DNA of 64,000 nt, from assembly GCF_003688495.1 (NCBI RefSeq), contig NZ_REFH01000011.1, positions 62,001 through 126,000 of the forward strand, given 5' to 3'. Origin of the DNA: Flavobacterium weaverense. GTDB taxonomy: Bacteria > Bacteroidota > Bacteroidia > Flavobacteriales > Flavobacteriaceae. Within the stretch, counting starts at the first letter, position 1, and each line of letters opens with the position of its first letter. Both the position numbers and the translations under genes were made by a program. Positions 1 through 64,000 of this stretch are shown one piece after another. Under the pieces are notes generated by a model that was not told the origin of the DNA, made no database searches, and saw only the letters and a list, made by a program, of their open reading frames with translations.

Positions 1-2
1 TT

Positions 3-1958
3 TTTTTAGGTCCAGAAAATGTACCTGTTGCAATGATAAAATTAGAATCGTATTACAAAGAAGGAATTATAACAGAAGCGCGTTTGTCAGAGTCCGTAAA
101 AAAAATATTGCGTTACAAATTTAAAGTTGGTTTAAATACTTACAAACCTATCGAAATCAAAAGTCTTGTCGCTGACATTAATCCTGTACAAAACGAAGCG
201 TTAAGTTATAAATTGTATGAAAATGCAATTACAGTTTTGAAAAATGAGAAAGAAATTCTTCCTATCAAAGATCTAAGTCGAAAAATAGCCTATGTCAAAC
301 TAGGAGATGACGTTAACAGTTCTTTTATATCTACTTTAAAAAAATATACAGAAGTAACCGAAGTTTCAAATACAGATATTGATAGCTTAAACAAAGAATT
401 AAAAAAATACGATACGGTAATTATTGGTTACCATAAAGAAAATAAAACATGGGCGAAACAAGATTTTAGTGATAAAGAAATGAAGTGGTTACAAGAAATA
501 GCCAAGCACAATAAAGTAATCTTAGCTGTTTTTGCAAAACCATATACATTACTTCCTATCACAAATTTTGAAGATATTGAAGGATTAGTAGTTTCTTATC
601 AAAACTCAAGCGTAAGCCAAATCGTTTCAGCAGAATTGATTTTTGGTGCGGTCGCTGCCAAAGGAAAACTACCCGTATCAATAAATAAATCATTTCCTGT
701 AAATCATGGCCTATCAACTGAGAAACTAAACCGATTGGGTTTTACAGCTCCTGAAAATGAAAATATGAATTCTCAAATTTTATCTAAAATTGATAGCATT
801 GCAAAAAAAGCAATTGATGGCAAAATGACTCCTGGAATGCAAGTTCTAGTTGCTCGAAAAGGAAATGTAATTTTCCAAAAATCTTTTGGGAATTTCACTT
901 ACGAAAATGGCAGTAAACAAGTTAGTAATTCAGATTTGTATGACGTAGCTTCTCTAACAAAGATGATTTCGACTATACCAAATGTGATGCAATTGTATGA
1001 TAAGAACAAAGTAAAACTAGATACAAAATTAAAAAGAATGGTCCCACTTTTCTCAAAAACAGATAAAGCAAACATCAGTTTTAAGGATTTACTAACCCAT
1101 TATGCTGGACTTCAAGCATGGATTCCGTTTTACAAAGCGACTTTGAACAGTGATACTTCACCAATGGACAAGTATTACAGTAAAGTCGAAAACGCAAAAT
1201 TTTCAACTAAAGTAGCCGATAACCTTTTTCTACGAAATGATTATCACGATACCATAATAAAACTAATTGCTGAAAGCCCATTATCACTCAAGAAAGAATA
1301 CAAATACAGTGATTTTACCTTTATTATTTTAAAGGAATATCTAGAAAGAAAAGCAAAAAAGCCATTAGAAGTTTTAAGTCAGAAAAATTTTTACAGCTCG
1401 CTAGGAATGAACAATACATTATATAATCCGTTAACGAAGTTTGATAAAAATAATATTGCTCCATCAGAAGTAGATACTTATTTCCGTCACCAAGTTGTAC
1501 AAGGTCATGTGCATGATATGGCTGCAGCAATGGAAGGTGGAGTTGCCGGTCATGCAGGAATTTTTTCGAATGCAATGGACGTGGCTAAAATGATGCAACT
1601 ATTTTTACAAAAAGGAAATTATGGTAACAAAAGCTATTTTTCTACGGCCACTTTCGATGTATTCAATACGTCGTATTACGCTGCTGAAGGAGTTCAAAGA
1701 GGTTTAGGTTTTGATAAGAGAATTAAAAAAGATGGACCAACATGTGGCTGCGTTTCGGAAGCTAGTTTTGGGCATACTGGTTTTACCGGCGATATTGCTT
1801 GGGTTGATCCAGAGACGGAAATCGTATATGTTTTTCTTTCAAACAGAACTTATCCAGAAGTTACAGCAGAAGGAAACAAATTGGCCAAAGAAAATATTAG
1901 AGAAGAAATTCAACAAATTATCCAAAATGCCATTATTAAAAAGGATCCTAAAAGATAG
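3..1958 (+). CDS. GH3 glycosidase / beta-lactamase-like serine hydrolase fusion (5' truncated by window)
   Basis: The reading frame is open to the left edge, so the start and most of the GH3 catalytic domain lie outside the window. The visible part begins in the last helices of a GH3 N-terminal domain, continues through a GH3 C-terminal-type domain, and from about nt 770 becomes a serine beta-lactamase/esterase-like domain. Its SxxK motif (SLTK) is at 951-962, a Tyr motif (YSDF) at 1305, and a KTG-like HTG triad at 1773. Such fusions are known in Bacteroidota, where the GH3 part is usually a beta-N-acetylglucosaminidase. The anmK, ampG-like and nagZ-like genes downstream suggest it trims peptidoglycan fragments in the envelope. 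The substrate of the serine hydrolase half is unknown. Confidence 0.85.
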   Translation, partial: FLGPENVPVAMIKLESYYKEGIITEARLSESVKKILRYKFKVGLNTYKPIEIKSLVADINPVQNEALSYKLYENAITVLKNEKEILPIKDLSRKIAYVKLGDDVNSSFISTLKKYTEVTEVSNTDIDSLNKELKKYDTVIIGYHKENKTWAKQDFSDKEMKWLQEIAKHNKVILAVFAKPYTLLPITNFEDIEGLVVSYQNSSVSQIVSAELIFGAVAAKGKLPVSINKSFPVNHGLSTEKLNRLGFTAPENENMNSQILSKIDSIAKKAIDGKMTPGMQVLVARKGNVIFQKSFGNFTYENGSKQVSNSDLYDVASLTKMISTIPNVMQLYDKNKVKLDTKLKRMVPLFSKTDKANISFKDLLTHYAGLQAWIPFYKATLNSDTSPMDKYYSKVENAKFSTKVADNLFLRNDYHDTIIKLIAESPLSLKKEYKYSDFTFIILKEYLERKAKKPLEVLSQKNFYSSLGMNNTLYNPLTKFDKNNIAPSEVDTYFRHQVVQGHVHDMAAAMEGGVAGHAGIFSNAMDVAKMMQLFLQKGNYGNKSYFSTATFDVFNTSYYAAEGVQRGLGFDKRIKKDGPTCGCVSEASFGHTGFTGDIAWVDPETEIVYVFLSNRTYPEVTAEGNKLAKENIREEIQQIIQNAIIKKDPKR

Positions 1959-2097
1959 AATTTTCTATAAAACTTTTAACTTTACCAATTCAGATAACTA
2001 AAACTATTTGCGAAAATATCAAATCAAACCTTCTTTGATTTTAACTTTTTTATTTGCTTAAAAAATGAATTAATTTTTATTATTTATACATAGAATC

Positions 2098-3306
2098 ATG
2101 AATTCAAATCTCGAATCACTTTATAAAATTGCACAAAAACCATCACGAAACGTTATTGGTTTGATGTCTGGAACATCACTAGATGGATTAGATGTGGCTT
2201 TGTGCGAGATTTCAGGAGCAGGTGAAGACACACAAATTAAATTGATTCAATTTGAAACAGTTGATTATTCCGAGGATATAAAATTAGAAATCAAATCTAT
2301 TTTTGCAAAGCAAACTATTGAATTTCAAAAACTCGTTTTATTAAACGAATGGATTGGAACGTTACATGCGGAGATGATTCTAAAATGTCTTGATAAATGG
2401 AAGATTACCGCTGATAAAATTGATTTAATAGCATCTCATGGCCAGACCGTTTTCCACGCTCCAAAGATTTTGCACCAGCACGAAAAATTTCCAAATGGTA
2501 CTTTACAAATTGGAGATGGTGATCACATTGCGGTAAAAACTGGAATAATTACGATATCTGACTTTAGACAAAAACACGTTGCTGCAGGTGGCGAAGGTGC
2601 ACCTTTAGCAGTTTATGGTGATTATTTTCTTTTTTCTAAAAAAGGAGAAAACAGAATTATGTTGAACATGGGAGGAATTTCAAATTTCACCTATTTACCA
2701 GCTTCTAATAATCCCGAAGAGGTTTTTGTAACGGATACAGGAACAGGAAACACGTTAATAGACGCTTTTACAAAACTAAATTTTCCTGAAAAATCTTATG
2801 ACAAAGATGCCGAAATTGCTAAAACTGGAACTGTAAACGCTGCACTTCTAGAAAGTTTAAAATCTGATTCTTTTTTTAATAAACCGTATCCAAAAACCAC
2901 TGGACCTGAACTTTTCAATATGGAATATGTTAAAAAGGCTCAAGCCTTAAGCAGTACTCAAAATATTCCGGTTCCTGATTTGCTCGCCACGTTGACACGA
3001 TTTAGCGCTGAAACGATCGTAACTGCTATAAAAGAAACAATAAAAAGCACTATTTACAATATTGAAGATTTTATCATTTATTTATCTGGTGGTGGTGCGC
3101 ACAATCCACTATTAATTCAATGGTTAAAAGAATTATTGACTTGCAATTTTGCAAAAACAGATGATTTGGGAATTTCTGGCGATGCCAAAGAGGCGATTCT
3201 TTTTGCCGTACTAGCCAATGAAACAGTCTCAGGAGGAAAATCTGATTTTGGTAAGCGAAAAGGAATTCCATCTGTTTCGATGGGTAAAATTTCGTTCCCT
3301 AATTAA
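2098..3306 (+). CDS. anmK: 1,6-anhydro-N-acetylmuramic acid kinase AnmK
   Basis: This cytoplasmic kinase opens and phosphorylates anhydro-MurNAc to MurNAc-6-phosphate during murein recycling. The family's phosphate-binding start is seen at residues 21-32 (GLMSGTSLDGLD). Further family signatures are DGDHIA, the conserved TGTGN segment near residue 215, and SGGGAHNP towards the C-terminus. The length of 402 residues is somewhat above the roughly 370 of Proteobacterial AnmK because of a short N-terminal extension. It lies 139 bp after the GH3 fusion and 23 bp before the next gene, in a run of recycling genes. MurQ, the next enzyme of the pathway, is not in the window. Confidence 0.95.
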   Translation: MNSNLESLYKIAQKPSRNVIGLMSGTSLDGLDVALCEISGAGEDTQIKLIQFETVDYSEDIKLEIKSIFAKQTIEFQKLVLLNEWIGTLHAEMILKCLDKWKITADKIDLIASHGQTVFHAPKILHQHEKFPNGTLQIGDGDHIAVKTGIITISDFRQKHVAAGGEGAPLAVYGDYFLFSKKGENRIMLNMGGISNFTYLPASNNPEEVFVTDTGTGNTLIDAFTKLNFPEKSYDKDAEIAKTGTVNAALLESLKSDSFFNKPYPKTTGPELFNMEYVKKAQALSSTQNIPVPDLLATLTRFSAETIVTAIKETIKSTIYNIEDFIIYLSGGGAHNPLLIQWLKELLTCNFAKTDDLGISGDAKEAILFAVLANETVSGGKSDFGKRKGIPSVSMGKISFPN

Positions 3307-3329
3307 TAAACTAATACAACTATTATATA

Positions 3330-4601
3330 ATGCAAAAAGAACGCTTAATTTCGCTCGATGTTTTTAGAGGATTTACTATTCTATTAATGACAATTGTAAA
3401 TAATCCTGGAAGTTGGGCGTCAATTTATCCTCCATTAAAACATGCGGAATGGCATGGGTGCACTCCTACTGATTTAGTTTTTCCTTTTTTTATTTTTATA
3501 ATGGGAACTGCTATTCCATTCGCAATGCCAACTAAACATTTTGATTTATCCGTTTTTCATAAAATATTAGTTCGTTCCTTAAGGATTTTCTGCTTGGGTT
3601 TATTTTTATATTTCTTCGGTCGTATTGAAGTCTTTTCGTTAGAAGGCATTCCTTTATTACTAGCTAGAATACTTATTACTTTCGCGGTAGCGTATGCACT
3701 ATTAGGAAACTTTACTTTAAAAATTAAAACATATCTCGTTTTAATTATTTTTACAGTGATGTTATTCTTGGCTTATAGCGGAATACCCGCATATCAAGAC
3801 GTACGAATTCCTGGAGTTTTACAACGAATTGCGATTGTCTATTTCTTCACATCCATTTTATATTTAAAAACTAATTTAAAAATCCAAGTCGCTGTAGTAG
3901 CATTTATTTTACTGGGTTATTGGGCTTTAATGGCTCTAGTTCCTGTTCCAGAATTTGGCAAAGCAAATTTTGATAAAGCAACTAATTTAGCAGCTTGGCT
4001 CGATAACTTATTACTAAATGGACACTTGTGGGCCGCATCAAAAACTTGGGATCCGGAAGGAATTTTGAGTACTTTACCAGCAATTGCTACAGGGATTTTA
4101 GGAATGTTTATCGGTCAAGTATTGAATATGTCTATTACTAAAGTAGAAATTGTAAAAAGGATGTCAATTGTGGGTGCATCTTTAATAATTCTTGGCTTAG
4201 TTTGGGATGTTGTATTCCCAATAAATAAATCATTGTGGACGAGCTCTTACACAATATACACTGCTGGAATTGCAACAATAAGCTTAGCAATTTTATACTA
4301 TATCATTGACGTTGCAAATTATAAAAAATGGATAAAATTATTTTTAATTTGGGGAGTTAATCCAATGATTGTGTTTTTCTTCTCGGGGATAATTCCAAGA
4401 ATTTTAAGTTCAATCAAAATACAAAACCCAAAAATAGCAACGGAAGAAATTAATCTACAGACTTATATTTACAATGATAATATCGTTCCACTTTTCGCTA
4501 ATCCGCTAAACGCATCGTTATTTTACGCATTGTCGTATGCTGTTTTTTGGTCATTAATATTGTGGTTTTTTTACAAGTATAAGTTGATTTTTAAAGTATA
4601 G
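3330..4601 (+). CDS. NagX / heparan-alpha-glucosaminide N-acetyltransferase-like membrane protein
   Basis: A polytopic inner-membrane protein of 423 residues with about 10-11 hydrophobic segments. The N-terminus (RLISLDVFRGFTI) and the following HAEWHGCTPTDLVFPFF segment are hallmarks of the DUF5009/HGSNAT-like acyltransferase family, which includes bacterial NagX proteins. The conserved His in that segment is the acetyl carrier in the human homologue. It starts 23 bp after anmK and so is probably co-transcribed. Its position between anmK and an ampG-like gene suggests a role with amino sugars from peptidoglycan, but whether it transports or acetylates them cannot be told from sequence. Confidence 0.85.
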   Translation: MQKERLISLDVFRGFTILLMTIVNNPGSWASIYPPLKHAEWHGCTPTDLVFPFFIFIMGTAIPFAMPTKHFDLSVFHKILVRSLRIFCLGLFLYFFGRIEVFSLEGIPLLLARILITFAVAYALLGNFTLKIKTYLVLIIFTVMLFLAYSGIPAYQDVRIPGVLQRIAIVYFFTSILYLKTNLKIQVAVVAFILLGYWALMALVPVPEFGKANFDKATNLAAWLDNLLLNGHLWAASKTWDPEGILSTLPAIATGILGMFIGQVLNMSITKVEIVKRMSIVGASLIILGLVWDVVFPINKSLWTSSYTIYTAGIATISLAILYYIIDVANYKKWIKLFLIWGVNPMIVFFFSGIIPRILSSIKIQNPKIATEEINLQTYIYNDNIVPLFANPLNASLFYALSYAVFWSLILWFFYKYKLIFKV

Positions 4602-4720
4602 CTTTTAAATTAAAAAACACAGCTATTTAAATAGTCATGTTAAAGTTGGCAAAGAAATTGATTTCAGGAAAGAGTTGAAATTATAAACTCTATTTAGCGA
4701 TTAAATTTCTCTAAAAAAGC

Positions 4721-4728
4721 TATTTTTG
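4721..4728 (+). promoter_or_regulatory. Flavobacteriia-type -7 box
   Basis: TATTTTTG matches the Bacteroidota -7 consensus TAnnTTTG and lies 24 bp before the start of the GHL10 gene. No convincing -33 TTG was found at the right spacing. Confidence 0.5.
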
Positions 4729-4752
4729 AATACTTTAAAATAAAAAACGATA

Positions 4753-6285
4753 ATGAAAATTTACAAGCACATTCTTTTACTACTCCCTTTTCTATTAATC
4801 TCCTTTTCTAAAAGTGAGGCTCAAGAACTGAAAGCACATCCTAAAAGTGAATTTAGAGCAGTTTGGATTGCAACTGTTGTTAATATCGACTGGCCCAAAA
4901 GTGGCAATGACAATATTGCAAAGCAAAAGGCAGATTATTTAGAAATTTTAGATACTTACAAAAAATTAAATTATAATGCTGTTATAGTCCAAATTAGAAG
5001 TGTTGGTGACGCTTTTTATCCAACAAAATTAGCTCCTTGGTCTAAATATTTGACTGGAAAAGAGGGAAAAGCACCCAATCCGTATTTTGATCCACTAGAA
5101 TGGATGATTACTGAAGCGCATCAACGGGGTTTCGAATTTCACGCTTGGTTGAATCCATATCGCGCAACCATGAATTTAAAAACCGAAGAGCTAAGTCCGG
5201 AGCACGATTTATTTAAATTTCCAGAATGGATGATAAAATATGCAGGGAAATATTATTATGATCCAGCACTTCCAGAGGTTCAAAACCATTTAACAGCCGT
5301 GATTGAGGAAGTAGTAACGAATTACGATATTGATGCAATACATTTTGACGACTATTTCTATCCTTACAAAGTTCCTGGCGAAAAATTTAATGACAGTGCT
5401 TCTTTCAAGAAATATGGAGACGGAAGAACGTTGGAAGATTTTAGAAGATCTAACGTAAATGAATTCGTAAAATGCATTTCTATTTCGATTAAAAATATCA
5501 AACCATGGGTGCAATTCGGAATTAGCCCCTTTGGTGTTTGGAGAAATAAATCAGTAGATCCAAGAGGTTCTGACACCAAGTCTGGGCAAACAAATTATGA
5601 CGATTTATTTGCTGATCCTATTGCTTGGATGGAGAATAAATGGATTGATTATTTAGTTCCACAATTGTATTGGAGTATGGATCATCCCACAGCTTCTCAT
5701 TCAAAACTTTTACGTTGGTGGTCTGAAAATTCGACAAACGTTAATGTTTATATTGGAAACGGAACGTACAAAGTAAATGCTGATTCAGATAAACGATGGA
5801 ATAATGCAAAAGAAATTCCAAATCAAATTGATTACGCCAGAAGTTTTAAAAACATTCAAGGAAATGCTTTTTTTAGTGCCAAATCATTTATGAATCGAAA
5901 TCAAAGTGTCACAAAATTGTTATCCGAAAATCAATATAAATATCCTGCTATTCCTGCTGTAGTTCCTAATGCAGTTCGAAATATGGTCATTGTACCAACA
6001 GCAGCAAATATTGTAACAGATCCAATTTCTTCTCGCTTTACAGTGCAATATCCAATGTATAGTAAAGTGCGCTACCTAATGGTTTACGCAGCAAAGTTTA
6101 ATTCAAAAATTGATATTACTGATGCAAGCCAAATCGTTGATAAAGTAGCATATCGTTTAAATAGCGACACTGTCGAAGTAATTATTCCTGCTTATCAAGT
6201 TGATAAAAACACAAAATATGCGATTACTTTTATTGATTATTATGGCAATGAAAGTGAAGCTACAGAAGTGAATTTCGCACTATAA
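4753..6285 (+). CDS. family 10-like glycosyl hydrolase (GHL10/DUF187, YngK-like)
   Basis: An exported protein of 510 residues with a cleavable signal peptide (about residues 1-24, ending in SEAQ). The mature part opens with EFRAVWIATVVNIDWP, the family signature. Other diagnostic stretches are AVIVQIRSVGDAFYP, FEFHAWLNPYR and the acidic barrel motif DAIHFDDYFYPY near residue 200. These make it a GHL10 TIM-barrel hydrolase of the FenI/YngK/YddW group, several members of which act on peptidoglycan glycan chains. The last roughly 100 residues look like a small beta domain. It has its own likely promoter and is followed 24 bp later by an AmpG-like permease, so it probably releases muropeptide sugars for uptake. 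Confidence 0.88.
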   Translation: MKIYKHILLLLPFLLISFSKSEAQELKAHPKSEFRAVWIATVVNIDWPKSGNDNIAKQKADYLEILDTYKKLNYNAVIVQIRSVGDAFYPTKLAPWSKYLTGKEGKAPNPYFDPLEWMITEAHQRGFEFHAWLNPYRATMNLKTEELSPEHDLFKFPEWMIKYAGKYYYDPALPEVQNHLTAVIEEVVTNYDIDAIHFDDYFYPYKVPGEKFNDSASFKKYGDGRTLEDFRRSNVNEFVKCISISIKNIKPWVQFGISPFGVWRNKSVDPRGSDTKSGQTNYDDLFADPIAWMENKWIDYLVPQLYWSMDHPTASHSKLLRWWSENSTNVNVYIGNGTYKVNADSDKRWNNAKEIPNQIDYARSFKNIQGNAFFSAKSFMNRNQSVTKLLSENQYKYPAIPAVVPNAVRNMVIVPTAANIVTDPISSRFTVQYPMYSKVRYLMVYAAKFNSKIDITDASQIVDKVAYRLNSDTVEVIIPAYQVDKNTKYAITFIDYYGNESEATEVNFAL

Positions 6286-6309
6286 ATTAATCTATTTAAA
6301 ATTCCTTAC

Positions 6310-7608
6310 ATGAAAACAGATAATAGACCTTGGTATTGGATTCCCGTTTTAAATTTTGCTTCCGGTTTCCCGTATGTAATCATAATCTCCGTTTCTGTAT
6401 TGATGTACAAAAACTTAGGGATAAGCAATGAAGATATCGGTTTATATACTAGTTTATTGTATTTGCCTTGGGTAATAAAACCTTTGTGGAGTCCATTCAT
6501 TGATTTATATGGAACGAAGAGAAAATGGTTTTTATCGATGCAATTACTTATTTCTATTGCTTTTTTAATAGTAGGTTTTATTATTCCCGCTAGCCAATTT
6601 TTCATACTAAGTTTAGCTGTTTTTTGGGTTGCTGCCTTTGCTTCCGCATCAAATGATGTTGCTAGTGATGGTTTTTATTTACTTGCTTTGGAGAAAGAAC
6701 AGCAATCATTCTTTTTAGGGATTAGAAGTACATTTTATAGAGCGTCGATGCTTACTGGAAACGGATTGATAATCTTACTGGCTGGCTATTTAGAACATCG
6801 TTTCAGTAATAATGTTCAGGCTTGGTCTTACACAATGATATTTGTAGGGATAGTGATGTCAATTCTAACTGTGTACAACTATTTTGCTACTCCAAAAAGT
6901 GAACTTCCAATTGCTGACGGTAAAACGGAAGAGAAAAATTTTGGTAAAGTATTTAGCAGCTTTTTTAAGAAAAAACAAATTGTATTAGTTTTAGCTTTTA
7001 TACTTTTATTTCGTCTTGGCGAATCACAACTGCTTAAAATGCTTACTCCATTTTTAGTGGATCCAATAAGCGACGGAGGAATGGGATTAGAAACTGAAGA
7101 TGTTGGACTTATTTATGGAACATTCGGGTTGATTGCCTTAACTGTAGGTGGAATTTTAGGAGGAATTGCTATTTCAAGAGATGGATTAGGAAAATGGATG
7201 TTGCCAATGATTCTAGCGATGCACTTACCGATCATTGGATTTGTATTGTTATCTCATTTTCATCCTAGTTCAGTACTCTATATTTATCTCACTGTTATAG
7301 CAGAACAATTTGGTTACGGTTTTGGTTTTGCGGCTTTCATGATGTACTTGATTTATGTTGCAGATGGTGAATCGAAGACTTCCCATTACTCTATAGCAAC
7401 AGGATTTATGGCGCTTGGAATGATGCTACCCGGAATGGTAAGTGGTTATATTCAGGATTATTTAGGATATGGAAATTTCTTTATTTGGGTTTTTATAGCG
7501 ACAATTCCGGGATTGATACTTTCAAGATATTTGATATTTCCAAAGGAATTTGGTAAGAAAGCAGAGAATATTAATTACCAGACTAGTAAACCTAAAGATG
7601 AAGAATAA
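6310..7608 (+). CDS. AmpG-like MFS muropeptide permease
   Basis: A 432-residue protein with about 12 hydrophobic segments and the AmpG/AT-1 style of major facilitator. The N-terminus runs NRPWYWIPVLNFASGFPY, with PWVIKPLWSPFIDLYGTKR in the first cytoplasmic loop, a motif typical of AmpG permeases. A central soluble loop (about residues 195-225) separates the two six-helix halves. AmpG proteins import GlcNAc-anhydro-MurNAc peptides through the inner membrane. The genes on either side (a GHL10 hydrolase and a NagZ-like GH3) fit that role. The substrate is inferred from family and context. Confidence 0.85.
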   Translation: MKTDNRPWYWIPVLNFASGFPYVIIISVSVLMYKNLGISNEDIGLYTSLLYLPWVIKPLWSPFIDLYGTKRKWFLSMQLLISIAFLIVGFIIPASQFFILSLAVFWVAAFASASNDVASDGFYLLALEKEQQSFFLGIRSTFYRASMLTGNGLIILLAGYLEHRFSNNVQAWSYTMIFVGIVMSILTVYNYFATPKSELPIADGKTEEKNFGKVFSSFFKKKQIVLVLAFILLFRLGESQLLKMLTPFLVDPISDGGMGLETEDVGLIYGTFGLIALTVGGILGGIAISRDGLGKWMLPMILAMHLPIIGFVLLSHFHPSSVLYIYLTVIAEQFGYGFGFAAFMMYLIYVADGESKTSHYSIATGFMALGMMLPGMVSGYIQDYLGYGNFFIWVFIATIPGLILSRYLIFPKEFGKKAENINYQTSKPKDEE

Positions 7609-7701
7609 TTAATAGATAGTACTACAAATAATTTAATTTCGATTCGCAAAATTGAAAAATTCAAGTAATAACTGCTATCTCGTTATTCAAAAACTAACAA
7701 C

Positions 7702-9312
7702 ATGACATTAGAACAAAAAATAGGACAATTTTTCTTTCCCGCAGTTTTTATAAATGACACGGAAGAGAATATCCAAGAGATGGAACTTTTAATTCAAAAT
7801 CATAATATAGGCGGACTAACTTTTTTTCATAGTAGAGCCAGCGCTGCGACTAATTATGAAACAAAGAAGAAAGTTATTCTAAACGATGATAGTTGCCAAC
7901 GATTACGAGAACTGATAACTCGTTACCAAAAATGTGCTCCTACTCCACTTTTAATGAGTATTGATGCTGAATGGGGATTAGCGATGCGTGTGGAAAAAAC
8001 ACCGCAATATCCTTACGCAATCACTCTTGGCGCTTTACCGATATCACAGTCTCATTTAGTGTACGAAGTAGGAAAACAAATTGGTTTAGATCTAAAGTCT
8101 GTTGGAATACAATACAATTTAGCACCGTTAGCTGATATCAATAATAATCCGAATAATCCGGTGATTGGCTATCGCTCTTTTGGCGAAGAGAAAGAAAAAG
8201 TTAGTGATTTTGCTATAGAATATGTGAAAGGAATGAATGATGCTGGCGTCCTTGGATGTCTTAAGCATTTTCCGGGCCATGGAAATACAAATGTAGATTC
8301 TCATTTAGGTTTACCAATTTTAGACGAAAATCTAGAGCAGCTATTAGAGAATGAATTGCTACCTTTTATTAAAGGAATTGATGCAAACGTTGATTCTATA
8401 ATGATAGGTCATTTAGCGGTTCCCGCCTTAAACGATGGAAAGAATACATCTGCAACTTTATCTAAACCTGTTATAGAAACACTTCTACGCAAGCAATTGG
8501 GCTATGATGGATTAATCATTTCAGACGCACTAAATATGAAAAGTGTTTCTGATCTTTATTCGAAAAAAGGACAATTAGAATGGGAAGCTTTCAACGCTGG
8601 CAATGATATTTTATGTTTTGCAATTAACGTTGCGGAAGGAATTCAGGAAATACTAAAAAATGCATCAGAAGAGCGAATTGATGAAAGTTTCAATCGTTTA
8701 TGGAAAGCAAAGCAGAAAGCAGGAATTTTAAATCCCGATTCAAGTTTAAATCCAATTTTAAACGGCGACTTCGATTTTGAAACCACGTCAAAATTAAATT
8801 ATAAAATCGCTGAAAATTGTATTACTACATTACGAGATAATCAAAATACAAATACTGTTTTTGAAGCCCAGCGCGCGAATAAATTAGCTAAAATTAGCCT
8901 TTATAAAAATACAGATAATCTATTTTTTAAAAATGTGTCTACCGTATTACCTTCCTCAGAATTTAGCTATGAAATAGGCAATGATTTGGCAATAGCTGAA
9001 TTAGAAAATGATATTGCTGAATTTGACACAATACTCATCTCCTTGTTCGTTCCAAAAGCTAAACCTTTGAATAAGTTTGATATAGAAGAAACTGTTTTAG
9101 AATTTTTGGAAAAAATATTCACAACAAAGAAATGTATCTTATACGTATTCGGGAATCCTTACGCGTTACAAGTAATTCCAAACTTAAAAGCTGCTTTAGG
9201 AATTGTCCAAGTTTACCAAGATTTTCCAGAGTTTCAAAAAGTAGCTGCTAATCAGTTACTCTCAAACGCTGCTTGTCAAGGAACACTACCTGTGATAATT
9301 ACCGATTTATAA
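7702..9312 (+). CDS. NagZ-like GH3 beta-N-acetylglucosaminidase with C-terminal extension
   Basis: A GH3 family enzyme of 536 residues without a signal peptide, so probably cytoplasmic. The N-terminal two-thirds form the catalytic barrel. KHFPGHG at about residues 188-194, followed by NTNVDSHLGLP, is the His/Asp general acid-base loop specific to NagZ-type GH3s. GLIISDALNMKSV near residue 280 carries the nucleophile Asp. The last roughly 180 residues are an extra domain absent from short Proteobacterial NagZ (about 340 aa). NagZ removes GlcNAc from anhydro-muropeptides, giving the substrate for AnmK encoded 5 kb upstream. Confidence 0.88.
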   Translation: MTLEQKIGQFFFPAVFINDTEENIQEMELLIQNHNIGGLTFFHSRASAATNYETKKKVILNDDSCQRLRELITRYQKCAPTPLLMSIDAEWGLAMRVEKTPQYPYAITLGALPISQSHLVYEVGKQIGLDLKSVGIQYNLAPLADINNNPNNPVIGYRSFGEEKEKVSDFAIEYVKGMNDAGVLGCLKHFPGHGNTNVDSHLGLPILDENLEQLLENELLPFIKGIDANVDSIMIGHLAVPALNDGKNTSATLSKPVIETLLRKQLGYDGLIISDALNMKSVSDLYSKKGQLEWEAFNAGNDILCFAINVAEGIQEILKNASEERIDESFNRLWKAKQKAGILNPDSSLNPILNGDFDFETTSKLNYKIAENCITTLRDNQNTNTVFEAQRANKLAKISLYKNTDNLFFKNVSTVLPSSEFSYEIGNDLAIAELENDIAEFDTILISLFVPKAKPLNKFDIEETVLEFLEKIFTTKKCILYVFGNPYALQVIPNLKAALGIVQVYQDFPEFQKVAANQLLSNAACQGTLPVIITDL

Positions 9313-9528
9313 ATTACAATCCGTACATTTTTTTTAAGTTTCGAAAATTATTTCTAAAGATGAAAATTAGAATAATTTTTCGATAAAATATTTCTTGCTG
9401 TAAACTTTTCGAAAATTTTTAAAATTAAAAACTAAAATCGATAAAAATAGAGAAATGAAAATTTTGTTAAAATCTGTTTAGGCTGATAGTAACTTTTTTA
9501 TCTATATTGCAATCTCAAAAGACAAAGA

Positions 9529-10986
9529 ATGGATACAAAAATTAACAGAAATAAAGAATTATCAATTGGAGAAGCTTTAATTCCTGTTGCCGCACTTATA
9601 GTAATGCTAGGTTTCAATGTTTACGTTTATGGTGACGAAGCGTTAAGTGGTAGTAATCAATTTGTTCTATTATTAGGTGCTGCGGTTGCTGCTATTGTTG
9701 GCTTTTTTAATAAAGTCACCTTTAGTAAAATGATGGAAGAGGTAGCAGAGAATATCAAATCTACTGTTGGCGCCATTTTAATTTTATTAATGGTTGGTGC
9801 ATTAGCAGGCACTTGGTTAGTTAGCGGTATTATTCCTTCTATGATTTATTATGGATTGCAAATATTAAGTCCAGCAATCTTTTTACCAGCTACATTAATA
9901 ATATGTTCTATAATATCAATTGCTACGGGAAGTTCTTGGACCACCAGTGCAACTGTTGGTATTGCTCTAATAGGTGTTGGAGGTGCTTTAGGATTCGATT
10001 TAGGAATGGTTGCTGGGGCAGTTATTTCTGGAGCTTATTTTGGTGATAAATTATCACCAATGTCTGATACTACTAACCTTGCTCCTGCTATGGCTGGAAC
10101 CGATTTGTTTACGCATATTAGGTACATGGCTTTGACCACAATACCTACTTATATCATCACTCTTATTCTTTTTATAGTTCTTGGTTTATCAGTCGATATT
10201 CATGGAGACGTAAATATAGCCAAACTGCTTACAGATATTGAGGCCTCTTTTACAATCTCTCCGTGGCTTTTTGCAGTACCGATAATTGTTATTGGTTTAA
10301 TTATCAAAAAAACAGAACCATTGATTGCATTATTAATAGGTACATTATTAGCCGGCGTTTTTGCAGTAATCTTCCAACCGCATATTATAAATCAAATTGC
10401 AGGTGTCCAAACTATGAGCGTACAATCTGCATATAAAGGTGTTATGGATGCAATTACTGGGGATATTACTATTGCAACTGAAAACAAAACACTAGCATCA
10501 CTTTTCACTTCTGGTGGAATGCAAAAAATGCTTGGGACGATTTGGCTAATTCTTTGTGCAATGGTTTTTGGTGGAATAATGGACGCTATAGGTGCGCTTT
10601 CTAGAATAAGTCAAGCTTTACTTAAACTTGCTCATACGACTTTTGGTTTATTTGCTGCTACGGTAGGAAGCTGTTTAGCGCTAAACATAACTGCTTCTGA
10701 TCAATATTTAGCTATTGTAGTTCCAGGTAAAATGTTTGCAAAAGCATATAAAGATAAAGGACTTGCACCCGAAAACTTAAGTAGAACTTTAGAGGATGCA
10801 GGTACAGTATCATCTGTTTTAATACCATGGAATACTTGTGGAGCTTATCATGCGGGTACTTTAGGAGTTTCTACATTTGAATATCTTCCATACGCATTCT
10901 TTAATATTATTAGTCCATTCATGACGCTACTATTCGCAGCTTTTAATATTAAAATTAGACAGCTAGTTACTGAAGCTAAAATTTAG
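9529..10986 (+). CDS. nhaC: Na+/H+ antiporter, NhaC family
   Basis: An integral membrane protein of 485 residues with about 11-13 hydrophobic segments. The segment GDKLSPMSDTTNLAP at residues 172-186 is the family fingerprint, and related motifs include TGSSWTTSATVGIAL and, in the second half, EDAGTVSSVLIPWNTCGAYH. NhaC proteins exchange external protons for internal sodium, and some members exchange dicarboxylates or amino acids. A 216-bp A/T-rich gap separates it from the recycling genes, and a clear terminator follows, so it is probably monocistronic. Substrate assignment rests on family membership only. Confidence 0.9.
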   Translation: MDTKINRNKELSIGEALIPVAALIVMLGFNVYVYGDEALSGSNQFVLLLGAAVAAIVGFFNKVTFSKMMEEVAENIKSTVGAILILLMVGALAGTWLVSGIIPSMIYYGLQILSPAIFLPATLIICSIISIATGSSWTTSATVGIALIGVGGALGFDLGMVAGAVISGAYFGDKLSPMSDTTNLAPAMAGTDLFTHIRYMALTTIPTYIITLILFIVLGLSVDIHGDVNIAKLLTDIEASFTISPWLFAVPIIVIGLIIKKTEPLIALLIGTLLAGVFAVIFQPHIINQIAGVQTMSVQSAYKGVMDAITGDITIATENKTLASLFTSGGMQKMLGTIWLILCAMVFGGIMDAIGALSRISQALLKLAHTTFGLFAATVGSCLALNITASDQYLAIVVPGKMFAKAYKDKGLAPENLSRTLEDAGTVSSVLIPWNTCGAYHAGTLGVSTFEYLPYAFFNIISPFMTLLFAAFNIKIRQLVTEAKI

Positions 10987-11013
10987 GTCGAATAAAATTT
11001 ATTTCTTTTGATG

Positions 11014-11050
11014 AGTACCATTTCTTTTAAAAGACTTGGTACTTTTTTTT
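11014..11050 (+). terminator. intrinsic terminator after nhaC
   Basis: AGTACCA (11014-11020) pairs with TGGTACT (11037-11043) and is followed by a T run. It separates nhaC from katG. Confidence 0.75.
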
Positions 11051-11089
11051 CGTTATAGCAAAAAACTATAAGTTCATAAAATCTTATAA

Positions 11090-13348
<2,259 letters not shown>

Positions 13349-13377
13349 AAGTGAAACTATTATTAATTCAATTTTAT

Positions 13378-13408
13378 AAAATCCACCAATAATAGGTGGA
13401 TTTTTTTA
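13378..13408 (+). terminator. intrinsic terminator after katG
   Basis: ATCCACC (13381-13387) pairs with GGTGGAT (13395-13401), and flanking A and T runs extend the stem. It ends in a poly-T tract. Confidence 0.85.
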
Positions 13409-13543
13409 TGCTTCAACTTCTTACAAATTAGCAACATAAGGTCAATGTAGTGTTACAGCATTGACAATTATTTGTCATAACTTTTACTTATAATTTGATA
13501 GGAAAATACCATAAAATTAATCGATTAGATTATCATTTTTTAG

Positions 13544-13551
13544 TACTTTTG
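13544..13551 (+). promoter_or_regulatory. -7 box of the peroxiredoxin operon
   Basis: TACTTTTG fits TAnnTTTG, 37 bp before the peroxiredoxin start codon. Confidence 0.5.
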
Positions 13552-13588
13552 CAATAAGAAAAACAATAATAATTTTAAATAAAATAAT

Positions 13589-14227
13589 ATGTCTTTAGTA
13601 GGAAAAAAATTCCCAAGTATTGCAGTTGATGCCATTTCAGAAATGGGAGATAATATGAAAATCAATATCTTCGAAGAAGCTACAAAAAACAACAAAAAAG
13701 TACTTTTGTTTTGGTACCCAAAAGATTTTACTTTTGTTTGCCCAACTGAATTACACGCTTTTCAAGCTGCATTACCTGAATTTGAAAAAAGAAATACAAT
13801 AGTAATTGGAGCATCTTGCGATACTAACGAAGTTCACTTTGCTTGGTTAAATACAGCAAAAAATAATGGTGGAATTGAAGGTGTAACGTACCCAATTCTT
13901 GCTGACACTAATAGAAACTTATCTAACATTTTAGGAATTCTTGATATTGATTCAACAGAGTATTCTGAAGAAACTGATTCAGTAATTATCGAAGGTTCTA
14001 ATGTAACTTTTAGAGCTACTTATCTAATTGATGAGACTGGAAAAATATTCCACGAAAGCGTAAACGATATGCCATTGGGCCGTAACGTAAACGAGTACTT
14101 ACGTATGGTTGATGCTTATACACACATCCAAGAAAAAGGAGAGGTTTGCCCTGCTAACTGGGAAGCAGGAAAGGAAGCAATGAGTGCTGATAGAAAAAGT
14201 ACAGCTGAATACTTAAGCTTAAACTAA
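13589..14227 (+). CDS. 2-Cys peroxiredoxin, AhpC/Prx1 type
   Basis: A thiol peroxidase of 212 residues that reduces H2O2 and organic peroxides in the cytoplasm. The peroxidatic cysteine is C51 in DFTFVCPTEL, the Prx1/AhpC signature. The resolving cysteine is C187 in GEVCPANW, and a C-terminal tail follows as in sensitive 2-Cys enzymes. It is followed by a thioredoxin gene 82 bp downstream, the likely electron donor, since no AhpF is visible here. It has its own -7 box. Confidence 0.95.
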   Translation: MSLVGKKFPSIAVDAISEMGDNMKINIFEEATKNNKKVLLFWYPKDFTFVCPTELHAFQAALPEFEKRNTIVIGASCDTNEVHFAWLNTAKNNGGIEGVTYPILADTNRNLSNILGILDIDSTEYSEETDSVIIEGSNVTFRATYLIDETGKIFHESVNDMPLGRNVNEYLRMVDAYTHIQEKGEVCPANWEAGKEAMSADRKSTAEYLSLN

Positions 14228-14309
14228 TAATAAATATTTCAATGGCAGTTATCAATTTTGATATTGCCATTGCTATTTTGAAATCTAAATTAAATTTAAA
14301 AAGAAATAT

Positions 14310-14618
14310 ATGTTAATCGAATTAACCGAAGATACTTTACAAGATTTAATCTCAAAAAATGAGAAGGTAGTTGTTCAATTTTCAGCATCATGGTGCGGAA
14401 ACTGTAGAATTATGAAACCGAAGTTTAAAAAATTAGCGACTGAAAATGAAGCTATTACTTTTGCACTTGTTGACGCTGAAAACTTTCCTGAATCTAGAAA
14501 ATTAGCTAACGTAAGCAATCTGCCTACTTTTGCCACTTTTGTAAATGGAAAACTAGTAAATGAAACGCAAACAAATAAACAAGAAGTACTGATTGATTTA
14601 GTGAAAGAGATTATTTAA
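14310..14618 (+). CDS. thioredoxin-family protein
   Basis: A small thioredoxin-fold protein of 102 residues with the active site SASWCGNCR (C29, C32). The CGNC dipeptide differs from the classical CGPC, which changes redox potential and is common in Bacteroidota thioredoxin-like proteins. The cis-Pro motif NLPTFATF follows near residue 70. There is no signal peptide, so it is cytoplasmic. The setting directly after the 2-Cys peroxiredoxin and before a small conserved gene suggests it recycles the peroxiredoxin. Confidence 0.93.
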   Translation: MLIELTEDTLQDLISKNEKVVVQFSASWCGNCRIMKPKFKKLATENEAITFALVDAENFPESRKLANVSNLPTFATFVNGKLVNETQTNKQEVLIDLVKEII

Positions 14619-14662
14619 GTGGTCTGAACTTTTTGAATTTAAAATAGTAAAAAAATACACCT

Positions 14663-14920
14663 ATGAAATTACCCGTAATAAAGCATTTAACGCAATTTAT
14701 AGAGGAGAACGACGAAGATTACATTATTGAAACAATCGAAGTTCTTGAAGCAATGACTGAAATTTCTTCTTTGAAAGACGAAGAGCTAGATGTCATAGGT
14801 GAATTAATTTCTAACATGTACGGTGCGCTAGAAGTGAATAAACTAGTAAAATCTGGAACAGACAAAAAAGAAGCATTAAATACTTTTATGAAACGTGTTT
14901 TAGGTTCAATCGACAAATAA
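14663..14920 (+). CDS. small conserved protein, DUF6952-like
   Basis: An acidic 85-residue protein, probably all helical, with no transmembrane segment or cysteine. In Flavobacteriia a protein of this kind commonly follows the peroxiredoxin-thioredoxin pair, and I assign it to the DUF6952 group from memory of that context. It starts 44 bp after the thioredoxin gene and is followed directly by a strong terminator, so it ends the operon. No function is known. A role with the peroxide-reducing genes is suggested only by position. Confidence 0.75.
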   Translation: MKLPVIKHLTQFIEENDEDYIIETIEVLEAMTEISSLKDEELDVIGELISNMYGALEVNKLVKSGTDKKEALNTFMKRVLGSIDK

Positions 14921-14944
14921 ATTTCTAAAAATAGATTACAAATG

Positions 14945-14978
14945 AAAAACGCACTCGTTACCGAGTGCGTTTTTTTTA
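14945..14978 (+). terminator. strong intrinsic terminator of the peroxiredoxin operon
   Basis: ACGCACTCG (14949-14957), loop TTAC, CGAGTGCGT (14962-14970), with flanking A and T runs. Confidence 0.92.
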
Positions 14979-15078
14979 TTTAAAAAATGCAGTTTTCTCA
15001 CCTTAAAATGTTTAACCTCTATGGTAAAAAGACAAACTTTATAAGATCAATTACGCACAAAATCTTAAATAATTTTCA

Positions 15079-15086
15079 TACTTTTG
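15079..15086 (+). promoter_or_regulatory. -7 box of tpx
   Basis: TACTTTTG matches TAnnTTTG and lies 23 bp before the ATG at 15110. This supports that ATG rather than the in-frame ATG upstream at 14987. Confidence 0.55.
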
Positions 15087-15109
15087 AGCCTCACAAAAAA
15101 ACAAACATC

Positions 15110-15607
15110 ATGGCTTCAATAACATTAGGAGGAAATCCAATTCACACTTCAGGACAATTACCAGCTATAGGTACAAAAATGACTGATTTTAAATTAATTA
15201 ACACTGATCTTTCCGTTATATCACTTAGTGATTATGCTGGTAAAAATTTAGTTTTAAATATATTTCCTAGTGTTGATACTGGAACATGTGCTGCATCAGT
15301 TAGAAAATTTAATGAAAATGCTGCTACTTTAGAAAACACAAAAGTACTTTGTATTTCAAGAGATTTACCATTCGCTCAAAAACGTTTTTGTGGTGCTGAA
15401 GGACTTGAAAACGTGATCAATTTATCTGATTTTCAAAACGGTGATTTCGGTAAAAATAATGGTTTAGAAATGACAGATGGACCATTAGCAGGTTTGCATT
15501 CTCGTGCTATCATTGTTATTGACCCTACGGGAACAATTGTTTATACAGAACAAGTTCCTGAAATTGCTGACGAACCTAATTACGACGCTGCATTAGCAGT
15601 ACTATAA
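15110..15607 (+). CDS. tpx: thiol peroxidase Tpx
   Basis: An atypical 2-Cys peroxiredoxin of 165 residues. The peroxidatic cysteine C60 lies in [14 protein letters not shown], and the resolving cysteine C94 in KRFCGAEG, the same spacing as in well-studied Tpx proteins. The start at 15110 begins MASITLGG, the usual N-terminus. The longer frame from 14987 would cover the promoter. Tpx removes lipid hydroperoxides and H2O2 using thioredoxin. It is followed 7 bp later by dgkA, so these genes probably share a transcript with ftsK and beyond. Confidence 0.96.
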
Positions 15608-15614
15608 TCTATCT

Positions 15615-15992
15615 ATGATGGAATTTCAAAAAGACAATACATTCATAACTGGCCGAATGAAAAGCATGACATATGCATTTCAAGGAGCTAAAAAACTGAT
15701 TACAACTGAACATAGTATTATGGTTCAGTTCTCGTTAGGATTAATAATGACAATTGCTGGCTTTTATTTTGGAATTTCCAAAATAGAGTGGCTTTGTCAA
15801 ACTTTTGCTATCGGTTTAGTTTTAAGTGTTGAGGGATTAAATACTGCTGTTGAAAAAATAGCAGACTTTATCCATCCTGGTTATCATGAAAGAATTGGAT
15901 TTATAAAGGATATTGCAGCTGGAGCGGTATTTTTTGCAGCAATGACTGCAATCGCAATTGGTTTAATTATATATGTACCTTTATTTTTATAG
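15615..15992 (+). CDS. dgkA: diacylglycerol/undecaprenol kinase family protein DgkA
   Basis: A small membrane protein of 125 residues with three hydrophobic segments, as in the DgkA family. The key signature is EGLNTAVEKIADF near residue 75, containing the catalytic Glu and Asn. Gram-negative members phosphorylate diacylglycerol, while other members phosphorylate undecaprenol. Which lipid is used here cannot be told. It starts 7 bp after tpx and ends 17 bp before ftsK, so it is likely part of an envelope operon. The start codon ATG at 15615 is followed by a second ATG. Confidence 0.92.
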   Translation: MMEFQKDNTFITGRMKSMTYAFQGAKKLITTEHSIMVQFSLGLIMTIAGFYFGISKIEWLCQTFAIGLVLSVEGLNTAVEKIADFIHPGYHERIGFIKDIAAGAVFFAAMTAIAIGLIIYVPLFL

Positions 15993-16009
15993 GTATTTTA
16001 CAAGCAAGA

Positions 16010-18457
16010 ATGGCAAAAACAACAAAAACAGCTCCCCAAAATAAAAAAACCGACACAAAGAAAGAGACTAAAATTCCGGTACAGTTAACGAAACAGCATA
16101 AGGTTGTCTTTGGTTCGCTACTGGTATTATTCTCGATTGCATTATTATTTGCCTTTATTTCTTTTTTCATTTACGGCCAGCAAGATCAAAGCGCTGTACA
16201 GCAATTAGGAGATCGTTCTGAAGTCGTTGAAAACTGGTTAGGAAAATTTGGTGCGTATTTAGCAGACTTACTTATTTATAGAGGTTTTGGACTTGCCGCA
16301 TTTATCTTTGTAAGGCTATTTTTTCTTACTGGTATTTACATGGTTTTAGGAATTACTGTAAGAAAGTTAAAAAACATCTGGTTTTGGGACTTGTTTGTCA
16401 TTATTATTTTGTCTGTTTTATTTGGATTTTTTGCAACATCTGCACCTGAATTAGGTGGAATAATAGGTTTTGAATTAAATTTATTCCTGCAGGATTATCT
16501 TGGAAAAACTGGAACATTATTAGTTTTATTATTTGGACTGATAATTTACATTATTTTCAAAATGAAATTATCTCCTGAGAGTATTCAATCTTTTTTTAGC
16601 GATACTAAGAAAGATTTAAAAGCCATGTCTATTCCAAATCCTTTAAATACTAATAAAGAAGCTTATAATCTAGAAGAGTTTGCAGTTCCTGATGAAGAAG
16701 TTGATACCATTCACTTGAAAAAGAAAGGTTCGCAATTTGAAATCAATAAGGAAGCATTAAAACCTACAATAGGCCATCCATCAGATATCAATAGAGATCC
16801 GGTTGTAAAACCAATTGCAATGGAAATAACTCCTCCTCCATTCAATGAAGTGATCCCTTCTGCAGATGAATCATTTGTAATTGAAACAGCTCCTGAAGAA
16901 GATATTATTGAAGAAAATCTAGCATCAAGATTAGTAGCTGATTTTGGCTTATTTGATCCTACTTTAGATTTATCCAATTATAAATTTCCAACAATCGACT
17001 TGTTAAAAGAATATTCTACTGGCGGAATTACAATCAACCAAGAAGAGTTAGAAGAGAACAAAAATAGAATTGTAGATACGCTTCGTAATTATAAAATTGA
17101 AATTGCTCAAATCAAAGCAACTGTTGGACCATCAGTTACTTTATACGAAATTGTACCAGAAGCCGGAATCCGAATTTCGAAAATTAAAAGCCTAGAAGAT
17201 GATATTGCATTGTCGCTATCTGCTTTAGGAATTCGTATCATCGCTCCTATTCCTGGTAAAGGAACTATTGGAATCGAGGTTCCTAATAAGAATCCAACGA
17301 TGGTTTCTATGAAAAGTGTTATTGGCTCAGCCAAATTTCAAGAAGCGGAAATGGAACTACCAATAGCGCTTGGAAAAACAATTTCAAATGAAACATTTGT
17401 TGTGGATTTAGCTAAAATGCCCCACTTATTAATGGCTGGAGCAACTGGACAAGGAAAATCTGTCGGTTTAAATGCTGTTTTAACATCTCTGCTATACAAA
17501 AAACATCCTGCTGAAGTAAAATTTGTTTTAGTAGATCCTAAAAAAGTAGAATTAACACTTTTTAATAAAATTGAAAGACATTACTTAGCGAAACTGCCAG
17601 ACATGGACGATGCTATCATTACAGATAACGCCAAAGTAGTGAATACATTAAACTCTCTTTGTGTTGAAATGGACAACCGTTATTCTTTACTAAAAGATGC
17701 AATGGTTCGAAATATAAAAGAGTATAATGATAAATTTAAGGCTAGAAAACTAAATCCTGAAAATGGACACCGTTTTCTTCCATACATCGTACTGGTTGTT
17801 GATGAGTTCGCCGATTTGATTATGACCGCAGGTAAAGAAGTTGAAGTTCCTATTGCAAGGTTAGCACAATTAGCCAGAGCAATCGGAATTCACTTGATTA
17901 TTGCGACGCAAAGACCATCTGTGAATGTAATCACTGGTTTGATAAAAGCCAACTTCCCAGCTAGAATAGCTTTTCGAGTTACCTCTAAAATAGATTCTCG
18001 AACAATTCTTGATACTCAAGGTGCAGATCAGTTAATAGGTCGTGGTGACATGCTTTACACAAATGGAAATGATGTGGTACGCGTACAATGTGCCTTCATT
18101 GATACGCCGGAAGTTGAAAAGATAACAGAATTTATTGGTTCACAAAAAGCATATGCAACCGCATACTTACTTCCAGAATTTGTAGGTGAGGAAAGTGGCA
18201 TTAATCTTGATATGGATATTGCGGACAGAGACACTTTATTTAGAGAAGCGGCGGAAATTATTGTAAATGCACAGCAAGGTTCTGCTTCATTACTACAAAG
18301 AAAACTGAAATTAGGTTACAACAGAGCAGGTAGATTAATCGACCAACTCGAAGCTGCTGGAATTGTTGGCCCTTTTGAAGGAAGTAAAGCACGTAGTGTA
18401 AACATTCTAGATATGAGTTCTCTTGATCAATTTTTCAACAATGAACAAAATAAATAA
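16010..18457 (+). CDS. ftsK: DNA translocase FtsK/SpoIIIE
   Basis: An 815-residue septal DNA motor that moves chromosome ends into daughter cells. A short charged N-terminus precedes four hydrophobic segments (about residues 35-190), an acidic linker follows, and then the RecA-like motor. Walker A is GATGQGKS at residues 477-484, Walker B is YIVLVVDEFADL near residue 597, and the C-terminal gamma winged helix (RKLKLGYNRAGRLIDQLEAAGIVGP) would read KOPS. The linker is short compared with E. coli FtsK. It overlaps nothing, but lolA begins 4 bp after the stop. Confidence 0.97.
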   Translation: MAKTTKTAPQNKKTDTKKETKIPVQLTKQHKVVFGSLLVLFSIALLFAFISFFIYGQQDQSAVQQLGDRSEVVENWLGKFGAYLADLLIYRGFGLAAFIFVRLFFLTGIYMVLGITVRKLKNIWFWDLFVIIILSVLFGFFATSAPELGGIIGFELNLFLQDYLGKTGTLLVLLFGLIIYIIFKMKLSPESIQSFFSDTKKDLKAMSIPNPLNTNKEAYNLEEFAVPDEEVDTIHLKKKGSQFEINKEALKPTIGHPSDINRDPVVKPIAMEITPPPFNEVIPSADESFVIETAPEEDIIEENLASRLVADFGLFDPTLDLSNYKFPTIDLLKEYSTGGITINQEELEENKNRIVDTLRNYKIEIAQIKATVGPSVTLYEIVPEAGIRISKIKSLEDDIALSLSALGIRIIAPIPGKGTIGIEVPNKNPTMVSMKSVIGSAKFQEAEMELPIALGKTISNETFVVDLAKMPHLLMAGATGQGKSVGLNAVLTSLLYKKHPAEVKFVLVDPKKVELTLFNKIERHYLAKLPDMDDAIITDNAKVVNTLNSLCVEMDNRYSLLKDAMVRNIKEYNDKFKARKLNPENGHRFLPYIVLVVDEFADLIMTAGKEVEVPIARLAQLARAIGIHLIIATQRPSVNVITGLIKANFPARIAFRVTSKIDSRTILDTQGADQLIGRGDMLYTNGNDVVRVQCAFIDTPEVEKITEFIGSQKAYATAYLLPEFVGEESGINLDMDIADRDTLFREAAEIIVNAQQGSASLLQRKLKLGYNRAGRLIDQLEAAGIVGPFEGSKARSVNILDMSSLDQFFNNEQNK

Positions 18458-18461
18458 TACA

Positions 18462-19151
18462 ATGAAAGCAATGATTCAAGATTCTAAAAAAAATCAAGTA
18501 AAAAGCGTGGGTAAAAAATTTCTTTTTATAGCGGCTTTATTTCTTTTTGGTTTTTCGATACAAGCACAAGATAAAAAAGCAAAAGATCTTCTTGACCAAG
18601 TCACGTCTAAGGTAAAGAGTTACGATAATATTACAATCGATTTTAAATACTCTCTAAATAATTCTAAGGAAAATATCAATCAGGATAGTAAAGGAAATGT
18701 AACCATGAAAGGAAATCAATATGTTTTGAATTTCATGGGCGTAACTAAAATTTTTGATGGTAAAAAGACATATACTATTGTTCCAGAAGACGAAGAAGTG
18801 ACTGTTTCAACCTTTAACGAAAAGGACGATAGCGCAATTACACCATCTAAAATGTTGACTTTTTTCAATAGCGGTTACAGATATAATATGGATATAATTC
18901 AAAATGTGAAAGGGAGAAAGATTCAGTATATCAAATTAGTTTCCACAAATCCAAAAGATCAAAGAAAAGAAGTTTTACTAGGTATTGATGTACAAACAAA
19001 ACATATTTACAATTTGATTGAAGTAGGAAAAAAAGGTACAAAAACTACATTAACGGTTAATTCTTTCAAAACCAACCAACCTTTGTCAAAAAATCAATTT
19101 ACATTTGCGGGAAGTAAATATCCAAATTACTACATAAACAAATTAGATTAA
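18462..19151 (+). CDS. lolA: LolA-like outer-membrane lipoprotein carrier
   Basis: A periplasmic protein of about 229 residues whose signal peptide contains FLFIAALFLFGFSIQAQ. The mature part matches the LolA/LolB beta-barrel pattern, with paired strands such as NITIDFKYSLNN, GNVTMKGNQYVLNFMG and FDGKKTYTIVPEDEEVTV. I chose the ATG at 18462, just after the ftsK stop. In-frame ATGs at 18423 and 18441 overlap ftsK. LolA shuttles lipoproteins across the periplasm. Its place between ftsK and an LptF/G-like gene is common in Bacteroidota. Confidence 0.88.
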   Translation: MKAMIQDSKKNQVKSVGKKFLFIAALFLFGFSIQAQDKKAKDLLDQVTSKVKSYDNITIDFKYSLNNSKENINQDSKGNVTMKGNQYVLNFMGVTKIFDGKKTYTIVPEDEEVTVSTFNEKDDSAITPSKMLTFFNSGYRYNMDIIQNVKGRKIQYIKLVSTNPKDQRKEVLLGIDVQTKHIYNLIEVGKKGTKTTLTVNSFKTNQPLSKNQFTFAGSKYPNYYINKLD

Positions 19152-19159
19152 TGCACTAG

Positions 19160-20593
19160 GTGAAAATTCTTGACAAATACTTATTAAAAACCTTCTTGAC
19201 TACATTTACAACAGTATTTGTAATCCTATTTTTTATATTTATACTTCAAACAGTTTGGTTATTTATAGCTGAATTAGCTGGGAAAGATTTAGATCTAGTA
19301 ATGATCATAAAATTCCTGGCTTTTTCAATGCCTAGAATTGTGCCCTTAGTACTTCCACTCTCCATTCTATTAGCTTCGATTATGACTTTTGGTAATCTAG
19401 CAGAAAACTATGAGTTTGCTGCGATGAAATCTTCTGGTATTTCGCTACAACGAGCTATGAGAAGCTTGACTGTATTTATCGTTCTTTTAAGTATCGTGGC
19501 CTTTTTCTTTGCAAATAATGTCATCCCATTTGCTGAGTATAAGTTTATTAATTTTCGAAAAAATATTGCGCAACTCAAGCCGGCTTTAGCAATAGCCGAA
19601 GGTCAGTTTAATGATGTTGGATTTTACAATATTAAAGTCAATAAGAAAAGTGGACCAGAAGGAAATACCCTTACTGGAATTACAATCCATAAAAAATCTC
19701 AAACAGGTGACGGAAGTAAAACCGTTATCAAAGCTAAAAACGGAGAATTACTCAGTAGCGAAAAATCAAGCATTTTACAATTAGTTCTTAATGATGGTTA
19801 TTATTACGAAGATATTGTTCCTAAAAAATATGAGGATCGCAATAAAATGCCGTTTGCAAAAAGCTCTTTTAAAAAGCAGATTATTAATATTGACTTATCA
19901 GAACTTAACAAAGTTGATGTCGATCAAGAAGCTGTAGCCAATACAAATACAATGCTTAATGTTAATGAATTGAACTATACTTTAGATTCATTAAATAAAA
20001 ACATCAAAACTGATATAATTGCCTTCTCTGAAAATAGCAACAGTAAAATTGTGTTTCCACTGAATAATAAATTAACAGCCACGAAGAAAAACAAACCAAT
20101 TTCAAATGATATATTATCAGTCTTTAGTAAAGCGGAACAAGTAGATATTTTAAAAATGGCAAGCAGTAACATTGCAAATTCTATTTATTCCATTGACGCT
20201 TCAAATAGTGAGTTTTTCAATAAACGTAAAAATATCAACAATCACTTACTTGCACTTTACGATAAATTTGTAATTGTTTTTGCGTGCTTTCTAATGTTTT
20301 TTATTGGTGCCCCATTAGGAGCCATTATTAGAAAAGGTGGTTTAGGACTACCTATCGTTTTTGCAATTTTGATATTCATTACTTTTCACTTTATAAATAC
20401 TTTTGGAAAACGATTAGCGCAAGAAAACGGAATGACTCCTTTTATGGGAGCTTGGTTATCGTCATTCATCTTGACACCTCTCGCAGTTCTATTGACGTAC
20501 AGAGCCACAAATGATATCGGATTAATTAATATCGATGTCATCCTTGCTCCTTTCCAAAAATTAATTAAAAAAATATTTCCAACACAAAACTAA
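19160..20593 (+). CDS. LptF/LptG family permease (YjgP/YjgQ)
   Basis: A 477-residue inner-membrane protein of the LPS export ABC transporter family. Three transmembrane segments lie in the first 125 residues and three in the last 130, separated by a periplasmic beta-jellyroll region, the LptF/G layout. The N-terminus [16 protein letters not shown] is typical. The start is a GTG at 19160. Proteins of this family work as LptF/LptG pairs with LptB2. Only one is encoded here, as is usual in Bacteroidota, where the partner sits elsewhere. It ends 8 bp before ribB. Confidence 0.92.
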
Positions 20594-20601
20594 TACCTAT
20601 A

Positions 20602-21735
20602 ATGGACTTAAATAAAATACAGCTTAACACAATTGAAGAAGCGATTGAAGATATCCGCCAAGGAAAAATAATAATTGTTGTTGATGATGAAGATCGTGAG
20701 AACGAAGGCGATTTTTTGGCTGCAGCCGAAAAGGTGACTCCAGAAATGATTAATTTTATGGCAACTCATGGACGTGGATTAATATGTGCTCCTTTAACAG
20801 AAAGTCGCTGTAAAGAGCTTGGATTACATGTAATGGTTACAAATAATACTGATCCAATGGAAACTGCATTCACAGTATCTATCGATTTGAGAGGAAATGG
20901 TGTTACTACAGGAATTTCAGCTGCTGATAGAGCTAAAACAGTTCTTGCGTTAGTAAATTCTGAAACTAAACCTCACGATTTAGCGAGACCTGGACATATT
21001 TTCCCATTAATAGCAAAACAAGGTGGTGTTTTAAGACGAACTGGTCATACAGAGGCAGCTATTGACTTCGCTCGTTTAGCGGGGTTTAAATCAGCAGGAG
21101 TGATTGTTGAAATTATGAATGAAGATGGTACTATGGCTCGGTTACCACAATTAGTTGATGTAGCTAAAAAGTTCAACTTAAAACTAGTTTCTATAGAAGA
21201 TCTTGTTGCTTATAGAATGCAACATGACAGTTTGATCGTTAAAAAAGAGGATTTCGAAATACAAACTCGCTTTGGAGATTTTAGATTGAGAGCATACCAG
21301 CAAACCACAAATAAGCAGATTCATATTGCTTTGACAAAAGGTACTTGGAACTCTGGAGAATCAATTCTAACAAGAATAAACTCTTCGCAAGTAAATAACG
21401 ATATTTTGGGAACTTTGACTAACAATGGCGACCAACAGCTAGATGATATGTTCAAAATAATAAATGAGCACGGAAAAGGCGCAGTTATCTTTATTAATCA
21501 AGATATGCAGGCGGTTAATTTGTTAAATAGAATTACTGAATTAAAAGAATTACAGAGCACTGGACACATGAAAGCACCAAAAATTAAAATCGATAATAAA
21601 GATTTTGGTATTGGAGCGCAAATTCTACACGATATTGATATTTCTAAAATCAGATTAGTTTCAAATACGGAACAAGAAAAGCGTGTTGGAATGATTGGGT
21701 ACGGTCTTGAAATCACAGAATACGTCGCTTATTAG
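20602..21735 (+). CDS. ribB: 3,4-dihydroxy-2-butanone 4-phosphate synthase with degenerate GTP cyclohydrolase II domain
   Basis: Residues 1-205 form RibB, which converts ribulose 5-phosphate to the four-carbon riboflavin precursor. The signatures are [10 protein letters not shown] near residue 28, RPGHIFPL, and [16 protein letters not shown]. The C-terminal 170 residues are homologous to GTP cyclohydrolase II but lack the three zinc-binding cysteines: the family's SECLTGD and RCDCG segments read SSQVNND and LTNNG here. The RQEGRGIGL catalytic segment is NQDMQAVNL. The second domain is therefore very unlikely to hydrolyse GTP, although the fold is kept. This degenerate RibA-like tail is seen in other Flavobacteriia. 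Confidence 0.92.
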
Positions 21736-21840
21736 AATATTTTAGTTTTATTCTAAAGATATTTATAAAGCTAAAATGAAGGAAATGAAACAATTAAAAA
21801 ATAGTTCTGAAAACAGTTGAAATTTTTATTCAAATTGTTT

Positions 21841-21869
21841 TTGTAAATCGAAAAAGGTGCTTATATTTG
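21841..21869 (+). promoter_or_regulatory. promoter of tRNA-Ser
   Basis: TTG at 21841-21843, an 18-bp spacer and TATATTTG at 21862-21869 give a full Bacteroidota -33/-7 promoter, 32 bp before the tRNA. Confidence 0.75.
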
Positions 21870-21901
21870 CACTCGCAATCAGATAATGAAAGCGATAGAC
21901 T

Positions 21902-21989
21902 GGAGAAATGGCAGAGCGGTCGAATGCGGCAGTCTTGAAAACTGTTGACTGTAACAGGTCCGGGGGTTCGAATCCCTCTTTCTCCGCCA
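21902..21989 (+). tRNA. tRNA-Ser (anticodon TGA)
   Basis: Acceptor arms GGAGAAA (21902-21908) and TTTCTCC (21979-21985) pair perfectly, with discriminator G and an encoded CCA at 21987-21989. The anticodon loop CTTGAAA gives TGA, decoding UCA serine. The long variable arm (TGTTGACTGTAACAGGTC region) is typical of class II tRNAs. A site-specific recombinase gene begins 250 bp downstream, so the 3' end is a likely integration site. Confidence 0.97.
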
Positions 21990-22020
21990 CATGAAGTTTC
22001 AAAAGAAACTTTAAAAGTCA

Positions 22021-22055
22021 AAAGCCTTTAAATACTAGTATTTAAAGGCTTTTTT
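22021..22055 (+). terminator. palindromic terminator after tRNA-Ser
   Basis: A 32-bp perfect palindrome spans 22021-22052, with stem AAAGCCTTTAAATA and centre CTAG, and runs into T residues. It lies 31 bp after the tRNA. Confidence 0.85.
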
Positions 22056-22097
22056 GTTTCCTGTCAAGACTCAAAAGACACATATACTGTCAAAGGC

Positions 22098-22148
22098 TAG
22101 TGTCCCTATTAGTGACCCTCTTATTTTTCATTAAAAATAGGGACACTA
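22098..22148. repeat. 13-bp perfect inverted repeat between tRNA and integrase
   Basis: TAGTGTCCCTATT (22098-22110) and AATAGGGACACTA (22136-22148) are perfect inverted copies separated by 25 bp. A related partial copy (AGTGACCCTC) lies between them. The position beside the presumed attachment site suggests binding sites for the recombinase or excisionase. This is an inference. Confidence 0.65.
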
Positions 22149-22239
22149 AAATTCAAGTATTCCCTAGGAATTCCCCGTGAATGCTAGATACTTTCAAAGT
22201 TTTTAAATCAATTTGATTATTAATTTAAAAACCTAAATT

Positions 22240-23454
22240 ATGTTAAAAGTAATTTTTTTCCTAAAAGCCGGAAAAGCAAATACAAAAGGAGAATCTCCTG
22301 TCTTTGCACGAATCTCCCACAATCAGCAATCTATTGATATGACCACCAGTAAACGTATCTCTAAAGAGAGATGGCAATTTACTAACAACCTTCGAAATGT
22401 GCTTAAACTTGAAAAAGAAAAAGTACTCAAACATGCCTTGGACATATTTGAGTTGAACCTCGAAAAAAAATTTAATGAGTTGACTAAAGTTGATCCAGAA
22501 ATCTCTTTGACTCAACTTAAAAATGAGTTTACAGGGAAAACAAAAACTGAAGGGACAAGTATTTTACACCTGATAGAAACGCATAATAACTATTTTCAAA
22601 AAAAGGTCAATACAGACGAAAGATCTAAAGCATCTTTCCAAAAATATGAACGCTCCAAAGAACTACTGACCATCTTTATGAAAAAGCAATATGGAATTCA
22701 AGATATTTCATCAAATGAAATTTCCAGCGCTTTCATTTATAATCTCGAATCTTTCCTTAAATACGAAAGTGTTTATAAAGGGCGTGTTGGCATTAAAAAC
22801 AACTCGGTAGTAAAATATATGAGAATGTATAAAACAGCCTGTTATTATTGCATTAGGATGGGCTTGATAGATAAAAATCCATTTGCTCTTTACGATGGTA
22901 AACTAAATATTAAGGATGCAGTATTCCTAACTCAGCAAGAGTTAAACCGCATTGAAAATAAAAAGTTTCCTGCTGAGCGTCTAGAGCGAGTAAAAGACAC
23001 TTTCCTTTTTAGTTGCTACACTGGATATGCACCTGTAGATGCATGCAATCTTACTTCAAATAATATATTCCAAGATAATAATGACGCGCTTTGGATTATG
23101 ACTAACAGAACAAAAACAGCAATCAGGGCAAATGTACCTGTACTCCCTCCCACTCTTAAAATTATCAATAAATATAAAGATTTACAAATAGGATTAATTC
23201 CTAAGATATCAAATCAAAAAATGAATGCCTACCTTAAAGAAATTGCAGATTTATGCGGAATTGATAAAAACCTGACCTGGTATGTCGCAAGACATACCTT
23301 TGCAACCACTGTAACTTTAGGTAATGGTGTCAGAATAGAAAATGTTTCTTCAATGATGGGGCATACAAATATTAAACAAACACAACATTACGCTAAGGTT
23401 CTAGATGTCAACGTAATGGAAGACATGGCGAAACTGAAGGAAAAATATATGTAA
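22240..23454 (+). CDS. int: tyrosine site-specific recombinase (ICE integrase)
   Basis: A 404-residue integrase of the Bacteroidota mobile-element type. It has an N-terminal arm-binding part, a SAM-like core-binding domain (about residues 105-220), and a catalytic domain. Catalytic residues seen are R351 in YVARHTFAT, H375 in MMGHTN and the nucleophile Y384 in TQHYAKV. The first conserved arginine, expected in a TGLR-like motif, is replaced: residues 261-267 read TGYAPVD. Loss of this Arg is also described for IntDOT of CTnDOT. The gene sits just downstream of tRNA-Ser, pointing away from it, with the tra operon convergent to it. Confidence 0.93.
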   Translation: MLKVIFFLKAGKANTKGESPVFARISHNQQSIDMTTSKRISKERWQFTNNLRNVLKLEKEKVLKHALDIFELNLEKKFNELTKVDPEISLTQLKNEFTGKTKTEGTSILHLIETHNNYFQKKVNTDERSKASFQKYERSKELLTIFMKKQYGIQDISSNEISSAFIYNLESFLKYESVYKGRVGIKNNSVVKYMRMYKTACYYCIRMGLIDKNPFALYDGKLNIKDAVFLTQQELNRIENKKFPAERLERVKDTFLFSCYTGYAPVDACNLTSNNIFQDNNDALWIMTNRTKTAIRANVPVLPPTLKIINKYKDLQIGLIPKISNQKMNAYLKEIADLCGIDKNLTWYVARHTFATTVTLGNGVRIENVSSMMGHTNIKQTQHYAKVLDVNVMEDMAKLKEKYM

Positions 23455-23511
23455 TCTTTTATCACCATACCTAATGGAAGATATCTTTTAAACAAACCAA
23501 GTATACTCAAC

Positions 23512-23541
23512 AAAAAAGGATTCCCGCAGGAATCCTTTTTT
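23512..23541 (+). terminator. intrinsic terminator after integrase
   Basis: AAAAAAGGATTCC, loop CGCA, GGAATCCTTTTTT forms a perfect 13-bp stem (23512-23524 with 23529-23541). It is symmetrical and could also stop the convergent minus-strand operon. Confidence 0.9.
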
Positions 23542-23595
23542 CGTTCTAACTATTCGTACCGCAAGAATCTCCAATTCTTAATTTTATTTCTATTT

Positions 23596-23886
23596 TCAAT
23601 GTCCATTCTTATTCAGTAATTTTTCTATTTTACTTGCCTCATACAAAAATATATCACCAAGCTTTGTATATGGGAGTACACCTGTTTGGCGGTATTTTAT
23701 AATGGTATTATTAGATAGTCCGAATATTTTCTTTAAATCCTCATTTCTATAATACTGCAATCGTGGTTTTACATCTTGACCGCTAATCTTAGAATCGATT
23801 TTTTCAAGTCGGGATTGCAAAGGCTCAAGCAAATTTTTAATTGCTGTCAGATATGCGAATATATTAGCTTTTCCTTCTTTTGACAT
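23596..23886 (-). CDS. helix-turn-helix excisionase/MerR-like DNA-binding protein
   Basis: A 96-residue protein whose C-terminal half is a winged-helix HTH of the excisionase/HTH_17 kind: LKKIFGLSNNTIIKYRQTGVLPYTKLGDIFLYEASKI (about residues 52-88). The N-terminal half is a predicted helical/coiled region (LLEPLQSRLEKIDSKI). Small proteins of this type beside integrases in Bacteroidota conjugative elements act as recombination directionality factors or local regulators. It is the last gene of the minus-strand ICE cluster, convergent with int. The exact role is inferred from position. Confidence 0.75.
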   Translation of the reverse strand: MSKEGKANIFAYLTAIKNLLEPLQSRLEKIDSKISGQDVKPRLQYYRNEDLKKIFGLSNNTIIKYRQTGVLPYTKLGDIFLYEASKIEKLLNKNGH

Positions 23887-23960
23887 GATCTATGAATTTT
23901 TAATGATTTAAATAGAGAATGAAGCACAACCGAATAGTCAGAAATCTTTTAGGTGAAATA

Positions 23961-24398
23961 TCATTTAACGCTAATTTTTTCTCTTCGTTTCTGCAAGACC
24001 CTAATAATTTTATCCAGAAATTTAAGATGACTATCTCCGTAGGTAAAACCCTTGGCTTCTGAAAACTGCTTGCTTATTGTACCGATACTTACTTGATTAC
24101 CAAAATCACCAGAATAAGTAAAATTATCTTCAATAAACTTTTGCATCTTACTTCTGTTCTCTTTTTCGTTTATATCGTCAAAAAATAAGATTCCTTCGTC
24201 CATAAGTATATAAAATAGTTGAGCTATTTCATTTTTATTAAATTGAGAAGCACATTTAAACCTACTTCCTTTTCCTATAGCGCTTTCTCTATTTGAAGTA
24301 TTAGAATACCTTTGTCCGAGTAAGGATTCGAATTGTTCAATCTTGGTAAATAATACTCCTACCGAAACAGAAAGTTCGCCAACTGTTACTTTTTTCAT
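23961..24398 (-). CDS. unrecognised ICE protein, weakly RteC-like
   Basis: A soluble 145-residue protein with no signal peptide. The stretch NEIAQLFYILMDEGILFF (about residues 55-72), followed by a segment ending LKFLDKIIRVLQKRRE, resembles the arrangement of the C-terminal domain of RteC, the regulator of excision and transfer genes in CTnDOT. The similarity is a visual pattern only. It lies 28 bp downstream of a winged-helix gene in the same strand cluster. Other possibilities are an unrelated helical regulator of the element. Confidence 0.5.
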   Translation of the reverse strand: MKKVTVGELSVSVGVLFTKIEQFESLLGQRYSNTSNRESAIGKGSRFKCASQFNKNEIAQLFYILMDEGILFFDDINEKENRSKMQKFIEDNFTYSGDFGNQVSIGTISKQFSEAKGFTYGDSHLKFLDKIIRVLQKRREKISVK

Positions 24399-24426
24399 CG
24401 CACTTTTATTTTGAAATTCTTAGCGA

Positions 24427-24723
24427 CTAACCTGGTGCCGAACAAGAAAAATAAATCCTACTTCCTTGATTTCTCTTAAAAGAGGGTTCGTACTTAATAT
24501 AGCCATACTCGTTTAATTCCTTTACACATTTATGATAAGTGCTTGATGCAGAAATTTTTGCTATGTGCATAATTTCATAGCTAAAAACCTGGATCGGACT
24601 AGTAAACCCCCGATCCCCACTGTACTTCAACAATGCGGCATAAACACCGATATGCGTGATACTGATACGGTAATCCTTTTCAATAGCAGAAAAGAAATCA
24701 GATAGGGGTTTTAGACTTTCCAT
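24427..24723 (-). CDS. small winged-helix protein of the conjugative element
   Basis: A 98-residue protein with the features of a winged helix: SITHIGVYAALLKYSG, then HIAKISASSTYHKCVKELNEYGYIKY (recognition helix and wing) and a basic C-terminus. Small HTH proteins of this kind are frequent in Bacteroidota conjugative elements. It starts 6 bp after the upstream 267-residue gene and is likely co-translated with it. A function in element gene control or replication is plausible but not shown. Confidence 0.6.
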   Translation of the reverse strand: MESLKPLSDFFSAIEKDYRISITHIGVYAALLKYSGDRGFTSPIQVFSYEIMHIAKISASSTYHKCVKELNEYGYIKYEPSFKRNQGSRIYFSCSAPG

Positions 24724-24729
24724 TATTCA

Positions 24730-25533
24730 TCAAATTGAATTAGATTGCTTTTTCACTCTTTTTTTCACTTCCTTTGGTATATCAGGCTCTTCGTTATCGG
24801 CACTTGACCCTTGTTTTTTATTGGTCTGTTTAACGGAAGCCTTTTCACCTTCCGACTGTTTTTCTACTTTAGCTTCTCTATTGTCAATGCGCTTCATATT
24901 CGTATCATATACATTGATGGTCTTAAATTGCGGATTAACTTCAATAAATTGCTTAACTTCTTTACCATCCTTCAAAAATGTAGCCGATTGTAAGTTCCCT
25001 TTCTTGAGAGAATCCATTAAATCTTCTTTGTATTTTGGAGTTTCTAATTCTTTTATAGGTAGTTTGCTCAAGCTAGCCTCAAGATCATAACCATAATTCT
25101 GATGGTATTGATTTAGTTTGAAATTTCCATTACTGTCTGTCTCCTTAAAGTCCATTTGAACCCAAGAATTATAAAGCTGCCCCTCTTTGTTAGTCAGTTC
25201 TTTATTTACTGCACGACCTTCCATTAGATTGTAAGCTTCCTTCATCGTAATATTACTTCCTTTATTAATATAGAAAGTTTGCTCCAGCGATTCTTTAGAA
25301 TTGTCTTTCTGCAAATCCACGTTGTAAGAATTAAAAAAATACATCTCACTCTGATCTGATTTTTTAAAACTTAGTGTTGCTTTGGCACGATCAACTCCGT
25401 ACAGCACTTCATGATTCAATGTGAAATTAGAGGTTTGCTGCTGCATTTTCTCCTTTAATTCATTGTCCAATCCTTCCCCAAAACCAGTGTACTTAACCTG
25501 GTTACGCAAGTATTCAAAATTTTTCTCGTTCAT
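24730..25533 (-). CDS. conjugative-element protein with DUF3945/DUF4099-like region
   Basis: A 267-residue hydrophilic protein. The middle part carries NKEGQLYNSWVQMDFKETDSNGN and GNLQSATFLKDGKEVKQFIEVNPQFKTINVYD, the pattern of the DUF3945/DUF4099 proteins that accompany Bacteroidota mobile elements. The last 50 residues are a charged, lysine-rich tail that could bind DNA. It lies 26 bp downstream of traN. The function of the family is not known. The name rests on recognised sequence style rather than a search. Confidence 0.6.
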   Translation of the reverse strand: MNEKNFEYLRNQVKYTGFGEGLDNELKEKMQQQTSNFTLNHEVLYGVDRAKATLSFKKSDQSEMYFFNSYNVDLQKDNSKESLEQTFYINKGSNITMKEAYNLMEGRAVNKELTNKEGQLYNSWVQMDFKETDSNGNFKLNQYHQNYGYDLEASLSKLPIKELETPKYKEDLMDSLKKGNLQSATFLKDGKEVKQFIEVNPQFKTINVYDTNMKRIDNREAKVEKQSEGEKASVKQTNKKQGSSADNEEPDIPKEVKKRVKKQSNSI

Positions 25534-25559
25534 GATACTTATATTTAAATGATTACTAT

Positions 25560-26405
25560 TTATAATTTCGGTAGAACAGTAAGCTGTAAAAGCTTTTTAT
25601 TCTTCAACCTAAGTTCAAGGTGCCGACCACCATTCTTCTCTATTAGTTGAATTACTAAATGTTTCTTATCTGGAATCGTAAACTTGGGAAGCGCAAAAAC
25701 CGCCGTGTTCTCAGACTCTCCTTTTATTACAATTGGTTTATTATAACTCATCATTGGTACGATTTCTAATTCTTGGGAAGCGGTACGTTTTACCTTTTTG
25801 CTGTCTCGTATAAAAAATCGGAGCTGATCGATATCATAATTTATTTTAGAACCGTTGAGAACTCTTGTCTTGTAATACAGGACATCATCTCGTATAAAGA
25901 TTCCATTTAGTTGGAATTTAATCTCATTCTTTTTTTCCCTTGCACCTGAAATCTTATTTCCATTGTAAAAAGCGACTTTGGAATATTTTTCTACCTCCTC
26001 TTCGTTCGCACCTTCCGCTGAAAAGTACATTTCTGGACTTTCTGACTTAGTTGTATGTAGACTGAGATTTAATTGCGGTGATTCGTCATCGTAGTTTACC
26101 ACAAAGGAATACAACTTGGCATCTGAAGTAATCACCGTAAGGTTGGTCGGAATAAATCCCTGCTGTGCCGCTTTAATATGCAATACGTTCTCTAGTCCTT
26201 TCGCTTTCTGCACTAATACATCTTGGCTCCCTCGGTCTACGGTTTTAATAGTATAAGGAAATACGATAGTCGTAGTTTTCGAATACCCGATAAAAAGCGA
26301 GTCCGATGCGACTTCTTCAAAATAATTCCCTTCCGTTTGTTGTGCAAAGGCTCCATTGGAAAACATCCATAAAAAAGCCACTAGTAATACATTAATTTTT
26401 TTCAT
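25560..26405 (-). CDS. traN: conjugative transposon protein TraN
   Basis: A 281-residue exported protein with a signal peptide (about residues 1-21, ending GAFAQ). The early segment SLFIGYSKTTTIVFPYTIKTVDRGSQDVLVQKAKGLENVLHIKA (shown here as a joined region at residues 36-79) is the DUF4138/TraN signature. TraN is a VirB9-like component of the outer part of the Bacteroidota type IV secretion channel. It follows traM by 18 bp in the tra operon. It is followed by accessory genes instead of the usual traO-traQ, which are absent. Confidence 0.88.
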   Translation of the reverse strand: MKKINVLLVAFLWMFSNGAFAQQTEGNYFEEVASDSLFIGYSKTTTIVFPYTIKTVDRGSQDVLVQKAKGLENVLHIKAAQQGFIPTNLTVITSDAKLYSFVVNYDDESPQLNLSLHTTKSESPEMYFSAEGANEEEVEKYSKVAFYNGNKISGAREKKNEIKFQLNGIFIRDDVLYYKTRVLNGSKINYDIDQLRFFIRDSKKVKRTASQELEIVPMMSYNKPIVIKGESENTAVFALPKFTIPDKKHLVIQLIEKNGGRHLELRLKNKKLLQLTVLPKL

Positions 26406-26423
26406 GTTTATAATTTTTTGATT

Positions 26424-27734
26424 TTAATTGGAATCATTTTGTTTTTGGTTGTCATCGAGAAGCAATACTTGATAGCCAGCTTTTACAACCACTTTAACCA
26501 ACTTAACTTTCTTGCTTAGCAGGCTTTTGGCAGCCTCTATTCCAGCTCCCGCAGCCTGCGCTCCCCAGGAATCGTCAAGAGTTCCCATTCCAATGCTCTG
26601 CATCGAACGATCTGCAGTTGTTTTTGCAACATCTCTATTAATAGTGCCTGGAATATAAATCCCATCCAATCCATCCATATCGTAGACTGAAAGTGCTACT
26701 GGAAACAAGGAGTTATTATATCTAATGCTATTTATTTTGATACTCAATCGCTCTCCTTGTAAAGAAGCTATTCCAAATAGAAAATGATCTTTTGGTATTG
26801 CGACTCCATTAATATAAATCGCATTGGTTAGCCTCAGTTTTACTGTCGAACCAGTAACGATTACTTGGGTTTCATGAATCACAGCCGATATCGTATTTTG
26901 CATATCGACACTACTAGCATTTTCATCAAAAGAATAAAAGCCATTACCCTTGGATTGTCCATTAGTGACCAAAGTATTTATGAGACTGTTTTGTACTAAT
27001 GAAACTATCCCTTCCGTCGTTTTACTGCTGATCGTGAACACTTGTCCACGATTTTCTTTCGAAACTTTTCGCAGTCTCTCTTGTACTCTTTCAGGATGCT
27101 GAATATCAAGTATGTTTTCTAGCATTCCACTGAGTTGCTTCAATTCGGGATCCTGATCTCCTTTCTGCCCATCCATAGTACTTATCATGTGTTCTAACCT
27201 ATTAATATCATCAGAATGTATTTCTGAAGTAGTGGGTTTTGCATATTGATTCGAACCATGATTCTGTTCCATAACTATCGTTGGACCATTTAAAGCCTTC
27301 TGTAATGCTTCCAGTTTTTTATGAATTTTTTCTTCATTTGAATCTCGATAAACCGATGTATTTAATCCGCCGTTTCCATTGGAATAATTACTTTCTTGAA
27401 AATCGGTATCCGTTTCGGTTTCCATTCCATTGTCCTGAAAAGATTGACTCAGATAATTTGGATCATTTTTGATAAGTTCATCCAGCTTTGCTGAATCGAT
27501 TGCTGCTTGCTCGTAATATTTCATCTTATCTAAGAAAAGTGCTTCTCTTCCGTTTGCATCTGGAAGCTTTGTATTAAAACCTGTTTTTTCGACTGATTCT
27601 AAAGTAGCGGCATCCATTTTACCTCCTCCTAGAATCCAAAATACAGCTGTAATAAAGGGAAGGACCAAGAGCGGCAATACCATAAGCATCTTGCGCTGTC
27701 TTTGCATTTTTAGTGATTCTGTTTTTCGTTCCAT
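26424..27734 (-). CDS. traM: conjugative transposon protein TraM
   Basis: A 436-residue inner-membrane protein with one N-terminal transmembrane segment (about residues 14-34). A long hydrophilic periplasmic stretch follows (about 40-215, with coiled-coil and low-complexity parts). The conserved C-terminal domain contains VIHETQVIVTGSTVKLRLTN and a YDMDGLDGIYIPGTI segment. These are typical of TraM of Bacteroidota elements, the counterpart of VirB10, which spans the envelope and opens the channel. It starts 4 bp after the preceding small membrane-protein gene and precedes traN. Confidence 0.9.
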   Translation of the reverse strand: MERKTESLKMQRQRKMLMVLPLLVLPFITAVFWILGGGKMDAATLESVEKTGFNTKLPDANGREALFLDKMKYYEQAAIDSAKLDELIKNDPNYLSQSFQDNGMETETDTDFQESNYSNGNGGLNTSVYRDSNEEKIHKKLEALQKALNGPTIVMEQNHGSNQYAKPTTSEIHSDDINRLEHMISTMDGQKGDQDPELKQLSGMLENILDIQHPERVQERLRKVSKENRGQVFTISSKTTEGIVSLVQNSLINTLVTNGQSKGNGFYSFDENASSVDMQNTISAVIHETQVIVTGSTVKLRLTNAIYINGVAIPKDHFLFGIASLQGERLSIKINSIRYNNSLFPVALSVYDMDGLDGIYIPGTINRDVAKTTADRSMQSIGMGTLDDSWGAQAAGAGIEAAKSLLSKKVKLVKVVVKAGYQVLLLDDNQKQNDSN

Positions 27735-27738
27735 ACTA

Positions 27739-28233
27739 TTAATTTTTAAATTGTGAGCGATAATAATTCTCTACGATAACAAGGCTGTCTAGTAATCCAG
27801 GGCGGGATCTTAGTATACTGTCCTGTATTAGCTTTCCAGTAGGACTGCGTCCCAAACTATCCATGTACATCTGGAAACGAGCCATTCGTTCCATTTGGGT
27901 TTTGCTTAAAGATGTATTAAGTATTGTGTTTTTAGTATCGAATGCAACTGCATTAATCGGCCTGCTGATCAGACTGCGTTCTATCTTGTTTGAGTTTCCA
28001 TTTAGGCCATCTACAATTAAATAAACGTTCCCGCCCACTGTAAATACAACAAAACAGAACAGAATTACAATCCAGCTTTTTGCAGATAAATTTGCCGTCC
28101 TATTTTCCAACCACTTAGCACATTTATGCTGCAGCAAAAAAATGGCTTCGTTGAATCGTTCTAGTAGAAAGCGTTCTTTGTGCTTGACATTTTCAGGATT
28201 ATTTCTGCTGTTTCTTTTAAATATGAATTTCAT
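27739..28233 (-). CDS. tra-operon membrane protein of unknown function
   Basis: A 164-residue protein with a basic N-terminus of about 50 residues and a single transmembrane helix (SWIVILFCFVVFTVGGNVYLIV, about residues 54-75). A periplasmic tail contains NAVAFD and a short helical region. It sits between traK and traM, with 4-13 bp gaps, so it must be translated with them. Similar small single-pass proteins occupy this slot in other Flavobacteriia elements, possibly as a TraL equivalent, but I do not recognise a named family. Confidence 0.7.
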   Translation of the reverse strand: MKFIFKRNSRNNPENVKHKERFLLERFNEAIFLLQHKCAKWLENRTANLSAKSWIVILFCFVVFTVGGNVYLIVDGLNGNSNKIERSLISRPINAVAFDTKNTILNTSLSKTQMERMARFQMYMDSLGRSPTGKLIQDSILRSRPGLLDSLVIVENYYRSQFKN

Positions 28234-28246
28234 AATCAGTTTTTTA

Positions 28247-28867
28247 TCATTTTCTGTTTTTTGAACTTAAATCTCTATTTTCAATAGTGTTCCACCGCTC
28301 TATTAAAAATCCATGTGGATTGTTGTCGCTTCGCGAAACATTGCGAAGATTGCCTTCTGTTACTAGACTTCGATAAGCAATACTTGTGGGTCTTATGATA
28401 TTTTGAGTTGCATAACAACGGAACTGATAGGGATATTCATTGATGTTAATTGTTATACTATCCACAGCTATAGTTTGGCTGACATTACCGGATATAATCC
28501 CAGAATAATAACCGTTTTCCTTTAAATCATCATACACTCTTTTTGCGCTATCATCTGCTAAATAAAGAGCCTTGGTAACATTGATTTGTATTACTTTATC
28601 ATCAGGATCAAGACTGAAAAACAGGCTGTGAAAGGTTTTTACATGATCCTTTGCTTCAACTGGAATATTGTCCTTCGTATTCGATGAAAATGCTTCCAAT
28701 GCTTTCCCATTAGCCAGTATATAAACCTTATCCTGCATTTGCGAAACCAGACTGAAACTTTTGTAAAGAGCAAAGCAACAGAGAATCACGCATCCAATTA
28801 TAACTAGCATTGTAAAGCCTCGAACATATCGAAAAGCCGTGTCAATATTTTTCATTTTACTAAACAT
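28247..28867 (-). CDS. traK: conjugative transposon protein TraK
   Basis: A 206-residue bitopic membrane protein. An N-terminal stretch (IDTAFRYVRGFTMLVIIGCVI) leads into one transmembrane helix at about residues 15-37, followed by a periplasmic domain with the KTFHSLFFSLDPD and GNVSQTI motifs seen in TraK. TraK is the VirB8-like scaffold linking inner- and outer-membrane parts of the type IV channel. It begins 18 bp after traJ. The C-terminal NPHGFLIERW segment is also typical of the family. Confidence 0.9.
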   Translation of the reverse strand: MFSKMKNIDTAFRYVRGFTMLVIIGCVILCCFALYKSFSLVSQMQDKVYILANGKALEAFSSNTKDNIPVEAKDHVKTFHSLFFSLDPDDKVIQINVTKALYLADDSAKRVYDDLKENGYYSGIISGNVSQTIAVDSITININEYPYQFRCYATQNIIRPTSIAYRSLVTEGNLRNVSRSDNNPHGFLIERWNTIENRDLSSKNRK

Positions 28868-28885
28868 GATATTTGAATTTAGAAA

Positions 28886-30082
28886 TTAAGAATTGCCTTT
28901 TAATTTATCACCCATATGACTATTCTTGTCATTGAAGTACGGAGTGGAACTACTAGAGCCCGACATGCTTTGAGACATACGACTTGCTGCATTTCCCATC
29001 GCATCTGCCATCATACTGGCACCAGTACCCACGCTACTTACTGCAGAATTTGTACTATTACTAAAGATAGTGGTTACCTTTTGGCTCAATGCTCCGCCAC
29101 CACCTGCATGAACTATGTAATTTGCTACTGAAGGAACTGTAAAATAACCTACAATCCCTATAATCATGAATACTAGATACGCCATATCGGTTCTACTAAA
29201 GAAAGTATCTCCATAATCGTTTACCTGAGCGATGTCCAGTTGCAACATCTTCTCCTGTATTTTTCCGATGATACTACCAAAAATATTAGCTACAGGAAGC
29301 CACAGGTAAATATTGATGTATCTCGCCAGCCAAACGGTCAAAGTATGTTGAAAACCATCAAATACAGCGATTCCAAATACTAATGGGCCTAATACGGAAA
29401 GAACCACCAGCTGAAATGTTCGCAGGGTATCGATACATAATGAAGCTGCTTCAAATAACACTCTTAGTACTTCACTCATCCATTCCTTGACCGAATTGCG
29501 AAAATTAAACGATGCCTTTGCCATAGCAAATTTGACATCATTTCCGATCCCTTCAAGCATTCCTTGACTATCAGGGTTAGCATTATCGTGTGTGTATTTA
29601 TACCACCTGTCCTGATCACCACTTCCTGATTCACCAACATACATCTGCCAAGAGTTACTACTTTTAATAGCTTCTTCTTTCTTTTGTAACAACAAACCAA
29701 TAGCCTTGTTGGATCCTTCAACCATCGCCGCTGTTGCTGTAACAGTAGGATTCATTACTCCGTTAATCAAATCCAAGACCGAAGGAAAAATCATAATACA
29801 GAAACCGATAACAAAAGGCCTTAGCAGCGGATAAAAATCTATTGGTTCTGCACTGGCAATATGTCGCCATACTCTTGAGCCTATATACCAAATAGCTGCA
29901 AAACCAGCAATTCCTTGTCCTACTCCCAATAAATTATTACACAAAGGCATCATCTCTTCGTAGAGTTGATCCAGTACACCATGCAAACTGTTCATGTCGT
30001 CCGCTACACTTTGCGCCTGAATCGCAAAGGGCAATAGTATTCCTAGGGCTGTAAATAATACTCCCTTACTTCTCTTTGCCAT
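28886..30082 (-). CDS. traJ: conjugative transposon protein TraJ
   Basis: A 398-residue polytopic membrane protein with a signal-like N-terminus and about six further hydrophobic segments, corresponding to VirB6. Recognisable segments are LHGVLDQLYEEMMPLCNNLLGVGQGIAGFAAIWYIG at the N-terminus (residues 34-69) and FDGFQHTLTVWLARYINIYLWLPVANIFG in the middle. The C-terminus is serine- and glycine-rich and probably cytoplasmic. It follows the third traI-like gene by 12 bp and precedes traK. Confidence 0.9.
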   Translation of the reverse strand: MAKRSKGVLFTALGILLPFAIQAQSVADDMNSLHGVLDQLYEEMMPLCNNLLGVGQGIAGFAAIWYIGSRVWRHIASAEPIDFYPLLRPFVIGFCIMIFPSVLDLINGVMNPTVTATAAMVEGSNKAIGLLLQKKEEAIKSSNSWQMYVGESGSGDQDRWYKYTHDNANPDSQGMLEGIGNDVKFAMAKASFNFRNSVKEWMSEVLRVLFEAASLCIDTLRTFQLVVLSVLGPLVFGIAVFDGFQHTLTVWLARYINIYLWLPVANIFGSIIGKIQEKMLQLDIAQVNDYGDTFFSRTDMAYLVFMIIGIVGYFTVPSVANYIVHAGGGGALSQKVTTIFSNSTNSAVSSVGTGASMMADAMGNAASRMSQSMSGSSSSTPYFNDKNSHMGDKLKGNS

Positions 30083-30094
30083 CTCATTCTTTGT

Positions 30095-30730
30095 TTAGTT
30101 ATTTCCCTTGTAAATGTTACGCATTACACGCACATCATTATGCTCTTTTGCACGTTGGATCGCTAGTACAGTTGTATTATTATTAAAACTTCGCAGAAAT
30201 AAAACTTTCTCCTGCATATCAGCATAAATCTTGTCAATCGCTGCAAGTCTTTCCTCATCGGTCATTCTTAATGTATTAGCAGTAATAACCATGACCAATT
30301 CGTTTAAATTTCGGAGGCTCTGTTGCAGCAAATTATCATACACTCTTGCGCAATAGTCGATTTCATCGGGACTAAAATTGCCACCATTTCTGAACCCTTC
30401 AAATGCGGTTTTATATTCTTTTACTAAAAGCAATTGGTATTTCACAATCTCACCTACTCTCTTATATTTACGTACCGTTGGACTTACTTGCATCAATGCA
30501 TCAAGGAATGTTTCATGGAGGCTAAAATTGCCTTGAGACAAATCTTTGATCGTATTGTACCCACCACTAACGATTTGATACCCTTTTTTCATATCCTTTA
30601 GTATCTGCTTGAATTGAGCCAATTTTTCTATATTTAGCAGGAGTTGCTGCATTTCCTGTGATTGGGCTGAAATCCGAGACGGGAAAAAGAAACCCATGAA
30701 AAAAAGCCCTATAATTATTATCTTTTTCAT
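30095..30730 (-). CDS. TraI-like conjugation protein (paralogue 1 of 3, next to traJ)
   Basis: A 211-residue exported protein with a signal peptide ending RISAQ. The pattern KKGYQIVSGGYNTIKDLSQGNFSLH, the SPDEIDYCARVY segment and the ending IQRAKEHNDVRVMRNIY match its two upstream neighbours, showing triplication. Such proteins are annotated as TraI or, misleadingly, as TerB tellurite-resistance proteins. Its start codon overlaps the end of the upstream paralogue by 4 bp. The role is thought to be structural in the transfer channel, but details are not known. Confidence 0.8.
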   Translation of the reverse strand: MKKIIIIGLFFMGFFFPSRISAQSQEMQQLLLNIEKLAQFKQILKDMKKGYQIVSGGYNTIKDLSQGNFSLHETFLDALMQVSPTVRKYKRVGEIVKYQLLLVKEYKTAFEGFRNGGNFSPDEIDYCARVYDNLLQQSLRNLNELVMVITANTLRMTDEERLAAIDKIYADMQEKVLFLRSFNNNTTVLAIQRAKEHNDVRVMRNIYKGNN

Positions 30731-31356
30731 TGGAAATTAGAATTAATGCCATGCATGTTACGACTTGTTTTCAGATCTTTCTTCTCTTTGGCTCTTGACA
30801 AAGCCAATAATTTTGTTTGCTTATTAAAGCTTTCACCAAAACTGTAATTTTCTAACATATTAAGATATAATGCGTCAATGCGCTTGATTCGCTCCTCTTC
30901 TTTCATTTCAACTTGTCCATCCATTACTATAGTCAGGAGCTCCTCCATATTAGCTTCACAATTTTTAATCAAACGATCTACTACTCTTTTGATATACGCT
31001 ATTTCATCTCCGTGAAATAAATCGTCCCCTTGCACTTGCTTAATAATGAAACGGGAACTATGAATGATTTTTAGCTGTAGTGCAATAATATCGGCCACCT
31101 TGAAATAGTTTTTTATTTTCGGATTAACTGTTTTTAAAGAGCTGAAATAATTGCTGTGAAGATTAAATTCCCCTCGCTTGAAATCTCCTATTGTCGTTAG
31201 TCCATTTTTGACTACAGAATACCCCTTTTGTGCATAATCCGTATAGATCCTTAAAGCAGCAATTTGCTGCAGCAACACTTTTCTTTGCTTAGCTTGCCCC
31301 TGTAAATTATTGGTGAGCAAGCCTATAAATAATAGATATAAAAATAATTTTTTCAT
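30727..31356 (-). CDS. TraI-like conjugation protein (paralogue 2 of 3)
   Basis: A 209-residue exported protein with a signal peptide (about residues 1-20, ending NLQGQ). It shares with its neighbours the motifs QKGYSVVKNGLTTIGDFKRG, GEFNLH, a DEIAYIKRVVDRLIKN segment and the C-terminal LSRAKEKKDLKTSRNMHG. This is the most canonical of the three TraI-like copies. It starts 12 bp downstream of paralogue 3 and its stop overlaps the next start by 4 bp, indicating coupled translation. Confidence 0.82.
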   Translation of the reverse strand: MKKLFLYLLFIGLLTNNLQGQAKQRKVLLQQIAALRIYTDYAQKGYSVVKNGLTTIGDFKRGEFNLHSNYFSSLKTVNPKIKNYFKVADIIALQLKIIHSSRFIIKQVQGDDLFHGDEIAYIKRVVDRLIKNCEANMEELLTIVMDGQVEMKEEERIKRIDALYLNMLENYSFGESFNKQTKLLALSRAKEKKDLKTSRNMHGINSNFQ

Positions 31357-31368
31357 TGCCTTATTATT

Positions 31369-32058
31369 TTAGTGAGGAATTCCGTAAAGCTTCTTAATCT
31401 TCTCTGCATCATGCTTCGTTTTTGCTCTTTGTAAGATGAGTTGCCTATTTTGACTATTGAATAGTCTAAGGTCATCATAGTTAGCATCAATTTGATCAGC
31501 GGCGGTATTGATGATTTCCAATCTCTTGGCATCACTCATTTGGATCGTAAAAGAATCCAGAATTAGAAATATCTGGTCGATGTTTTTTAAACTCTCGTTT
31601 ATTATACCCGAATACACTTTATGCATATACTCCAGTTCTGCCACATTAAAATGTGGATCTTGTTTAATGAGGTTCCAAGCTCTGTCATATTCATCTACTA
31701 GCCTTACTTGTTTCTGAGTAATATCCCTAATGCGCTGGTAATAACTAATTATTGATTTGACTTTCATCAGCTCCTCGTAGTAATTCTTATACAAGTCCTT
31801 TTGCTTCTGTGTCCACTGAGAAATCTCTCCTAGTTTTAGTTTAGAAAGCGTATTCTCCAGTTTCTTGTGCGCATTTTGCAGCCAGATAGTTTCATTTTGC
31901 AACCGCTGTATTCGCAAGTCTATCGCCAAAATCACTTTTTTAATTGCGGCAGTTATCACTCCAACTATAGGCAAAGCCGCAGTTGTTGCTGGCCTTGCAG
32001 GACTACTGACCAGCAGCAGACAGAGCAAACACAAGCATATTTTTCTCTTTGTTTTCAT
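31369..32058 (-). CDS. TraI-like conjugation protein (paralogue 3 of 3, next to traG)
   Basis: A 229-residue exported protein with a hydrophobic leader ending VSSPARPA. It is the most divergent of the three. A second hydrophobic stretch near residues 28-45 is followed by a long helical region with RDITQKQVRLVDEYDRAW, then VAELEYMHKVYSGIINESLKNID and the shared ending LQRAKTKHDAEKIKKLYG. It lies 56 bp downstream of traG. The common C-terminal RAK-motif pattern suggests duplication and specialisation of one ancestral component. Confidence 0.75.
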   Translation of the reverse strand: MKTKRKICLCLLCLLLVSSPARPATTAALPIVGVITAAIKKVILAIDLRIQRLQNETIWLQNAHKKLENTLSKLKLGEISQWTQKQKDLYKNYYEELMKVKSIISYYQRIRDITQKQVRLVDEYDRAWNLIKQDPHFNVAELEYMHKVYSGIINESLKNIDQIFLILDSFTIQMSDAKRLEIINTAADQIDANYDDLRLFNSQNRQLILQRAKTKHDAEKIKKLYGIPH

Positions 32059-32114
32059 AATGCATTTAAATTAGGTTTCCTTTATCCACTATTTAGAGCG
32101 TTATTGTCTCTTTT

Positions 32115-34595
32115 TCATGATTTTGCTTGGGCTCGCAAATCAGCAGCTAATGCGGCGATTCCTTTTTGAATATCACCTCCAAACATTTTCGAATAGGCTT
32201 GGACTTTTAGTTTTTCCGTTTCCTCAGTGGTATAAGCGAGATATTCTTCTAGGGAAACTTCTGTTCGGTAAACTTTAGATAGCATTCCTCCCAGTGAGAT
32301 AAATACTTCCTTATATTTCTTGTCTGGATCATTGGATTTATTCACTGATAATACCAATGCTTTTTCTTTTTCTGTGAGTCCTAATAGTTCTTGAATTTGC
32401 TCAAATTTATTTTGATACTTACTCTGATCCAGTAATATCTTGCAGTCGCTATTATTGATAATGGCCTGCTTCACTACAGGTGACGAAATGATATCTTCCA
32501 CTTCTTGAGTAACCACGATTGCTTCACCAAAAAACTTTCGAACGGTCTTAAATAAATACTTAATGTATTCTGCCATACCTTCCTTAGCAATAGCCTTCCA
32601 CGCTTCTTCTATTAGTATCATTTTACGAATTCCTTTTAGCTTGCGCATTTTACTAATAAACAACTCCATTATGATAATAGTAACCACTGGAAAAAGTATC
32701 GGATGATCCTTAATATTGTCTAATTCGAAGACTATAAATCGCTCTTGCAACAAGTCTAAATTTTGAGTAGCATTGAGCAAGTAGTCAAATTCTCCACCTT
32801 GATAATACGGACGCAGTACGTAGAGAAAATTATTTACATCAAAATCCTTTTCTTTTACCTTATCCCCTTCCAATATTTTTACAAAATCCTCTTTTAGAAA
32901 ATCATAAAATGTATTAAAGCTGGGAAACAGTTGGGTATTTACAGCCAGTTTCTCATAATACAATTGCAAAGCATTCGATAAGGCAACATATTCAATCCGA
33001 TTGAAAGTCTCATCGTCTTTTTTCCATAGTGCCAAAAGCAAGGTCTTTATACTTTCTTTTTTCTCCGTATCTAAAGTATCGCCTTCACTGATGTAAAAAG
33101 GGTTGAACTTGATTGGATTCTTTTCATCATAGGTGAAATAGTATCCATTGACCATATCACACAACCCTTTGTAACTATGACCTACATCGACAAGTACAAC
33201 ATGGGTTCCTTGTTCGTAATAGCTTCTAACCATATGATTGGTGAAGAAAGATTTTCCGCTTCCAGAAGGTCCTAGTATAAACTTATTTCGATTGGTGCAT
33301 ATCCCCATCTTTATTGGCTCATCACTGATATCCACATGTACTGGCTTTCCAGTCAAACGATCTCCTAGTCTGATCCCAATTGGGCTTAGCGACGAACGAT
33401 AACCCGTTTCCATATTTAGAAAGCAGCTTGCTTGCTCTACAAACGTATCAAAGCTATCATTCATCGGAAAATCAGCGGCGTTTCCAGGAATCCCTGCCCA
33501 ATAAATCTGGGCTGCCCCCACTGTTTCTTGTTTTGCTGCTGCATCCATTTGCACAAGCGCAGAAGAAACCTTGTTTTTAATGTCTTTCAATTCTTCTTTT
33601 TGATCCGTCCAAACCAAGACATTAAAATGCGCTTTGACAGGGAGCCGTTGCTGACTAATGGCTTCATTAAGGAAATCATTTGTAGCATCGCGAGCAATTA
33701 GATTTTCCCTACTATACGCTGACAGAGATTGTAGTCGCAGTCTTTTGCTTTCCAACTTCTTCAAGGTTTTTTGGAAGTCTTCTATAAAAATGTACTGATT
33801 AAAAATGTGATTACACGAAAGTAACTGTCCTAGAGTAGAAGCAAAACCAATGCTAAATTTGGTCCTATCGGTTGAATACCTATCATAGTTAATTCTAGAA
33901 CCACATAACGCAGGCAAATCGGCTGCATCTCCTAGAGTATAAATCTGGCAATGTTTGTCTCCCACCTGTAAACTATCCTTGAAAGCAATGTCATTGAACA
34001 CAAAGGATTCCGGTTTCTCAGACAAGGAACAATAGCGTTCTATAATGCCAATCTTTCTGCTGTGACTTCGTAGCTCATCATCGCTAAGACGCTGTAACTT
34101 TACAAATCCGCTGTCTTCCAATATTCGTCTGAATTGTCCAGTGCTATCGACAAAATCTTGACGCACTTGTTCTTTTAAGGTTTCCTCAGGGACAATTGAA
34201 GACCTAATTAAATTAGAAAATAGCGAGCTAGAGGTTTTTCTTCCTACTGGCTTTTTAGTCAAAAAAATGTGGCAAGAATGATCTAGAAATGGACGCTCAT
34301 TAAAGAATCGCTCACTGCAGCGGCTAAGAAAACTATGGTCGTCATTGGCAAAATGCGGTTGATGCTTACTGTCGATGAACCAGTCTTGTTTGTGGAAAAC
34401 GCTAAACTTTGGTAATAGCTTTATTGCTTTCACCCAAGCTTGGTGAAAAGCCTCGTATTCCTGATCCGATAATGTAAATATCTCTGGCAGCTCTACTTTA
34501 AATACCACAGTAATATCTCCTTGCTTTGATAGAATACAGTCATGTTCTATATCCATTATCGGTAAAATAGCTTCCATCCTCTTTTCCATCTTCAT
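32115..34595 (-). CDS. traG: conjugative transposon ATPase TraG (VirB4-like)
   Basis: An 826-residue cytoplasmic ATPase that powers channel assembly and substrate transfer. Walker A is GPSGSGKS at residues 442-449, with Walker B ILIEEAWK at about 660-667 and a VVTQEVEDI motif near 698. The first 400 residues form the VirB4/CagE N-terminal domain, starting with ILPIMDIEHDCILSKQGDITVVF. It is the largest gene of the operon and lies between traF and the traI-like genes. It is full length and undamaged, which argues that the operon is or was recently functional. Confidence 0.95.
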   Translation of the reverse strand: MKMEKRMEAILPIMDIEHDCILSKQGDITVVFKVELPEIFTLSDQEYEAFHQAWVKAIKLLPKFSVFHKQDWFIDSKHQPHFANDDHSFLSRCSERFFNERPFLDHSCHIFLTKKPVGRKTSSSLFSNLIRSSIVPEETLKEQVRQDFVDSTGQFRRILEDSGFVKLQRLSDDELRSHSRKIGIIERYCSLSEKPESFVFNDIAFKDSLQVGDKHCQIYTLGDAADLPALCGSRINYDRYSTDRTKFSIGFASTLGQLLSCNHIFNQYIFIEDFQKTLKKLESKRLRLQSLSAYSRENLIARDATNDFLNEAISQQRLPVKAHFNVLVWTDQKEELKDIKNKVSSALVQMDAAAKQETVGAAQIYWAGIPGNAADFPMNDSFDTFVEQASCFLNMETGYRSSLSPIGIRLGDRLTGKPVHVDISDEPIKMGICTNRNKFILGPSGSGKSFFTNHMVRSYYEQGTHVVLVDVGHSYKGLCDMVNGYYFTYDEKNPIKFNPFYISEGDTLDTEKKESIKTLLLALWKKDDETFNRIEYVALSNALQLYYEKLAVNTQLFPSFNTFYDFLKEDFVKILEGDKVKEKDFDVNNFLYVLRPYYQGGEFDYLLNATQNLDLLQERFIVFELDNIKDHPILFPVVTIIIMELFISKMRKLKGIRKMILIEEAWKAIAKEGMAEYIKYLFKTVRKFFGEAIVVTQEVEDIISSPVVKQAIINNSDCKILLDQSKYQNKFEQIQELLGLTEKEKALVLSVNKSNDPDKKYKEVFISLGGMLSKVYRTEVSLEEYLAYTTEETEKLKVQAYSKMFGGDIQKGIAALAADLRAQAKS

Positions 34596-34628
34596 TTATA
34601 TTTAACTGATTCTTGATTCCGTTCTCCT

Positions 34629-34946
34629 CTACTTTGCCATTTTGTACATCCTTCTACTTTGAGTCTTAACTACTGTAGGTAATTGTCTTTTTGCTAGCTC
34701 TTTCATCATTCCGTGCTCTCCGTATTTGTGACTCAACTTATAAATCTTTACAGCCATCACCGTTCCTGCTATGCCAATAATCCCCAACGACATAAAAGAG
34801 GGTAAACCGATAAAATACATCATCGAAAAAAGAATCATTAGCACAACTATTCCTCCTCCAAAATACCAGATGTACTGCGCTTTTAATCCTTTAAATTCGA
34901 TACTCTTATTAATTCCTTTATTGATATGATAGATGCTATTTCCCAT
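34629..34946 (-). CDS. traF: conjugative transposon protein TraF (DUF4133)
   Basis: A small membrane protein of 105 residues with two adjacent transmembrane helices (about residues 26-47 and 51-70), matching VirB3-like TraF. The N-terminus IYHINKGINKSIEFKGLKAQYIWYFGGG is typical (residues 5-32). It lies 12 bp after traE and 33 bp before traG. VirB3 proteins act together with the VirB4 ATPase at the inner membrane. Confidence 0.9.
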   Translation of the reverse strand: MGNSIYHINKGINKSIEFKGLKAQYIWYFGGGIVVLMILFSMMYFIGLPSFMSLGIIGIAGTVMAVKIYKLSHKYGEHGMMKELAKRQLPTVVKTQSRRMYKMAK

Positions 34947-34958
34947 ATTTACAAATCA

Positions 34959-35297
34959 TTAAACTCCAAAAAAGGATTTAATTACGGTGGTTACAACAAC
35001 TAGAAACACACAGCTGCCAAACCATGCTGCTGCTACTTTTCCTGTATCAGGATCACCCGCATTCCATTTCTGGTAGACTTTAACAGCTCCTATCAGTCCT
35101 AGTAATGCACCAACAGCGTACATCAATTGTGTACCTGCATTAAAATAACTTCTCACTTTCTGATTCGCTTCATTGATCCCAGCGAGGCCATCCTGTCCAT
35201 ATCCTTGGTAACTAAATACCAGCAATACGATTATACTAACGCAGATCACCTTTTTTTGTCGGCTCATTCTTTCAATGTTCCAGTTGTTCTTCTTCAT
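34959..35297 (-). CDS. traE: conjugative transposon protein TraE (DUF4134)
   Basis: A 112-residue, VirB2-like pilin candidate. A signal peptide-like segment (VICVSIIVLLVFSYQGYGQ) is followed by GINEANQKVRSYFNAGTQLMYAVGALLGLIG and a WNAGDPDTGKVAAAWFG loop (residues 62-78), then a second transmembrane helix. These are the clear marks of DUF4134. It is the first gene of the recognised tra series, and an in-frame internal ATG (MSRQKK) is an alternative start. No -7 box was found in the 134 bp upstream. Confidence 0.92.
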   Translation of the reverse strand: MKKNNWNIERMSRQKKVICVSIIVLLVFSYQGYGQDGLAGINEANQKVRSYFNAGTQLMYAVGALLGLIGAVKVYQKWNAGDPDTGKVAAAWFGSCVFLVVVTTVIKSFFGV

Positions 35298-35431
35298 AAT
35301 TCCTTGTTTTAAAGTTCCATTCGTTTTAAATTATGTAGAGCATGCCACTGTCTCAATTTCTCATTCCTGTCACATCAAGCCATACCGCACTGAAATGGAC
35401 AGGGGCAATTCCTCTACTTTGTAATATTGTT

Positions 35432-35905
35432 TTATTCGTTCCACAAGTCTTCAAACTCTTCGAGGCTTAAACTTATAGTATCTAATTTTTCACATTCTGA
35501 AATAATCAGTTCACTAACTGAGGATCTAAAAGGAGAGTTTTTAATACTTGAGTATTCGGTAAGTAATGAACTGAGATGTCCAATAAATTCTGATTTGATG
35601 ACTTCTCTTTGATTGGCATCCTTTACCATATTTTTTAGCTTTTCGGCAAAAGCATCTATATCAAGAATAGTTTCTTCTGTTTCTCCAAATGATGGATGTT
35701 TAGAAGCACCAGTAAAAGTTTGCGGGTGAACTACGTCATAATGAATTTCTAAATCCTTAATTCTGTGATTCCAAAGTTTTCGCTTTCCTGTCACAATTTC
35801 TGTGATGTCAAATAAATAATATCTAAATCCAATAAATAGATACCAACTGGCTAATAGCAGTACAATCACAAAGATGTAATTGTCCCATGAAATGTTTGTA
35901 AACAT
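35432..35905 (-). CDS. hypothetical membrane-anchored protein upstream of traE
   Basis: A 157-residue protein with one N-terminal transmembrane segment (YIFVIVLLLASWYLFIGFRYYL, about residues 10-31) and a cytoplasmic acidic helical domain of about 125 residues. The tail contains ISLSLEEFEDLWNE. Its location directly before the traE-traN series, 134 bp upstream and on the same strand, suggests an element-specific role. I recognise no named family. In other Bacteroidota elements this slot often holds an unnamed protein of similar layout. Confidence 0.6.
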   Translation of the reverse strand: MFTNISWDNYIFVIVLLLASWYLFIGFRYYLFDITEIVTGKRKLWNHRIKDLEIHYDVVHPQTFTGASKHPSFGETEETILDIDAFAEKLKNMVKDANQREVIKSEFIGHLSSLLTEYSSIKNSPFRSSVSELIISECEKLDTISLSLEEFEDLWNE

Positions 35906-36087
35906 AGCTTCTTAATTAAGTGTTCAACTTCCTTTTTTTTCTTTTCCTCAAACACAAAAAAAATTGATGTTTGATTTCATAAGTCAAAAGAACAATTAGT
36001 TAACTTTGCTCACAAGTACAACTTTAAGTTGTACCCTTTAGTACCCCTGATTAAAAGTGCTATATAATCTATTTTATATAATAAGAT

Positions 36088-37290
36088 TTAGTAGCCGTTA
36101 ATTTTAGTAATCATCTTCTCCAGCGTCTTAATGGCAACTGCCTTGTCACGGTCTTCAGCATTATAAGACTTGCTCCTTACAGATTGATAGGACAACTCTT
36201 TTTTAAACGGAGTAGATAAATAAGGAACAATACTTTTAAATACCTGACTCATCGAACGGGCTTTTACGACACGAGATTCATCCGCAGCCCTCAAAATAAG
36301 AGCAATCTGATCACACGATAAATCACATTCCATTTTAAGATTGGAATCGATTACTGTTATGTCACTTTGAGGAGCTGTAACGATAATAGCTTCTTCTTTG
36401 GTTTTTATTTGCTGTTCCAGGTAGCGAATTTCATGTTGAAACCAAGTATATAAAACCTCTTTCAAATGAGGCTCTTGAGGGTCAAACATTCTTTTGGGCT
36501 TGCAATAGAGCTGCCCAAATTCTTTGTAAATAAGTAATATAGCGGCCAACTTTTCTCCAACTGTAGTATAGTGATCGAGCTGGAGCATAATCCTATTCTT
36601 AATATAAGAACTGTATTCCTGACAATTAAAATTAAAACATATGAGTATTTCATCTGCTACCGAATACGTACTGCTTTGTACAAGTTCTAGCGTATCGTTA
36701 GCTAAGGCATTCAATAATTCCTTTCTATAGACTAATTCCCTATAGGTGCTCTTATTGCTGTGCTCTGATAGTACTTTTTGATACAGTTTTGTCATAACTA
36801 GTTGCAAAGGTTGTTCCGTATCAGAAGACATTACAATGTTGCGTTTAAACCTGTCCAACTTGGCCAGTATTTCTCTTTTCGAGACTATTTGATAGGTGAT
36901 CGGAACACGTACATCCAGACTAAGATATTTATAAAATCGATTTTCGACAAACGATATTAAATCTTCTAAAACGGATGTAATTGTTACTCCAATATGACGA
37001 AGATGGGGTTCTTGAAAATGCTCATGTTGTTGGTTTTCGATAGTACAATCTAAAAGATAAATAAAACTCGAGTGGTATTTTCGAACCAAAAGCCGAAACT
37101 GTCTCTTTTTTCGAACAGAAAAAACTTCTTCTTTGATTTGTATTTGAATCCTACGAGATTCCTTTTGAATATGAGTAACCAGTTCCTTACTTTCAGCAAT
37201 TGAGATAGATTGTAGTACGCCACTCCTGGGGTTAAGTTCCTGCACTATTAAACAATCGAACCATTCTAAGGGGTATTTTGTTTGTATCAT
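36088..37290 (-). CDS. hypothetical ICE protein, possible RteC-like regulator
   Basis: A 400-residue soluble, mostly helical protein. The C-terminal 80 residues (DLSCDQIALILRAADESRVVKARSMSQVFKSIVPYLSTPFKKELSYQSVRSKSYNAEDRD region at about 325-384) form a compact domain reminiscent of RteC-type C-terminal domains and of the 145-residue protein at 23961. The rest carries several paired helices. It lies 50 bp downstream of an AraC-type gene on the same strand, and the next gene is a membrane protein. A regulatory role is inferred from domain shape and context. Confidence 0.5.
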   Translation of the reverse strand: MIQTKYPLEWFDCLIVQELNPRSGVLQSISIAESKELVTHIQKESRRIQIQIKEEVFSVRKKRQFRLLVRKYHSSFIYLLDCTIENQQHEHFQEPHLRHIGVTITSVLEDLISFVENRFYKYLSLDVRVPITYQIVSKREILAKLDRFKRNIVMSSDTEQPLQLVMTKLYQKVLSEHSNKSTYRELVYRKELLNALANDTLELVQSSTYSVADEILICFNFNCQEYSSYIKNRIMLQLDHYTTVGEKLAAILLIYKEFGQLYCKPKRMFDPQEPHLKEVLYTWFQHEIRYLEQQIKTKEEAIIVTAPQSDITVIDSNLKMECDLSCDQIALILRAADESRVVKARSMSQVFKSIVPYLSTPFKKELSYQSVRSKSYNAEDRDKAVAIKTLEKMITKINGY

Positions 37291-37340
37291 AGAATTGTTT
37301 TATTGGTTGTGAAAAACAATTAATTAAGGGAGCGATAAAT

Positions 37341-38225
37341 CTACTTGCTTAAACTACTACGGTATGCTGACGGTGCTATTCCAACATGCTTTTTGAAAAA
37401 GGTGCTAAACGAAGAAGGACTGTTAAATCCCAACTCTTCTGATAAACGATTTATAGTAATTTGGTCGTCATCAAGCCTGTTTTTTGCTTCCATGACAAGG
37501 GTTTCTTCAATAATTTTCTTTACCGGTTTACCTGTAGTCTGCTTGACCACCTTGTTCAGATACCCAGCTGTTACATGTAAAACACCCGCGTAAAATTGTA
37601 CGCTGTGCTGCTCATTAAAATGAATCGCTAGAATATTTAAAAACTGAATAGTCAAATTTTCGTTTCTTGTAAAATTCAGGTGATAATCACTCACAAATTG
37701 CCCATAAATACAGCGAAGTTCATACAAAAAGAGGTTAAAACTAATACGCTGTAATTCGGTTGCTACATGCTGAATTGCTGTATCACTATTTACTTGATAC
37801 ATTAACTTATAGATTAGCGATACGATTAAAGAACTTTTAAGATCTAAACTGACCTTTCCAATATTTTTACTACTAAGAAAATAGAAAGCATCAAGAAGGG
37901 CTTGCTTATTACAATTTTCTATCGCAAAGGTTGTACTGAATGAAAGGTAGAAAAGTTTTAACTGAGGATCTGTACCTAATATTGCTAAAGTCGCTCCCTT
38001 TGAAAGCACGACTAAATCATGAGCGAACAGCTCCAATAAGACATCTTGAAAAGAAACTCTTAGACTGCCTGATTTTATAAGTAGTACGACTGTATTCCTT
38101 ATAAAGAAGGCCTCATGCGACTGTTTCTTGAGTATACAGTCTTTTAGAATATGAACATCCAAACCTTTAACGGGAAGTTCATCTAAATCAATATTTAATA
38201 AAGTCGTTAACATAAGTTCACTCAT
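37341..38225 (-). CDS. AraC-family transcriptional regulator
   Basis: A 294-residue regulator with a cupin-like N-terminal sensing part and a C-terminal double HTH of the AraC type. The second HTH is clear: ITINRLSEELGFNSPSSFSTFFKKHVGIAPSAYR (about residues 256-289), with the AraC signature GFNSPSSFSTFFKKHVG. AraC proteins near Bacteroidota conjugative genes often control the tra operon. It probably shares a transcript with the 400-residue protein downstream. The ligand is unknown. Confidence 0.9.
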   Translation of the reverse strand: MSELMLTTLLNIDLDELPVKGLDVHILKDCILKKQSHEAFFIRNTVVLLIKSGSLRVSFQDVLLELFAHDLVVLSKGATLAILGTDPQLKLFYLSFSTTFAIENCNKQALLDAFYFLSSKNIGKVSLDLKSSLIVSLIYKLMYQVNSDTAIQHVATELQRISFNLFLYELRCIYGQFVSDYHLNFTRNENLTIQFLNILAIHFNEQHSVQFYAGVLHVTAGYLNKVVKQTTGKPVKKIIEETLVMEAKNRLDDDQITINRLSEELGFNSPSSFSTFFKKHVGIAPSAYRSSLSK

Positions 38226-38262
38226 TTAAAATAATTAAGACCGCTAGAAAAATAAAGTTGGA

Positions 38263-38490
38263 CTAATCTTTACTGTCTAATTTTGCGATAACAATCAAGA
38301 AGAAAAAATACAGATTAGACAGGGTTCCAACAAACAATAAATAACCTATGAATTGAGTACTGGCATTTTTCCTTCGACCATCAATCCAATAGCCAACTAT
38401 TTCATCATAGCTTAATAAATCTATAATGAAATAGAGACTAATGAGGTTAAAAATGACCAACACTAAAAAAAAGTAAATGCGAAGTTTCAT
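38263..38490 (-). CDS. small two-helix membrane protein
   Basis: A 75-residue protein with two hydrophobic segments (about residues 4-24 and 47-70) separated by a charged loop containing GYWIDGRRKNAST. No family is recognised. It lies 39 bp from the lipoprotein gene upstream and 37 bp from the AraC gene downstream, all on the minus strand, so it may belong to the same transcript. Codon use and A/T content look like those of the neighbours, which supports a real gene, but the short length leaves doubt. Confidence 0.5.
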   Translation of the reverse strand: MKLRIYFFLVLVIFNLISLYFIIDLLSYDEIVGYWIDGRRKNASTQFIGYLLFVGTLSNLYFFFLIVIAKLDSKD

Positions 38491-38529
38491 CAGTAAAAGA
38501 TCATTTATTAATATAATGAGATTCTCCTA

Positions 38530-39225
38530 TTATAGGTAAAAACGCAGATGAACGATTACTGAAATTAGGGACGCCTGAAAAGGATTAAATTTTGACGGTA
38601 CTTTTTTGTTTCCCACAGAAATTTCCCAATCTCGATCCTTATGGCCTCCTTCGGCATCAAGTGCATATCTGGTTACTGAGGTAATCCCTAAAATCGTTTC
38701 CAGCTCTTGAACTGTTAGATTGGTAGAGTCTAATATATCCGCTTCATATGCGACAATGAAATCATACAATAAGCTGTACTCTGCTTCTTTATTTTGAATG
38801 AGAGAGACAAAGAAACTGACTAAACTACTTTTTGCCGTCTCGCTTAATGTGCTCGTTGCAAGTGTTGAAGTAACCGTGTTTTCAGGATTACTTACGCTGA
38901 CAGTAATACCGTCTTCAGATACCAAAATGTTACTTTTACCAATTACATCGTGTACCTTCAACTTTGCTCCCACATAATTTACCTGAGCAGTCAAATCTTG
39001 AATAGTTTTAAAATTTCCATGAATCTGATAGTAGTCTGCAAGCCATTTACCATATCTTTTCCCAACTTCATCATAAGGATTAGCATCATTGGCGGGTCCC
39101 AATTGTTTCACTCTGCTTGCTTGAGCAGAAATACCATTACTTTCTACAGCAGTCATTCCATACTCTTCTGAAGAACAGGAAATCATTACCAAAATAACAA
39201 ACAAACCTAAAAATAAATTTTTCAT
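38530..39225 (-). CDS. putative lipoprotein of unknown function
   Basis: A 231-residue protein with a lipoprotein signal peptide (LGLFVILVMISCSS, Cys at about residue 17). The mature region is hydrophilic, with no recognised domain. A helical segment KYGKWLADYYQIHGNFKTI appears at residues 55-72. It ends with a hydrophobic stretch SLISVIVHLRFYL. The gene is divergent from the TPR regulator across 330 bp, so a shared regulatory region is likely. The function is unknown. Confidence 0.65.
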   Translation of the reverse strand: MKNLFLGLFVILVMISCSSEEYGMTAVESNGISAQASRVKQLGPANDANPYDEVGKRYGKWLADYYQIHGNFKTIQDLTAQVNYVGAKLKVHDVIGKSNILVSEDGITVSVSNPENTVTSTLATSTLSETAKSSLVSFFVSLIQNKEAEYSLLYDFIVAYEADILDSTNLTVQELETILGITSVTRYALDAEGGHKDRDWEISVGNKKVPSKFNPFQASLISVIVHLRFYL

Positions 39226-39556
39226 AATTACTAATTATAAATGTGACTGAGAATAATTTCTCCGTTCATTTACCCGGGTAAGCAGAACCTTTATTTAGCA
39301 CGATGCTAAACTTTTTGCTTTTGAATTCCTTACAAATCTATGTGCTCAAAAAATACCGTACAACACTTTGGTAGTGGATATTCACGAATTAAGTATGGAT
39401 TTTCACGAAATCCACACTACTTTTCTTATAATAAAACTCTATTTATCAGTAGATTATATTATTTTTGAAATATACTATGGTGAGAATATTCTAGTACCTA
39501 CTAATTAAAACAAAAGGAATAATTCGCCGCTATCCCCAAATTTAATTGATGCACTT
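39226..39556. other. 331-bp divergent intergenic region
   Basis: No reading frame of note is seen. The region separates a leftward lipoprotein gene from a rightward TPR regulator and so should hold two promoters. Only one good -7 box was found, for the + strand. Confidence 0.6.
39460..39467 (+). promoter_or_regulatory. -7 box upstream of the TPR-HTH regulator
   Basis: TATTTTTG matches TAnnTTTG, about 90 bp before the start at 39557. Confidence 0.4.
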
Positions 39557-41236
39557 ATGAAGAAATTTTTCATTTTAGTTTTAATTGGTCCCATGTGGAT
39601 GAAATCGCAGAACACCTCTTTAATAATTCCGGATTCCATTCAAAAAAGAGATTTCCGTTATTTGGAAAACCGAATTGATCATTTTAGAAATGACAGTAGT
39701 AAAGCTGCTGTTTACCTTTATACTTACATCAAAAAAGCAAAAAGGGAACGCAACTGGGAGGAACTAAAAAATGGCTATCAAAACATAATGCACCAGTCCC
39801 CAGCATCATTGCGTTCTGTTTACGCTGACAGCATGGTATTTGCGGCAAAAAAGTCTAAAGACAACGCAATTATAGGAAGTGCTTTTTTAACTAAAGGAAT
39901 CGTTTCTTTTGCAGACAAAAAACACAAAGAAGCGCTTGATGATTATTTGATTGCTAACGAGCATATCAGTAAAACAAATGATCAATATCTCATTCATAAA
40001 GTGAAATACAACATTGCACAGCTAAAAAACACCATGGGGTTTTATGACGAAGCCATCGTTTTACTGAGAGAATGTGTAAGAAATTATAAAAAGAATCACG
40101 ACAGACCTTATCTCAATTCCCTTCACTCTTTAGGACTTTCTTATAATAAAATAGGAAATTACGGCATGTGTACTCAGACTAACGAAGAAGGAATCAAAGA
40201 AAGCAACAAACGTGCTCTTCCTCAAATGGCAACTTATTTTAAGCATTCCGAAGGTGTGAATCAATATTTTCTAAAAAATTATCAGAAGGCTATTGATAAT
40301 CTAAAGAGTACTATCCCCGAGATACAAAATAACAATGATTTTGCTAATGAGTCCGTAGGAAGCTTTTACATTGGTAAAAGTTATTTGGAACTTAAAAAAG
40401 AATCTGCCGCTATCCCCTATTTTATTAAAGTGGACCAGATTTTAAATAGCACTCAATTTATGCGAAAGGATTTGCTAGAGGCCTATGTGCTATTAATCAA
40501 CTACTATAAAACAAAGAAAGAGGACAAATTGCATTTGTATTACATAGACCAATTACTTAAAGCAGAAGCTGCATTACGCGAAACCAATAATTATCTTGTC
40601 TCTAAGATTAATAAGGAGTATGATAACAAAACCATTTTGTCTGAAAACCAAAAACTAAAGCAACTGGAAAATGGGCAAAAATCTAAAAACTTAATTTTCG
40701 TGCTCGTTGGCACATTCATATTCTTGATGTTAGTTTTCGTGAGCTATCGCAATTTTAAAATCAAAAAGCTGTACAAAAAAAATTACGACGCATTGATGAG
40801 TATAGATCCGCAACCCAAAAAAGAATACACTAAAACATTACTCTCTGGCATCGAAGATATGAATGATTCGGCAGTTAGTGAATTAGTAAACCAACTAGAT
40901 GAATGGGAAAAGGCAAAGAATTTCCTAGAAAAGGACATCACTTTAGTAAAGTTAGCAGCTACTTTTAATTCCAATACAAAATACCTTTCTCTAGTTATAT
41001 TTCACTTCCGCCATAAAAAATTCATAACGTACATTAATGATCTTAAAATAGATTACCTGATCGAGGCGTTCAAAAATTCTAAAGGGCTACATAAATACAA
41101 AAATGCGGCATTGGCAGAAGAAATTGGATTTAGTTCTACTCAACGATTTGCGACAGCATTTAAAGCCAGAACTGGCATGCCTACTCCCTATTTTATTGAA
41201 GAACTTACAAAAGAAGAGGCAAATGCGGTACTATAA
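39557..41236 (+). CDS. TPR sensor with membrane anchor and AraC-like HTH domain
   Basis: A 559-residue regulator of the Bacteroidota TPR-TM-HTH design. A signal-like N-terminus (FFILVLIGPMWMKSQ) leads to a helical TPR-rich region at about residues 60-345. One transmembrane segment follows (LIFVLVGTFIFLMLVFVSY, about 377-395), and then a C-terminal helix-turn-helix domain: TLVKLAATFNSNTKYLSLVIFHFRHKKFITYIND and LAEEIGFSSTQRFATAFKARTGMPTPYF (about 475-545). Periplasmic TPRs would sense a protein or peptide and pass the signal to the DNA-binding domain. The targets may include the divergent lipoprotein gene. Confidence 0.85.
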   Translation: MKKFFILVLIGPMWMKSQNTSLIIPDSIQKRDFRYLENRIDHFRNDSSKAAVYLYTYIKKAKRERNWEELKNGYQNIMHQSPASLRSVYADSMVFAAKKSKDNAIIGSAFLTKGIVSFADKKHKEALDDYLIANEHISKTNDQYLIHKVKYNIAQLKNTMGFYDEAIVLLRECVRNYKKNHDRPYLNSLHSLGLSYNKIGNYGMCTQTNEEGIKESNKRALPQMATYFKHSEGVNQYFLKNYQKAIDNLKSTIPEIQNNNDFANESVGSFYIGKSYLELKKESAAIPYFIKVDQILNSTQFMRKDLLEAYVLLINYYKTKKEDKLHLYYIDQLLKAEAALRETNNYLVSKINKEYDNKTILSENQKLKQLENGQKSKNLIFVLVGTFIFLMLVFVSYRNFKIKKLYKKNYDALMSIDPQPKKEYTKTLLSGIEDMNDSAVSELVNQLDEWEKAKNFLEKDITLVKLAATFNSNTKYLSLVIFHFRHKKFITYINDLKIDYLIEAFKNSKGLHKYKNAALAEEIGFSSTQRFATAFKARTGMPTPYFIEELTKEEANAVL

Positions 41237-41324
41237 AGAAGAAACTACTCCAATTTTACCCGTTATGTAGCTGAGCTAAAGACTAAATCACTATTTTTAC
41301 TTCTTAACTTAATAGAAACCTATC

Positions 41325-41501
41325 ATGAAAGATCTTATCCAAAAAATTAATGCTGAGTTTGAAACCTTTAAAACAGAATCTCAATCTCTCGTAGAAAAAG
41401 GGGTTAAAGCAGCAGGACCTAGAGCTCGTAAAGCAACATTGGAGCTTGAGAAACAATTAAAGGAGTTTAGAAAAATCTCTGTGGAGCAATCTAAAAAGTA
41501 A
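41325..41501 (+). CDS. histone H1-like small basic protein
   Basis: A 58-residue protein that begins MKDLIQKINAEFETFKTES and is rich in Lys, Glu and Ala (GVKAAGPRARKATLELEK). It matches the small histone H1/Hc1-like proteins widespread in Bacteroidota, which bind and compact DNA. It has its own start about 90 bp after the TPR regulator and a clear terminator. It is too short to stand out in routine gene finding, but the match in both length and sequence pattern is strong. It is usually core genome, so it may mark chromosomal DNA between mobile segments. Confidence 0.85.
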   Translation: MKDLIQKINAEFETFKTESQSLVEKGVKAAGPRARKATLELEKQLKEFRKISVEQSKK

Positions 41502-41519
41502 TATCATTTGTAGAACAAG

Positions 41520-41552
41520 CCTTGTTTAAAATAACTTAAGCGAGGTTTTTTT
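41520..41552 (+). terminator. intrinsic terminator after the H1-like gene
   Basis: CCTTGTTTAA (41520-41529) pairs with TTAAGCGAGG (41536-41545) through ten pairs including two G-U, then seven T residues. Confidence 0.8.
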
Positions 41553-41871
41553 ATGTTTATTTTTTTGCTTTTAGATTATGTCCATAATACAGTTATTCTA
41601 TTTTAGCATGCAATTTGTGCGTTACCCACGTTTTCATCCCATACTAAAATTAGATATTAAAATGTAAAAACAAATGATGTTGTGTTTAATTCGGAAATTG
41701 AACAGGACAAATTCAAGAATAAACTTCGTGAAATTACTACTCACCTATTCCATAAATGTCTTTATTAAATCCATTAATTAGAGAAATTGCACATGCATTA
41801 CTTTTGTAGAGCCTGGGCTCAACTATATTTCCATTGCTTTACATAGGAACGCTTAGCTGTTGGTATTAGTT
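41553..41871. other. non-coding spacer, nothing recognised
   Basis: An A/T-rich stretch with no coding frame, no terminator and no copy of the repeats seen further right. It marks the left edge of the accessory mosaic. Confidence 0.5.
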
Positions 41872-42687
41872 TTATTTTTTTCCAAATGTCCATTTTATTG
41901 CTTTTACTTTTGCAGCCCTAAAAATCGTATTATGGCCTTCTTTCGGTTCAGGCACATAATTCCACCTTAATGTAGCTATATTTTCATTAACTAATATTTC
42001 TTACAATTCTTTCGTAAAAGTTGAAATATCTTCTGCACTTGAAGCTGCGAACCAAATTCTTTTTTCAGTTTTAGGAAAGTTTACTAAGTGTTGTTTAGCT
42101 GTCTTTACTAAAGAATGATCATTCCACCATAATGAAGGATCAAATGCAATGTAATTGTCAAACATATCTGGTGTCAATAGGAAAGTTTCGAAAACAAAAA
42201 GTCCTGACAATGATTCGCCAATAATACTTTTTTCATTTGTTGTTCTATATCGTTTATTTATTTCAGGAAAAAGTTCTTCCTGAATAAATGCCCTAAACTT
42301 TTCTGAACCACCAACAATTGGTGCAATTTCTTTATCTTTTTCAACTTCAGTAAAACCTGTTAAATCTCTTCTACGCTGCGTATTTTCTATTCCTACTAAA
42401 ATCATTGGCGGAATACTTTTAGATTTTATAAGTTCAGCAAGTGTATTTGCAATATGTGGAAAATCCTCATCTATTATTCCACCGTCAGCCATGTACATTA
42501 CAGGTAAAGGATTAGCGCTTGTTTTATATTCGGGCGGCGTCCAAACATTAATATTTCTTTTTTCTCCAACTTGTTTGGATTCTATTGTAAACTCATCATG
42601 AGATGGAATCCAGTCTTTCTTTTGTGAAGAAATTGCACAACTTACAAAGAGAATTGACATTAATAAATTACAATAAATAAATTTCAT
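41872..42687 (-). pseudogene. alpha/beta-hydrolase esterase (IroE/EsteraseD-like) broken by an in-frame stop
   Basis: A lipoprotein signal (MSILFVSC) is followed by a PF00756-type esterase: VMYMADGG, PPMILVGIEN and the nucleophile elbow SIIGESLSGLFVFE. The frame stops at a TAA at 42001-42003. The same frame then continues without a stop for 42 more codons (WNYVPEPKEGHNTIFRAAK) to a TAA at 41872-41874. The EGHNTI segment beyond the stop carries the catalytic His expected in this family. The product ending at 42001 would therefore lack the His of the triad. I chose the ATG at 42687, where the lipoprotein leader begins, not the longer frame from 42744. Confidence 0.8.
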
Positions 42688-42847
42688 ATTTTCTGTTTTA
42701 ATTTTTGTTAATCGCGGTACATTACTATACAAATGCGTATTCAAATGTATTTCTATAGTTCAGAAAAATGCATTACAGCAGTAATTTTATTAATTTTACT
42801 AAAATATATTTAAAGGAAAACACAATAACTACCACACTAATTTTACT

Positions 42848-43034
42848 GCGAAAAAAAAGAGACATTCTTACCTCTTGATCCTGAGTACTCGTATATTTAA
42901 ATATTTTTAGACAATTTTATAGTTTTTGCAATTTCTAAGGCGTTCTTCCTTAAAGATGGTAACGGCTGTTCAAGCGCGGGCTCATTGTATTATTTTCACA
43001 CCCAACAAATCTTTGGTTGAAAGCTGTTCGTTGG
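42848..43034 (+). repeat. IS91-end-like repeat, copy g (diverged)
   Basis: It begins with an A-tract and GAGAC...CCTCTTG as in the other copies. It then has GCGGGCTCATTG and a loop region ending CACCCAACAAATC (to 43012). It abuts the 3' end of the VOC gene at 43037. Confidence 0.6.
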
Positions 43035-43081
43035 TTTTATTTCTCTATTTTTCCGTTATATTTTGGATCAAAATCAACTGT

Positions 43082-43474
43082 TCATTCTATTCCGTATTTG
43101 TCTCTAAACATTGCGAAATAGGAACCCCAAAGGCTATCCGCAATTGGCATCTCAATTTGTCCGCCTACTGAAAGTCCGTTGTATAAATGATCCGCTTCTT
43201 CTTTACTTTCAGCACTTATAGCTATCTTAGACCTGTTTTCATTTTCATTAACTCGCCCCATAAATTCCGGAACATCATTACCCATTAAAACATTTTTACC
43301 AATAGGCAAAGCAATATGCATTATTTTATTATTTTCGGATTCTGGAATATTAGAATTCGGCATATCGCCAAATCGAGTAATCCTCGCAAACTCTCCGCCA
43401 AATACTGATTTGTAAAATGTAAATGCTTCTTCGGTATTTCCGTTGAAGTTAATGTACGGATTGATTTGTGCCAT
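43082..43474 (-). CDS. VOC-family protein (PhnB/glyoxalase-like), C-terminus cut by a TGA
   Basis: A 130-residue VOC fold protein: MAQINPYINFNGNTEEAF at the start and LYNGLSVGGQIEMPIADSLWGSYFAMFRDKYGIE at the end (residues 97-130). Family members normally continue with a Trp after GI(E/K). Here that codon is TGA, and the same frame then reads TVDFDPKYNGKIEK to a TAA at 43037-43039. Loss of about 15 residues removes the last strand. It lies 34 bp downstream of a second VOC gene on the same strand. The ligand is unknown. Confidence 0.8.
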   Translation of the reverse strand: MAQINPYINFNGNTEEAFTFYKSVFGGEFARITRFGDMPNSNIPESENNKIMHIALPIGKNVLMGNDVPEFMGRVNENENRSKIAISAESKEEADHLYNGLSVGGQIEMPIADSLWGSYFAMFRDKYGIE

Positions 43475-43508
43475 AATAATTATTTTTTAGATTTTTAATT
43501 TATTTTTA

Positions 43509-43931
43509 TCAAGCGTTCTTTAGAGTTTCAATATCAAATTTTGTCATTTTCATAAATGCCTGAATTACTCTTGGTGCTTTTTCTTGGTCAGCCATTAGTT
43601 GTCCTAAAATTGAAGGAATAATTTGCCACGTAACACCAAACTTATCATCAAGCCAACCACATTGACTATGTTTTCCGTCTTTGCCTAATTCCGTCCAATA
43701 ATGGTCGATTTCTTCCTGTGTTTCGCACTCGATTACATGTGAAGTTGCCGCAGAAAATTTGTATTGTGGTCCACCATTTAGAGCCATAAATTTTGTATTG
43801 TTCAATTCAAAAATAACCACCATTGGATTTTCTGAAATTATTTTTGAGTTCTGAAAAACTGTACAATAATAGTCTGCCGCTGCTTTCGAATTTGCGTCAA
43901 ACCAAAGGCAAGAGTAAATTTGTTTTTCCAT
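43509..43931 (-). CDS. VOC-family protein (3-demethylubiquinone-9 methyltransferase-like fold)
   Basis: A 140-residue protein from the ATG at 43931 (MEKQIYSCLWFD). A second ATG two codons upstream and a longer frame to 44087 exist, but the -7 box at 43951 excludes the long form. Diagnostic segments are AADYYCTVFQNSKII, FMALNGGPQYKF and DKFGVTWQIIPSILGQLM, which place it in PF06983, a VOC family widely misnamed as a methyltransferase. It forms a likely operon with the VOC gene 34 bp downstream. Confidence 0.88.
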   Translation of the reverse strand: MEKQIYSCLWFDANSKAAADYYCTVFQNSKIISENPMVVIFELNNTKFMALNGGPQYKFSAATSHVIECETQEEIDHYWTELGKDGKHSQCGWLDDKFGVTWQIIPSILGQLMADQEKAPRVIQAFMKMTKFDIETLKNA

Positions 43932-43950
43932 TGTCATATTATATATGTTG

Positions 43951-43958
43951 CAAATATA
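43951..43958 (-). promoter_or_regulatory. -7 box of the VOC operon (minus strand)
   Basis: On the minus strand TATATTTG matches TAnnTTTG, 20 bp before the ATG at 43931-43937. Confidence 0.55.
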
Positions 43959-44014
43959 AATTAGGTTTTCCTTGTTCGTTCGTTGTCTGTTGTGCGGTAG
44001 GATACAATGGCAGC

Positions 44015-44160
44015 AAACGTGAGCCTTTGAACAAACTTGCGTTTTCTTCTTCAAATATAATACTTGATATAAAATAAAAGGAAGCAAATTTTTCTGAATA
44101 ATACTGCATCATATCACAGGAATAACGAGAAGTTAGATGGTCTTTCCGTCCCTAAGTTTC
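44015..44160 (+). repeat. IS1182-type 5' end remnant, copy i
   Basis: It aligns by eye with copies at 50458, 52668 and 59793. Shared landmarks are the AAACGT start, AAAGGAAG, and ATCACAGGAATA followed by a frame reading ITGITRS then MVFPSLS. The rest to 44349 is unrelated, and I see no feature in it. Confidence 0.55.
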
Positions 44161-44349
44161 GGGATTACAATACAACTTTTCACGAGACATCTCTTTGGGC
44201 ATGGAAAGAATGCGACCTATCGTAGCCATATATCCGCGCGGTCGAAGGAACAAATACACTTCGGAGAGTTTGTCGATTATCCAGCTTTAGTTTGTGATAA
44301 TTATATCGTGGCTTGCCGGAATATTAGAACATTTTTTTGTGATTTACCA

Positions 44350-44808
44350 TCACATAATAGCACTCCAATTGTCTGGGTCGTAAACGCCCGATTCTTTTTC
44401 TGCCTTTATTGTTTGATGGACTAAAACCCACGTGATTTCATTATTACCATCGTTTGTAAGTATACTATTAATTAAGGCTTTTCTAGTGAAAGTTAAGAAC
44501 TCCTTTACTTTTTCAGTGTCACTAAAAACTCTTTGTATTTCAGTAATATATAGGTTTTCGGCAAGTTTTTCATCAAGAATAGAATCTTCAAATTCTTCGA
44601 TAAAACAGTCGAAGTTGTCATTTATTTCGTAGTTATATTTAGTGTCTGTTTGTGTATTTTTTTCTTTAAAAATAGTTTTAAGTTCTCTAAAAATATCTGG
44701 CTGATCAAGAACGGGTTGTTTTTCAACCCAATCCCATATGATATCAGGTTCTTCCTCATTTTCTAAAAAGCACAATAGTTGTTCTCTATATTTAGCGATT
44801 TTATTCAT
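44350..44808 (-). CDS. hypothetical acidic protein
   Basis: A 152-residue hydrophilic, acidic and probably helical protein. N-terminal MNKIAKYREQLLCFLE is followed by an acidic stretch NDNFDCFIEEFEDSILDEKL and a C-terminal helix with a WVLVHQTIKAEKES segment. There is no signal peptide, transmembrane helix or recognised motif. It stands alone on the minus strand between repeat-rich stretches, like the other cargo genes in this part. Function unknown. Confidence 0.6.
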   Translation of the reverse strand: MNKIAKYREQLLCFLENEEEPDIIWDWVEKQPVLDQPDIFRELKTIFKEKNTQTDTKYNYEINDNFDCFIEEFEDSILDEKLAENLYITEIQRVFSDTEKVKEFLTFTRKALINSILTNDGNNEITWVLVHQTIKAEKESGVYDPDNWSAIM

Positions 44809-44885
44809 GATTTTTCTCGTTTAAAACTTTTTTAAAATTTAAATTTAAACATTTATTCTGAATTTAAGCAGGAAGGATTATATTA

Positions 44886-44943
44886 ATGTAATTGCTTCTT
44901 CTGCATTTCCGTTAAAATGAATGTAAGGATTTATTTGTGCCAT
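44886..44943 (-). pseudogene. 5' fragment of a PhnB-like VOC gene
   Basis: The minus strand from the ATG at 44943 reads MAQINPYIHFNGNAEEA and then breaks down. This closely matches the first 17 residues of the VOC protein at 43082-43474, so it is a remnant of a second copy. Confidence 0.75.
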
Positions 44944-45193
44944 AACTTTATTTTGAAATGTTATTTATACTTAGGAATTTTGTTGTAGGAATTTTGAAAA
45001 ATAGATTATTAATGTAATTTATCCACCTGCAGTAAAGAAGTTCCGCATAACTAAATTATTGTAATCTTTTTAGTAAACAACTATATTTTTACATATCGCA
45101 TATTGCGATTAGCGATATGTACAGTTAATCATTGGTTTACTAAATTAATATCATCTAATATTCCATAGGACAAAATGCGTTTTACCCATCAAT

Positions 45194-45533
45194 ATGACAC
45201 AACTAAAATATACTTTAAAACCACAAGATATAGTTGTACTTCTCAAAATAATAGCTTTGGGAGATATCTCCTGGTATCGTAATACTATAGCGGTAAATTT
45301 AAATATGAGCCAAAGCTGAAGTTAGCCAACTACTGAATCGTTCAAAATATGCTGGAGTAATAGATAGTACAAAGAAAAAAAGTTAACAAATTAGACTTTA
45401 AATAGTTGTTGCCTCATGGTATTTCTTAGCTATCCGCAAGCCAATGAAATTTTAGCAATGCAGATACCGCCATTAGTTATAGAAGATAGATTCCCTATAT
45501 TACTGGAAAAGATAAAATTGATTCTAAAATAGA
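45194..45533 (+). pseudogene. decayed helix-turn-helix regulator
   Basis: From ATG 45194 the frame reads MTQLKYTLKPQDIVVLLKII and ALGDISWYRN up to a TGA at 45317. After a frameshift at that point it continues as AEVSQLLNRSKYAGVIDSTKKKVNKL before further stops. Together the pieces look like the HTH and first strands of a MarR-like or winged-helix regulator family found in many bacteria. The protein can no longer be made. Confidence 0.6.
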
Positions 45534-45764
45534 GTAAACAGTCTTTAATTGCCTCCTACTTCAACCGGAATTAATACTCTCGAACCAATTACAAACGACT
45601 AAAAAAAACACCTGATCATGCAGGAGCAAATGACATCTGGAGTTTAGAAGATACGATTATACCACATAATCAAGTTCGTTTTTGTATATGCTTTTAAGTA
45701 TCATTTATTTTGTTCAATTATTTAAGGGAATCACGAAAAAAACCTCTCTAATTAAACAGCAAAA

Positions 45765-45925
45765 AAAAGAGGCGTTTTCCCCTCTTGACATTCTTAAATA
45801 TACTTTACGATAACTCCATAGTGATGACGCCATGTAATGGTTTCCAGCTTGTCCGTCGTCGCGGATTCAACCTCGGCTTTATTGTTGGCTTTTCAAACTC
45901 ACCTGTTGCGAGACGGCTATTTATT
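45765..45925 (+). repeat. IS91-end-like repeat, copy a
   Basis: It has a terminator-like A-tract with GAGGCG, TTTACGATAACTCCATAG, a TCCAGCTTGTCCG...CGCGGATTCAA palindromic part, and GGCTTTATTGTTGGCTTTTC. The 3' partner of the final hairpin has diverged. No transposase coding sequence is left beside it. The next gene ends at 45978. Confidence 0.75.
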
Positions 45926-45977
45926 TAGTTGATTCTTTATTTTTTCGTTGTTGTAGTTTTAGTTACTTTTTTAACTT

Positions 45978-46694
45978 TTACATTCTGTCATAAATTTGCA
46001 TCGGTATTCGTTTTAAAATTATTGCAATTAATCTCCAACGTTTTGTGACGTACACAATTTTCTTTTTATTCTTTATTGCATCAAAAATTTGTTGGGTAGC
46101 TTTTTCAACTGTAGAAACCCAAAATTGTCCTTCTCCTTTTGCCATATTTGTATCAACAAAACCTGGTCTTACATCAGTTATAGAAATTTTAGTTTTTAGT
46201 TTCGATGCCTTTTGTCTTAATCCTTCCAAATAATTTATTTGATAGGCTTTTGTTGAATTATATGCTGGCGCAATACTACTTCCACGAAGTCCACCGACGG
46301 AGCTTATTGCAACTAAATGTCCTGATTTTTGGTTTTCAAAATAATTAAAAGCCCAATTTGCAACACAAGTAAATCCAATTACGTTAGTTTCAATTGTTCG
46401 GTTTTCGATTTCAAAGTCAAGTTTTTCATTTAAATCTCCTGTTCCTGAACTAATAATTAATAAGTCAAGACCACCAAGTTCAGTTAATAATTTTTCTAAT
46501 TTTTCAACTATTATCGTCGTATTTGTAATATCCAAATTTTGAGTACAGTATGAGTTTGGATGTTCTGCTTTCAATTCGTTAAGTAATTCAGTTCTTCTTC
46601 CTGTAATACCAACTTTATAATTATTATTAACTAAAATTTTCGCAAGTCCTCTTCCAATTCCTGATGTTGCACCTATAATTATTGCTTTTTTCAT
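45978..46694 (-). CDS. short-chain dehydrogenase/reductase
   Basis: A 238-residue Rossmann-fold SDR. The NAD(P)-binding motif is GATSGIGRG at residues 8-16. NLDI and SSG precede the catalytic Tyr-Lys pair in YNSTKAYQ (about residues 155-162), and the catalytic Ser lies in VAISSVGG. The R residues after the first strand (GRRTELL) suggest NADP. The substrate is unknown. The stop lies about 50 bp from repeat copy a, the arrangement shown by several cargo genes here. Confidence 0.92.
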   Translation of the reverse strand: MKKAIIIGATSGIGRGLAKILVNNNYKVGITGRRTELLNELKAEHPNSYCTQNLDITNTTIIVEKLEKLLTELGGLDLLIISSGTGDLNEKLDFEIENRTIETNVIGFTCVANWAFNYFENQKSGHLVAISSVGGLRGSSIAPAYNSTKAYQINYLEGLRQKASKLKTKISITDVRPGFVDTNMAKGEGQFWVSTVEKATQQIFDAIKNKKKIVYVTKRWRLIAIILKRIPMQIYDRM

Positions 46695-46781
46695 TTATAA
46701 CTTATCAATTGTTTTATTGTTAGGATTTTGTTTTTTCAATTTATGTTCTATTCTATTATTGTTTTTACCTATTTTACATAT

Positions 46782-47395
46782 CTAAATTTCATTTATCACA
46801 GATTCTCCTGTTAAATTATCGAAAAATAAGCCTGTCCAATTACCCGTTAATTCTATAATATGCCCTGATGATTTTTCTCTGAACGTTGCCAAAAAACTGG
46901 CTTTATTTTTTCTGAGAAAAAGGGTGTAATTTGTAGTTAATGTATTTCTTGGATTAAGCATAAGGGAAAGTTTAGCATAATCAGAAAATGGAAAAAACGA
47001 TTCTTCTTGTGTTAAAGGTACTTCAACTCCTCCTTCTAGATAACTGTAATTTTCAGATAATAGACTCAGTTCTTTTGTAATAGAAACGCTAACCTTCTTG
47101 TGATTAAGTTTTGTAAATGATATCGAGTCATTAAATTTGAATATTGAACTGCCTTGTTTATGCTTAAGTGGCTCAATAATTATTTCCATAGTTGTATCAG
47201 TATCATTTTGAAAATAAAATTCGGGAATTTTTTTTCTACTATACTTTGTCCGTCGGTTGCGTTCAATTTCCATTGTATTGAAATTAATTCATAAGATTTT
47301 AATATCTGTTCATCATAAATTGAACTTTCATCGTTATGGCACGAGATTAATCCAATTGATATGAATAATCCGATAAGTAGGTTGTTATATTTCAT
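46782..47395 (-). pseudogene. lipoprotein gene interrupted by a frameshift in a homopolymer
   Basis: The upstream part (from ATG 47395) has a lipoprotein signal LIGLFISIGLISC and reads to ATDGQSIVEKK, then enters a wrong frame. The downstream part continues in the next frame as IPEFYFQNDTDTTMEII and runs to 46782. The switch falls exactly in a run of eight A (eight T at 47228-47235). A ninth A would join the two frames into one protein of about 204 residues. The cause may be a real mutation, slippage-based variation or a sequencing error. No domain is recognised. Confidence 0.8.
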
Positions 47396-47579
47396 TTTAC
47401 TTAATTTTATAATTTAAGGTTTTATTAATCAATTATGTAATCAACCTTATTTTGTACAGTTAGTTACGTGATAAGTCATCATAGTTAGCCAATACAAACC
47501 ATCTAGAAGGTATGCAAGAATCTTTGTGAATAGACTAAAACTGACCACTTCTTGTTGAACTACATTTTTTCTTTATAAT

Positions 47580-48248
47580 TTAATATACAATCTCAAATTC
47601 TTCATAAGTATTTCTAATTTTAATTAATTTACCGTTCTTGAAATATAGAGTAACATCTGATCTTCCGCCTTTTGAAGAACTTACATCAGTAGAAAAAGTA
47701 AAAGACCATTCCTTAAAATTACTCATATCAGGATCAAAAGCTTTTTGAAGCCATTTATTAGATAAAGTAATTTTATAATTTTCATAAGTTGGGTTTTGAT
47801 AAATAGCTACTAATTTCTGTTGGATACCATCAATAGGGTCATTTAAATTAATTGTGTTTTGGTCGGACATATTCTCTGGCCATTTTGTAATAGGATCTAA
47901 AAGTCCTCCACCTTTTTCTATCGCTTCTACCTTGTTTTGGTCAAATTGAATTAGAACACGTTCAATACGTTCTGATGGCGCATCTATAGTAATCGATCTA
48001 TACAAACTCAGATCGCTTTTTATATCTTCTGGTTTGCTGTATGGCAGTCTGTAGTTTACATTAACAGCATCAAAATTTTTCTCAATTCCTAAATCTTGGA
48101 GTTGCTTATACACTTCCATAGGACTACTTCCAATTCGAAGATTCCATTTTGTGCCTTTGGTTATATTTTCAGTTTTCGGAAAGGAATAATCGTTTACACA
48201 GGAAACAAAAAACAAAGCTGACAGAACTAATACTATAATTTTTTTCAT
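47580..48248 (-). CDS. putative lipoprotein of unknown function
   Basis: A 222-residue protein with a lipoprotein signal (VLVLSALFFVSCVNDY, Cys near residue 17). The mature part is mixed alpha/beta with SSPMEVYKQLQDLGIEKNF and a C-terminal strand VTLYFKNGKLIKIRNTYEEFEIVY (residues 199-222), giving a look of SmpA/OmlA-like beta-alpha folds, but I cannot assign a family. It has its own -7 box and faces a TetR gene across the divergent spacer. Confidence 0.7.
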   Translation of the reverse strand: MKKIIVLVLSALFFVSCVNDYSFPKTENITKGTKWNLRIGSSPMEVYKQLQDLGIEKNFDAVNVNYRLPYSKPEDIKSDLSLYRSITIDAPSERIERVLIQFDQNKVEAIEKGGGLLDPITKWPENMSDQNTINLNDPIDGIQQKLVAIYQNPTYENYKITLSNKWLQKAFDPDMSNFKEWSFTFSTDVSSSKGGRSDVTLYFKNGKLIKIRNTYEEFEIVY

Positions 48249-48269
48249 ATACTTTTATATTTTAATTTT

Positions 48270-48277
48270 CAAATATA
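48270..48277 (-). promoter_or_regulatory. -7 box of the lipoprotein gene (minus strand)
   Basis: Minus-strand TATATTTG matches the consensus, 22 bp before the ATG at 48248. Confidence 0.5.
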
Positions 48278-48337
48278 CTAAAAATTCCCACTATTGGGAA
48301 AATTATAAGAAAAATTCGTAATTTGACTAAAAGAAGC

Positions 48338-48345
48338 TATTTTTG
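48338..48345 (+). promoter_or_regulatory. -7 box of the TetR gene
   Basis: TATTTTTG, 49 bp before the ATG at 48394. It overlaps an in-frame TTG at 48343, so translation should begin further down at 48394. Confidence 0.5.
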
Positions 48346-48393
48346 GCATATAAAATGGTTTTTATTTTTTTTATTAATGTACAACTAAGTGTT

Positions 48394-49011
48394 ATGGCTA
48401 AAAAAGTTTACCAGGGTGAAACAAACGATAAAGAGCGATCAAAGCAAAAACTCATAAATGCGGTTGGTGAAGTATTAAAAACTAAAGGTTATGCTGGGTT
48501 AACTGCTACAAATATTTCTAAAACTGCAGGATTAAGCCGTCGTCTTATTACTATGTATTTTGATTCATTAGATGATTTGATAGAAACTTATGTTAGAAAT
48601 AAGGATTATTGGACGGAAGCTTCTGGAGATTTTAGCAAAATAATTGAAGAGAAAAAGAGCCTTAATTCTAAAGAAATAATTGAAAGTTTATTACAAAACC
48701 AATTGCATTATTTTTATAATAGTACTGAAATGCAAAAGCTCATTTTATGGGAAATAAGTGAAAAATCAAAAATTATGTATGAAGTTTGCGAAGACAGAGA
48801 ACGTCTTGGTTCAAAAATTTTTGAATTAGCTGATGAGCAATATAAAAATAAAGATATAAGAGCCGTAACTGCACTATTAGTTGCTGGCATTTATTACATG
48901 GTATTACATGCTAAATCAACTGATACTCTTTTTTGTGGCATTGATATTAATGAGCCAGAAGGAATGAAAAGAATTAAAAATGCAATTCGTTTAGTACTGG
49001 AAATATTATAA
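48394..49011 (+). CDS. TetR/AcrR-family transcriptional regulator
   Basis: A 205-residue regulator. The N-terminal HTH reads LINAVGEVLKTKGYAGLTATNISKTAGLSRRLITMYFDSLDDLIETYVRN (about residues 21-70), the TetR pattern. The C-terminal helical part would bind an inducer. It is one of few + strand genes in this region and is divergent from a lipoprotein gene. The sequence right after its stop is an IS91-family remnant. The target is unknown. Confidence 0.88.
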   Translation: MAKKVYQGETNDKERSKQKLINAVGEVLKTKGYAGLTATNISKTAGLSRRLITMYFDSLDDLIETYVRNKDYWTEASGDFSKIIEEKKSLNSKEIIESLLQNQLHYFYNSTEMQKLILWEISEKSKIMYEVCEDRERLGSKIFELADEQYKNKDIRAVTALLVAGIYYMVLHAKSTDTLFCGIDINEPEGMKRIKNAIRLVLEIL

Positions 49012-49073
49012 GTTATTCACTATAAATGTAAATAATGAGGTCATACATATTCGCTTGTCTAATATTGTTTTAT

Positions 49074-49586
49074 GTTCTTGGTTGCCCTAAATCAGTAGTA
49101 GAATATTTAGGAAGATATACCCATAAAATAGCCATCAGCAACAACCGAATCCAAAGTATTGACGATCAAAACGTGACTTTTAGCTATAAAGATTACAGGC
49201 AAAACGGGTTCAAAAAACAAATGACACTTACTCACGCAGAATTTATCCGACGATTTGCGTTGCATATTTTGCCCAAACGTTTTGTCAAAATCCGCCATTA
49301 TGGCTTTTTAAGTAGTACTTGGAAGCGGGATAAATTAAAGATTTTACAAGAAAAACTGAAGGTAAAACTGCTAGAGAAAGTAGAAAAAAAAGCTTTTTTA
49401 CCCAAATGTCCTTGTTGCAAAACGGGTAATTTACACCGAATAGCGGTTTTTGACCAGCGTGGTCCGCCTCCCGAAGCGTCGGGATGGTATCTTGGCATAG
49501 CCAAAGTTCTCCCGATAGCTATCGGGACCCCAAAAATTAACTTTATGGGTAACGGATTTTATGCCCAATCTCGAAGCTTGGAGTGA
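49074..49586 (+). pseudogene. IS91-family transposase, C-terminal remnant
   Basis: The frame reads PKSVVEYLGRYTHKIAISNNRI, then MTLTHAEFIRRFALHILPKRFVKIRHYGFLSS and a zinc-finger-like CPCCKTGNLHRIAVFDQRGP, the C-terminal third of Y2-type IS91 transposases (PF04986). The catalytic N-terminal part with the paired tyrosines is missing, so it is inactive. Two short palindromes (49470-49484 and 49511-49526) interrupt the last part. The sequence continues directly into repeat copy b, which supports that repeat being the IS end. Confidence 0.85.
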
Positions 49587-49790
49587 AGGAAGTCACTATA
49601 AAAACCATTATGTTTATACTGCAAAAAAAAGAGGCGTTTTAGCCTCTTGAAATTATTCTTACTCATGTATCGTAAACCCCATAAGGGATGGATGTAGAGC
49701 TGTTCCAGCTTGTCCGCCGTGGCGGATTCAATAGCGGGTTCATTGTTGACTTTTCAAGCCCAACGAGCTCTTCTGCGATCGCTATTTTAT
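49587..49790 (+). repeat. IS91-end repeat, copy b
   Basis: It continues from the transposase remnant. It includes a GAGGC-TTTT-GCCTC terminator hairpin (49629-49648), GTCCGCCGTGGCGGAT and the end hairpin region GTTGACTTTTCAAGCCCAAC (49744-49763). It stops 30 bp from the acetyltransferase stop codon. Confidence 0.85.
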
Positions 49791-49793
49791 TTA

Positions 49794-50417
49794 CTAGATT
49801 TCTAAAGCATCAATATTTTCATTTGTCAAATTCTGTATGTTTTGAGTAATCTTTTCAATATCCCAATTCCACCAACCGATTTTCAAAAGTTTCTCAATTT
49901 GTTCTTTACTAAATCTTTTTTTTATTTCTTTTGCTGGATTTCCACCAACAATTGAGTATGGTTCAACATCTTTAGTTATAGTAGAATTACTTGCAATTAT
50001 TGCGCCATCTCCAATTTTTATTCCTGGCATTATTGTCGCATTAAATCCTATCCAAACATCATTTCCAATTTCAGTATTTCCTTTATTCGGATATGCTTTT
50101 CCATTCATTGCATCTTTCCAATCTTCACCAAATATTGCAAAAGGAAATGAACTAATTGATTTTGATAAATGATTAGCTCCATTCATTATGAATTTTACAT
50201 CAGAAGCAATCATACAAAACTTCCCAATTATTAATTTATCACCGATGAAATCAAAATGATATTTAACATTTTTTTCAAAATTAGCTACATTTTTAAAGTC
50301 ATCATAATAAGTAAAATCGCCAACAATTATATTTGGATTTATAATTATATTTTTTAAAAAACAAAGTCTTTCGTAATTTTCAAGAGGAAATTTTATGTCT
50401 TTATTTGGTGTTTTCAT
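49794..50417 (-). CDS. Vat/CatB-type xenobiotic O-acetyltransferase
   Basis: A 207-residue left-handed beta-helix acetyltransferase of the hexapeptide family. Key segments are VGDFTYYDDF, FIMNGANHLSKSISSFPF (with the catalytic His of the family), GNTEIGNDVWIGFNATIMPGIKIGDGAIIASNSTI and YSIVGGNPAKEIKKRF. This is the pattern of virginiamycin A (Vat) and chloramphenicol (CatB) acetyltransferases, which inactivate streptogramin A or chloramphenicol using acetyl-CoA. Which, if either, is the substrate cannot be told. CatB genes are classic integron cargo, which makes the repeat at its 3' end notable. Confidence 0.88.
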   Translation of the reverse strand: MKTPNKDIKFPLENYERLCFLKNIIINPNIIVGDFTYYDDFKNVANFEKNVKYHFDFIGDKLIIGKFCMIASDVKFIMNGANHLSKSISSFPFAIFGEDWKDAMNGKAYPNKGNTEIGNDVWIGFNATIMPGIKIGDGAIIASNSTITKDVEPYSIVGGNPAKEIKKRFSKEQIEKLLKIGWWNWDIEKITQNIQNLTNENIDALEI

Positions 50418-50457
50418 GTAGTTAAATTTTTCATTTTTCAGTACGATTTCCGAAAGG

Positions 50458-50660
50458 GTCGCACAACGTTAGTCTGTGAAAAAACTTCCGCTTTATTCTT
50501 TCAAAAATAGTCAAATTATTTCACTAAAAGGAAGAAAAGTTGTATGCGTTAACAACGCATCACAGTAATACCGAGCAATGAGACGTGTTTTTCTCCAGAA
50601 GCTTCGAGATTAGAAGACACTATTTCATCAGAAAATCCTAATCGGTTTATAAGTTGAATT
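50458..50660 (+). repeat. IS1182-type 5' end remnant, copy ii
   Basis: It starts GCACAACGTTAGTCTGTG and carries the shared TCTTTCAAAAATAGTC and AAAGGAAGAAAAGTTG blocks and CATCACAGTAATACCG. It then has a broken frame equivalent to the transposase N-terminus ending near SENPNRFI. It runs straight into repeat copy c. Confidence 0.75.
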
Positions 50661-50680
50661 CCCTATAAATATTAACATTA

Positions 50681-50930
50681 TGAGTAAGGTATTTTATGAC
50701 CAATATCGAAGATTCGAGAGGGTGAAATTACGATAGAACCTACTTAGATTATGCTGCAAAGAAAAAGATGACTTTAAATCCTCTTGATATTCAGCAATAA
50801 CCTTAAATTTAACTCCATAATATCGAAGATATGCAATCGGTTCCAATATCCCCAACATTTGCGGAGTTTCAACTGGTGGGTTCATTGTTAGCTTTTAAAG
50901 CCCATCGAATACTTACCTATTAACTCCCAC
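50681..50930 (+). repeat. IS91-end repeat, copy c (diverged)
   Basis: It opens with a degraded copy of the last transposase codons (ATGAGTAAGGTATTTTATGA aligns with the NFMGNGFYAQSR region of copy b). It continues to TTCATTGTTAGCTTTTAAAG followed by CCCATCGA. It lies 6 bp from the serine hydrolase stop. Confidence 0.75.
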
Positions 50931-50935
50931 TTTTT

Positions 50936-52582
50936 CTATTTCGTTACTGATTCTATTAAATATTCCTGCATAATTTTTTCAATTTGTTTTTCTCCGTATG
51001 GCGTATTGTATGCTGTCGAAGTAATTACAATTACGATAGGCTGGTTTTTGAAAATAAAAATTCTATTTCCACCATTACCGCTAGAGTAGTAAACTTCATA
51101 ATCTAAACCATTTATTTTGTAGGTCTTATTCCAAAATAGATATCCATAAAATTCATCTTCCGATATTGTCATTTGATGTGACAAACTTTTTGTTATCCAT
51201 TCTTGTGATAAAATTTGTTTTCCGTGCCAAGCTCCTTGGTTTTTGTATAATTGTCCGTATTTGGCATAATCTAATGAACACAATTGTAAACTTCCTGCCG
51301 TATTTGCTACTTTTTGCGGTGTAAATTGCCATTTGTATTTTTTTATATTTAATGGACGAAATAAATTCTTGTCAGCATATTTTTCTAAACCATTTGGTAC
51401 AGATTTATCAATTATATCACCCAAAACTATACAACCTGCTGTAAAATAATCCCATTGTTTATATAGTTGCTTTGTTTCATCAACTGGAAGATTTAATGTA
51501 AAATCAACCCAATTTTTAGTAGGATACATATTTTCTTCGTGACCAATTGATTCAGAATTCATATCGGAACCTTCAAAAGTCGAACTCATTGTAAGTAAAC
51601 TTTTTAACGTTATACTATCTTTTGATATAGAATAATTTTTAAAAGATTTCAAATTATAAAAATCTTTTAAAGTTTGGGTTTCACTTTTTATGTATTTGTC
51701 ATTTATTGCAATTCCTAAAAGAGTTGAAGCAAATGATTTCCCAACAGAACGTGTGTCGTGAAGCGTTTTTCTATTTGCGCCATTGAAATATTCTTCAATT
51801 AAAATTTTTCCGTCCTTTATCGCAACTATACTTGTAACATTTTTAAACGTTTGTTTTACAATCTTTCTATTCAATTCCTCTAGTTTAGCATAATCAATTT
51901 TATCAGATGAAATCTGCCAATCTTTCGTTGGTTTAATATTTTGAACTTTAACAAGTTGTTCGTTAATTTTTATTTCAGGTACGATTATCTTCAATTTTCC
52001 TTCAGCAATAACATTTCCTGTTATAACTTCAGTTAACTTTAAATATGGTCTGATTTCAATTTGAAGAATATGTTCTCCTTCTGTAAGTGCATCTTGTCCG
52101 CCATTTCCAAAAAATCTATACCAAAGAAATTTTCCCCAAGAATCTTCATTAGTTGAACTGATTAACGGAACTCTAAAAAGTGTTCTTTGATTTTTGCTTT
52201 CTGTACTTCCGGCTCCAATATTTAAATTTTCAACATAAATTTTTTTGCTATCGACATAAAATGTAAATTGATAATTTCCATTTTTTGTTAATTCCTCAGC
52301 AGTTGAATTTGGTGATAATAAATGAAGGTTATTTGTCAAAGATTTACTTAAAAAAACTCGAATGTTCAAATCAGTTTTTTCCTTGAGTTCAAATGTTTGT
52401 AAAAAGTCTGTTTGCGTAAAATTTTCGATTGCAATTGTTTGTGACATAAATGTAACTTTGCCAATGTTTGAATTATGTATTGGATGAAAAATACTATCCT
52501 GTTTTACAAATTCGTTTTTTTGCGCAGATGCACTTAAGTAAGTCAAAAGACTTAAAGCGATGGTTGTGACTTTTAATTTCAT
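50936..52582 (-). CDS. beta-lactamase-like serine hydrolase, exported
   Basis: A 548-residue protein with a signal peptide (LSLLTYLSASAQ) and an N-terminal beta-rich domain of about 220 residues. A class C beta-lactamase-like domain follows, with SxxK in DTRSVGKSFASTLLG (about residue 280), a YxN-like motif at QWDYFTAGCIVLG, and a C-terminal GNGGNRIF in place of KTG. Such proteins are esterases or peptidases rather than drug-degrading enzymes in most cases. Repeat copy c touches its 3' end and IS1182 copy iii lies upstream. Confidence 0.85.
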   Translation of the reverse strand: MKLKVTTIALSLLTYLSASAQKNEFVKQDSIFHPIHNSNIGKVTFMSQTIAIENFTQTDFLQTFELKEKTDLNIRVFLSKSLTNNLHLLSPNSTAEELTKNGNYQFTFYVDSKKIYVENLNIGAGSTESKNQRTLFRVPLISSTNEDSWGKFLWYRFFGNGGQDALTEGEHILQIEIRPYLKLTEVITGNVIAEGKLKIIVPEIKINEQLVKVQNIKPTKDWQISSDKIDYAKLEELNRKIVKQTFKNVTSIVAIKDGKILIEEYFNGANRKTLHDTRSVGKSFASTLLGIAINDKYIKSETQTLKDFYNLKSFKNYSISKDSITLKSLLTMSSTFEGSDMNSESIGHEENMYPTKNWVDFTLNLPVDETKQLYKQWDYFTAGCIVLGDIIDKSVPNGLEKYADKNLFRPLNIKKYKWQFTPQKVANTAGSLQLCSLDYAKYGQLYKNQGAWHGKQILSQEWITKSLSHQMTISEDEFYGYLFWNKTYKINGLDYEVYYSSGNGGNRIFIFKNQPIVIVITSTAYNTPYGEKQIEKIMQEYLIESVTK

Positions 52583-52589
52583 TGATTTT

Positions 52590-52614
52590 GATTGATGATT
52601 GATGATTGATGATT
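52590..52614. repeat. short tandem heptamer repeat upstream of the serine hydrolase
   Basis: GATTGAT units are repeated in tandem, about 3.5 copies, just upstream of the ATG at 52582 on the minus strand. They would lie in the leader or promoter. Confidence 0.7.
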
Positions 52615-52667
52615 TTTATTTGATTCTAATAAGTATAAATTAATTACAATTTGTTACCAACTTTCTT

Positions 52668-53240
52668 GAATTCTCTCCTTTTTTTAAAATGGCAGTTATT
52701 GAAAAAACATGAATTGCGTTCTTTCAAAAATATATAAAATATTTTATTTTAACCAAGAAAATTTGTATGTTCAATTATTAAGCACGTCACAGGAATCCCT
52801 TACGGTTAATTGGTCTTTTCGTCCTGAATCTTTTAGATTATAAGTCACTATTTCCTCAGAAAACCCTATTCGGTTTATAGAGGCTTATGTAGACTCGTTG
52901 TCTTTAGACCTCCTAGGTATTTCGGTTCAAACGATCAAATCCGATATGCGTCTTAGATTTGATACTAAACTGTTTCTTAAAAAATATTTACATGGTTATC
53001 TAAATTGTCTAAGAAGTTCTAATAAATTCTAGGAACTTCAACGAAGAATGTGTTAGAAATTTAGGACCGCTATTCTGTTGAGCACGATAATTACTAATTA
53101 CGATAGTGTTTCAAATTTTGAAAAAAGACAATGAATCAGGATTGAAAAACTTATATAAACTCTTTGTTTCAATTCGTAAAGTTCTCGAATTAATTGGACA
53201 AAATTTGTTTGCAACATTTCCAGCAATTAATTGCAACTAT
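52668..53240 (+). pseudogene. IS1182-type transposase remnant, copy iii (longest)
   Basis: After the shared 5' end (ATTGAAAAAACATGAATTGC, CACGTCACAGGAATCC) a broken frame reads NPIRFIEAYVDSLSLDLLG, then LKKYLHGYLNCLRSSN, then with stops KKDNESGLKNLYKLFVSIRKVLELIGQNL. This order matches the N-terminal half of IS1182-family transposases. Several stops and frameshifts make it non-functional. The remaining 100 bp to the MBL gene show no recognised feature and no IS91-type end. Confidence 0.8.
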
Positions 53241-53341
53241 ATTCTATAATCGAAAATTACCCATCTATCACCCCCTTAAAAAAGTTATTAATAATTTTAT
53301 TGCTTTACAGAGGACCCTTAGCTATAATTGGCCGGCAGTGT

Positions 53342-54466
53342 TTACTTTACGTCTATCCACCATTGCGAAAATACTTGATTGTTGTCGTAAAGATTAACTA
53401 TTTCTCCAATTATAGGTGTTGTTAATTGTAAATGATATTTTTTTTTATTTAGTTCACTAATATTTATTAGCGGCTCGTCCCAAGGATGAAATGCCAATTT
53501 GAATTTAGAAGAGTGTACTGGAAATATTCGTTTTGCTTTCAGGTCCTGTGCTGCTTTCAAAACTTCTTCGGGCAACATATGAATTTCGTGCCACGCCTTA
53601 TTGTACTGTCCATTTTCAAGTATTACTAAATCAAAACCATTAAATTTTTTACCTAATTCTGCAAAATGACTATCGTACCCACTATCGCCACCTATGTATA
53701 TTTTAAAATCTTCTACTTGTAAAATATAAGACATCCAAAGTGTATTATTTCTTGAAAATAAACGACCTGAAAAATGGCGCGCAGTTGCTGTATGTAAAGT
53801 AAAATTATCGGCTATTTGTATTTCTTCATTCCACTCTTTTTCAATAATTTTTGAAGTGTCAAAATTCCAATATTCAAAATGTTCTCCAACTCCCAGGCCA
53901 CAAACGATATTCTTTATTTTCGGTTTTAATTTTAAAATTGTTTCATAATCTAAATGGTCATAATGGTCGTGAGTGATAATTAAGTAGTCAATTTCTGGAA
54001 TATCATCTGCTGAATAAATGTCTGTACCCTTAAATGATTTGTTTGAGTTTGGCATTGGCGAAGCATTACCGCTAAAAACTGGGTCAATTAGAAATCGTTT
54101 ACCACTTAACTGAATGTAATAAGATGAATGCCCAAACCAAATTAGAACATTTTCAGTAATTGGTAAATTTTTCAAATTGTTTTTTATCGCTGGAATTGTG
54201 TCTGATGGCTCGGTTCTTGGAAATTTTGTAAAAATGAAATCATAAGCAACACTTGCCATTGAATAACCTTCAGTTACAAATGGTGTGGAAGAGATATTTT
54301 TAAAACTGCCTCCTCTAAAATTTGGGGATTGTTTTATTTTTTCTAATCTCTCTCCTTTTGGCGCTCTGCCAAATTTTGAATTGAACATAATATAAACTGT
54401 TAATATAGTTAAAAATGTAAGAATTATTGTAAATAAAATTATTATTGTTAGTTTTATAAGTTTCAT
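53342..54466 (-). CDS. metallo-beta-lactamase-fold hydrolase (NAPE-PLD/UlaG-like)
   Basis: A 374-residue protein with an N-terminal membrane anchor (about residues 3-27). The metal site is LIITHDHYDHLDY (HxHxDH) near residue 155, with further ligands in TATARHFSGR and GGDSGYDSHF, and LPVHSSKF-like FPVHSSKF near the end. This is the pattern of the NAPE-PLD/RomA-like branch. The ATG at 54466 starts 1 bp after the stop of the small upstream gene, so they are coupled. The true substrate is unknown. Confidence 0.88.
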   Translation of the reverse strand: MKLIKLTIIILFTIILTFLTILTVYIMFNSKFGRAPKGERLEKIKQSPNFRGGSFKNISSTPFVTEGYSMASVAYDFIFTKFPRTEPSDTIPAIKNNLKNLPITENVLIWFGHSSYYIQLSGKRFLIDPVFSGNASPMPNSNKSFKGTDIYSADDIPEIDYLIITHDHYDHLDYETILKLKPKIKNIVCGLGVGEHFEYWNFDTSKIIEKEWNEEIQIADNFTLHTATARHFSGRLFSRNNTLWMSYILQVEDFKIYIGGDSGYDSHFAELGKKFNGFDLVILENGQYNKAWHEIHMLPEEVLKAAQDLKAKRIFPVHSSKFKLAFHPWDEPLINISELNKKKYHLQLTTPIIGEIVNLYDNNQVFSQWWIDVK

Positions 54467-54467
54467 T

Positions 54468-54677
54468 TTACTGTAATTCTTCGCAGAATACCCCATTGCT
54501 ATTAAGTTCCTTAATTATAATTTTTCTAATATCTGTTTGGCTGTCTATTCTTAAAATATTGTCGCAGTCTTCAAGGTCAAAATTCCATTTCGCATTTTGC
54601 AGTATCTTGTCAAAATGTTTTTTGAGGTTTTGTATTTGAATCTCAGAAGTTACTGTTGTTTTGAAAACATATATCAT
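54468..54677 (-). CDS. small conserved hypothetical protein
   Basis: A 69-residue protein: MIYVFKTTVTSEIQIQNLKK, NFDLEDCDNILRIDS and a C-terminal IKELNSNGVFCEEL. The beta-alpha-beta pattern resembles a ferredoxin-like/HMA fold without a CxxC metal site. Small proteins with the KWNFDLEDCDNILRI segment recur in Bacteroidota. It sits 1 bp before the MBL-fold gene and is likely translated with it. Function unknown. Confidence 0.7.
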   Translation of the reverse strand: MIYVFKTTVTSEIQIQNLKKHFDKILQNAKWNFDLEDCDNILRIDSQTDIRKIIIKELNSNGVFCEELQ

Positions 54678-54683
54678 TTTTTA

Positions 54684-54896
54684 TTATTTTTTTTTAAAAT
54701 AAACAATTGCGATTGTCCATTTAGTATCATCTATTGCAACTAATAAACATTTAGCACAATCACCATAGGTTAATGCATCAAAGGGACTAGCTTTAATGTC
54801 AAAACCCGCTCTGTATTCATTTTTTGGAATTTTAGAAGTTAATGCAACTGCCCTAATAATAATCCAATTTACTTTTCTGAATTGAGGACTCAGCAA
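54684..54896 (-). CDS. small hypothetical protein, possibly truncated
   Basis: A 70-residue frame with a cysteine pair (YGDCAKCLLVAIDD) and a basic end. The upstream DNA in another frame also has coding character (VIAESSIQKSKLDYY), so this may be the 3' part of a frameshifted gene. It lies 6 bp from the next small gene on the same strand. No family recognised. Confidence 0.4.
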   Translation of the reverse strand: MLSPQFRKVNWIIIRAVALTSKIPKNEYRAGFDIKASPFDALTYGDCAKCLLVAIDDTKWTIAIVYFKKK

Positions 54897-55149
54897 TTAC
54901 ATTATCTTCATACGATTGCTTGTAATAAATACGCAATAATTTAATTGCTAATCTATTCAATATTGACAAATTTTCACTATCCGATTGCACAAATCCACTC
55001 AGTTATACAAATTGTTTTATTTCGTTTTGTTCGCAAGACTTAACAATGTTTTGTGTTCCCTGAGACATTAGATTCCCAACTTTTTTTTGTGATTTGTTGG
55101 CTCAAAGTAACTAATGACAAAATCAATATTTTTAGCGAATTTCCAACAG
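54897..55149. other. non-coding spacer, nothing recognised
   Basis: An A/T-rich stretch left of repeat copy f. No clear gene or promoter was found. Confidence 0.5.
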
Positions 55150-55230
55150 GGTTCTTTAGTTCAGCCGTTCGCTGTCACTTAGGTGATGGCTTTTCAAGCC
55201 CAGCCAGCACCTAAATGCTACCCTACCATT
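55150..55230 (+). repeat. hairpin repeat, copy f (variant stem)
   Basis: It shares the core GGCTTTTCAAGCCCA with the other copies, but the stem is different and longer. CACTTAGGTGATGGC (55177-55191) pairs with GCCAGCACCTAAATG (55203-55217) with two mismatches. No A-tract or transposase remnant is attached. It lies next to the SDR stop codon. Confidence 0.7.
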
Positions 55231-55235
55231 GATAC

Positions 55236-56027
55236 TTAAATTATTTTTAAAGCCCCTGAATCTGCTCTTAAAGAAGCTCCGTTAGTAGCGATAGATAAAG
55301 GACTCGATAAGTACGATGCTAGATTTGCAATTTCATTAGGTGCAATAAATCGTTGGATTAATAAGTGTGGATTAGATTGCTGAATAATTGCATTTTTCAT
55401 CTGTTCAATTTCAATATTTTGAGCTCCTGCAATTTGTTCAACCACTTTTGAAACGCCATCAGAATATGTTGGTCCTGCCAAAATTGTATTGACTGTAATC
55501 TCTGTGCCTTTAGTCAATTTAGATATTCCGTTTGCTATTGCAGAAATAGCTGCTTTTGTCATTCCGTAATGAATCATATTTTCAGGTACATTTACACCAG
55601 ATTCGCTACTAATAAAAATAATACGTCCCCAATTTCTATTTTGCATTCCTGGCAAGAAGTGTCGAGACAGTCGAACAGAACTCATTACATTTATCTCAAA
55701 ATATTTGTACCAATCCTTGTCTTGAATATTTTGAAATTCTTCAATTTCAAAGATTCCTACATTGTTTATCAATATATCTATATCTGTTAATTTTTGAAGT
55801 AGATTTTCAATGTCATCTTTGTTTGTGAAATCAGCAAATATTGCCGAAATATCCGCATCAGGAAATTGATTTTGTAATTTATCCTTTGCTTGTTCTGTCT
55901 TTAACTTTTGTCTTCCGTTAATAGTCACGCTAACTCCTTCCGCTAATAACTGTTGAGCAATAGCGAAACCAATTCCTTGAGTTGAACCGCTAATAAAAGC
56001 GCTTTTTCCTTTTAATTTTAAATCCAT
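55236..56027 (-). CDS. short-chain dehydrogenase/reductase
   Basis: A classical SDR of 263 residues. The cofactor motif is GSTQGIGFA (residues 14-22), followed by INNVGIFE, ISSESG with the catalytic Ser, and YGMTKAA with the Tyr-Lys pair (about residues 155-161). TILAGPT follows as in this subfamily of 3-oxoacyl-reductase-like SDRs. The TetR gene 49 bp upstream on the same strand probably controls it. The substrate is unknown. Confidence 0.93.
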   Translation of the reverse strand: MDLKLKGKSAFISGSTQGIGFAIAQQLLAEGVSVTINGRQKLKTEQAKDKLQNQFPDADISAIFADFTNKDDIENLLQKLTDIDILINNVGIFEIEEFQNIQDKDWYKYFEINVMSSVRLSRHFLPGMQNRNWGRIIFISSESGVNVPENMIHYGMTKAAISAIANGISKLTKGTEITVNTILAGPTYSDGVSKVVEQIAGAQNIEIEQMKNAIIQQSNPHLLIQRFIAPNEIANLASYLSSPLSIATNGASLRADSGALKII

Positions 56028-56076
56028 ATTTGTTAATTGTAATGTTCATTAAATAAATAACCAAAAAAAAAAAAAA

Positions 56077-56658
56077 TCAATTGATTATTTTTAGTTGTAG
56101 TTCAATTTGGATCCTTAAAATTTCCTTTTCTGGATAAATTCTCCGTAGCGAATTGATGCCACACCAAACAGTAATTAAATATTTTCCTAAGACACCAGCA
56201 GGAATTTCTGACTTCAAATTTCCTTTTTTTTGCTCTTTAAGAATAGTTTTGGTGTATAATTTTTCTGTTTCTTTTAAAATTTCAATAGCTTCATTTTCTA
56301 GATCATCATCTACAAAAGTCATTTCAACTATTGTATTGGCGACAATACATCCTCTCAAATGATGCTCTCGTGACTCAGTTGCTACAGAAATGAAAAATTC
56401 TTTAATAAGTATAATTGGATTATCACTATTCTCTAGTTTTACTTTAAATTTATTTAAATCTTCTTTTCGTTGTTGAAGTGATTTTTTAAATAGTTCTTTT
56501 TTTCCGCCCTTAAATTTATTATATAAGGTTCCCGCTCCGGCACCTGTGGCTTTACTAAGGTCAAATAAAGATGTGGCACTGTATCCTTTTTTCCAAAATA
56601 TCTCTTGGGCTTTTAAAATGATCTCATTGTCTTTAAATATGTTTGGACGTCCTTTCAT
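56077..56658 (-). CDS. TetR-family regulator
   Basis: A 193-residue regulator from the ATG at 56658 (MKGRPNIF). A frame extending to 56709 would cover the -7 box. The HTH is ILKAQEIFWKKGYSATSLFDLSKATGAGAGTLYNKFKGGKKELF (about residues 12-55), close to AcuR/NemR-like TetR proteins. HLRGCIVANTIVEM is the usual central Cys segment of this subgroup. It is followed 49 bp later by an SDR gene, so the two form an autoregulated pair by inference. Confidence 0.9.
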   Translation of the reverse strand: MKGRPNIFKDNEIILKAQEIFWKKGYSATSLFDLSKATGAGAGTLYNKFKGGKKELFKKSLQQRKEDLNKFKVKLENSDNPIILIKEFFISVATESREHHLRGCIVANTIVEMTFVDDDLENEAIEILKETEKLYTKTILKEQKKGNLKSEIPAGVLGKYLITVWCGINSLRRIYPEKEILRIQIELQLKIIN

Positions 56659-56680
56659 GTTTTTTTTGTAATGATTGATA

Positions 56681-56688
56681 CAAAAATA
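56681..56688 (-). promoter_or_regulatory. -7 box of the TetR-SDR operon (minus strand)
   Basis: Minus-strand TATTTTTG matches TAnnTTTG, 22 bp before the ATG at 56658. Confidence 0.55.
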
Positions 56689-56759
56689 GAAAAAAAATAT
56701 TGAAAGCAATAATTTTGTTTTGTTTTATTTCTTATAACAACTGTAAATTCTTGGCTTTT

Positions 56760-57400
56760 AGTGCGGTTGGGGTAAATTGGAGAAGAGTATTTTTTGCTAA
56801 AAAGAAGATGCTTTAGAAGACGTTAGTTCCGCTATTGCTATTTAATGTCTTTTGTTGCTGAAAATTTGTGGCAGTATGTTGAGAAGACATTTCCTGATCA
56901 CGAAGTAAATTTAGTCCATGAAACTGTTTTTTTGTGGATTGTAGACAGCATCTAATTTTTTAAACTTTGATAGGGTTATTTTGGTAGTTAAACCTGCCGA
57001 TACAAAGACACACGATAAGGAAAAGTATCAAAAAACAGAAGCTTTGGGTTTAAAAATTTGTTGAACCAATTAAAAGTACTTGTCCTTAAAGCATTATATA
57101 TTCTCTGGAAAGAGCAGAAACCGTTTCTGACATTGGCAAGCCATAGAGCCCAAATTACCAAAAAACTGCAACAAACCAAGACACATATTAAAAGTATGTT
57201 ACTTTTTCATGGCATAAAAGTTCCAGATTAGTTTGACGATGTTAATTGGATTCTTAGTTTTATTGAATGTTTGGAACAAATAAAATTCAGTACTGCTTGC
57301 GTTGATTTAGCACTGCAAGACAAAATACAAATGTTGACATTCATTAAATTACAATATTTGCAAATCCCCTGCTATTGAAAGCATCCCGCTCGTGCGCACA
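56760..57400 (+). pseudogene. IS110-family transposase remnant
   Basis: Broken frames read, in order, FVAENLWQYVEKTFPDHEVN, VVKPADTKTHDKEKYQKTEA, and ITKKLQQTKTHIKSMLLFHG followed by IKVPD and a DDVNWILSFIECLEQI segment. This is the order of the DEDD transposase of IS110 elements. Multiple stops and shifts are present. IS110/IS1111 members are known to favour structured sites such as attC and REP sequences, which is of interest beside the hairpin repeats here. Confidence 0.75.
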
Positions 57401-57526
57401 ATATAAACCATACCCTTTTTTCGTATTATTTTTTAAAATCTAAATAATATTATATTAAATTTTTCTACCTATGTTTTTCTTTACGCGGGGCACGTTCGTA
57501 ATAGCGTTACTCAGCAATCAAGCTCG

Positions 57527-58019
57527 CGCCAGCCACTTGGAAGTCCAAAATCAGTGGTGGAATGCTTAGGAAGATATACCCATAAAATAGCCGTTAGCAA
57601 CAACCAAATCCAAAGTTTAGACGATCAAAACGTAACTTTTTGCTACAAAGATTACCATCAAAACGGATTCAAAAAAAAAATGACACTTACTCACGCAGAA
57701 TTTATCCGAAGGTTTACGTTGCATATTTTGCCTTAACGTTTTGTAAAATCCGACAATATCGCTATTTGAGTAGCACTTGGAAACGGGAGAAACTAGAGAT
57801 TTTACAAGAACAACTACACGTAAAAGTGCTAGAAAAGGTAGAGAAAAAACCTTTTTTGCCCAAATGTCCTTGCTGTTAAAAAGGCAGTTTACATCGGATA
57901 GCTTTTTCATCAGCGTGGTCCGCCTGCTTGGTATCTTGGCAGTAGCCAAAGTTCAAATCCCTGTAAGAGCTAACTTTATGGGTAAGGGGTTTTATGCCCA
58001 ATCCCGAAGCTTAAAGTGA
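57527..58019 (+). pseudogene. IS91-family transposase, C-terminal remnant (second copy)
   Basis: The frame reads PLGSPKSVVECLGRYTHKIA, SNNQIQSLDDQNVTF and HAEFIRRFTLHILP, then stops and frameshifts. Homologous blocks to 49074-49586 follow (YLSSTWKREKLEILQEQL, KCPCC, NFMGKGFYAQSRSLK). The zinc-finger part is broken by a stop, and the two short palindromes present in the other copy are missing. It continues directly into repeat copy d. Confidence 0.85.
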
Positions 58020-58186
58020 AGGAAATCACTATAAAAACCATTCTGTTTATACTACAAAAAAAAAGAGGCGTTTTAGCCTCTTATAATCTCTCTACTCATT
58101 TTACGATAACTCCATAGTGTTGACGGCATGTAATCGGTTCCGTTCAACCCTGGCTTCATTATTCGCTTTTTAAGCCCAACAAAGCT
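58020..58186 (+). repeat. IS91-end repeat, copy d
   Basis: It contains the GAGGC-TTTT-GCCTC terminator (about 58062-58083), TTTACGATAACTCCATAG, GCATGTAATCGGTTCC, GGCTTCATTATTCGC and TAAGCCCAACAAAGC. It runs up to the ketopantoate reductase stop codon, with no spacer. Confidence 0.85.
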
Positions 58187-59131
58187 TTAGTTGTTTTGTG
58201 TAGCTTTAATTTCTTGATACAAACATTCAGTAAAAATTGTTCCAATATTCATTTCTTTTCCAAATTTAATAATTGCACCTGCAAATAATTCTAATTCATT
58301 GTTTTCTTTACCAGAGTTTACATCAAGCTGCAAAGAAGTTGGGGTTCCTATAGGAAATGTGCTTGCTTTTTCAAATGTTTTAGAAATAATATCATCTTGT
58401 AAATAAATACCTTTTTTATCAGCAATTGATTTTATTTCTTCCATTATTTTTATTGCTTCTTTTCTTTGAGATTCATTTGAGCAAACTGCTCCTATAGAAG
58501 AATTATATTTTGCAGTAACTAAACCAAAACTTGCTATAAAAATAAATTTTGTCCAGATATCAACTAAAGAGTTTTCTTTAAATTCAAAACTAATTTTGCT
58601 TTTATCTATTAAATCAATTATCCAATTAATATTTTCAGAATTATGTTTTGGATCTTTACCAAAAATTAGTTTTCCTGGTTTTCCTTTATGTTCAACAATT
58701 CCTTTTTCTTTTATGTGCGATGCTACATAAACACAAGAAGGTAAAATGGTGTTGTTAGGTATTATTTCACGAATTCTATCATAAATATCTGCTCCATTCA
58801 TCATCGGAAATAAAACTGTATTTTTTGTGATAATTTTGGTTAATTGGGTGCACACATTCTCTAAATCATATTCTTTTACGCAAATAAATATTAAATCAGG
58901 GTTTTTAACATCTGAAATATTTTGATAAATAGTATCGGGTTTAGTAACGCTATTTTTATGTTCTTCTGAAAGTAGTGTTAATCCTTGTTCTAGGACTATT
59001 TTATAGGTATCATTCCTTGCAATAAACGATATGTGGTTTTGTTTATCTATTTCATTGATTTGGTTAATTTTAAAGCCAAAATAACCACCAACTCCACCTA
59101 GACCAACAATCATGATATTTTTTTTATTCAT
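58187..59131 (-). CDS. ketopantoate reductase-like dehydrogenase (PanE family)
   Basis: A 314-residue protein with the N-terminal NADP motif MIVGLGGVGGYFG (residues 7-19). PDLIFICVKEYDLENVC and VLFPMMNGADIYDRI follow, and the C-terminal domain has the conserved Lys in KFIFIASFGLVTAKYNSS and ESQRKEAIKIMEEI. PanE makes pantoate for coenzyme A, but this family has many paralogues of other function. It stands apart from any pantothenate genes. It is preceded 61 bp upstream by a Crp/Fnr gene. Confidence 0.88.
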   Translation of the reverse strand: MNKKNIMIVGLGGVGGYFGFKINQINEIDKQNHISFIARNDTYKIVLEQGLTLLSEEHKNSVTKPDTIYQNISDVKNPDLIFICVKEYDLENVCTQLTKIITKNTVLFPMMNGADIYDRIREIIPNNTILPSCVYVASHIKEKGIVEHKGKPGKLIFGKDPKHNSENINWIIDLIDKSKISFEFKENSLVDIWTKFIFIASFGLVTAKYNSSIGAVCSNESQRKEAIKIMEEIKSIADKKGIYLQDDIISKTFEKASTFPIGTPTSLQLDVNSGKENNELELFAGAIIKFGKEMNIGTIFTECLYQEIKATQNN

Positions 59132-59153
59132 TTTTATTTTTTACAAAAATACA

Positions 59154-59161
59154 AATGAGCT
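59154..59161 (-). promoter_or_regulatory. -7 box of the ketopantoate reductase-like gene (minus strand)
   Basis: Minus-strand TATTTTTG, 22 bp before the ATG at 59131. Confidence 0.5.
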
Positions 59162-59192
59162 AAGGAATAAGAACTTGATAAATGACAAGAAA

Positions 59193-59774
59193 TCATATTT
59201 TGCTAATTTCTTTTCTAATCCTACTCAATGTGCTATCTGTAACTCCCAAATAAGATGCTATAATTTTAAGAGAAACCTGTTGAAATATATGAGGCTGATG
59301 ATTTAAAAGATTTAAATATCTTGTTTCTGCTTTTTGACTTACCATTTCAATTAACCTATCGTTTAGTTTAGAATAATTTATAACAAATAAAAGCCTACTA
59401 AACTCTCTGAATTCTGCGATATTATGAAAATTTGCTTGTACATTTTCTAAATCTGTTTCCCAAAAATAACAATCTGTTATAGTTTTATAAATTTCTTTTG
59501 TTGGTTGCTTTTTGAAAAATGATAAAAAGTCGTTTACAAAACAAGGTGCTGAATAAATATTTGTTGTGACTTCTTCATTATTTTCATTTAAAATATAGGA
59601 ACGTACATATCCTTTTTGTAAAAAATATGTTTTAATGCTGATTGTATCTTTGTTAATTAAAATGGTGTTTTTATTTAATGTAAAATCACAAAATGATTCT
59701 GTGATTTTTTCAACAATTTCTTTTTGAATAGGAAATAATGAATGAAAATAATTATTTAGAATCAATTTACACAT
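59193..59774 (-). CDS. Crp/Fnr-family regulator
   Basis: A 193-residue regulator with a cyclic nucleotide-binding-like beta-barrel (residues about 20-115; KNTILINKDTISIKTYFLQKGYVRSYI) and a C-terminal winged helix, QVSLKIIASYLGVTDSTLSRIRKEI. It lacks the cysteine cluster of Fnr. The short-form type is common in Bacteroidota, often beside the gene it controls, here the reductase-like gene downstream. The effector is unknown. Confidence 0.88.
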   Translation of the reverse strand: MCKLILNNYFHSLFPIQKEIVEKITESFCDFTLNKNTILINKDTISIKTYFLQKGYVRSYILNENNEEVTTNIYSAPCFVNDFLSFFKKQPTKEIYKTITDCYFWETDLENVQANFHNIAEFREFSRLLFVINYSKLNDRLIEMVSQKAETRYLNLLNHQPHIFQQVSLKIIASYLGVTDSTLSRIRKEISKI

Positions 59775-59792
59775 TTATTTTTTTTAGTTATA

Positions 59793-60115
59793 CACAACGT
59801 CAGTCTATGAAAAAACTTCCGTTTAATTCTTTCAAAAATAGTCAAATTATTTTAGTAAAAGGAAGAATAGTTGTATATTAAATGATGTAACATATCACAG
59901 GAATACCGCGCAATCAGGAGGTCTTTTCTCCCGGCACTTCGGGATTAGAAGACAGTATTTCACAAGAAAATCCTATTCGATTTACAGATGCTTTTGTAGA
60001 AGCTGTATCATTCGCATCTTTAGATTTTTCAGTTCAAACCATCAAAATAGTGTGACGCCCGAGCATCGAAACCAAAGTTTTTCTCAAAATTTAGCGCTAC
60101 TGTTCTTTAATATGA
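59793..60115 (+). pseudogene. IS1182-type 5' end and transposase remnant, copy iv
   Basis: The 5' block (CACAACGTCAGTCTATG, TCTTTCAAAAATAGTC, AAAGGAAGAATAGTTG) is nearly identical to copy ii. Then a frame reads ITGIPRNQEVFSPGTSGLED, SISQENPIRFTDAFVE and FSVQTIK before breaking down. The middle of the element is deleted, and the sequence runs into repeat copy e. Confidence 0.8.
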
Positions 60116-60275
60116 ATGTCGTGAAAAAGGATGCAATCCAGCCTCTTGATCCCGACTACTTGGGACACTTATAAATTTACGATAACTCTATAGCAATGGA
60201 TTTATGACCGGTTCAGTTCTACCGTTGCTTTATTGTTGGCTTTTCAAGCCCAACGAAGGCTTAGTCGTTACCTCC
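60116..60275 (+). repeat. IS91-end repeat, copy e
   Basis: It contains GATAACTCTATAG, GACCGGTTCAG and the perfect core hairpin region GTTGGCTTTTCAAGCCCAAC (60236-60255). It ends 20-odd bp before the stop codon of the Abi-like gene. Confidence 0.8.
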
Positions 60276-60278
60276 CCT

Positions 60279-60959
60279 CTATATATTCATAATTTGATCT
60301 ATTTTACTTTGCGTATTATCAATAGATTTCAAAAATGGAATTAAATCAGGATTTATCCATTCAACAAGATTGTAAAGTTTCGTCCTTATTTGAATTGCTT
60401 CAGAACAATCAATATTATGCGTTTGAAAACAGATTGGTTCACAGTGATTCACTCGATTTCGAAAACTTCTTAAATCATCTAACTTTGAATATATACTTGC
60501 TCTATCTTCAGTAGCTGGTTTATATGGGAAAATATGTATAGGCTGTCCGCTAACTAACGCGTAATGATGTGGCAGAAAAAAAGCAATCCAAAACCCAAAA
60601 GTTTGGTCTGAAATTATTTTACCATTCGTAATTGGTATAGCGCGCCTATTTAATTTGTTTTCTGTCTTTCGTATAGATGTTTTCAAATAATAATATGAAC
60701 TATTTAAAGAATGATGACTCATAAATCCGGATTTTTGATTTATTATCCAATCAGGATCTGCAAAATGAGTTGCCATTTTTAAGCAGAGACTGTTTCTTAA
60801 AATTACTTCGAACTGACTTAGAATAGGATGAAATGCTTGTGCTAACCTTATATTTGCATTATATAGCCTTTTTGCTCTATCATTGTTATTTGCTGTTGCA
60901 GCCAAATACCTATTATATCTTGGCCTCGAAAAATACTTGTAACGTAATTCTTTTTTCAT
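60279..60959 (-). CDS. Abi-like protein with HEPN-type RNase motif
   Basis: A 226-residue protein from the ATG at 60959 (MKKELRYKYFSRPRYNRYL). A longer frame to 60998 would overlap the -7 box. The pattern fits the Abi_2/AbiF group: NDRAKRLYNANIRLAQAFHPILSQFEVILRNSL at residues 25-57 and FGFWIAFFLPHH in the middle. RSFRNRVNHCEPIC has R-x4-H (RNRVNH), the HEPN ribonuclease site. Such proteins cause abortive infection or act as toxins. A partner non-coding RNA or antitoxin is possible but I saw none. Confidence 0.8.
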   Translation of the reverse strand: MKKELRYKYFSRPRYNRYLAATANNNDRAKRLYNANIRLAQAFHPILSQFEVILRNSLCLKMATHFADPDWIINQKSGFMSHHSLNSSYYYLKTSIRKTENKLNRRAIPITNGKIISDQTFGFWIAFFLPHHYALVSGQPIHIFPYKPATEDRASIYSKLDDLRSFRNRVNHCEPICFQTHNIDCSEAIQIRTKLYNLVEWINPDLIPFLKSIDNTQSKIDQIMNI

Positions 60960-60995
60960 ATGTGTTGCACGTTCGATATTTATTTGTAAATTTAC

Positions 60996-61003
60996 CAAAT
61001 ATA
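60996..61003 (-). promoter_or_regulatory. -7 box of the Abi-like gene (minus strand)
   Basis: Minus-strand TATATTTG matches the consensus, 36 bp before the ATG at 60959. Confidence 0.5.
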
Positions 61004-61057
61004 GACTTGGTCAAGCCTCTTTCTTTCGTAGAAATGTAATCAAGTAAAAGATTAAAG

Positions 61058-61086
61058 ATGCTCTAATGTATATTAGGGCATTTTTT
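61058..61086 (+). terminator. terminator-like hairpin with no visible upstream gene
   Basis: ATGCTCTAAT (61058-61067), loop GTAT, ATTAGGGCAT (61072-61081), then TTTTT. Facing right, it has no + strand gene to its left. Confidence 0.65.
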
Positions 61087-61095
61087 ATGCGTTTA

Positions 61096-61130
61096 GTTGT
61101 GGACACGAAATGTAATTCCGTGTCCACAAC
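61096..61130. repeat. 12-bp perfect inverted repeat
   Basis: GTTGTGGACACG (61096-61107) and CGTGTCCACAAC (61119-61130) are perfect inverted copies around an 11-bp A/T-rich centre. They lie between the Abi-like gene and the ParB-methylase operon. This could be an operator, a mobile-element end or a structured RNA. Confidence 0.7.
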
Positions 61131-61375
61131 TTGATTAAGAACTAACATATCCGGCGGTTAGGGATAGGTTTCCAACCTTCGATTGCACTCCGATTGCAAT
61201 AAACCTAATACCAACTCTTATGAAGCATTGATCAATTTTCGCAAGTATAGATTATTAACAGTATATGCCGCTCGAAGGGACTTTAATTACGAAAGGTATA
61301 TATATTTTTTGTAAAATCATTAAATAAGATTTAATTTACTTATTTTAATCCAAGTTAATAAATACTAATAAATAC
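61131..61375. other. leader of the ParB-methylase operon
   Basis: A/T-rich, no reading frame. No exact TAnnTTTG box was found before 61376, although TATATATATTTTTTG is close to it at about 61300. Confidence 0.4.
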
Positions 61376-62938
61376 ATGAAAGCAACAAGAGATATAGAAT
61401 ATAAGAATGTAGAAGAACTCACCTTGGACATTAACAATCCAAGATTTGCAGAGCTATATGTCGGAAATGGATCAGAGGATAATCTCATTCAGTATTTATT
61501 AGATAATGAGGCTGGAATTGAAGTAGCTAAGTCTATAATAGCTGCAGATGAATTTTATTCAGATAGACCACTTTGGGTTTTAAAAAAAGGACATGAGTAT
61601 ATTGTAAAAGATGGAAACAGAAGATGTGCTGCAGTAAAAGCTTTACAACTTCCTGGAAAGTTCGCTATTGATTTACCCAAAACGATTATTGAAGAAGTAC
61701 CAATTATTGTATATGATGATGAAGAAGATCTTAATAAAAGAATTTTTTTAGAACACGCTAATAATACTTTTAGAAGTTGGGAAAGAATAGCTCAGGCAAT
61801 AGAGGTTTACAAACTGTTTAAATCTGGAACAGACCTCAAATTAATGAGCGAATTAGATTCTCAACCAGGACAATTAATAAAACTTGCAAGTTTTTACAAA
61901 GCAGCAGTCATATATGGTGAAGATAGTTTAAAAAAGCTATTAACTAGAGGGAGAGGAAGAACAGGAGGAAGAACTATTATTTTTGAAAGACTTTTTAAGT
62001 ATTCTGACAAGTGCGGATATAAATTTAAAGCCAAACCAAGTTTTGAAATTTCGATTCATGATGAAACGAAATTTAAATCATATATTCTCTCACTGATTAA
62101 CTTATTAGAATCCGATTTAGGCTATGAAATAAAAACAGACACAATAGATGGAGAGAAAGAAGACTTTATGAGTAGACTTAAACCTTATGGATTTGACTAC
62201 TTTTTTATAGAATCAGATGAAGACAAACAAGATATAGAAGTGGCTAAATCTGATAATTCTGATCTAATTTCTACTGGCGAATCTATTAAGCATACTGCTG
62301 GGAAATGCGCTACGGAAAACGAAAATGTAAACTCCAACGAAAATTATGAAGACAAAACAGATATTGAAAAAAGTTATAATAATGGGTCAACCACAAATGA
62401 GGACAAAAATAATAATTCTTTAAGTGCTGTTAAAAATTCAGGAAAAAGAGGAAGTACCAAAACTAAGCCCACTATAGTGCGAAAAAAAATACCAGCAGGA
62501 GTTAGAAATAGAATATCTGAATGCTATGGACTTCCTGCAATTCAGAATCCTATTGCAAAACTTGCCTTGGTAAGGATTGTTTATGAATGTACTTTAAAAT
62601 ACATTGTTGAACACACACACTATAGTTCTAAAAATAAATTACCAAAATCAAATCACTTTCAGTCAGCATATCGAGATAAAAAAAATATACCTTATCCTTC
62701 AACTAATTTTGATGAGTTGCACAAAAATTTCATAAAATTAATTAAAAACCAAGGAATGAAAAGAACATTCGAAAATTTTAAAATGGATCAATTACAACAA
62801 ATAATTCACAACTATAATGCAGTTGGAATACCTACCAACGCTACTAATTATTGTGCAGAGTTAATACCAATTTTAGATTTTTTATTAGCTGATGAAAATG
62901 TTTTTTTAAGTTCAATAGATTTAACCAATATATCATAA
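61376..62938 (+). CDS. ParB/Srx-like-domain protein with C-terminal helical domain
   Basis: A 520-residue protein. The N-terminal 130 residues form a ParB/sulfiredoxin-type domain: VEELTLDINNPRFAEL, PLWVLKKGHEYIVKDGNRRCAAVKAL with the DGNRR motif at residues 79-83. A helical middle part follows, then a low-complexity Asn/Asp/Ser/Lys-rich linker (about 285-375) and a C-terminal helical domain of about 140 residues (IPAGVRNRISECYGLP onwards). That last domain has no family I recognise. The next gene starts 4 bp after the stop. ParB-like domains occur as NTPases or nucleases in phage-defence and plasmid systems. The role is unknown. Confidence 0.85.
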   Translation: MKATRDIEYKNVEELTLDINNPRFAELYVGNGSEDNLIQYLLDNEAGIEVAKSIIAADEFYSDRPLWVLKKGHEYIVKDGNRRCAAVKALQLPGKFAIDLPKTIIEEVPIIVYDDEEDLNKRIFLEHANNTFRSWERIAQAIEVYKLFKSGTDLKLMSELDSQPGQLIKLASFYKAAVIYGEDSLKKLLTRGRGRTGGRTIIFERLFKYSDKCGYKFKAKPSFEISIHDETKFKSYILSLINLLESDLGYEIKTDTIDGEKEDFMSRLKPYGFDYFFIESDEDKQDIEVAKSDNSDLISTGESIKHTAGKCATENENVNSNENYEDKTDIEKSYNNGSTTNEDKNNNSLSAVKNSGKRGSTKTKPTIVRKKIPAGVRNRISECYGLPAIQNPIAKLALVRIVYECTLKYIVEHTHYSSKNKLPKSNHFQSAYRDKKNIPYPSTNFDELHKNFIKLIKNQGMKRTFENFKMDQLQQIIHNYNAVGIPTNATNYCAELIPILDFLLADENVFLSSIDLTNIS

Positions 62939-62942
62939 ATAT

Positions 62943-63839
62943 ATGTTTTATTCACCTTTACGCTATCCTGGAGGAAAAAATAAATTATCTTCATTTATTG
63001 CTAAAATATGTATTGATAATAATATTCATTCTCATTATGTAGAGCCTTATGCAGGGGGAGCATCAGTAGCAATGTTTTTATTAATTGAAGGTTTTGTGAA
63101 AGAGATTACCATAAACGATAAAGACAGATCTTTATTTGCTTTTTGGCACTCTGTTCTTAATGAAACTGAAAGATTATGTGAAATGATTTTAAAATCAGAA
63201 ATGAGTATAGCAAACTGGGATTTACAAAAAGCAATTCAGAAAGACAAAGAAAATATTGACTTATTAAGTCTAGGGTTTTCCACACTTTTCTTAAATAGAA
63301 CAAACAGGTCTGGAATTTTAAAAGCAGGAGTGATTGGAGGTAAAAATCAAGACGGGAATTACAAGATGGATTGCAGGTTCAATAAGGATGAGATTATAAA
63401 TAGAATTAGATTGATATCGTCTTTTTCAAAAAATATAACTCTTTATAATTTAGATGCTATAGATTTAGTAGACCAGATAGAATTCTCCTGCAAACTCAAT
63501 ACAATTTTTTATTTTGATCCTCCATATTATTTAAAGGCAGATTCGTTATACATGAATCATTACAATGATTTGAATCATATATCTGTTAGTGATAGAATAT
63601 TGAAAATAAAGGATTCAAAATGGATAGTCTCATATGATGAACATGAATTTATAGAAAATTTGTATGTAAACAAAACAAAGAAAAAATACAGTTTTAATCA
63701 TTCAGCATTTGAATCAAGAGAGGGAAAAGAACTTCTTTTTTTTAGTGATAATTTAGTTTTACCCGATGTAAATGATTTTATCCCAACACGATTTTCATTA
63801 AAGAAATCAAAAGGAAAAAAAGAAATTATATACAAATAA
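62943..63839 (+). CDS. D12-class N6-adenine DNA methyltransferase (Dam-like)
   Basis: A 298-residue methyltransferase. The N-terminal SPLRYPGGKNKL, the SAM-binding VEPYAGGASVAMFLL (residues 33-47) and the catalytic DPPYY at residues 192-196 are the motifs of the D12/Dam group that makes N6-methyladenine. FLNRTNRSG is the usual internal segment. It is complete at both ends and starts 4 bp after the ParB-like gene, so both proteins are made from one message. No restriction endonuclease is seen in the window. The recognition site cannot be predicted. Confidence 0.93.
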   Translation: MFYSPLRYPGGKNKLSSFIAKICIDNNIHSHYVEPYAGGASVAMFLLIEGFVKEITINDKDRSLFAFWHSVLNETERLCEMILKSEMSIANWDLQKAIQKDKENIDLLSLGFSTLFLNRTNRSGILKAGVIGGKNQDGNYKMDCRFNKDEIINRIRLISSFSKNITLYNLDAIDLVDQIEFSCKLNTIFYFDPPYYLKADSLYMNHYNDLNHISVSDRILKIKDSKWIVSYDEHEFIENLYVNKTKKKYSFNHSAFESREGKELLFFSDNLVLPDVNDFIPTRFSLKKSKGKKEIIYK

Positions 63840-64000
63840 TAACATTTGGCATTATAAAGTTTAGCCCCACCTTGCTTTTGTATATTAATAATTTTATGGC
63901 TTAATAATGGAATCTATAATTTACAGCTAATGTTATCTTTCCAATTTCTCTATCAGTTTCTCCCGCTATCAATAAATCGCTAAATTATAAAAGCTCCCTC
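63840..64000. other. non-coding end of window
   Basis: Nothing recognised in the last 161 bp. A further gene of the methylase operon could begin beyond the window. Confidence 0.4.

Follow-up and report, generated by a model that had tools for sequence, protein, structure and literature searches.

A conserved gene pair in Flavobacterium weaverense, very probably a divergent PD-Lambda-5 defence system, joins a ParB-like protein with a predicted HEPN-like domain to an adenine methyltransferase

The window, that is the whole stretch of DNA that was analysed, covers 64,000 nucleotides of Flavobacterium weaverense (contig NZ_REFH01000011.1, positions 62,001 to 126,000 of the forward strand). Near its end lie two genes on the same strand, A first and B 4 bp behind it, with a third gene upstream on the other strand. 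The features of the locus are, at positions of the window:

60279-60998, minus strand: Abi_2/PD-T4-5-like neighbour (Pfam E 0.0024, below Pfam's cut-off; PADLOC E 4.9e-13)
61376-62938, plus strand: gene A, PD-Lambda-5_A-like protein of 520 aa (predicted ParB-like module, linker and HEPN-like C-domain); ATG start, open
61376-61780, plus strand: residues 1-135 of A, predicted ParB/Srx NTP-binding fold (best structural row ParB-CDP 7bnk_A, Z 11.1)
61610-61624, plus strand: DGNRR motif of A, residues 79-83; its GNRR is invariant in alignments A1 and A5
61781-62215, plus strand: residues 136-280 of A, predicted helical region that matches ParB-family DNA-binding regions
62222-62455, plus strand: residues 283-360 of A, low-complexity linker, predicted disordered (pLDDT <50)
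62471-62935, plus strand: residues 366-520 of A, predicted HEPN-like C-terminal domain (separate model, pLDDT 90.5, pTM 0.86)
62573-62575, plus strand: Arg400 of A, conserved in 26/26 rows of A5 and 21/22 of A1
62807-62809, plus strand: His478 of A, invariant in A1 and A5 and followed by NY in this A
62943-63839, plus strand: gene B, PD-Lambda-5_B, D12-class N6-adenine DNA methyltransferase of 298 aa; ATG start, open; PDLC04018, PF02086
63042-63059, plus strand: EPYAGG of B, which we take to be AdoMet-binding motif I
63516-63527, plus strand: DPPY of B, presumably catalytic motif IV

A first-pass annotation, made from the letters of the window, had described two intact, adjacent genes, a DGNRR motif and a long low-complexity linker in A, a D12 methylase (B matches MethyltransfD12 with E 2.3e-16) and an adjoining HEPN Abi-like gene, all of which were borne out; the last of these carries the HEPN motif RX4-6H as RNRVNH. 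Its description of the C-terminal domain of A as unrecognised was fair, since even an E limit of 1 brings out no Pfam domain in A, and NCBIfam was no more informative.

Both genes were identified with PADLOC. B matches PD-Lambda-5_B (PDLC04018) over residues 2-278 of 298 with E 3.6e-113, and 19 models of PD-Lambda-5_A match A (best E 4.9e-12), 18 of them confined to its first ~130 residues and only PDLC03995 spanning residues 8-504 (E 6.8e-11). The pair is very probably a divergent Bacteroidota member of PD-Lambda-5 and not a new system, an unnamed system being ruled out by these PADLOC matches to both components. The earlier reading as a candidate defence or modification operon was thus right, as was the guess that a ParB-type NTPase is paired with a methylase, but the statement that no named system consists of exactly this pair was wrong. 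Membership of a described system was what that annotation had itself set against its proposal; the claim of novelty therefore falls and the defence reading gains. A and B are a genuine, conserved pair, and very probably one that serves defence.

PD-lambda-5 is a published E. coli anti-phage pair that came from a functional selection (Vassallo et al. 2022, PMC9519451). In the openly accessible parts of that paper it is called a compacted RM+Abi system, T-even phages are the ones it restricts best, the test host is an E. coli without the mrr region, and the anti-phage activity shown is that of E. coli PD-lambda-5 only. A pair of the same families in E. coli KSC207, which may not be the very locus of PMC9519451, scores 557 bits for A (PDLC03998) and 404 bits for B (PDLC04018) and adjoins the portal gene of a prophage that is P2-like by gene order. 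The two A proteins can be aligned along their length, with 16% identity in the alignment, and have N21, R23, GNRR, W135, R400 and H478 in common. The Flavobacterium pair thus agrees with PD-lambda-5 in the two genes and their order, the architecture of A, the invariant residues of the E. coli pair and the methylase family; it differs in the divergent sequence of A and in location, the KSC207 pair lying in a prophage and the Flavobacterium pair in an accessory region.

No restriction nuclease is recognisable in A by Pfam, NCBIfam or PHROGs, and a PDB sequence search returned only the ParB structure 4umk (E 0.0004) and a weak match to mL77. An AlphaFold2 model built on 26 sequences (mean pLDDT 79.5) superposes on ParB bound to CDP (7bnk_A) with an rmsd of 2.1 over 95 aligned residues (30% identity), and over the model range 5-280 on KorB (8qa9_B) with Z 9.8 and an rmsd of 5.3 over 202 aligned residues. 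According to the model, the N-terminal part of A has a ParB/Srx fold with a phosphate-binding box; A has GNRR where ParB proteins have GERR. Like the ParB, KorB and Noc CTPase clamps, A is predicted to begin with an NTP-binding fold followed by a helical DNA-binding region, whereas it ends in a HEPN-like domain at the place where ParB proteins have their C-terminal dimer domain. A does not have the adjacent ParA partner gene of a canonical ParABS partition protein: no ParA-family gene (Pfam AAA_31, CbiA) of the same genome lies within 40 kb on the contig, the nearest match, in a 795-aa frame at C5:167050, being >40 kb off.

The C-terminal 155 residues were modelled alone, which gave five models with pLDDT from 53.6 to 90.5. 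The best match in VIA-align was 2hsb (Z 10.0, 116 aligned residues, rmsd 3.3), followed among others by the sacsin HEPN domain (Z 9.1), HepT-type toxins (~8), AbiV and HepS (6.2) and Csm6 (6 to 7), values that are to be read with the aligner's own note that Z below ~13 for helical bundles may reflect a common arrangement only. Rows 1-31 are nearly all HEPN, the first unrelated row being row 32, a designed protein with Z 5.4. Eleven of these 31 rows are titled HEPN and 3mfn is of unknown function; apart from 2q00, 1ylm, 1jog and Csm6, the remaining structures are taken by us to be HEPN proteins. Those four are called HEPN in the accessible text of a 2013 survey (PMC3710099). Foldseek alone gave no match with E <0.001 for the C-domain, with HEPN proteins near the top (best E 0.82). 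No Pfam HEPN family matched A, and none stood among the 25 families, out of 33, that were listed for its relatives.

The C-domain is accordingly predicted, from its model, to have a HEPN fold. RX4-6H was found in it in 0/26 rows of A5 and in 2/22 rows of A1, the Flavobacterium A not being one of the two, and its absence means that RNase activity is not assured. Of the structural check that the first-pass annotation had proposed for this domain, a predicted HEPN-like fold is what came through; the motif is absent and Foldseek alone did not reach significance. In comparison with HEPN toxins and RNases (HepT, AbiV, HepS, Csm6), the predicted fold and a conserved His are shared, whereas RX4-6H is missing and the conserved Arg lies elsewhere: in the model, Arg400 stands 78 residues before His478 and on another helix. 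Overall, A is predicted to be a ParB-type NTP- and DNA-binding module joined through a disordered linker to a HEPN-like helical domain, and the latter resembles a toxin-type domain, which the mark that B writes on DNA may keep inactive.

Some of these parts have been seen together before. The same survey describes, in its accessible text, HEPN-ParB fusions and a HEPN family, MAE_28990, whose genes share an operon with those of ParB and a methylase (PMC3710099), so that the combination of three parts is already in print; the difference is that there is no evidence of its HEPN proteins being of the same family as A. The openly accessible literature searched, including PMC9519451 and PMC10799925, yielded no mechanism for PD-lambda-5, and no HEPN-like domain named in PD-Lambda-5_A; the HEPN-like part may already be on record in a figure or supplementary table of PMC9519451. 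A 2023 table of HEPN-bearing systems has PD-T4-2, PD-T4-5, PD-T7-3 and ApeA and, in its accessible version, not PD-lambda-5 (PMC10952713), and the accessible main text of a 2025 survey of ParB folds does not mention HEPN (PMC12704722). GmrSD and SspE resemble A in that their N-terminal module is ParB-like and linked to the modification of DNA (the SspE structure 6jiv matches the N-terminal part of A with Z 4.8), GmrSD sensing glc-HMC and SspE phosphorothioate according to the accessible sources; they differ in that both cut DNA. GmrSD, SspE and BREX-related systems were set aside, A having no Pfam nuclease domain and the pair no other genes.

The association of A with B was determined in two directions. 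In a Bacteroidota sample, 59 genomes had a B match, but the count was restricted to the 19 with at least 280 bits; with 8 strong-B genomes from the genus Flavobacterium, where strong B is rare (8/299 genomes), and two genomes shared, these make 25. In 22 of the 25, strong B has an A-type gene at no more than 500 bp, far from what chance would give; co-occurrence was one of the checks put forward in the first-pass annotation. Among the 22, the gene counted in G234 codes for a 376-aa ParB-only protein and follows B, with a full-length A ~2 kb off on the other strand, A is in pieces in G186 and G275, and the pair of G206 is at a contig end. Of the remaining three, G161 has an AAA/TOPRIM-like gene, and G456 and G323, the latter with B interrupted, have no gene of either type. 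Three of the 40 genomes with weaker B were checked (G192, G109, G342), and none of these has A within 500 bp.

For viral contigs, 80 of 579 relatives of B were taken and the 39 at 270 bits or more counted. Among the matches listed, 23 of the 39 have A within 500 bp, 14 have an AAA/TOPRIM-like gene and two have neither, and the other 41 of the 80 have neither A nor the AAA type. One locus counted with A carries a 369-aa protein (L140); of the two with neither, one contig begins with B itself (L136) and the other has a ParB-only gene and a 338-aa ORF upstream (L123). The two AAA/TOPRIM-like proteins tested both match AAA_15, and the TOPRIM label of this type rests on a VLDGD motif. In two Flavobacterium genomes, G524 and G688, all three genes (A, B and the AAA/TOPRIM-like one) occur together. 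As the viral loci went in part into the A profile, and 11 of the 14 AAA/TOPRIM-like loci into the AAA profile, such matches arise by construction, and it is their position that counts.

The converse scan, anchored on A, covered 74 viral loci found with one N-terminal peptide pattern (EGNRR type), and so samples part of the family; four loci cut by contig ends were set aside. B at 270 bits or more is present at every one of the 54 uncut loci that have the C-domain (52 with a single ORF and two with a split one), and at none of the 16 with the ParB part alone. Two of these 16 have a D12 methylase at a distance of ~1 kb, whose 252-253 bits fall a little short of a line that, like that of 280 bits, was chosen after the scores were seen. 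After removal of 13 loci shared with the B-anchored scan, B is present in 41/41 C-domain loci, and when clustered at 50% identity the two classes (21 clusters with the C-domain, 9 ParB-only) still differ (Fisher p 7e-8). The C-domain travels with the methylase, and among the viral loci examined there is none in which it stands without a methylase of this kind. Ten A loci from genomes comprise eight with B, one that is cut and one without B, the last being that of Flavobacterium xanthum (L107), where A is broken off near residue 164 and has no C-domain. In the ParB-only viral loci, an ORF of 304-379 aa comes next in 15/16 and a cytosine-type methylase, assigned from its motifs by eye, is nearby in 12/16, a plan also found in gp98/gp96/mth of phage Wphi. 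In six of the ORFs following ParB-only genes, Pfam showed nothing below E 0.03, and PADLOC matched one of the six (E 0.006 and 0.007).

Comparison of 82 non-identical A-B pairs revealed that A diverges in places where B does not. In 10 of the 85 comparisons with B at least 70% identical, A is <25% identical; these ten stand for few events, as five involve L133 and five involve G199, G558, G524 and G467. The sharpest case is L133 against L229, with B 90% and A 19% identical: the DNA is 84% identical up to the end of B, does not align across A and is 86% identical again from 0.7 kb past A. In G199 against G558, B is 82% and A 20% identical. A thus seems, from these sequences, to be exchanged as a cassette around conserved methylases.

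An explanation that we regard as evenly poised between right and wrong is that, in this PD-Lambda-5 pair, B marks self and A, on unmarked phage DNA, frees its HEPN-like domain. B would methylate its site throughout the host DNA, and its role is probably self-protection of that DNA. A, as an NTP-gated DNA clamp like ParB, would be kept off marked host DNA, or inactive on it, and would engage phage DNA that does not bear the mark; the missing methylation may be the trigger, a point on which we are slightly more inclined to doubt than to accept. Loading or nucleotide turnover by A would then release the HEPN-like domain, and the freed domain would attack RNA (or another cell target) and stop the infection, perhaps by cell shutdown. 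We lean towards the HEPN-like domain as the effector, the main reason for doubting it being the missing Arg of RX4-6H. The defence of PD-lambda-5 against T-even phages would fit, since such an effector need not cut their modified DNA, and the absence of the mrr region from the test host would make sense if the mark of B is one alien to E. coli DNA. The linkage of the C-domain to the methylase and the truncated lone A of F. xanthum are compatible with this scheme and its harmful C-domain, though they are no proof of it. An A of 19% identity beside a B of 90% is awkward if A reads the site of B, unless a conserved core does so. A bolder formulation, offered tentatively and with doubt prevailing, would make PD-Lambda-5_A a methylation-gated switch, in which a ParB NTP clamp licensed by the absent mark would set off a non-canonical HEPN-like effector. 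Whole ParB-HEPN cassettes would change places around one common immunity methylase, and the same methylases would also guard AAA/TOPRIM-like effectors, in two Flavobacterium genomes both kinds at once.

Several of the same observations can be read in another way. The pair could be a compact restriction-modification system, in which the ParB/Srx module of A would nick or cut unmarked DNA and the HEPN-like part would be non-catalytic and bind RNA or protein. The C-domain without RX4-6H favours this, as do ParB/Srx proteins with nuclease activity mentioned in the accessible literature; moreover, the ParB-only relatives have a separate protein of 304-379 aa (15/16) and usually a methylase, which leaves the ParB module as the element in common. 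Yet the C-domain tracks the D12 methylase (54/54 versus 0/16), suggesting that it is the dangerous part, and the DNA of T-even phages, which PD-lambda-5 restricts best, is protected from many nucleases; we consider such a system unlikely, but a nuclease of the ParB fold is a serious rival. Still less probable, in our estimate, is a sensor of phage proteins, with a phage product at the HEPN-like or linker region setting off a toxin-like A and B serving mainly as antitoxin or regulator. The catalytic motifs of B are intact, and its type also occurs with AAA/TOPRIM-like genes (14/39 viral loci, among the matches listed), which suggests generic DNA-marking and speaks against this role, even if the C-domain matches include a structure of HepS in complex with the tail tip protein J of lambda (Z 6.2) and A is exchanged while B stays, as for an arms-race sensor. 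That A and B are neighbours by accident, or that B is a regulatory methylase next to a ParB gene with which it has nothing to do, is hardly credible: orphan methylases are common in prophages, but A within 500 bp in 22/25 genomes and 23/39 viral B loci (among the matches listed), and B in all 54 uncut C-domain loci, count strongly against it.

What is new here is the anatomy of A; its HEPN-like domain, the way this is coupled to the methylase and the exchange of A deserve further study. Should the anatomy prove right, PD-lambda-5 joins a ParB clamp, DNA methylation and a HEPN-type domain in two genes, and the question of how self is told from phage becomes whether missing methylation loads the clamp and frees the HEPN-like domain; cassette swapping is a source of natural chimaeras for such a test.

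A first search of genome contigs with the single A sequence found no relatives, and tblastn of A against plasmids gave no match. Close relatives of A (40-62% identical) are found in F. palustre, other Flavobacterium, a Pontibacter and a Cytophagales MAG, and also in two MAGs assigned to Parcubacteria and Saccharibacteria, which may be binning errors.

Around the pair, the neighbouring ORF lists hold no phage genes by eye, and a prophage location was rejected. The Abi_2-like neighbour was likewise rejected as a third component, phmmer at E 1e-3 finding no homologue of it in 30 other loci. Downstream, mostly outside the window, an XRE-like regulator and SusC-like, peptidase, primase-, relaxase- and TraG-like genes were noted by eye. 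Farther downstream, PADLOC on eight chosen proteins found SoFic (~17 kb from the pair), NsnABC, PDC-S31, a TIR effector and a cyclase, and type I restriction-modification-like genes follow these defence genes (by eye). The pair thus borders a mobile region rich in defence genes, with the PD-T4-5-like gene on its other side.

An adenine methylase of the PD-Lambda-5_B type also occurs beside an AAA/TOPRIM-like protein, as in E. coli JJ1887 (locus L098), Citrobacter phage phiNP (L088), a Streptococcus phage (L091) and further viral loci, e.g. L110 and L146. As PADLOC returned only mixed, partial matches for this pair (PtuA, AriA, GajA and others), it may represent a system that so far has no name. 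Within genomes G524 (L080:7803-11849) and G688 (L082:8230-12330), one PD-Lambda-5_B-type methylase lies between a ParB-HEPN protein and an AAA_15/TOPRIM-like ATPase; these loci are possibly dual-effector systems with a methylase in common. A D12 methylase in genome G109 (L086:9284-13829) is followed by one HerA-like and one NurA-like ORF (both named by eye), a candidate for another methylase-guarded system.

The layout of PD-Lambda-5 is paralleled by a three-gene plan, in which a ParB-only protein (a relative without the HEPN-like C-terminal domain) is accompanied by a protein of ~330 aa without clear family and a convergent cytosine methylase. This plan was found in L246, L248, L250-L252, L254, L258, L264 and phage Wphi (L092:96-3266).

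Dispersed repeats are located to the left of the F. weaverense pair, and a defence island lies beyond the right end of the window:

Window 57536-58063 and 59793-59876: dispersed repeats
Window 49077-49630 and 50462-50545: copies of these repeats
Contig C5, 143000-160600 (G000:C5; L029, L189): defence island

More repeat copies (66-90%) are present elsewhere in the genome and in the genus, in some cases spaced ~3 kb apart, and the repeats may have brought the accessory genes to their present site. By eye, window 57554-57736 resembles an IS91-type transposase remnant. In the island, PADLOC (eight chosen proteins scanned) identified SoFic, NsnABC, PDC-S31 and a TIR effector with a cyclase part; type I R-M-like and RadC-like genes were also recognized there by eye.
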